In this document: one piece after another, positions 1 to 24,266 of the stretch
Numbering within the stretch: the stretch's first letter is position 1
How the letters are laid out: each line of letters starts with the position of its first letter
DNA from: a virus
IMG/VR virus record: IMGVR_UViG_3300035670_001211
Span: 1-24,266 of that record
Strand: one strand, 5' to 3'
DNA length: 24,266 nt
The notes under the pieces: generated by a model
What the model was told of the DNA's origin: nothing
Seen by the model: the letters and a program-made list of their open reading frames with translations, nothing else
The model's database searches: none
Position numbers and translations under genes: made by a program

Positions 1-401
1 CACAAGATAGTATGCAGGCAGTAGTTTCACCATTCAATATTTTACAAACTGGAAATACTTGGAAACTATTTGCAAGTTCTGATAATACCAATTGGGACTA
101 TAACGCAACTACATTAGCAACAACTTCTCTGACTACAGGGCAATGGTATCATATTGCTGTAGTTCGTTATAATGGCACTCTTAAATTATATGTTGATGGA
201 ACAGTTGCGGGAACAGTCAACAGTTTCAATATCAACTTAAAACGCGATCAGTATAATAGATTTGTCAATGTTTTTGGTAACTGGCAATCTGATGGTGGAA
301 GCACTGGATTGAATGGATATGTTAGTGATTATAGAATTACGAAATATGCACGCTATACATCAAACTTTACACCGCCAACAGCAGCGTTAAAGAAGTTCTA
401 A
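1..401 (+). CDS. LamG/concanavalin A-like lectin-domain virion protein (3' end only)
   Basis: The reading frame is open to the left edge, so this is the C-terminal part of a longer gene; the first internal ATG (position 12) has no ribosome binding site and is unlikely to be the start. The visible ~130 residues look like a Laminin_G_3/concanavalin A-like lectin fold: the WYHIAVVR strand, then LKLYVDGTVAGTV, then the closing GYVSDYRITKYARYTSNFTPP. That last motif is typical of LamG domains in tail fibre and other virion proteins of marine T4-like phages. Such domains usually bind carbohydrate, so a role in binding the host surface or in fibre structure is likely. The gene ends right before a strong terminator, so it closes a transcription unit. 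The domain call is fairly sure; which virion part carries it is not known. Confidence 0.75.
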   Translation, partial: QDSMQAVVSPFNILQTGNTWKLFASSDNTNWDYNATTLATTSLTTGQWYHIAVVRYNGTLKLYVDGTVAGTVNSFNINLKRDQYNRFVNVFGNWQSDGGSTGLNGYVSDYRITKYARYTSNFTPPTAALKKF

Positions 402-406
402 AAAAG

Positions 407-428
407 ACCCCACTTCGGTGGGGTTTTT
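407..428 (+). terminator. Rho-independent terminator after the LamG gene
   Basis: A 7-bp perfect stem ACCCCAC (407-413) / GTGGGGT (418-424) is closed by a very stable TTCG tetraloop and followed by a T run (424-428). The A run before the stem (401-405) pairs with the T run, so it could also work for - strand transcription. It separates the LamG gene from the late promoter at 450. Confidence 0.93.
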
Positions 429-449
429 CAATACTGCCTTTCGAGTTTT

Positions 450-457
450 TATAAATA
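450..457 (+). promoter_or_regulatory. T4-type late promoter (TATAAATA)
   Basis: An exact copy of the T4 late promoter -10 element TATAAATA lies in the gap after the terminator and 25 bp before the GTG start at 483. T4 late promoters need only this element, read by the phage sigma factor gp55 with gp33 and the gp45 clamp. The predicted transcript start is near 463, leaving a leader of about 20 nt with a GGAG site. It probably drives the fibre genes and the neck genes downstream. Confidence 0.85.
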
Positions 458-482
458 TAGAGGTCGAACTCGGAGATTACAC

Positions 483-818
483 GTGGCAACAATATCAAAT
501 CTTTACATAGATCAAGGGTCAACCTTCAACTCGGTTATCACATTGACCAGTCAAAACGGCACACCTTTGAACCTTACAGGTTACACAGTAAAATCGCAGT
601 TCCGTAAATCTTTTGCTTCTTCTGTTTCTCATGATTTCGCAGCATCAGTATTTAATCCAACAGCAGGGCAAGTAAGGATTTCTTTATCAGCAGAAGCATC
701 AAGTGCAGTACCAGCTGGTCGATATCTGTACGACATCGAGGTGACATCAACAGTTGGCGAGAAAATCCGTGCGCTTGAGGGATTGGTAATCATCACTCCA
801 GAAATTACAAAAACATGA
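483..818 (+). CDS. Small phage structural protein, beta-rich (BppU/Ig-like style)
   Basis: A 111-residue protein starting at GTG; the start is chosen because GGAG (472-475) lies 7 nt upstream and no other in-frame ATG exists. The sequence is beta-rich: MATISNLYIDQGSTF, then PLNLTGYTVKSQFRKS, then AGRYLYDIEV and a closing EGLVIITPEIT. The pattern 'linear strand, G-x-PLxLTGYxVxxQ, Y-x-YDIEV' resembles N-terminal domains of baseplate or fibre proteins of the BppU type and small structural proteins of many marine myophages. It is the first gene behind the late promoter at 450 and overlaps the next start by 4 nt (ATGA), so the two are translationally coupled. Exact location in the virion is not known. 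Confidence 0.7.
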   Translation: MATISNLYIDQGSTFNSVITLTSQNGTPLNLTGYTVKSQFRKSFASSVSHDFAASVFNPTAGQVRISLSAEASSAVPAGRYLYDIEVTSTVGEKIRALEGLVIITPEITKT

Positions 819-1066
819 GCGATATTACAGCAACAGTATCAAACGAAACAATTGTTACAAGTACAGTAACAACAGAAACAACAGCAACTGTTTCATCAGT
901 TGGTATTCAGGGTTTAAGTGCCGAGAACACCAACCTTGAGAATTTAACGAACATTGACTCTACGAATTTAACCGATGGGTCGTTGTTGATTTATAAATTG
1001 GCAACCGCAAAGTGGACTGCATCTACAGACTTAGATGCGCAAAATATGGATGGCGGATTTTTCTAA
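815..1066 (+). CDS. Small threonine-rich fibre-associated protein
   Basis: An 83-residue protein whose ATG overlaps the previous stop (ATGA at 815-818). The N-terminal ~30 residues are a Thr/Val-rich repeat-like stretch (TATVSNETIVTSTVTTE). The C-terminal part (NLTDGSLLIYKLATAKWTAS, then LDAQNMDGGFF) matches a motif often found in tail fibre proteins of T4-like marine phages, where 'DGSLLxYxxxxxKWxA' forms a beta-hairpin unit. It is probably a short fibre segment or a fibre adaptor made together with its neighbours. No catalytic motif, membrane segment or signal peptide is visible. Assignment as a virion protein rests on this motif and on context. Confidence 0.65.
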   Translation: MSDITATVSNETIVTSTVTTETTATVSSVGIQGLSAENTNLENLTNIDSTNLTDGSLLIYKLATAKWTASTDLDAQNMDGGFF

Positions 1067-1084
1067 AAACGGAGAACTATAAAA

Positions 1085-3253
1085 ATGGCATCAATCATTC
1101 GTATTAAGCGTTCCACGACTGCTGGAGATCCAGCTACCCTTGGTAGTGGCGAGTTAGCATACTCGGCAGCCGACTATTCTGCCGTATCTGGTGGTGGTAG
1201 ACTTTACGTTGGTATCGGAACAGAGACAGGTGGCAACGCTGCTAATCATATCGTTATCGGTGGTCAGTACTTTACCGATATGCTCGATCACAACAAAGGT
1301 ATTTTAACAGCATCTTCTGCCCTTGTTACTGACGCCAATAGTAAACTTGACAATCTTAAAGTTGACAATCTTGACCTGAATGGTAACACACTGTCAGCTA
1401 CAGACGCAAACGGAAACGTAGTTCTAGCGCCAAATGGAACAGGAACTGTTGATGTTTCTTCTAAGCGTATTACCAGTCTTGCTGATCCAGTAGGCAATCA
1501 AGACGCAGTTACTCTTGCTTACTTCAATGCCAACGCAACAAATGACGAAGAAGTCCAAGATCTTGTTGCTGGTCAAATCGTAACTAACGGAACACACTCT
1601 GGTATCTCAGCAACTTATGACGATGCTGGCGATGGTGCTATCGATCTTTCTCTGACAACAACAGGCGTAACAGCTGGTGCATATGGCGCAGCAGGTTCGG
1701 TTGGAACTTTCACTGTTGATGCTCAAGGTCGTTTGACTGCTGCTTCGAACGTAACAATTGACATCACTGCTTCTCAAGTTTCCGACTTCACCGAAGTTGC
1801 TCAAGACGTTGCTGGTGCACAAATTGCAACCAACGGAACACACTCTGGCATCTCTGCTACCTATGATGACGCAGGCGATGGTGCTATCGATCTGTCTCTG
1901 ACAACAACAGGTGTTACTGCAGGTTCTTACGGTTCGACAACTGCTATCCCAACATTTACTGTTGATGCTCAAGGTCGTTTGACTGCAGCTGGAACTGTTA
2001 ACGTCGCAACTACCCTTGGTATTGCTGGCGACACAGGAACTGATAGTGTTGATCTTCTTTCCGACACACTGACAATTTCTGGTGGCGAAGGTATTGACGT
2101 AGCAGTTACAGATAACACAATTACTATTTCTGGCGAAGATGCTTCAACAAGCAACAAAGGTGTTGCTTCTTTTGCTGACGCAAACTTTACAGTTTCTTCT
2201 GGTGCTGTTTCTGCTAAGAGCATTACTCTTGGTTCGTCAACACTGTCTCTTGGTTCGACAACTACAGACATCGCTGGCGTAACATCTCTTGCTGTTGATA
2301 ACATCTCTATCGATGGTAACGAAATTTCTTCGACAGACGCAAATGGCAATATCTCTCTGAATCCTAACGGAACGGGAACTGTTGCTGTTAACTCTGCAAG
2401 AATTACAGGTCTTGCTGAACCAGTTAACGCTGATGATGCAGCAACTAAAGGTTATGTTGATGCACGTGCTGCTGGTCTAGATCCAAAGGCATCTGTTCGT
2501 GTCGCAACAACTGCTAACATCACACTGTCTGGTACACAAACAATTGATGGCGTGGCATTAAATGTTGGCGATCGTGTTCTTGTTAAAGATCAAACAACTG
2601 GTTCTCAGAATGGTATCTACGTAGTTGCGTCTGGCAGCTGGTCACGTGCTTCCGATATGGACGAGCCAGCAGAAATGACAGCTGGTGTGTTCTTCTTCGT
2701 TGAAGAAGGTTCTGCAAATGCTGACGCTGGTTTCGTTATCACTACTGACAATCCTATTGTTGTTGGAACTGACGCAGTTACCTTTACACAATTCTCTGGC
2801 GCTGGTCAGATTATTGCTGGTGATGGACTGTCTAAGTCTGGTAATACATTGTCTGTTAATGTTGCAAATGGTATTGAAATCTCTGGCGACAATGTTCAAC
2901 TGGCATCGTCAGTTGCTGGTGATGGTTTAACATACAGCTCTGGTGTTCTAACAATCGGTGGAACATCGAATAGAATCGCAGTAAATGCTGATAGCATCGA
3001 TATCGCTTCGACTTATGTTGGTCAATCGTCTATCACAACTCTTGGTACAATTACAACTGGTGTTTGGAACGGAACAACTATTGCTGCTGCTTACGGTGGT
3101 ACTGGTTTATCTTCCTATGCTGTTGGTGATTTGATTGTTGCTAATGGCTCTACAAGTTTAAGCAAGTTGGCTGTTGGAACTTCAGGTAAAGTTCTTCAGT
3201 CGAACGGAACAACTCTAGTATACGGCGACATTGATGGTGGAACATACGCCTAA
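1085..3253 (+). CDS. Large repeat-containing tail fibre-like structural protein
   Basis: A 722-residue protein with a GGAG site at 1071-1074. The N-terminus (IIRIKRSTTAGDPATLGSGE, then LAYS) is the short beta domain that begins many cyanophage and marine T4-like fibre proteins and recalls the N-terminal domain of the phage major tropism determinant. Residues ~156-310 hold two copies of an 82-residue unit (THSGISATYDDAGDGAIDLS, then FTVDAQGRLTAA). A second module (NGTGTV, then RITxLAxPV) occurs twice, near residues 115-140 and 430-455. Residues ~455-580 carry a known fibre domain (AATKGYVDARAAGLD, then DRVLVKDQTTGSQNGIYVV). The C-terminus has YGGTGLSSY and GKVLQSNGTTL repeats found in long fibres. 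No enzyme motif is visible. It is probably a trimeric fibre; whether it is a long tail fibre, short fibre or head fibre cannot be told. Confidence 0.8.
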   Translation: MASIIRIKRSTTAGDPATLGSGELAYSAADYSAVSGGGRLYVGIGTETGGNAANHIVIGGQYFTDMLDHNKGILTASSALVTDANSKLDNLKVDNLDLNGNTLSATDANGNVVLAPNGTGTVDVSSKRITSLADPVGNQDAVTLAYFNANATNDEEVQDLVAGQIVTNGTHSGISATYDDAGDGAIDLSLTTTGVTAGAYGAAGSVGTFTVDAQGRLTAASNVTIDITASQVSDFTEVAQDVAGAQIATNGTHSGISATYDDAGDGAIDLSLTTTGVTAGSYGSTTAIPTFTVDAQGRLTAAGTVNVATTLGIAGDTGTDSVDLLSDTLTISGGEGIDVAVTDNTITISGEDASTSNKGVASFADANFTVSSGAVSAKSITLGSSTLSLGSTTTDIAGVTSLAVDNISIDGNEISSTDANGNISLNPNGTGTVAVNSARITGLAEPVNADDAATKGYVDARAAGLDPKASVRVATTANITLSGTQTIDGVALNVGDRVLVKDQTTGSQNGIYVVASGSWSRASDMDEPAEMTAGVFFFVEEGSANADAGFVITTDNPIVVGTDAVTFTQFSGAGQIIAGDGLSKSGNTLSVNVANGIEISGDNVQLASSVAGDGLTYSSGVLTIGGTSNRIAVNADSIDIASTYVGQSSITTLGTITTGVWNGTTIAAAYGGTGLSSYAVGDLIVANGSTSLSKLAVGTSGKVLQSNGTTLVYGDIDGGTYA
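1553..1764 (+). repeat. Fibre repeat unit 1 (246-bp spacing)
   Basis: First copy of an in-frame repeat in the large fibre gene. Matching points lie exactly 246 bp (82 codons) before those in the second copy. A 29-nt stretch at 1712-1740 is identical to 1958-1986, while other parts differ at synonymous positions. Confidence 0.9.
1799..2010 (+). repeat. Fibre repeat unit 2 (246-bp spacing)
   Basis: Second copy of the 82-codon unit. Protein identity is high through THSGISATYDDAGDGAIDLS and FTVDAQGRLTAA. The linker after SYG differs from the first copy (STTAIP against AAGSVG). Confidence 0.9.
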
Positions 3254-3270
3254 TAAATAGACTTATTAGG
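3249..3270 (+). promoter_or_regulatory. Inverted repeat over stop codon and ribosome binding site; overlaps a late-promoter-like AATAAATA
   Basis: A perfect 8-bp inverted repeat, CCTAATAA (3249-3256) / TTATTAGG (3263-3270), with a 6-nt loop, spans the stop codon of the large fibre gene and the start of the AGGAG site (3269-3273) of the next gene. The same stretch contains AATAAATA (3252-3259), 7 of 8 matches to the late promoter. It may be an RNA hairpin that modulates translation, a weak late promoter giving a very short leader, or both. The sequence alone does not decide. Confidence 0.45.
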
Positions 3271-3278
3271 AGTATAAC

Positions 3279-3743
3279 ATGTCCACTGCAATTAAATTAA
3301 AACGAAGTGGAGTTGCTGGTGAAGCACCAGCCTCCCTTGAGTATGGAGAGGTAGCGTTAAACTACGCTGACGGCATTCTTTACTATAAGAATGGCGCTGG
3401 TGAGATTGTCGCCCTTTCAACTGGAGAAGGTGGCGGTGGAACAATTGGCAATACATTTTCACGTGTTGCTGTTAGTGGTCAATCAACAATTGTAGCAGAT
3501 AGTTCTACTGATACTTTAACAGTAGAAGGCGCAGGATTAGTAAGTGTATCAACAAACGCATCAACAGATACGTTAACTGTTGGATTAGCAAGTTCGATTC
3601 CATTCTTTAAACAAGATGGATCGCAAGTGGGTGTTGCTTTGCAATCAGAAGCAGGTCCACTTTCTACGCTTACTTCCTTAATCTATCTGCCATTTAGATT
3701 GTCTGACGGAACAGACGTAACAACATTAAGAATTTCGGTGTAA
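3279..3743 (+). CDS. Fibre-like structural protein with IKxKRS N-terminal domain
   Basis: A 154-residue protein with AGGAG at 3269-3273. The N-terminus (MSTAIKLKRSGVAGEAPASL, then GEVALNYADGILYYKNGAG) is the same domain family as at the start of the 1085 gene and is common in fibre proteins of T4-like marine phages. After a glycine linker (GEGGGG) come two related strands (SSTDTLTV and NASTDTLTV), then a C-terminal segment ending FRLSDGTDVTTLRI. It is short for a full fibre, so it could be a fibre adaptor, a tip protein or a trimmed paralogue of its neighbour. The next gene starts 3 nt after its stop, so they are co-translated. Confidence 0.7.
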   Translation: MSTAIKLKRSGVAGEAPASLEYGEVALNYADGILYYKNGAGEIVALSTGEGGGGTIGNTFSRVAVSGQSTIVADSSTDTLTVEGAGLVSVSTNASTDTLTVGLASSIPFFKQDGSQVGVALQSEAGPLSTLTSLIYLPFRLSDGTDVTTLRISV

Positions 3744-3746
3744 TGA

Positions 3747-4064
3747 ATGGCAGATAAAATTCCAGTAAGAGCGGTAGTAGATGGCAGTGGCAATGTCACT
3801 GGTCTCGCCGAATATCAATCAGGAGAAACAGTTCCAGTTAATCGTGGTGGTACTGGAACAATAACATCGACTGGTTCAGGTTCGGTTGTCTTATCAACAT
3901 CTCCATCTCTTTCTTCAGCATCAATATCAGATGCAGATTTAACAGGCACACCAACTGCTCCAACAGCAGCGTTGTCGACATCAACAACTCAAGTTGCTAC
4001 AACAGAATTTGCTGTTCGTGAAGCGTTAACAAAAGCAGTGGCTATGTCCATTGCATTGGGGTAA
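3747..4064 (+). CDS. Short tail fibre repeat protein
   Basis: A 105-residue protein starting 3 nt after the previous stop; no strong ribosome binding site is visible, so coupling is likely. The middle has the VNRGGTGT motif and the C-terminal part has one copy of the phage tail fibre repeat (GTPTAPTAALSTSTTQVATT, then EFAVREAL), the Phage_fiber_2 type seen also in the 7501 gene. It ends in a short helix-like tail (EALTKAVAMSIALG). It is probably a small fibre or fibre-tip component. It lies just before gp13 with a 3-nt gap, showing that fibre and neck genes share one operon. Confidence 0.7.
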   Translation: MADKIPVRAVVDGSGNVTGLAEYQSGETVPVNRGGTGTITSTGSGSVVLSTSPSLSSASISDADLTGTPTAPTAALSTSTTQVATTEFAVREALTKAVAMSIALG

Positions 4065-4067
4065 AAT

Positions 4068-4802
4068 ATGGCAGTCAATAGCAGAGCAACTTTAAAAGAA
4101 TATGCATTAAGAGCACTGGGCGCACCAGTTCTTGAGATCAACGTAGACGATGATCAACTAGAAGATCGTCTTGACGAAGCACTTGCATATTTCCGTGATC
4201 ATCACTACGATGGTATTGAGAAGGTTTATCTCAAGCATCAAGTTACATCAACTGATATTACTAATGGATATATTCCTGCGCCAGATCACATTATCGGCGT
4301 AAACTACATTTACACATTTACCGAAGGTTCTTCGTCTAGAAATCTGTTTGACCTTCAGTATCAATTGCGTCTTAACGACCTCTACGATTTAACAAGCACA
4401 AGTATTATCTACTATACAACTGTTATGAATTATCTGCAGTTGTTAGATACCATTTTAAATGGTCAAAAGTTTATTCGTTACAATCGTCACACTGATAGAA
4501 TTTATGTAGATATGGATTGGGAGAACGATGTTCAACCAGGAGATTACTTTCTGTTTGACTGCTATCGTGCGTTAGATCCTACTACTTTCACTAAAGCATA
4601 TAATGATCCATGGCTTAAGAAATATGTAACTGCTCAGTTTAAAAAGCAGTGGGCAGTTAATCTTAAGAAGTTCCAAGGTCTTCAGCTTCCAGGTGGTGTT
4701 ACTATGGATGGTACCGCACTTTATGACGAAGCGATCGGTGAGATCAAAGACCTAGAAGATGACGCACAAACTAATGTGCCACTTGAATTTTACTTAGGTT
4801 AA
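4068..4802 (+). CDS. 13: Neck protein gp13 (head completion)
   Basis: A 244-residue protein recognised as T4 gp13 by its N-terminus (NSRATLKEYALRALGAPVLE, then INVDDDQLEDRLDEALAYF), aromatic middle (KFIRYNRHTDRIYVDMDW) and C-terminal YNDPWLKKYVTAQFKKQW. T4 gp13 is about 309 residues; shorter versions are usual in marine T4-like phages. In T4, gp13 binds the portal after DNA packaging and with gp14 forms the neck that seals the head and accepts the tail. The gene runs directly into gp14 (1-nt gap) and gp15, the T4 order. Confidence 0.92.
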   Translation: MAVNSRATLKEYALRALGAPVLEINVDDDQLEDRLDEALAYFRDHHYDGIEKVYLKHQVTSTDITNGYIPAPDHIIGVNYIYTFTEGSSSRNLFDLQYQLRLNDLYDLTSTSIIYYTTVMNYLQLLDTILNGQKFIRYNRHTDRIYVDMDWENDVQPGDYFLFDCYRALDPTTFTKAYNDPWLKKYVTAQFKKQWAVNLKKFQGLQLPGGVTMDGTALYDEAIGEIKDLEDDAQTNVPLEFYLG

Positions 4803-4803
4803 A

Positions 4804-5526
4804 ATGGCACGCAATGTCTATTTCACTCATGGAACTCGAAACGAGCAACTCTTAATTGAGGACTTGATTATCGAGTCGTTGTCCATTTATGGGCAGGACT
4901 TCTTTTACATTCCACGCACGCTGGTAGCAAAAGACGAAATCCTTGGCGAAGATCGTCTGAGCGAATTTAAATCAGCATTCCCAATTGAAATGTATTTCGA
5001 GAACATCGATTCGTTCGATGGTCAGGGTGCGTTCATTCAAAAGTTCGGATTGATGATGGAACAGTCGGCTACGCTTACAGTAGCCAAAAGACGATGGGAA
5101 CAACTTGTAGGTCGCTTTGGAGTGACCACTATACCTTCTCGTCCAAATGAGGGAGATTTACTCTATTTTCCTCTCACAAAAGGTCTTTTTGAGATCAAAT
5201 TTGTTCAACATCAAGACCCTTTTTATCAGTTAGGGAAACTCTACGTCTACAAACTACAGGTCGAGCTGTTTCAGTATGCTTCTGAAAGAATCAATACTGG
5301 CTTACCTGCTGTTGATGTGTTCGAATCTGTTAAGACGCTTGATGTTACAGTCAATCGCCTAACAAACGAAGCAGCCACTGGTTATGTTCTTCTTGAAAAT
5401 GGAGATAACATTAAGATGGATGAACAGATTGATCAAGTTCAATCCTACGGCGACAATGCTAAGTTTGAGAACGAAGCACTTGAGATTCTTGACTTTGATG
5501 AAAACAACCCATTCGGTGAAAGATAA
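4804..5526 (+). CDS. 14: Neck protein gp14 (head completion)
   Basis: A 240-residue protein (T4 gp14 is 256) with the family's hallmarks: MARNVYFTHGTRNEQLLIED, an acidic/aromatic first half, and the GDLLYFPLTKGLFEIKFVQH stretch followed by FYQLGKLYVYKLQVELFQY. gp14 forms a ring below gp13 in the T4 neck and is the surface onto which the finished tail docks. It starts 1 nt after the gp13 stop and its TAA overlaps the gp15 ATG (TAATG), so the three neck and tail-joining proteins are made together. The assignment is supported both by sequence and by order. Confidence 0.92.
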   Translation: MARNVYFTHGTRNEQLLIEDLIIESLSIYGQDFFYIPRTLVAKDEILGEDRLSEFKSAFPIEMYFENIDSFDGQGAFIQKFGLMMEQSATLTVAKRRWEQLVGRFGVTTIPSRPNEGDLLYFPLTKGLFEIKFVQHQDPFYQLGKLYVYKLQVELFQYASERINTGLPAVDVFESVKTLDVTVNRLTNEAATGYVLLENGDNIKMDEQIDQVQSYGDNAKFENEALEILDFDENNPFGER

Positions 5527-6257
5527 TGTTCGGAACTACCTACTATCACTCTCACATTCGTAAGTCTATTGTTGCTTTCGGCAATCTGTTTAGCAACATT
5601 AAGATCGAGCGTAAACTCAAGGATGGTTCTGACTCAACTGTTCAAACAATCAAAGTTCCTGTTTCCTATGCGCCAAAAGAGAAGTGGCTTGTTCGTGTTG
5701 AGCAAGACCCTACGCTAGAAAACCAAACCTATACTGTTCTTCCAAGACTTTCCTTTGAGATGATGTCAATGACTTATGACTCATCAAGAAAGTTAAATCG
5801 CTTCAATCAAGTGAAAGAAAACGCTGAGGCTGGAAGAATCAATAAGCAGTTTACCCCAGCGCCATATAACATTGGCATTGCGCTTCACTGCTTAACGAAG
5901 ACACAGGAAGATGCTCTTCAAATTATTGAGCAGATTATTCCTTACTTCAATCCAGAATACACACTGGCGATAAATACGATTCCAGAAATGGGAATTAGTA
6001 CGGACGTTCCAGTAATCCTAAATAGTGTTAGTATTCAAGACGACTACGACGGAGACTTCCAATCACGTCGTTCAGTTATTTACACTTTGGATTTTACAAT
6101 GAAGATTAATCTGTTTGGACCAGTATCTACGCAAGGTGATATTCGTAAGGTTCTGGTTAACACAACTGACGAGCAAAGAAATTATACTGCTGAGGTTGGA
6201 CCAACAGATACCCCTGCGAATTTTACAGTTGATGAAGATTGGACAGACAACTTCTAA
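5526..6257 (+). CDS. 15: Tail sheath stabiliser and completion protein gp15
   Basis: A 243-residue protein matching T4 gp15 (272 residues): FGTTYYHSHIRKSIVAFGNL, then APKEKWLVRVEQDP, LPRLSFEMMSMTYDSSRKLN and IALHCLTKTQEDALQIIEQI. In T4, gp15 forms a hexameric ring at the head end of the tail, stabilising the sheath and connecting to gp14. The start ATG overlaps the gp14 stop by one base. In T4 the next gene is 16 (small terminase); here it is followed instead by a fibre gene after a 10-nt gap. Confidence 0.92.
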   Translation: MFGTTYYHSHIRKSIVAFGNLFSNIKIERKLKDGSDSTVQTIKVPVSYAPKEKWLVRVEQDPTLENQTYTVLPRLSFEMMSMTYDSSRKLNRFNQVKENAEAGRINKQFTPAPYNIGIALHCLTKTQEDALQIIEQIIPYFNPEYTLAINTIPEMGISTDVPVILNSVSIQDDYDGDFQSRRSVIYTLDFTMKINLFGPVSTQGDIRKVLVNTTDEQRNYTAEVGPTDTPANFTVDEDWTDNF

Positions 6258-6267
6258 GGATTAAGAA

Positions 6268-7491
6268 ATGGCAAAACAGACAATTAACATCGGAACAGTA
6301 GCGAATGATCGAACAGGCGATCCTTTACGCACTGCTGGCGATAAAATCAATGACAACTTCGACGAGATCTATGCTGCGTTTGGTGATGGATCTACTCTTA
6401 CCGCACCAAGCAGTTTTGATCAAGATTTAAATACAGACGACAGCCCAAACTTTGTTAATCTTGGATTGGCAGGTACGTCAGGAGCAGGCTACGCCACGTT
6501 ATCTGTTACCATAGATAGAGATTTCTACATAGGTCTTAACGACACATCAACAGGAGCCAAAACATTCCAATTTGAAAGAGATGGTAGTTTTCTTCTTGAA
6601 GGATCAATATATGTGGACGGTAATATCTATGGTGGTGCTGGAAACAGATTGTATCTGTCAGGCGACGAAGGTGATGGTTCGCCGAACATAAACATACCAA
6701 ACTCCATAAATGGAGCCAGTACACCCATCGCTATCGACAATCAATTTGGTGGTGGTATACAAATTCAAACTAGTACTGGCAATTGGCTATTCGACGACAC
6801 TAGAATATTACACTTTCCAAGTTCTACTGCTGATGATTATAACATCGGCGAAAGCGTAGATGGTTTTAATATTCGTAGCGACGCAACATTTGGCATCGTA
6901 ACAAATTCTAGTACCACACCAATTACATGGACGTTCGGCGATGATTCTATTTTAACATTCCCAGATGGTGGTCAAATTTTCAACACTGCTGGAGAACTTG
7001 GACTACAGGCAGATCTTGATGGAAATGTAAGTATTACCACTTCTGACTCATCAGACAGTTATGTAACATTTTTCAATTCCGATGGTAGTATTGCTCTTGG
7101 TGGAAGTTTAACATTCTTAGATTCTTCTGTTCAAACTACTGCGTTCGTAGAAAACATATACACTTTTGTTTCTGGCGACGGAACTGACTACACTGTATCT
7201 GGTCCAGGAATTGATTCTACCAATCAATTAGATCCTACGCTGATTGTTTATCGTGGTCATACCTATAAGTTTACAAACAATGCGACTGGTCACCCTGTTG
7301 AGTTTCTAAACTCTTCAGACAACTCAGCGATTTCTAGAATTATCTCCTCAACAGGAGCAGCTGCAAACGTAGCTCAAGTTGGAGAAACTGTAACATTTAC
7401 TGTTCCGCTAGATGCTACACCAGGAAACACATATCTTTACAGATGTACAGCTCATCCTGGAGCTATGCTCGGAACAATTACTGTAGCATAA
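6268..7491 (+). CDS. Fibre-like structural protein with C-terminal cupredoxin-like domain
   Basis: A 407-residue protein with AAGGA at 6256-6260. The N-terminus (KQTINIGTVANDRTGDPLRT, then AGDKINDNFDEIY) is a domain common at the start of fibre and baseplate-linked proteins in T4-like marine phages and is shared with the next gene. The middle is beta-rich with GNIYG and PDGGQI strands and a DSSVQTTAFV motif typical of fibre shafts. The last ~110 residues look like a cupredoxin: a PTLIVYRGHTYKFTN strand, NATGHPVEF with His342, and a C-terminal YRCTAHPGAMLGTITV with Cys393, His396 and Met400. These would be the four ligands of a type 1 copper site. Similar tails occur in other phage structural proteins. 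Whether copper is bound is unknown; it may be a structural beta-sandwich only. Confidence 0.75.
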   Translation: MAKQTINIGTVANDRTGDPLRTAGDKINDNFDEIYAAFGDGSTLTAPSSFDQDLNTDDSPNFVNLGLAGTSGAGYATLSVTIDRDFYIGLNDTSTGAKTFQFERDGSFLLEGSIYVDGNIYGGAGNRLYLSGDEGDGSPNINIPNSINGASTPIAIDNQFGGGIQIQTSTGNWLFDDTRILHFPSSTADDYNIGESVDGFNIRSDATFGIVTNSSTTPITWTFGDDSILTFPDGGQIFNTAGELGLQADLDGNVSITTSDSSDSYVTFFNSDGSIALGGSLTFLDSSVQTTAFVENIYTFVSGDGTDYTVSGPGIDSTNQLDPTLIVYRGHTYKFTNNATGHPVEFLNSSDNSAISRIISSTGAAANVAQVGETVTFTVPLDATPGNTYLYRCTAHPGAMLGTITVA

Positions 7492-7500
7492 GGATAAAAA

Positions 7501-8922
7501 ATGTCAAAGCAAACGCTAAACATCGGTGTAACAATTAATGATGGCACAGGTGATACGCTTCGTCAAGCAGGTACGAAAATCAATGACATGTTCGCTGAGA
7601 TCTATACTCAGTTCGGAGATGGCACAAACTTAAATACTGCGACTGGCATTCCTAGCGTTTCGGCTGACCCTATTCCTGCTCTTGGTGGTAATCTAGATCT
7701 CAATAACAATTCAATTGTTGGTGTTGGTAATGTCAATATTACTGGTGCGTTAAGTGTAACTGGTGATATTACAACATCAAGTGGAAATTTCAATGCTGCT
7801 AACATTAATGTCTCAGCAGACTTAGATGTTGGTGATGACTTAGATGTTGGTGGGGTAGGTTACTTCAATCAACTTACTGTTACTGACACATTTAACGCTG
7901 CTAACATCGCAACACCAGGAACACTGACAGTCGGTGAAGATGGTTATTTCTTTGGTAAGATAACATCGAATGGTTCTGGTTCTATCATTCGTTTTAATCA
8001 CGCAACCTTTGATGACTTTTTCAACCCAACAAACACAAGCACATATCTAAATCCACTGACATATAAAGGTGGTCTTGCTTACGCTGATGATACAAATAAA
8101 GTTTACTTTGCTGGCGATTCGGGATGGCAAACATTAGCAAGAGAAGATTCGCCTTCTCTCTTTGGTGTTCCTACTACATCAGATCAATCAGTAGGAACAC
8201 GTGTTTCTGATGGAACAGATCAAATTGCGAACAGTCGTTATGTTCGCGCAGTTGCTGATGAATTATACACTGAGATTGATTTAAAAGCACCAATTGATTC
8301 GCCTTCGTTTACTGGCATTCCTTTAACACCCGATCAAACAACAGGAACACGTGCTTCTGACGGAACATATCAACTTGCTAATAGCAGATATGTTAGAGAA
8401 GTTGCTGATGAGATTTACACAGAAGTAGATCTAAAAGCATACATCGATTCTCCTGTTTTTACTGGTAATCCTCAAGCGCCAACAACAGCAACAGCTGATA
8501 GAGACGAGTCTATTGCGACAACTAGATATGTCAAGAATAACTTAGATTCTTATGCAACTCTTGAGTCGCCTGCTTTAACAGGAACACCAACAACTCCAAC
8601 CGCATCTCAGGGAACAAATAATACACAAATTGCAAACACACAGTTTGTTACAACAGCAGTTGGTGCGCTTGCTAATTCAATTAACAATCTTTTAACAGGA
8701 TACGCTACACTTAGTTCGCCAACATTTACTGGCTCACCAAGAGTTCCAACAGCACCAGTAAACGACAACTCAACAATTATTGCTAACACTGCATGGGTCC
8801 AACGAGAGTTTGGATATGCAAATGTTCCAATGTGGGGTGGCGCAAGAAAATATGTGAGTTATAGTGCTCCATCTAGCGGAACAGGCAATGATGGAGATAT
8901 CTGGTTCCAACTAGAAAATTAA
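7501..8922 (+). CDS. Tail fibre protein with five tandem tail-fibre repeats
   Basis: A 473-residue protein with AAGGAT at 7490-7495. The N-terminal domain (KQTLNIGVTINDGTGDTLRQ, then AGTKINDMFAEIY) is a paralogue of the one in the preceding gene and probably docks both proteins to the same partner. Next come shaft-like repeats (LDVGDDLDVGG). From residue ~216 to ~436 there are five copies of the phage tail fibre repeat (SPxFTGxPxxPT, then a spacer, then IANTxxV), spaced 50, 50, 39 and 50 residues. The C-terminus (KYVSYSAPSSGTGNDGDIWF) is a common fibre ending. It is most likely a trimeric fibre. No chaperone or enzyme domain is visible. Confidence 0.82.
   Translation: MSKQTLNIGVTINDGTGDTLRQAGTKINDMFAEIYTQFGDGTNLNTATGIPSVSADPIPALGGNLDLNNNSIVGVGNVNITGALSVTGDITTSSGNFNAANINVSADLDVGDDLDVGGVGYFNQLTVTDTFNAANIATPGTLTVGEDGYFFGKITSNGSGSIIRFNHATFDDFFNPTNTSTYLNPLTYKGGLAYADDTNKVYFAGDSGWQTLAREDSPSLFGVPTTSDQSVGTRVSDGTDQIANSRYVRAVADELYTEIDLKAPIDSPSFTGIPLTPDQTTGTRASDGTYQLANSRYVREVADEIYTEVDLKAYIDSPVFTGNPQAPTTATADRDESIATTRYVKNNLDSYATLESPALTGTPTTPTASQGTNNTQIANTQFVTTAVGALANSINNLLTGYATLSSPTFTGSPRVPTAPVNDNSTIIANTAWVQREFGYANVPMWGGARKYVSYSAPSSGTGNDGDIWFQLEN
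8146..8808 (+). repeat. Five tandem tail-fibre repeats in the fibre gene
   Basis: The conserved SP-x-(F/L)-x-G codons begin at 8146, 8296, 8446, 8563 and 8713. Spacing is 150, 150, 117 and 150 bp, all multiples of three. The first three copies are closest to each other (shared RVSDGTDQIANSRYV / RASDGTYQLANSRYV and LYTEIDLKA / IYTEVDLKA segments), which points to recent duplication. The 117-bp unit lacks 11 codons. Confidence 0.88.
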
Positions 8923-8931
8923 AGTTTAACA

Positions 8932-11415
8932 ATGCCTTATTCTTTGACGCTTGGTTATACTGGCGATACTAGAACGTATCGTGTTCCAGATCGTGTTAGA
9001 AATGGAACGATTGACTACACACTCGTCGGTGGTGGCGGTGGTGGGGGAGGCGCTGACGCAGCTGGTCGTGGTGGTGATGGCACAAGCGGATCTATTGTTT
9101 CTGGTAGAATCACTGTTCAAGGTGGCGATTTAATTGAAGTTGCTGTAGGTGGAGGTGGTTCAAGAGGAAGAACAGGCGTAAGAGGAACTGGTGGTGCTGG
9201 TGGTCAATCGTTTTCTGAATTCGTAGGTGGTGATGGTGGTGGTGCGGCACCAATTGGAGTTTCAGGATCAGGTGGCGGTGGCGGTGGCGCTACCGTAATC
9301 AAAGTAAATGGATATCCTGTTGCCGTAGCAGGTGGTGGCGGTGGTGGAGCAGGTGGTAGCTTCCAAAGTCATGTCACAGAAACTGTTAGAAGAAGTGGTG
9401 GTTCAAAAAACACCAAAGGTCAAATCGGTGGCTACTATGAAGGCGATGGTGGCGGTGGCGGTGGTGGAGGCGGTGGTGTCATTGGTGGTAGTGGAGGTGC
9501 AGCAGGTGCTGACTACAATTTTAGCAGCAGAAAAGCCACATGTGGTGCTATGGGAACTTCTAGAGGTTCTACAATTTTCCCTAATGGAGATGATGTAAAA
9601 ACTACCAATAGAGTGAATAGCACAGCAGGATATGGTGGTTCTGGTGCAACAGCAAACGATCTTGTCAGAACATTAGTAGCTGAATACATAAAATTCCCAA
9701 CTCACTCAGACTATCGTTGGGGTTCGCATATGAACTCTTATGCGGTTTGGGGCGACCACCAAAAAACACCTACTTTTGAATCAACAGTTGTTAATGTTCA
9801 ATTTCCAGGTGGACCTGTAACATTTCAAATCTCAGCAGATAACTACGGTGAAGTAAGAATTGATGGCAGTAAGGTAGTATCAACTACAACTTTTACAGGT
9901 AGTGCTACTAAAACATTAACCATTGATGCTGGTAAACATGAGATAACACTTTCTGGATATAATGTCGGTTCAGTTTCAAGCGGAAACCCAGCTGGTATTT
10001 CAGTATCAATTCATAAAGGCAAAAGCGCAAGCGGAGTTCCTTTTTGGCACTCAAGACAAAGACACATTTCTTCTTTTGTTGAACAAACTACAGGTGGTCA
10101 GGCAAACGACAATGCTACTGACGGCAACGCAGGTCTTGCGGAAATGGTGTTTAATCTTACACCAAGAGATATTTTAGAAAAAGACGGATCTAATTGGAAA
10201 CGTGTTAAAGAAGTTTATGTAAAAGAAAGTGGCGTTTGGAAACCATGCGCCGACGTGTTTGTTAAAGATGGAAGAGAATGGATCAAGTCTTTTTATCGTG
10301 GAGACTTTACAGTTTCCTTTAGTTCAACATCATCAGGATTTGGTGGACCAGGATATGCTGGGGTAATTTATTCATACCTCACACCAATTGTAATTGCTCC
10401 TCCACCAGAGCCAACAAATCCTGTTATTACTGTTCCACCTTCACCACAAATTACTGCTAATATTAGCGGTCCATCTGAATCTGGTAACGGAGAAGATCAA
10501 TTTAATCTATCTCGTCCTGGTCCAGACGCTGGTGAGTATAACTATACTGTTACTGCATCTAATGGTGCGCAAATCAACGAGTTTAGTGGAAACTTAGCAA
10601 CTGGTAAACTTTACAATGGTAAAAATCCTATACGAGCAGCAATCAATTTAAGAACTCCGCACCCAGCAACTACTGTTACATTTAGAATATCTAGAAATGG
10701 GTATACAGATTTCGTTGAATCTGTTAGCGTAAGAGAAAGAAATATTGTGGTTGTTCCAGAACCACCTGTAGTAGTAACTCCTGTATATGATGAAATTATT
10801 GATATTCCTTCCGTGTTAGAGGTTGGTCAATCATTTACAGTAGGTGTTACAGGTGGTGCGCCATCGACAGGATTTACATTTACTTGGAGAAATGCAAGAA
10901 CAAATGAACTTTTTTCTTCTGGTTCAGGAACACTCGATGGATCGGGCAATTTTACCAGCGGTTCGGGCAACTTTACCTACGATAGTTCCTTTGTATTGAC
11001 AGTTGTGTTTGCTGGTTCGGGTAATGTTAAAACAGCAAGCGTAACAGTTGCTCCTGTTCCTGTTGAGACATTCGACGAGAGCGTACAAATTATTGGTGAG
11101 TATCAGGTTGGGCAAGTTCCGACATTTAGAATTACTGGTGGTAAAGCAAACACATCATTCAACTTTGACTGGGAAAAAGTTAGAAACGAAAACCAAACAG
11201 GTAGTGGCTCTGGTACATTAGACGCAAATGGTGCGTTTGAGGGAACAGGTGGAATCAGTAGCCCCTTTGAATCTGCCGACCTCTATAGAATTAGTGTTGG
11301 ATTTGCTGGTTCAGGTAATGTTAAAACAGCAGACATTATGGTTGGAGAACCACCTGTTGTTGTAGTAACATTTGATCAGTATCTTAATACGATTGATTAT
11401 AGAGAAGAGCGTTAA
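8932..11415 (+). CDS. Glycine-rich adhesin-like virion protein with Ig-like repeats
   Basis: An 827-residue protein, the longest in the window. Start ATG 8932 lies 9 nt after the previous stop without a clear ribosome binding site, so coupling is likely. Residues ~33-240 are a glycine-rich domain with runs of 6-10 glycines near 33-40, 114-119, 134-139 and 173-182, resembling the glycine-rich domains of phage adhesins that pack as polyglycine helices. Residues ~285-365 look like a PA14-type beta-sandwich (DNYGEVRIDGSKVV). Residues ~422-452 have two WxxVxxxxVK hairpins (VYVKESGVWKPCADVFVKDG). A proline-rich linker (~489-505) is followed by beta domains and two Ig-like repeats (~620-710 and ~714-812). 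It is a good candidate for a receptor-binding tip protein. No enzyme motif is seen, and function is inferred from architecture and the fibre neighbours. Confidence 0.75.
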   Translation: MPYSLTLGYTGDTRTYRVPDRVRNGTIDYTLVGGGGGGGGADAAGRGGDGTSGSIVSGRITVQGGDLIEVAVGGGGSRGRTGVRGTGGAGGQSFSEFVGGDGGGAAPIGVSGSGGGGGGATVIKVNGYPVAVAGGGGGGAGGSFQSHVTETVRRSGGSKNTKGQIGGYYEGDGGGGGGGGGGVIGGSGGAAGADYNFSSRKATCGAMGTSRGSTIFPNGDDVKTTNRVNSTAGYGGSGATANDLVRTLVAEYIKFPTHSDYRWGSHMNSYAVWGDHQKTPTFESTVVNVQFPGGPVTFQISADNYGEVRIDGSKVVSTTTFTGSATKTLTIDAGKHEITLSGYNVGSVSSGNPAGISVSIHKGKSASGVPFWHSRQRHISSFVEQTTGGQANDNATDGNAGLAEMVFNLTPRDILEKDGSNWKRVKEVYVKESGVWKPCADVFVKDGREWIKSFYRGDFTVSFSSTSSGFGGPGYAGVIYSYLTPIVIAPPPEPTNPVITVPPSPQITANISGPSESGNGEDQFNLSRPGPDAGEYNYTVTASNGAQINEFSGNLATGKLYNGKNPIRAAINLRTPHPATTVTFRISRNGYTDFVESVSVRERNIVVVPEPPVVVTPVYDEIIDIPSVLEVGQSFTVGVTGGAPSTGFTFTWRNARTNELFSSGSGTLDGSGNFTSGSGNFTYDSSFVLTVVFAGSGNVKTASVTVAPVPVETFDESVQIIGEYQVGQVPTFRITGGKANTSFNFDWEKVRNENQTGSGSGTLDANGAFEGTGGISSPFESADLYRISVGFAGSGNVKTADIMVGEPPVVVVTFDQYLNTIDYREER
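10786..11367 (+). repeat. Two tandem Ig-like domain repeats (294-bp spacing)
   Basis: Two related ~95-residue domains start near 10786 and 11071. A 29-nt stretch at 11008-11036 recurs at 11302-11330 with one mismatch, 294 bp (98 codons) apart. Both encode VGQ, a central W, GSGTLD and AGSGNVKTA. Confidence 0.85.
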
Positions 11416-11417
11416 CA

Positions 11418-12989
11418 ATGGCTCTGGTATATAATGCGAATCCAAATTTAAAAGCAGCAGGAGTTCCTGTTCCTTTTAGTGCTGATCAGGTTGAAGAATA
11501 CATTAAGTGTAAGAACGATCCAATTTACTTTATCGAAAACTACATCAAGATTGTTTCGATTGATAAGGGGCTGGTTCCTTTTAAGCTGCACGAATATCAA
11601 AAGAAAATGATTCTTGGATTTCACGAGAATCGTAAGGTGATTGTGCGTGCTGCTCGACAAATTGGTAAGACCACTACGGTAGCTGCTTATTTTTGCTACT
11701 ACATTTTGTTTCATGACAATAAGACACTGGCTATTCTTGCTAACAAAGCAAGCACTGCTAGAGAAATTCTTAGTCGTGTTCAAATGGCATATGAGCATCT
11801 ACCGAAGTGGTTACAGCAGGGTGTTACTACCTGGAACAAAGGCGACCTTGAGTTAGAAAATGGGTCACGAATTATTGCTGCTTCGACATCGTCAAGCGCA
11901 ATTCGTGGATACTCTATTAACATTCTATTCCTCGATGAGTTTGCGTTCGTTCCTACTAACCTCGCTGACGAATTCTTTACTTCTGTTTACCCAACGATTT
12001 CTTCTGGTGAAACATCTAAGATCTTTGTGGCGTCAACGCCAAAGGGTATGAACCACTTCTATAAGATGTGGACAGAAGCAGAAGAAGGTATTAATGGATT
12101 TCACCACCTATTCGTTCATTGGTCTGATGTTCCAGGTCGTGATAAGAAGTGGGGCGATGATCAAAGACGTGTTCTTGGTGAAATTAAGTTTGCCCAGGAA
12201 ATGGATTGCGAGTTCCTTGGTTCCTCAGATACGCTTATCTCTGGTACCAAGTTGAGAAACATTCCATTCATTCAGCCAATCTATTTGAGCGACACGCAAG
12301 ACTTTACTATATTTCAAAAGCCAGTTCCTGGTAACAATTATGTAATGACTGTTGACACATCAAGAGGAACAAGCCAAGACTATTCGGCGTTCACTATTGT
12401 TGATGTTTCAAAAGTACCGTATACGGTAGTGGCTAAGTATAGGAATAACACAATTTCTTCTATGCTATATCCCAATGTAGTGTTTAAGATTGCCAAGCAA
12501 TACAATGATGCTTGGGTATTAGTTGAATCAAATGATGTTGGTGCTCAAGTTGCTGACATCCTATATCATGAGATGGAGTATGAAAACACTCTAATGTCAA
12601 ACAAAGACACAGTGACGAACTGGGGATCTAGTGGTTTGGGCATTAGAACAACGAATAAAGTTAAGAGGATTGGATGTTCAACCCTCAAGACTCTAATTGA
12701 GGAAGACAAACTTGTAATCAACGACTACGATATTCTTTTTGAGTTGTCGAATTTTATAAGTAAAGGTGGCACATACAAAGCAGATGATGGATACAATGAC
12801 GACCTTGCTATGTGCCTAGTTCTTTTCTCATACCTAACAACCCAACCTATCTTTAAAGAGTTGGGCGACGAAGATTTAAGGCAAAAATTGTTCGAAGATA
12901 AAATGAGACAAATTGAAGAAGAATTGACCCCAATTGGCTTTTTCGACGATGGACGGGAACCTGAAGAAGAAAAAATTTATAATTTCTGA
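11418..12989 (+). CDS. 17: Large terminase subunit gp17 (DNA packaging motor)
   Basis: A 523-residue protein (T4 gp17 is 610). The N-terminal ATPase has Walker A RAARQIGKTT (77-86, Lys84), Walker B ILFLDEF (169-175, Asp173 and catalytic Glu174) and coupling motif VASTPKG (204-210). The C-terminal RNase H-like nuclease shows Asp313 in MTVDTSRGTSQDYSAF, Glu370 in WVLVESNDVGAQ, and Asp461/Asp462 in GYNDDLA. It cuts concatemeric DNA and pumps it through the portal gp20. It starts 2 nt after the adhesin gene, and its usual partner gp16 is not next to it. All key residues are present, so it should be active. The N-terminus is shorter than in T4, as in many marine relatives. Confidence 0.96.
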   Translation: MALVYNANPNLKAAGVPVPFSADQVEEYIKCKNDPIYFIENYIKIVSIDKGLVPFKLHEYQKKMILGFHENRKVIVRAARQIGKTTTVAAYFCYYILFHDNKTLAILANKASTAREILSRVQMAYEHLPKWLQQGVTTWNKGDLELENGSRIIAASTSSSAIRGYSINILFLDEFAFVPTNLADEFFTSVYPTISSGETSKIFVASTPKGMNHFYKMWTEAEEGINGFHHLFVHWSDVPGRDKKWGDDQRRVLGEIKFAQEMDCEFLGSSDTLISGTKLRNIPFIQPIYLSDTQDFTIFQKPVPGNNYVMTVDTSRGTSQDYSAFTIVDVSKVPYTVVAKYRNNTISSMLYPNVVFKIAKQYNDAWVLVESNDVGAQVADILYHEMEYENTLMSNKDTVTNWGSSGLGIRTTNKVKRIGCSTLKTLIEEDKLVINDYDILFELSNFISKGGTYKADDGYNDDLAMCLVLFSYLTTQPIFKELGDEDLRQKLFEDKMRQIEEELTPIGFFDDGREPEEEKIYNF

Positions 12990-13001
12990 ACTTCGGTATT
13001 T

Positions 13002-13009
13002 TATAAATA
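13002..13009 (+). promoter_or_regulatory. T4-type late promoter for tail genes (TATAAATA)
   Basis: An exact TATAAATA in the 87-bp gap between gp17 and gp18, 67 bp before the gp18 ATG. No terminator is visible before it, so read-through from gp17 probably adds to its output. A separate late promoter fits the high demand for sheath and tube protein. Confidence 0.87.
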
Positions 13010-13076
13010 ATCATATGAACCATGTGTGCCTGATGACTAAACAAAGATTACAGAATTAAATCAAAGGAGACTTACA

Positions 13077-15014
13077 ATGCCTTTCCAACTATCTCCAGGC
13101 GTAGCAGTAGTTGAAAAAGATTTTACATCGATTGTTCCAGCGGTAGCGACATCGCCTGGAGCATTTGCTGGCGTATTTCAGTGGGGTCCAGTTATGGAGC
13201 CAACGATCGTTGCATCCGAAAACATTCTCGTAGAGCGTTTCGGTAAGCCATCTGATGACGCAGAAGTGTTTCAATCTTTCTTCTCTGCAGCTAACTTCCT
13301 GTCATATACAAACAACCTGCTAGTTACTCGTGTTGAAACAACAGATATGAAAAACGCATCCTGCACAGGATTTGTTACTTCTGTTACAGTAAGCGCTGGT
13401 GGTACAGGTTACACCGCTACACCAACTGTTCAGTTTTCTAGTCCAGATACTGTCGGTGGAACACCAGCAACAGGTGTTGCAACATTAAGCGGTGGTGCAG
13501 TTACTGCTATTACTATTATCAATCCAGGTTCTGGTTATACATCAGCTCCTACTGTTTCTGTTACTCCTGCTACTGGTGATACAACTGGTACTGGCGCAAC
13601 AGCAACTGCTGTTATTGAAGCATTCGCAGCGCCATTAATTAAAAACGAAGATGATTACGAAACAAACTATGCTAACGGACAAGCTGCTGTTGGTATGTTT
13701 GCTGCTAAGTATCCAGGATCGCTTGGAAACTCTTTATTAGTTTCTTTTGCTGATTCTACATCTTATGCTGCTTGGGCATATAGAGATCTTTTCGATTCTG
13801 CTCCAGGTACATCTGCTTATGTAGCAAATCTTGGTGGACAAAATGACCAGTTACATATTGTTGTTATCGACGAGGATGGACTATGGACAGGCACACCAGG
13901 ATCCACGCTCGAGAAATACTCATATGTTTCTAAAGCATCAGACGCTGTAAAATCTGATGGAACTAACAACTACTACAAAGATGTTGTTAATCGCACATCG
14001 AAATACATTTCTTGGATGGATCATCCAGCCTCTGTTAACTGGGGAACAACTTCTGCAACAACAACATTCGACACGTTGACTGCTGCTAGAACACTTTCTT
14101 TAGTTGGTGGTGTTGATGACCACACAGCTACCGAAGGTCAGTACCAATCTGGTTACGCTCTGTTTGCTAATGACGAACTGTATGATGTTGCCCTCATCGT
14201 TATGGGTAAAGCAACAGCCACAACAGTTACCTTCGTTATCAACAACGTAGCTGAAGTTCGTAAAGACTGCGTCGTGTTTGCATCCCCACAGGATGTATCA
14301 ACTGGCGACATTCTAATTGGTAACGGATCAGATATTGCTGATGACATCGTAGCATTCCGTGCTGCTCTACCATCAACATCTTATGCTGTTCTTGACTCTG
14401 GTTTCAAATATCAATACGACCGCTACAACGACAAGTATCGTTGGATTGCACTGAACGGCGACATCGCTGGTCTGTGTGCTCGTACTGATTACACAAATGA
14501 CCCATGGTTCTCTCCAGGTGGATTTAATCGTGGTCAGGTTAAGAATGTTGTTAAGCTGGCTCACAATCCAGATAAAACAAATCGCGATACTCTTTACAAG
14601 AAGGGTATTAACCCAGTTGTTACATTCCCAGGACAGGGAACAGTACTGTTCGGCGACAAGACTCTGTTGTCTGCACCAAGTGCATTCGACCGTATCAACG
14701 TGCGTCGTCTGTTTATCGTTCTCGAGAAGGCAATTGCTACAGCTGCTAAGTTCCAACTGTTCGAGTTCAACGATTCGTTCACTCGTGCTCAGTTCCGTAA
14801 CCTAGTAGAGCCATTCCTTCGTGATGTTCAAGGTCGTCGTGGTATTACTGACTTCCGTGTCAAGTGCGACGAAACAAACAACACTGGTGAAGTCATTGAT
14901 CGCAATGAGTTCGTCTGCGATATCTTTATCAAACCAGCTCGCTCGATCAACTTTATCACTCTGAACTTCATCGCTGCTCGTTCTGCTGTCAGCTTCGATG
15001 AAATCGGTGCATAA
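13077..15014 (+). CDS. 18: Tail sheath protein gp18
   Basis: A 645-residue protein (T4 gp18 is 659) with AGGAG at 13065-13069. The N-terminus (QLSPGVAVVEKDFTSIVPAV, then GAFAGVFQWGP) and C-terminal half (NRGQVKNVVKLAHNP, RRLFIVLEKAIATAAKF, EPFLRDVQGRRGITDFRVKC, and INFITLNFIAARSAVSFDEI) are classic T4-like sheath. Hexamers stack around the gp19 tube and contract to drive the tube through the cell envelope. Residues ~98-180 are an insert of two related beta motifs (VTVSAGGTGYTATPTVQFSS and ITIINPGSGYTSAPTVSVTP) unlike the core; see the separate entry. The gene heads the gp18-gp19-gp20 series behind the late promoter at 13002. Confidence 0.95.
   Translation: MPFQLSPGVAVVEKDFTSIVPAVATSPGAFAGVFQWGPVMEPTIVASENILVERFGKPSDDAEVFQSFFSAANFLSYTNNLLVTRVETTDMKNASCTGFVTSVTVSAGGTGYTATPTVQFSSPDTVGGTPATGVATLSGGAVTAITIINPGSGYTSAPTVSVTPATGDTTGTGATATAVIEAFAAPLIKNEDDYETNYANGQAAVGMFAAKYPGSLGNSLLVSFADSTSYAAWAYRDLFDSAPGTSAYVANLGGQNDQLHIVVIDEDGLWTGTPGSTLEKYSYVSKASDAVKSDGTNNYYKDVVNRTSKYISWMDHPASVNWGTTSATTTFDTLTAARTLSLVGGVDDHTATEGQYQSGYALFANDELYDVALIVMGKATATTVTFVINNVAEVRKDCVVFASPQDVSTGDILIGNGSDIADDIVAFRAALPSTSYAVLDSGFKYQYDRYNDKYRWIALNGDIAGLCARTDYTNDPWFSPGGFNRGQVKNVVKLAHNPDKTNRDTLYKKGINPVVTFPGQGTVLFGDKTLLSAPSAFDRINVRRLFIVLEKAIATAAKFQLFEFNDSFTRAQFRNLVEPFLRDVQGRRGITDFRVKCDETNNTGEVIDRNEFVCDIFIKPARSINFITLNFIAARSAVSFDEIGA
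13371..13620 (+). repeat. Inserted GGxGYTxxPTV repeat domain within the sheath gene
   Basis: About 83 codons (residues ~99-181 of gp18) carry two copies of a motif, VTxxTVxxGGxGYTxxPTVxF and VTAITIINPGSGYTSAPTV, joined by a Gly/Ala/Thr-rich link. This 'GGSGYTSAPTV' unit is common as a repeat in phage and marine bacterial surface proteins. Its low-complexity Thr/Gly composition differs from the flanking sheath sequence. Confidence 0.7.
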
Positions 15015-15019
15015 TTGGG

Positions 15020-15027
15020 CTAAATAA
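15020..15027 (+). promoter_or_regulatory. Possible weak late promoter before gp19 (GCTAAATA-like)
   Basis: The 34-bp gap between gp18 and gp19 contains GCTAAATA (around 15019-15026), matching 6 of 8 positions of TATAAATA, with AGGAG at 15036-15040. The position between sheath and tube genes is plausible for extra tube expression, but the match is imperfect. Confidence 0.35.
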
Positions 15028-15048
15028 AGGTAAATAGGAGAACATCGA

Positions 15049-15636
15049 ATGGCATCAATTACAGACTTTAAAGCCCAGCTAACTGGTGGTGGCGCACGTG
15101 CCAACCAGTTTCTAGTGCAATTAGTATTCCCATCCTACGTAGGATTGGGCGCACTTGCTGGACAAACAGCGCAATTCTTATGTAAAGGTGCTCAGTTACC
15201 TGCCTCGACCATTGAAAATACACCAATCAATTTTCGTGGTCGTGCAGTAAACTTTGCAGGAGAGCGTACCTTCGCTCCATGGACAGTTACGATTTATAAT
15301 GACACAAACTTTATCGTTCGTAACGCTATGGAGTCTTGGGCAAATGGTATTAATAACCTTGGCGATAACACTGGTCGTGTTAACCCACGTGACTATCAAG
15401 TTGACCTCTTTGTAAATCAGCTAGATAGAAATGGTGCTATCGTTAAGTCTTATCGTATCGTTGACGCTTTCCCAACTGAGATCGGCGCAATCGAATTAGA
15501 CTTTGACACAAACAACGCAATTGAAACATTTACTGCTACTTTCACGTACAACTTCTGGGCTGCTACTGGAGTAGATGGTGGTGCTGGATCGTCTGGTGTA
15601 ACAATCAATACACCAATCGGTTCAATCCCACTCTAA
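15049..15636 (+). CDS. 19: Tail tube protein gp19
   Basis: A 195-residue protein (T4 gp19 is 163) with AGGAG at 15036-15040, 8 nt before ATG. Family features are ITDFKAQLTGGGARANQFLV, then FLCKGAQLPASTIENTPINF, then RGRAVNFAGERTFAPWTVTI and the late VDAFPTEIGAIELDFDTNN stretch. Hexameric rings stack to form the inner tube through which DNA passes. It follows gp18 as in T4. The last ~20 residues (GVDGGAGSSGVTINTPIGSI) are an extra tail relative to T4 and may be exposed or disordered. Confidence 0.95.
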   Translation: MASITDFKAQLTGGGARANQFLVQLVFPSYVGLGALAGQTAQFLCKGAQLPASTIENTPINFRGRAVNFAGERTFAPWTVTIYNDTNFIVRNAMESWANGINNLGDNTGRVNPRDYQVDLFVNQLDRNGAIVKSYRIVDAFPTEIGAIELDFDTNNAIETFTATFTYNFWAATGVDGGAGSSGVTINTPIGSIPL

Positions 15637-15662
15637 TTATTAACTTTTTGGAAAACTAGATT

Positions 15663-17177
15663 ATGGCTGAATTGTTTGGCTTCGAGATTAAACGCAAAAA
15701 ATCAGCAGAGGTGGAGTCGGTTGTTACGCCCACCTCTGATGATGGATCAACTGTCATATCTACAGGTGCTGCGTATTATGGTATGGTCATGGATATGGAT
15801 GGCGTCGTCAAAAACGAAGCCGACCTAATTCGTAGATATCGAGAAATTTCCCAGTTCCCTGAGTGTGACTCTGCTATCGAGGACATCGTTAATGAAGCGA
15901 TTGTCTCCGAAGACGATCGCTCATCAGTTGATGTTGTGTTGGATGATTTAAAACAATCAGAATCGATTAAGAAAAAGATTCGTGAAGAGTTTGATAATGT
16001 ATTGAAGTTGCTTGACTTTGACTATAAAGGTCATGACATCTTTCGTAACTGGTACGTTGATGGTCGTCTTTACTTTCACATCATGCTTGATGAAAAGAAA
16101 ATTAAAGATGGTATCAAAGAGCTACGCTTTATTGATCCACGAAAGATCCGTAAAGTTCGTAATGTTATTAAAGAGAGAAACGCACAAGGCGTTGACATCG
16201 TTAAGTCTATCGAAGAATTTTATATGTTCAACGATAAAGGCATTAACGAAGGAACAACAAATGGTGTCAAGTTAAGTCTTGACTCCGTAGTTTATACTCC
16301 GTCTGGTTTGATGGATATGAACACTGGTATGATGCTTGGTTACTTGCATAAGGCAATTAAACCAGTCAACCAGCTGAAGATGATTGAAGACTCATTGGTT
16401 ATCTACCGTGTAAGTAGAGCACCTGAGCGTAGAATTTTTTACATTGATGTTGGAACACTGCCTAAGATTAAAGCAGAGCAATATGTTCGTGACATCATGG
16501 CTAAGTATCGTAACAAAATTGTTTACGATGCAACGACAGGCGAGATCAAAGATGATCGTAAACACCTGTCGACAATGGAAGATTTTTGGATGCCTCGCCG
16601 AGAGGGTGGTAAGGGAACTGAAATTACCACACTCCCAGGTGGTCAAAATCTTGGTGAGATTCAAGACATCGAGTACTTTAAGAATAAACTGTATCAGTCT
16701 CTTAATGTTCCTCTGTCTCGTTTACGTCAAGATTCAGGATTTAACCTTGGTAGAGCATCAGAGATTACTCGCGACGAAGTAAAGTTCTCAAAATTTATTG
16801 GGCGTGTTCGTCGTAAGTTTGCTGGATTGTTTGCTGATCTTCTGCGTGTTCAGTTGATCACCAAAGGTATTATTCGAGCTGATGAGTGGGAAATTCTTTG
16901 GCAGGATATTCGTTTCGACTTTCTCAAAGACAACCACTTTACAGAGTTGAAAGAAGCTGATTTGTTAACCCAGCGTCTTCAAATGCTGCAACAAATTGAA
17001 CCATATGTTGGTAGATTTTACTCTGCAGAGTATGTCCGTAAAAATATTCTTCGTCAAGCTGATGAGGATATTGAGGAAATTGATAAACAGATTGAACAGG
17101 AAAAATCTATGATGGAACCTGAACAACAACAAGATGATACAGGAGAAGAAAATGGAATCGATTCGCAGCCTAATTGA
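15663..17177 (+). CDS. 20: Portal vertex protein gp20
   Basis: A 504-residue protein (T4 gp20 is 524). Recognised by GAAYYGMVMDMDGVVKNEAD, then LIRRYREISQFPECDSAIED, RDDRKHLSTMEDFWMPRREG-like core (DDRKHLSTMEDFWMPRREGG), NVPLSRLRQDSGFNLGRASE and the acidic Gln-rich C-terminus. The dodecameric portal starts prohead assembly, is the channel for packaging by gp17 and the attachment point of the neck. The C-terminal ~50 residues are highly charged. The last 26 nt overlap the next gene in another frame. The ribosome site is weak (TTGGAAAA), so partial coupling with gp19 translation is possible. Confidence 0.96.
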   Translation: MAELFGFEIKRKKSAEVESVVTPTSDDGSTVISTGAAYYGMVMDMDGVVKNEADLIRRYREISQFPECDSAIEDIVNEAIVSEDDRSSVDVVLDDLKQSESIKKKIREEFDNVLKLLDFDYKGHDIFRNWYVDGRLYFHIMLDEKKIKDGIKELRFIDPRKIRKVRNVIKERNAQGVDIVKSIEEFYMFNDKGINEGTTNGVKLSLDSVVYTPSGLMDMNTGMMLGYLHKAIKPVNQLKMIEDSLVIYRVSRAPERRIFYIDVGTLPKIKAEQYVRDIMAKYRNKIVYDATTGEIKDDRKHLSTMEDFWMPRREGGKGTEITTLPGGQNLGEIQDIEYFKNKLYQSLNVPLSRLRQDSGFNLGRASEITRDEVKFSKFIGRVRRKFAGLFADLLRVQLITKGIIRADEWEILWQDIRFDFLKDNHFTELKEADLLTQRLQMLQQIEPYVGRFYSAEYVRKNILRQADEDIEEIDKQIEQEKSMMEPEQQQDDTGEENGIDSQPN

Positions 17178-17352
17178 TGCAATTGCGGCAGATAAACCTG
17201 TCGATGCACAAAATATGTTTGACGCTGTTATGTCTCAGCGTGTCTCGGAGCGTTTAGACGACTATCGTCAAGAACTAGCCCAGAGTTTGTTTAAAACACC
17301 AGAAGCAACAGAAGAAGTTTCGCAGGAAGAAAATACTACAGAAGAGCAGTAA
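17152..17352 (+). CDS. 67: Small prohead core protein, gp67-like
   Basis: A 66-residue protein starting at ATG 17152, chosen over ATG 17134 because AGGAG (17141-17145) lies 6 nt before it and none precedes the earlier ATG. It overlaps the gp20 end by 26 nt. Start MESIRSLIDAIAADKPVDAQ, then MFDAVMSQRVSERLDDYRQE and a very acidic Glu/Thr tail match the T4 gp67 style (about 80 residues, 'LIDAI..D...A...F..AM..R'). gp67 is a prohead core component that is cut up by gp21 during head maturation. The position directly after gp20 is the T4 position of 67. Sequence support is moderate because the protein is short. Confidence 0.75.
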   Translation: MESIRSLIDAIAADKPVDAQNMFDAVMSQRVSERLDDYRQELAQSLFKTPEATEEVSQEENTTEEQ

Positions 17353-17915
17353 TGTATTTCAAGCAACTCAAACAGTCATTGCTTTCTAAGGTATACGGTA
17401 AGGTAGTTGAATCTTTCGTATCGTATAACAGGAACATTATCGTCAATGATCAGAATGAGTTGTTTGTAGATGGTGTTAAGATTGAAGAAGATTTTAAGTC
17501 TTTAGAGGAAGCAAAAACATACATCCGTAATATATTGAAATCTGAAAAACTTGCTGAAGAAATAAAAAGAGAACTATACGAAGAAATCGATACAAGTAAG
17601 ATTGCTTCAATTATAAAGAAATACACAAACATCAACAAGGTGACCGATACTTTAGTAGAATCATATATTGACCTTGCTTCCTCTAAACTTTTTACGCTTG
17701 ACCCTGTTGTTCTAGAGATGCGTAAGTTAAATCGTCTGTCAAATGCGATTCAAAATAAATTTGACTTTAAGCTGGACGACGGAAGCGTTATCGCTATATC
17801 CGAAGAAACACTGGAACGAATAAATAGTCTTATTGGTGGACATAAAGATGTCCTCGAATATATGAGACAGGATAAAAGAAACTTTTATTCAGTTGTAAAA
17901 CAACTAAAGGATTAG
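17352..17915 (+). CDS. Protein of unknown function between core and protease genes (gp68 position)
   Basis: A 187-residue, Lys/Glu-rich, mainly alpha-helical protein. Its ATG overlaps the previous stop (TAATG). The N-terminal ~50 residues resemble a small alpha/beta unit (NRNIIVNDQNELFVDGVKIE), followed by helices (EEAKTYIRNILKSEKLAEEI and LVESYIDLASSKLFTLDPVV). T4 has gene 68, another prohead core protein (141 residues), at this site, but I see no firm sequence match, so it is only a positional analogue. The helical, charged composition would suit a core or assembly factor. No catalytic motif or membrane segment is visible. Confidence 0.65.
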   Translation: MYFKQLKQSLLSKVYGKVVESFVSYNRNIIVNDQNELFVDGVKIEEDFKSLEEAKTYIRNILKSEKLAEEIKRELYEEIDTSKIASIIKKYTNINKVTDTLVESYIDLASSKLFTLDPVVLEMRKLNRLSNAIQNKFDFKLDDGSVIAISEETLERINSLIGGHKDVLEYMRQDKRNFYSVVKQLKD

Positions 17916-17920
17916 AGTAA

Positions 17921-18325
17921 ATGGCTGCAACCAAAACAGTTCTGCGTTTGACGAATAACAGTGCTATCGTAAGAATAGTAGCTACAGCTGCATCTGATAC
18001 TGCAACCATTTCTCTTGCCACAGATTTAAAGATGACGAACGAAACACAAAGTTCTCCAACCGCAACTATTCCTGCCGTGTTTTATAGTACAGGAAGTAAT
18101 GTTACATTAACAAGAAACTCTGTTGTTGTTGGAAACTTTTATGGCAATGGAGAGTTCGAAGATCCTGAGATGTGTTTGGTTGATCAAGCATCAAGCGATA
18201 TCGTTGTTACATTTGCTGCTGCTGGAACTGCTATTGTTAAAATTAGAAAGACCAGTGGTTATACATCTCCATTCCAGCCAGAGCAGTTCGGTGCTTATGA
18301 TGATCCAACATCTACCACTGCGTAA
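17921..18325 (+). CDS. Small beta-rich structural protein of unknown function
   Basis: A 134-residue protein with AAGGA at 17907-17911. It is beta-rich: VLRLTNNSAIVRIVATAASD, TATISLATDL, TLTRNSVVVGNFYGNGEF, SSDIVVTFAAAGTAIVKIRK, and a conserved-looking end SGYTSPFQPEQFGAYDDP. Proteins with this 'SGY.SP...EQFG.YD.P' ending are encoded among the head genes of other marine T4-like phages. T4 has no gene of this type at this point. A capsid decoration or other virion role is plausible from composition and position between core and protease genes, but is unproven. Confidence 0.65.
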   Translation: MAATKTVLRLTNNSAIVRIVATAASDTATISLATDLKMTNETQSSPTATIPAVFYSTGSNVTLTRNSVVVGNFYGNGEFEDPEMCLVDQASSDIVVTFAAAGTAIVKIRKTSGYTSPFQPEQFGAYDDPTSTTA

Positions 18326-18333
18326 GGAATAAT

Positions 18334-18984
18334 ATGAAACTTATTACAGAAGTAACCGAATCAGTTAACTACCTTGTTGAGGAAAAGCTCGGCAAGGGTA
18401 AAGAGTATTTCATTGAAGGTGTTTTCCTTCAAGCTGAATTACAGAACCGCAACGGACGTGTCTATCCACAAGAAGTCATGGATCGTGAGGTTCAGCGCTA
18501 CGCCGAAGAATATATTAAGAAGAATCGTGCTTACGGAGAACTGGGTCACCCAGACTCACCAACGATTAATCTAGATCGTGTTTCACACATGATCAAAGAT
18601 CTCCGTAAAGAAGGTTCTAATTATATCGGCAAAGCAAAAATTATGGACACGCCATACGGTAAGATTGTCAAGTCTCTCATCGATGAGGGTGCAAATCTTG
18701 GCGTTTCTTCAAGAGGTATGGGTAGTCTTAAAACTAAAAACGATGGTACTCAGCTAGTGCAGGACGATTTTATTTTAGCAACTGCAGCTGACATCGTTGC
18801 AGATCCTTCAGCACCTGACGCTTTTGTTCGTGGTATTATGGAGAACAAAGAGTGGGTCTACGTAGATGGGCGATTTATTGAGAAGGACATCGAGGCGACT
18901 AGGAGTGTAATTAAAAGCGCACCTAAATCGCGACTAGAGGAAGAGAAACTCAAAGCATTTAGTATGTTTTTGAGTAAACTTTAA
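18334..18984 (+). CDS. 21: Prohead core protease gp21
   Basis: A 216-residue protein (T4 gp21 is 212) with AAGGAA just upstream. It has the HK97-type prohead protease fold with likely catalytic His72 in AYGELGHPDSPTINLDRVSH and Ser125 or Ser126 in GANLGVSSRGMGSL; the AADIVADPSAPDAFV stretch is the family's conserved region with acidic residues. The protease is built into the core, is activated after assembly and cuts gp22, gp67 and the gp23 N-terminus after Glu in (I/L)-x-E. It lies just before its main substrates, as in T4, and is followed by a late promoter. Confidence 0.95.
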   Translation: MKLITEVTESVNYLVEEKLGKGKEYFIEGVFLQAELQNRNGRVYPQEVMDREVQRYAEEYIKKNRAYGELGHPDSPTINLDRVSHMIKDLRKEGSNYIGKAKIMDTPYGKIVKSLIDEGANLGVSSRGMGSLKTKNDGTQLVQDDFILATAADIVADPSAPDAFVRGIMENKEWVYVDGRFIEKDIEATRSVIKSAPKSRLEEEKLKAFSMFLSKL

Positions 18985-18989
18985 TTTTT

Positions 18990-18997
18990 TATAAATA
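18990..18997 (+). promoter_or_regulatory. T4-type late promoter for gp22-gp23 (TATAAATA)
   Basis: An exact TATAAATA in a T-rich setting (TTTTTTATAAATAAG) 41 bp before the gp22 ATG. It begins the scaffold-capsid unit, which ends at the terminator at 21365-21395. Confidence 0.88.
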
Positions 18998-19038
18998 AGA
19001 ATATTGAGGATTAAAAATCACTCACACAGGAGACCGAA

Positions 19039-19995
19039 ATGTCAGTTGAGAAAAAAATTCAAGAACTTCTAGAAGAGTCTAAGAAACTTTCTTTAGAAGA
19101 ACAAACTGAAGAAGAAGTTGCTGCTGAGGAACTCACCGAAGAGCAACTGTCCGAAGATCAAGTCGAAGAAGGCTACGCTAAGAAGTCCATGAAGGAAGAG
19201 GACGACTGCGAAGATGAAGACGAGGACGAAGAGGATGTTAAGATGGCTAAGGAAGGCAAGAAAGCAATGAAAGAAGAAATCACTGTTGATGTTTCAGAAG
19301 ATGTTGCTGCGCTTGTATCTGGCGAAGAGCTGTCTGAAGAATTCAGAACTAAAGCTGCTACAATTTTCGAAGCAGCTGTTATTACTCGTGTTAAGACAGA
19401 GATCGCTAAGATCGAAGAGTCTTATGAAGCACGTTTAAATGAGCAAGTTGAAGAAATTAAAGAGGGTCTTGTTGAGAAAGTTGATGGGTATCTCGCCTAC
19501 GTGGTCGAGCAGTGGATGAAAGATAATGAATTAGCCCTTGAGCGTGGTATGAAATCTGATTTGGTTGAAAACTTTATCCATGGTCTAAAAGACTTATTCG
19601 TTGAACATTACGTTGATATTCCTGAAGAGAAATATGACGTACTTGGCGAAATGGAAACTAAAGTTGAAGAACTCGAGCAGAAGCTGAACGAATCAGTTGC
19701 CGCAAATATCGAACTGACAAAAACTGTTGGTGAGTTTAAGCGTGCTTCTATCGTTGCTGAACTTTCAGAGAGCATGACTGATACAGAAGTAGAGAAGTTC
19801 TCGAAACTGGCTGAAGAAATTGCCTTTGAAGATGCTGAGTCTTTTAAAGCCAAGCTGGAAACTATCCGCGAAAGTTACTTCCCTAAGCAAGCTGCAAAAC
19901 CAGCGACATTGTCTGCTGATGACCAGCCAGTGGAAGAAAAGCAATTGAGCGAGTCCATCAATGCGTATGTGACAGCTCTTAAGAAAATCAAATAA
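19039..19995 (+). CDS. 22: Prohead core scaffolding protein gp22
   Basis: A 318-residue, strongly acidic, helical protein (T4 gp22 is 269) with AGGAGA at 19028-19033. Glu-rich segments at ~8-45 and an Asp/Glu run at ~54-66 (DDCEDEDEDEED) are followed by coiled-coil-prone helices (METKVEELEQKLNESVAANI). The sheath-like aromatic stretch FIHGLKDLFVEHYVDIPEEK and the C-terminal SINAYVTALKKI are typical of T4-like scaffolds. It fills the prohead and directs gp23 assembly, and is then degraded by gp21; several (I/L)-x-E sites are present. The longer acidic N-terminal insert compared with T4 is notable. Confidence 0.92.
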   Translation: MSVEKKIQELLEESKKLSLEEQTEEEVAAEELTEEQLSEDQVEEGYAKKSMKEEDDCEDEDEDEEDVKMAKEGKKAMKEEITVDVSEDVAALVSGEELSEEFRTKAATIFEAAVITRVKTEIAKIEESYEARLNEQVEEIKEGLVEKVDGYLAYVVEQWMKDNELALERGMKSDLVENFIHGLKDLFVEHYVDIPEEKYDVLGEMETKVEELEQKLNESVAANIELTKTVGEFKRASIVAELSESMTDTEVEKFSKLAEEIAFEDAESFKAKLETIRESYFPKQAAKPATLSADDQPVEEKQLSESINAYVTALKKIK

Positions 19996-20023
19996 CTCAA
20001 CAAGTATTTAAAAGGAGACAATC

Positions 20024-21340
20024 ATGCAAATGCTGCGTGAAGAATTAGTTAAAAAATGGGAACCTGTCCTTAATATCGACAGCCTCCCAGCAATCAAAGA
20101 AGATTACCGTAAGCAAGTTACGGCTGTTCTGTTAGAGAACCAAGAGCGTGCACTCCGTGAGGAAAAAGCTGCTCTGTTTGAAACAGCTCCAGCAAACGTA
20201 GCTGGCGCTATGCCAGATGCAGGCGGTGTCGCAAAGTTCGACCCAGTTCTCATTTCGTTGGTTCGCCGTGCAATGCCACAGCTGATCGCTTATGATATCT
20301 GCGGTGTTCAGCCAATGACTCAGCCAACAGGTCTGATCTTCGCAATGAAGAGCCGTTATACTACACAAAATGGTACAGAAGCTCTTTATAACGAAGCAAA
20401 CACAGAGTTCTCTGGTGCTAACAATGCACTGTTCGATGGTTCGGGAACTGCTGATACAGATCCACAAACTGGTACACAACCATTTGCATCTGGCTACAAC
20501 ACTGGTGTTGGTATGTCGACAAGCGATGCTGAAGGTGGTCCAATCTCTGGCACTTTCAACGAAATGGCTTTCTCTATCGAGAAAACATCGGTTACTGCTA
20601 AGAGCCGTGCTCTGAAAGCAGAATACTCGATCGAATTAGCACAAGATCTGAAGTCTGTTCATGGTCTTGACGCTGAAGCAGAACTCAGCAACATTCTGTC
20701 TGCTGAAATTCTTGCTGAGATCAACCGCGAAGTCATTCGTACAATGTACATTGCTTCTAAGACAGGTGCTCAAGCTGGTACAGCTTCCGCTGGCGTGTTT
20801 GACCTTGATGTTGACGCAAATGGTCGTTGGTCAGTTGAGAAGTTCAAGGGTCTTCTGTTCCAAATCGAACGTGAAGCCAACGTAATTGCTCAGCAAACAC
20901 GTCGTGGTAAGGGTAACTTCATCGTCTGTTCTTCAGACGTTGCTTCTGCTCTGGCTATGGCTGGCGTTCTTGACTACGCTCCAGCTCTTTCGACAGGTCT
21001 GAATGTTGATGAAGCATCGACAACTTTTGCTGGCGTTCTGAACGGCAAGTTTAAAGTTTACATCGATCCATATTCAGCAAATGGTGGTGCTAACCCACAA
21101 TTCTTCGTTGTTGGTTACAAGGGAACTTCTGCATTCGACGCAGGTATGTTCTACTGCCCATACGTTCCACTTCAGTTGGTTCGTGCTGTTGATCCTAACA
21201 CATTCCAGCCAAAGATCGGCTTCAAGACACGTTACGGAATGGTCGCAAACCCATTCACAACTCTTGACTCTGGTACAGATGGTCTGCGTTCAGGTAACAA
21301 CTACTACTACCGCAAGGTACAGGTTAACAACCTGATGTAA
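20024..21340 (+). CDS. 23: Major capsid protein gp23
   Basis: A 438-residue protein (T4 gp23 is 521) with AAAGGAG (20011-20017) 6 nt before ATG. It has the HK97 fold family's T4 branch features: KFDPVLISLVRRAMPQLIAY, DICGVQPMTQPTGLIFAMKS, IEKTSVTAKSRALKAEYSIE, LAQDLKSVHGLDAEAELSNI and the C-terminal FQPKIGFKTRYGMVANPF. The likely gp21 cut is after Glu53 in ALFE/TAP, giving a mature chain of ~385 residues. It forms the hexamers of the shell. It is expressed with gp22 and isolated from downstream genes by a strong terminator. Shorter length than T4 is usual for marine relatives. Confidence 0.97.
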   Translation: MQMLREELVKKWEPVLNIDSLPAIKEDYRKQVTAVLLENQERALREEKAALFETAPANVAGAMPDAGGVAKFDPVLISLVRRAMPQLIAYDICGVQPMTQPTGLIFAMKSRYTTQNGTEALYNEANTEFSGANNALFDGSGTADTDPQTGTQPFASGYNTGVGMSTSDAEGGPISGTFNEMAFSIEKTSVTAKSRALKAEYSIELAQDLKSVHGLDAEAELSNILSAEILAEINREVIRTMYIASKTGAQAGTASAGVFDLDVDANGRWSVEKFKGLLFQIEREANVIAQQTRRGKGNFIVCSSDVASALAMAGVLDYAPALSTGLNVDEASTTFAGVLNGKFKVYIDPYSANGGANPQFFVVGYKGTSAFDAGMFYCPYVPLQLVRAVDPNTFQPKIGFKTRYGMVANPFTTLDSGTDGLRSGNNYYYRKVQVNNLM

Positions 21341-21364
21341 TAGAGTCCCCGTAGAGGGAACTTT

Positions 21365-21395
21365 AAAGGGAGAGTTTCGGCTCTCCCTTTTTTTT
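21365..21395 (+). terminator. Strong Rho-independent terminator after gp23
   Basis: A 10-bp stem AAAGGGAGAG (21365-21374) / CTCTCCCTTT (21381-21390) with loop TTTCGG, followed by an uninterrupted T run to 21395. It ends the gp22-gp23 transcript, as expected for a highly expressed capsid gene. Confidence 0.95.
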
Positions 21396-21397
21396 GG

Positions 21398-21405
21398 ACT
21401 AAATA
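21398..21405 (+). promoter_or_regulatory. Possible variant late promoter directly before the tube-like gene (ACTAAATA)
   Basis: ACTAAATA lies between the terminator and the ATG at 21411 and matches 6 of 8 positions of TATAAATA. Something must restart transcription after the terminator, but a start from here would fall at or next to the ATG, giving a nearly leaderless mRNA. Confidence 0.35.
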
Positions 21406-21410
21406 CTATT

Positions 21411-21929
21411 ATGGCTACATTACCTCAAAACTTTAATCCCCTTTCACCTCTTGGGTTTCAGTTCGCAATTCAGAAACTACCAGATGTGAATTTTTATTGT
21501 CAAGCAGCGAACCTTCCTGGTATCACTGTTGGTGATCCAGACTACGCAACACCCTTCGCTCAGATTCCTGTTCCTGGCGACAAGGCAATCTTCGAGCCAC
21601 TTCAAATTACATTCCTAGTTGATGAGAACATGAGCAACTATCTTTCGATTCAAAGATGGATTATGGCTCTTGGTTTCCCTATCGATTACGAACAGTACAC
21701 AACCTTTATCAATGAAGACCAGCGTGGTGTAACTTCGGATTTGGCTAAGAATTATTCAGACGGCACTTTATTAGTCCTCAACAATCAGAACAATCCTATC
21801 CATACAGTTACATTCGTTGACCTTTTCCCAACAGCAATTGACCAACTCTCTTTTACGAACACAGTCGAGGATGTGCAATACATCACTTGCAATGCTTCGT
21901 TCCGTTACAGTTATTTTAGAATTGACTAA
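21411..21929 (+). CDS. Tail-tube-like structural protein (possible tube initiator, cap or gp3)
   Basis: A 172-residue protein. The first 50 residues, PLGFQFAIQKLPDVNFYCQA, then ANLPGITVGDPDYATPFAQI, parallel those of gp19 (NQFLVQL, FLCKGAQLPASTI), suggesting the tail tube fold. The core LQITFLVDENMSNYLSIQRW, then IMALGFP, and the end VDLFPTAIDQLSFTNTVEDV, then YITCNASFRYSYF, also follow tube proteins. In many marine T4-like phages a protein of this type follows gp23; it has been labelled gp3 (tail completion) or a tube/baseplate protein. T4 gp48 and gp54 are the known tube-fold paralogues at the baseplate. I cannot decide between these. No normal ribosome binding site precedes the ATG (only GGA at 21396-21398). 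Confidence 0.7.
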   Translation: MATLPQNFNPLSPLGFQFAIQKLPDVNFYCQAANLPGITVGDPDYATPFAQIPVPGDKAIFEPLQITFLVDENMSNYLSIQRWIMALGFPIDYEQYTTFINEDQRGVTSDLAKNYSDGTLLVLNNQNNPIHTVTFVDLFPTAIDQLSFTNTVEDVQYITCNASFRYSYFRID

Positions 21930-21950
21930 ATTTCATTGATGTAGTATAAT
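21922..21950 (+). promoter_or_regulatory. Sigma70-type early promoter for uvsY-uvsW
   Basis: TTGACT (21922-21927), a 17-bp spacer and a perfect TATAAT (21945-21950) form a near-consensus host sigma70 promoter, with transcription starting near 21957. The -35 overlaps the stop codon of the upstream gene. It is the only such promoter I noticed in the window and fits early expression of recombination genes. Confidence 0.88.
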
Positions 21951-21954
21951 TGAT

Positions 21955-21968
21955 CTAGTTACAACTAG
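21955..21968 (+). promoter_or_regulatory. Palindrome at the uvsY transcription start
   Basis: CTAGTT AC AACTAG, two 6-bp inverted arms with a 2-bp centre, covers the predicted start site and the first bases of the ribosome binding site AGGAG (21967-21971). It could be an operator; a 2-nt loop is too tight for a stable RNA hairpin. Confidence 0.5.
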
Positions 21969-21976
21969 GAGTTGCT

Positions 21977-22414
21977 ATGAATCTTGAACAAATGATGGAA
22001 GAGTGGAAGAACGACTGCGCTATTGATGATGATCGTCTAGGCGAAGAATCCACAAAAACCCCCAACATACACAGCAAGTATATCAATCTACTTGTTGGTA
22101 TCAAACTCAAACTTGCGAAAACCAAAGGTGAGTACAATCGCCTTCGTCGTGATAAGTTTAGATACTATCGTGGAGAGATGACTAAATTTGAATTAGAGCA
22201 GTATGGTTGGGAACAGTGGCAAGGATCAAAGCCACTGAAGAATGAGATGGATGAATTTCTACAAGGCGATGCAGAGTTGATCGCATCAGAGCAAAAAGTA
22301 GAATATCTAAATGCAATGATAACATTCCTTGAGTCGGTTCTTGGTCAAATCCGCTCTCGTGATTTTCAAATTAAAAATAGTATTGAGTGGAAGAAGTTCC
22401 TAACAGGCGCATGA
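21977..22414 (+). CDS. uvsY: Recombination mediator protein UvsY
   Basis: A 145-residue protein (T4 UvsY is 137) with AGGAG 5 nt before ATG. It matches the family in layout: NLEQMMEEWKNDCAIDDDRL, then NIHSKYINLLVGIKLKLAKT, KFRYYRGEMTKFELEQYGW, and the C-terminal ESVLGQIRSRDFQIKNSIEW, then KKFLTGA, which mirrors the T4 ending 'IKSRGFAIKHIQDMRAFEAG'. UvsY loads the recombinase UvsX onto single-stranded DNA covered by gp32, in recombination-dependent replication and repair. It overlaps uvsW by 4 nt (ATGA), so the two are co-translated as in T4-like phages. Confidence 0.93.
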   Translation: MNLEQMMEEWKNDCAIDDDRLGEESTKTPNIHSKYINLLVGIKLKLAKTKGEYNRLRRDKFRYYRGEMTKFELEQYGWEQWQGSKPLKNEMDEFLQGDAELIASEQKVEYLNAMITFLESVLGQIRSRDFQIKNSIEWKKFLTGA

Positions 22415-23910
22415 CAAAAATAACAGTTGAAAAAATCAATGAGGTCAATATTCGTCTCTATGCTGAGTATTCTATAGAACAAGAACTCAGCGATTTTTTC
22501 ACATTCGATGTACCTGGCGCTAAGTTTATGCCAGCATTTAAACAAAGGTTGTGGGATGGAAAAATCAGACTCTACGATTTGCAAAGGAAGACTCTCTACG
22601 CAGGGCTGTACGATTATGTGCGAGAGTTCGCTGAGCGAAATGAATACACGATTGAACACCTGGCAAATGAACACTTTACTGGACCTACTAGCAACGACAA
22701 TATATCATCCGAAGAATTACGACAGTATGTTGAAGGTCTCAATCCCACCACTAAAGGGAAACCGATTACGATTCGAGACTATCAGCTTGAGGCAGTCTCA
22801 AGAGCATTAAACAACTTTCGAGCAGTACTAGTATCACCTACCGCATCAGGTAAATCTTTTAACATCTCTTCCGCTATGCGATGGCTGCTTGATTGTGGTC
22901 ATCGCATTCTCATTGTAGTTCCAACTACTTCACTGGTTGAGCAACTATACTCTGACTTCGCAGACTATTCAAGCGAAACATCATGGACTCCCGATGATGT
23001 TTGTCAAAAACTTTACTCAGGTTTCAGCAAAGAGTTTAAGAAGCAAGTTCTTATTACTACTTGGCAATCAATTTATAAACAACCACGTGGGTGGTTCGAG
23101 CAGTTTACTGTTTTGTTTGGAGACGAAGCGCATCAGTTTAAGGCAAGGTCGTTGACTTCCGTTATGGAAAAAATGATCAACACAAAATATCGTATAGGAA
23201 CAACAGGAACGCTAGACGGCAAACAAGTTCATCGTTTAGTGTTAGAAGGATTGTTTGGTCCAGTGCATAAGGTAACTACTACTAAAGACCTTATGGACAC
23301 ACAACAACTCGCAACCCTAAATATAAAGTGCTTGGTGTTATTGTATGATGAGATAACAAGAAAAGCAAGAAAGAACAACATCTATCAAGATGAGATGGAT
23401 TTTATTGTTTCGCACGAAAAGAGAAATAAGTTTATAAGAAACTTATCCTTGTCACTACAAGGTAACACTCTGGTTCTTTTCCAATATGTAGAGAAACATG
23501 GAAAAGTTCTTCACGAGATGATCAAAGAAAAAGTTGATGAGAATCGCAAAGTATTTTTCGTTCATGGTGGCACCGAAACATCTGATCGTGAGGCAATTAG
23601 GCATATATGTGAAGGAGAGGAAGATGCTATTATCATTGCTTCGTTTGGTACCTTCTCGACAGGCATCAATATACCTTCGATTGAGAATATCATTTTCGCA
23701 TCACCCTCAAAGAGTAAAATCCGTAATTTGCAAAGTATTGGGCGTGGCTTGAGATTAAAGAATGGTAAGACAGAGTGTGACCTTTATGACATTGCTGATG
23801 ACTTACATTGGAAAACGTGGAAGAACCATACATTAAATCACTTCGTTGAAAGAATTAAAATCTACAGCGAAGAAAAATTCAATTATAAGATAACAGAGGT
23901 TCAACTATGA
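22411..23910 (+). CDS. uvsW: RNA-DNA and recombination helicase UvsW
   Basis: A 499-residue superfamily 2 helicase (T4 UvsW is 503). The ATG at 22411, overlapping the uvsY stop, is preferred to an upstream in-frame GTG at 22387. Motifs: RDYQ (122-125), Walker A SPTASGKS (142-149), DEAH (238-241), TGT (265-267), motif V FSTGINIP (415-422) and motif VI QSIGRGLR (441-448). The first ~110 residues are the UvsW N-terminal domain (AKFMPAFKQRLWDGKIRLYD). T4 UvsW unwinds R-loops, branch-migrates recombination intermediates and shifts replication from origin use to recombination. All catalytic motifs are intact. Its stop overlaps the next start (ATGA). Confidence 0.96.
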   Translation: MTKITVEKINEVNIRLYAEYSIEQELSDFFTFDVPGAKFMPAFKQRLWDGKIRLYDLQRKTLYAGLYDYVREFAERNEYTIEHLANEHFTGPTSNDNISSEELRQYVEGLNPTTKGKPITIRDYQLEAVSRALNNFRAVLVSPTASGKSFNISSAMRWLLDCGHRILIVVPTTSLVEQLYSDFADYSSETSWTPDDVCQKLYSGFSKEFKKQVLITTWQSIYKQPRGWFEQFTVLFGDEAHQFKARSLTSVMEKMINTKYRIGTTGTLDGKQVHRLVLEGLFGPVHKVTTTKDLMDTQQLATLNIKCLVLLYDEITRKARKNNIYQDEMDFIVSHEKRNKFIRNLSLSLQGNTLVLFQYVEKHGKVLHEMIKEKVDENRKVFFVHGGTETSDREAIRHICEGEEDAIIIASFGTFSTGINIPSIENIIFASPSKSKIRNLQSIGRGLRLKNGKTECDLYDIADDLHWKTWKNHTLNHFVERIKIYSEEKFNYKITEVQL

Positions 23911-24266
23911 AACAGTACGTAGTAGGAAAACTGGTTACTGGGGAAACTATCATGGGAGAGTTGAAAGAATCAACTCCTGATGCCTATGTTATTTCGTATC
24001 CTATTCATATCAAGACATACCCTAAGACCATATCTCCTGGTAAGATAGAGGAAACAATAGCAGCTGCTCCATTGTGTTCATACACAGCAGCTGATCTATA
24101 TAAGATTGCTAGATCTAATTTTATTTTCGCTGCTGAGTTGCACGAAATGTATGTTCCTCTCTATAATAGAATTGTTGATGAATACTTTAGAGAAGTCGAA
24201 GTTGATGATCCAAGAGAAGACTCGGAAGAGGATATGACTGTTGATGATTTAGAAGATGTTCTAAGC
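23907..24266 (+). CDS. Putative Sm-like phage protein (3' end outside window)
   Basis: An open frame of 120 codons from an ATG overlapping the uvsW stop, running off the right edge. The N-terminus (YVVGKLVTGETIMGELKEST, then DAYVISYPIHI) fits the first part of an Sm/LSm fold: bent beta-strands with the G-x-L-x-x-G-x-x-I-x-G pattern. The middle segment (FIFAAELHEMYVPLYNRIVD) may hold the second Sm motif and a helix; the end is highly acidic (DDPREDSEEDMTVDDLEDVL). Sm-like proteins of probable cyanophage origin are known, but their function is unclear; an RNA-binding or ring-forming role is an inference. No known catalytic motif is visible. Confidence 0.6.
   Translation, partial: MKQYVVGKLVTGETIMGELKESTPDAYVISYPIHIKTYPKTISPGKIEETIAAAPLCSYTAADLYKIARSNFIFAAELHEMYVPLYNRIVDEYFREVEVDDPREDSEEDMTVDDLEDVLS

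Follow-up and report, generated by a model that had tools for sequence, protein, structure and literature searches.

We describe a repeat module inside the tail sheath protein of a virus, located where the T4 sheath protein gp18 has its domain I. The window, by which we mean the whole stretch of DNA that was analysed, is a virus record of 24,266 bases, and its gp18 gene encodes the module as two similar units of about 40 residues, each with the signature GxGYTxxPTV. The reading that we favour, and that we hold to be rather probable, is that this segment is a mobile six-stranded barrel made of two units, sitting in the T4-type domain I position and acting as a docking or coating surface as in T4. 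The sequence, borders and position of the module, its variable copy number, its alternative sites and its spread to other proteins are established. The position was already known and probably so was the fold; the repeat that occupies it is mobile, has no name that we found, and varies in copy number in an unusual series.

Both PF17482 and PF04984 exceed their Pfam cut-offs in the window gp18, and the conserved N- and C-terminal sheath core is present. The protein matches PHROG 23 ('tail sheath') over residues 2-643 (E 5.8e-127), its best PDB sequence match is to T4-type sheaths (E 2e-93), and it aligns structurally to 9f4a_SA (Z 29.7, 519 aligned). An earlier note on this DNA had pointed to a two-copy GGxGYTxxPTV domain at about residues 99-181 of gp18 and had suggested an alignment to T4 and marine relatives in order to fix the borders. 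The domain is indeed there as a repeat domain of its own that differs from the conserved sheath core, as that note had said, and the alignment places the insert at residues 99-183 (13371-13625, residue 99 beginning at base 13371). These borders, uncertain by a few residues, were set from relatives with an empty position, two of which (L056 and L076) have 0 residues between the equivalents of window residues 98 and 184. Residue 98 aligns to T4 98 and residue 183 to T4 190, an insertion within domain II as in T4. The features are as follows.

13077 to 15014, plus strand: gp18 tail sheath gene, 645 aa, from Pfam, PHROG and PDB sequence matches.
13338 to 13370, plus strand: sheath segment upstream of the insert (about residues 88-98), the equivalent of the short N-terminal piece of T4 domain II, from the alignment to T4 and the domain limits in PMC3004832.
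13371 to 13625, plus strand: two-unit module (residues 99-183) in the T4 domain I position, from the borders given by empty-position relatives, AF2 and VIA-align.
13374 to 13493, plus strand: repeat unit 1, residues 100-139, signature GGTGYTATPTV at 13398-13430; 41.3 bits with a unit HMM whose training set includes both window units.
13500 to 13616, plus strand: repeat unit 2, residues 142-180, signature PGSGYTSAPTV at 13524-13556 and near-invariant G171 at 13587; 41.0 bits with the same unit HMM and the same caveat.
13626 to 15014, plus strand: sheath remainder downstream of the insert, residues 184-645.

The two signatures correspond to residues 108-118 and 150-160 of the window gp18. The similarity of the two units exceeds chance, their alignment score of 56 being equalled in 2 of 5000 shuffles of unit 2, while at the DNA level the copies are weak repeats only. 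Apart from gp18, none of the 25 coding sequences of the window that were scanned with the unit HMM holds a copy above 5 bits. The low third-position G+C of the insert (0.106 vs about 0.35 in the flanks) was considered as a sign of recent transfer. When fourfold codons were matched by amino acid, the insert had 3 of 67 against 8.4 expected (p 0.034), and across the filled loci the same test gave a lower value in 8 of 56 and a higher one in 1 at p 0.05. Since the matched difference is small, the base composition was rejected as a sign of recent transfer.

In T4, domain I comprises residues 98-188, a six-stranded barrel with a helix that is set into domain II, and it points outward, outside the sheath-sheath contacts (PMC3004832). 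The outward orientation that had been proposed for the window domain thus agrees, by analogy, with the corresponding position in T4 gp18 (PMC3004832). The idea of an insertion foreign to T4-type sheaths did not hold, as the segment sits where T4 has its domain I and, among solved structures, T4 domain I is also the closest fold found. The opposite view, that of a normal T4 sheath domain present in all relatives, fits in part: the position is normal and the fold probably so, but the position is empty in 12 of the 67 relatives measured.

The relatives were the best 80 of more than 599 matches, so the shares given here are not natural frequencies. Only sheath ORFs with a start methionine were measured, and L078, in which the flank aligner misplaced a border, was left out, giving 68 rows (the window plus 67 relatives). 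Within these best 80 of more than 599 matches, the domain I position is empty (0-3 residues) in 12 of the 68 sheaths and filled (more than 30 residues) in 56. With a unit profile trained on the very positions counted, the 56 filled positions of this best-80 sample hold two units in 14 cases, four in 31, eight in 6 and an odd number in 5, that is, an even number in 51 of 56, which fits a domain made from two units. The odd counts are one unit in two sheaths, three in two and seven in one. Judged by length, four of these (L044, L054, L035 and L068) would contain 2, 2, 4 and 8 units, one unit of each falling short of the threshold, and therefore L007, with 123 residues, is the sole plain three-unit case.

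The composition of the longer arrays is not that of a pair simply duplicated. Among the 31 four-unit arrays, the first unit resembles window unit 1 in all 31 and the second does so in 23, and the third and fourth resemble unit 2 in 28 and 29, respectively. An ABAB duplication was thus not seen, and a four-unit array is not necessarily one barrel repeated in a row. In the six arrays of eight units that were tested, the pattern is mixed. Unrelated segments occur between or after the units in L026, L027, L033, L034, L036, L037, L039 and L043. In L026, L027 and L034 a different segment lies within or after the array, with the pattern ...W..ttaY..g..V.....LYtV..aGT....P.HtsG..., and no Pfam family was found for it in L026 and L034; we take it to be reminiscent of carbohydrate-binding modules. 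The sheath of Synechococcus phage S-WAM1 (L089, 932 aa) has a long insert of different sequence at the domain I position, with no GxGY units by the profile. In another relative, Proteus phage PM2 (L114), the annotation splits the sheath gene into two ORFs that overlap (1740-2729 and 2726-3736).

The module also occurs elsewhere in the sheath. L060, L075, L079 and L081 have an empty domain I position and carry two units instead at about residues 230/235 of the window gp18 (13764-13781). Xanthomonas phage X1 and Stenotrophomonas phage Smp14, the only ones with units among the first ten named sheaths fetched, have two units at about residues 311/319 (14007-14033), a site that is less sharp, as the left flanks of X1 and Smp14 leave 16 and 19 residues unaligned and 15 were skipped in the right flank of Smp14. 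All three sites fall, in the alignment to T4, within T4 residues 83-365, which is the protease-resistant, exposed part of T4 gp18 (PMC3004832). In Serratia phage MQ-4 the module lies at residues 150-222 of a 474-aa sheath with Pfam sheath matches. The sheaths of MQ-4, X1 and Smp14 thus resemble that of the window in holding the same two-unit module, but at other sites.

A tree of 78 sheath cores was built with the insert excluded and T4 left out (quick IQ-TREE, SH-aLRT only). By parsimony the module state, in classes set by the analyst from unit counts, changes 13 times on this tree, where the minimum possible is 6 and the shuffled mean 41. The seven sheaths with eight units (one of them with seven detected) form one supported clade. 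The rows nearest the window have 182 and 213 residues at the domain I position, and L056 and L076, in which it is empty, share a 44-row clade with the window. Judged from these sequences, the module is gained, lost and relocated repeatedly among sheaths. In this sense, it could be a near-neutral passenger, a mobile domain without a selected role that exposed loops accommodate, and its presence in many unrelated proteins is in line with that. The open frames of the measured sheaths do not count against a passenger because only open frames were measured. But arrays of about 330 residues persist across the supported clade of seven at a heavy cost per sheath subunit, and we regard a mere passenger as very unlikely.

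Both the barrel and its resemblance to T4 domain I are predicted from models. In the AF2 model of the whole sheath (38 sequences, pLDDT 79.8), each unit of the insert contributes three strands, six in all, and the model of the insert alone (67 sequences, pLDDT 87.6, pTM 0.75) also has six. When the insert model was compared with 307 PDB chains by VIA-align, 6 chains reached Z of at least 2, and the four entries listed are all T4-type gp18, aligned at residues 98-190; no Ig-like fold is among these four, though the module may still have one. The best is 3foa_C (residues 99-186, Z 5.6, rmsd 2.9, 73 aligned), and the others are 3fo8 (Z 5.2), 3j2m (Z 5.2) and 9f4a (Z 4.6). A Z of 5.6 is middling, and its weight comes from the lack of any other listed entry together with the identical position. 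A Foldseek search of PDB with the insert model returned no match at E of 0.001 or below, and its top two rows are T4 gp18 (9mkb) with E 1.3 and 2.0 and probability 0.35 and 0.44. The helix of T4 domain I is absent from the insert in both AF2 models.

For the sequence comparison with T4 domain I, L103 was left out of the T4 set (its domain I is unalignable past about residue 140), and eight near-identical rows were removed from the broader T4 set, leaving 16. For the insert, hhalign gave P 0.04 against T4 domain I with 12 sequences, P 0.17 against full-length T4 gp18 and P 0.01 with the broader T4 set; the matches at P 0.01-0.04 span 18-21 columns with probability 1-4%. Of 24 windows along T4 gp18, five had P below 0.05 (0.011-0.028), all of them holding T4 residues of about 101-120 and aligned at 'PGSNY', the remaining 19 had P of at least 0.28, and reversed controls at least 0.24. 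A forced global profile alignment of the insert with T4 domain I gave nothing sensible. No internal repeat was found in T4 domain I, whose halves do not detect each other (P 0.22). At the level of sequence, homology of the module with T4 domain I is therefore suggested but not significant.

From the position and the modelled fold, common descent of the module and T4 domain I is nevertheless likely. The two share the sheath position, six strands and structural alignments of Z 4.6-5.6, whereas T4 domain I (PDB 3foa, 3fo8 and 9mkb) has a helix, is charged (10 K/R and 13 D/E of 93 residues) and shows no detectable internal repeat, and the window module is a clear two-unit repeat, uncharged, with 0-8 units in relatives. 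Because the models have no helix and the module does not have the charges of T4, we do not count it as a strict T4 domain I member. An independent domain, unrelated to T4 domain I, may instead have entered the same permissive loop by chance. The weak sequence signal and the entry of the same module into two other loops would fit this explanation, as would the unrelated segments that the position also holds (S-WAM1 and parts of L033, L036 and L039), but it is at odds with the T4-type gp18 entries, aligned at domain I, that make up the listed matches with Z of at least 2 among 307 chains. We find such a chance arrival unlikely and retain common descent.

Outside the sheath the module is widespread. 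By itself, the insert segment has hits in 17 PHROG families with E below 1e-3 (best 2.6e-11, tail fibres), among them tail fibre, head closure, virion structure and baseplate families. A viral search with the segment found at least 79 further module-bearing ORFs, near-copies included, and our own profile of the sheath C-terminus is found in at least 12 of those 79, a lower bound because some ORFs are cut. In bacterial and archaeal genomes the module is present at 78 loci, in none of which the same profile found a sheath C-terminus. Ten of these bacterial and archaeal ORFs were scanned with Pfam: six have a family above the cut-off and three have no match at all. The families are lambda-like tail tube (L193), DUF3383 (L170), DUF2589 (L192), SusD (L147), beta-propeller families (L132) and Big_5 with a copper oxidase domain (L121). 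The module of L147 falls within the matched range of the SusD starch-binding protein, and in L193, L170 and L192 Pfam reports two matched stretches each, so that by sequence the module likely splits the host family. In L129 the N-terminal region of gp18 domain III was matched below the cut-off, and this ORF may be part of a sheath. BFVD gave 44 matches at E of 0.001 or below, including a P22 gp10-like protein, cyanophage fibres and a baseplate hub protein. Even unit counts were found in 95 of the 108 complete ORFs of the wider survey (40 of 46 plus 55 of 62, near-copies included). In a Dehalococcoidia genome (L119, 1115-8383), an ORF cut at its 3' end contains 42 units of the repeat over about 2300 residues. 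The earlier impression that the segment resembles repeats of surface-exposed proteins is in agreement with these results, since tail-fibre, baseplate, neck and bacterial proteins, a SusD protein among them, carry this repeat as well.

This family has no curated name that we found. Neither Pfam nor NCBIfam yielded a family that covers the 67 aligned modules (66 of 80 unit pairs listed, plus the window segment); weak hits involve one or two members each, such as BACON (E 0.001), CBM_AftD (0.073), Big_5 (0.051) and PKD_3 (0.034), one of the 67 modules in each case. The window segment itself matches 0 Pfam families at E of 0.1 or below, Ig-like and carbohydrate-binding families included, and a PDB sequence search with the module profile gave nothing credible. 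The letters 'GYTSAP' were not found in the literature, and no description of this repeat in a tail sheath was found in titles and abstract openings of the openly accessible literature; reports under subscription may exist. The accessible part of PMC12270204 does not name gp18. Extra sheath domains, mostly Ig-like, that sit away from the tube are thought to have been added during evolution, and adhesion through weak carbohydrate binding, or stability, has been proposed for them (Evseev et al. 2022, PMC9230969). These are also peripheral added domains, but the accessible part of that paper has no description of this repeat, its copy series or its site moves (the word 'repeat' occurs 0 times). 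Promiscuous Ig-like domains and tandem BACON repeats are likewise exchanged between phage proteins or arranged in tandem (PMC6949934; PMC9230969), but they belong to a different sequence family, and the window module is found in the sheath, at three alternative sites among relatives.

The presence of the module in tail-fibre families and in a SusD protein may suggest weak adhesion, an idea already raised in the earlier note, where barrels would bind glycans on host or particle surfaces through many low-affinity contacts, similar to the carbohydrate binding proposed for the extra Ig-like sheath domains (PMC9230969). However, the alignment of the 67 modules does not point to a conserved surface site: conservation reaches 90% or more at G17, Y20, G59, G61, Y62 and G79, that is, only at the four glycines and two tyrosines of the signature. 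The window segment does not match any Pfam carbohydrate-binding family either. We consider adhesion possible, though on the whole improbable.

The filled positions are also poor in charge. Lysine and arginine account for 127 of the 9769 residues in the 56 filled positions (median 0.6% vs 8.5% in cores), acidic residues for 2.4% vs 10.1% and threonine plus serine for 33% vs 16% (medians), and the window insert, of 85 residues, has no K/R, two D and one E. A passive coat or spacer could thus be envisaged, an inert, uncharged shell poor in trypsin sites that would protect the tail or prevent sticking without any partner. The range of 0-8 units among relatives (best 80 of more than 599 matches) is in line with such a shell, as is the finding that T4 domains I and II together form a protease-resistant fragment (PMC3004832), but the low charge may be a trait of the repeat family regardless of the carrier protein. 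A coat with no partner therefore appears to us a tentative explanation, with the odds against it.

In the reading that we favour, a docking or coating surface of the T4 kind, one barrel would project from every sheath subunit, of which the T4 tail has 138 copies (PMC3004832), and would take no part in contraction. T4 domain I faces outward and has no share in the contacts between sheath subunits; a barrel in its place would therefore lie outside the contraction, and so it could be lost, multiplied or moved. By analogy its job would be that of T4 domain I, to dock and coat along the length of the tail, with the baseplate or, if this phage has them, fibres that fold back as the partners. In T4, the mutations G106S, S175F and A178V block fibre retraction (PMC3004832), and the letters G106, S175 and A178 fit T4 G107, S176 and A179 once the methionine is counted. 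The ends of the VIA-align range pair model residue 9 with T4 99 and model residue 88 with T4 186. Interpolating from these ends, T4 G107 would pair with the near-invariant G109 of window unit 1, and T4 S176 and A179 would adjoin the pair of the near-invariant G171 of unit 2. In this sense, the dock-side loops would be two turns, GxGY in unit 1 and GTGAT in unit 2, although the conservation of glycine at G109 and G171 may be due to structure only. Four- and eight-unit arrays would form a thicker, nearly charge-free coat.

Other genes of the window also deserve a mention. The gene for the sheath stabiliser gp15 (PF16724) lies at 5526-6257 and the large terminase at 11418-12989; between them the ORF list shows no obvious small terminase gene, where T4 has gene 16. 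The region 6268-11415 contains three structural-looking genes, two with gp9/10-like N-termini and a third without a Pfam match. The one at 6268-7491 combines a T4 gp9/10-like N-terminus (PF07880, E 1.9e-10) with a C-terminal match to the plastocyanin/azurin copper-binding family (PF00127, residues 325-406, E 2.2e-6), which gives this probable virion protein a cupredoxin-like end. At the left edge, 12-401 encodes a Laminin G/concanavalin A-like lectin domain (PF13385, E 5.6e-13), which may be the last part of a larger surface protein.

The odd-looking insert of the window sheath can be explained as a variable outer domain at a known place, and it ties this sheath to a large repeat family. As a speculation that we put forward with little confidence, T4 domain I itself would be a diverged copy of a very widespread two-unit barrel plugged into exposed loops of many unrelated phage and bacterial proteins, with the sheath as a display rack whose load is tuned to 0, 2, 4 or 8 units and the signature loops as a shared docking face. 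If the link to T4 is true, what is known of fibre docking in T4 gives a candidate role to a module of many virion proteins. Furthermore, the natural sheaths with 0, 2, 4 and 8 units constitute a ready series for probing the function of the exterior of contractile tails.
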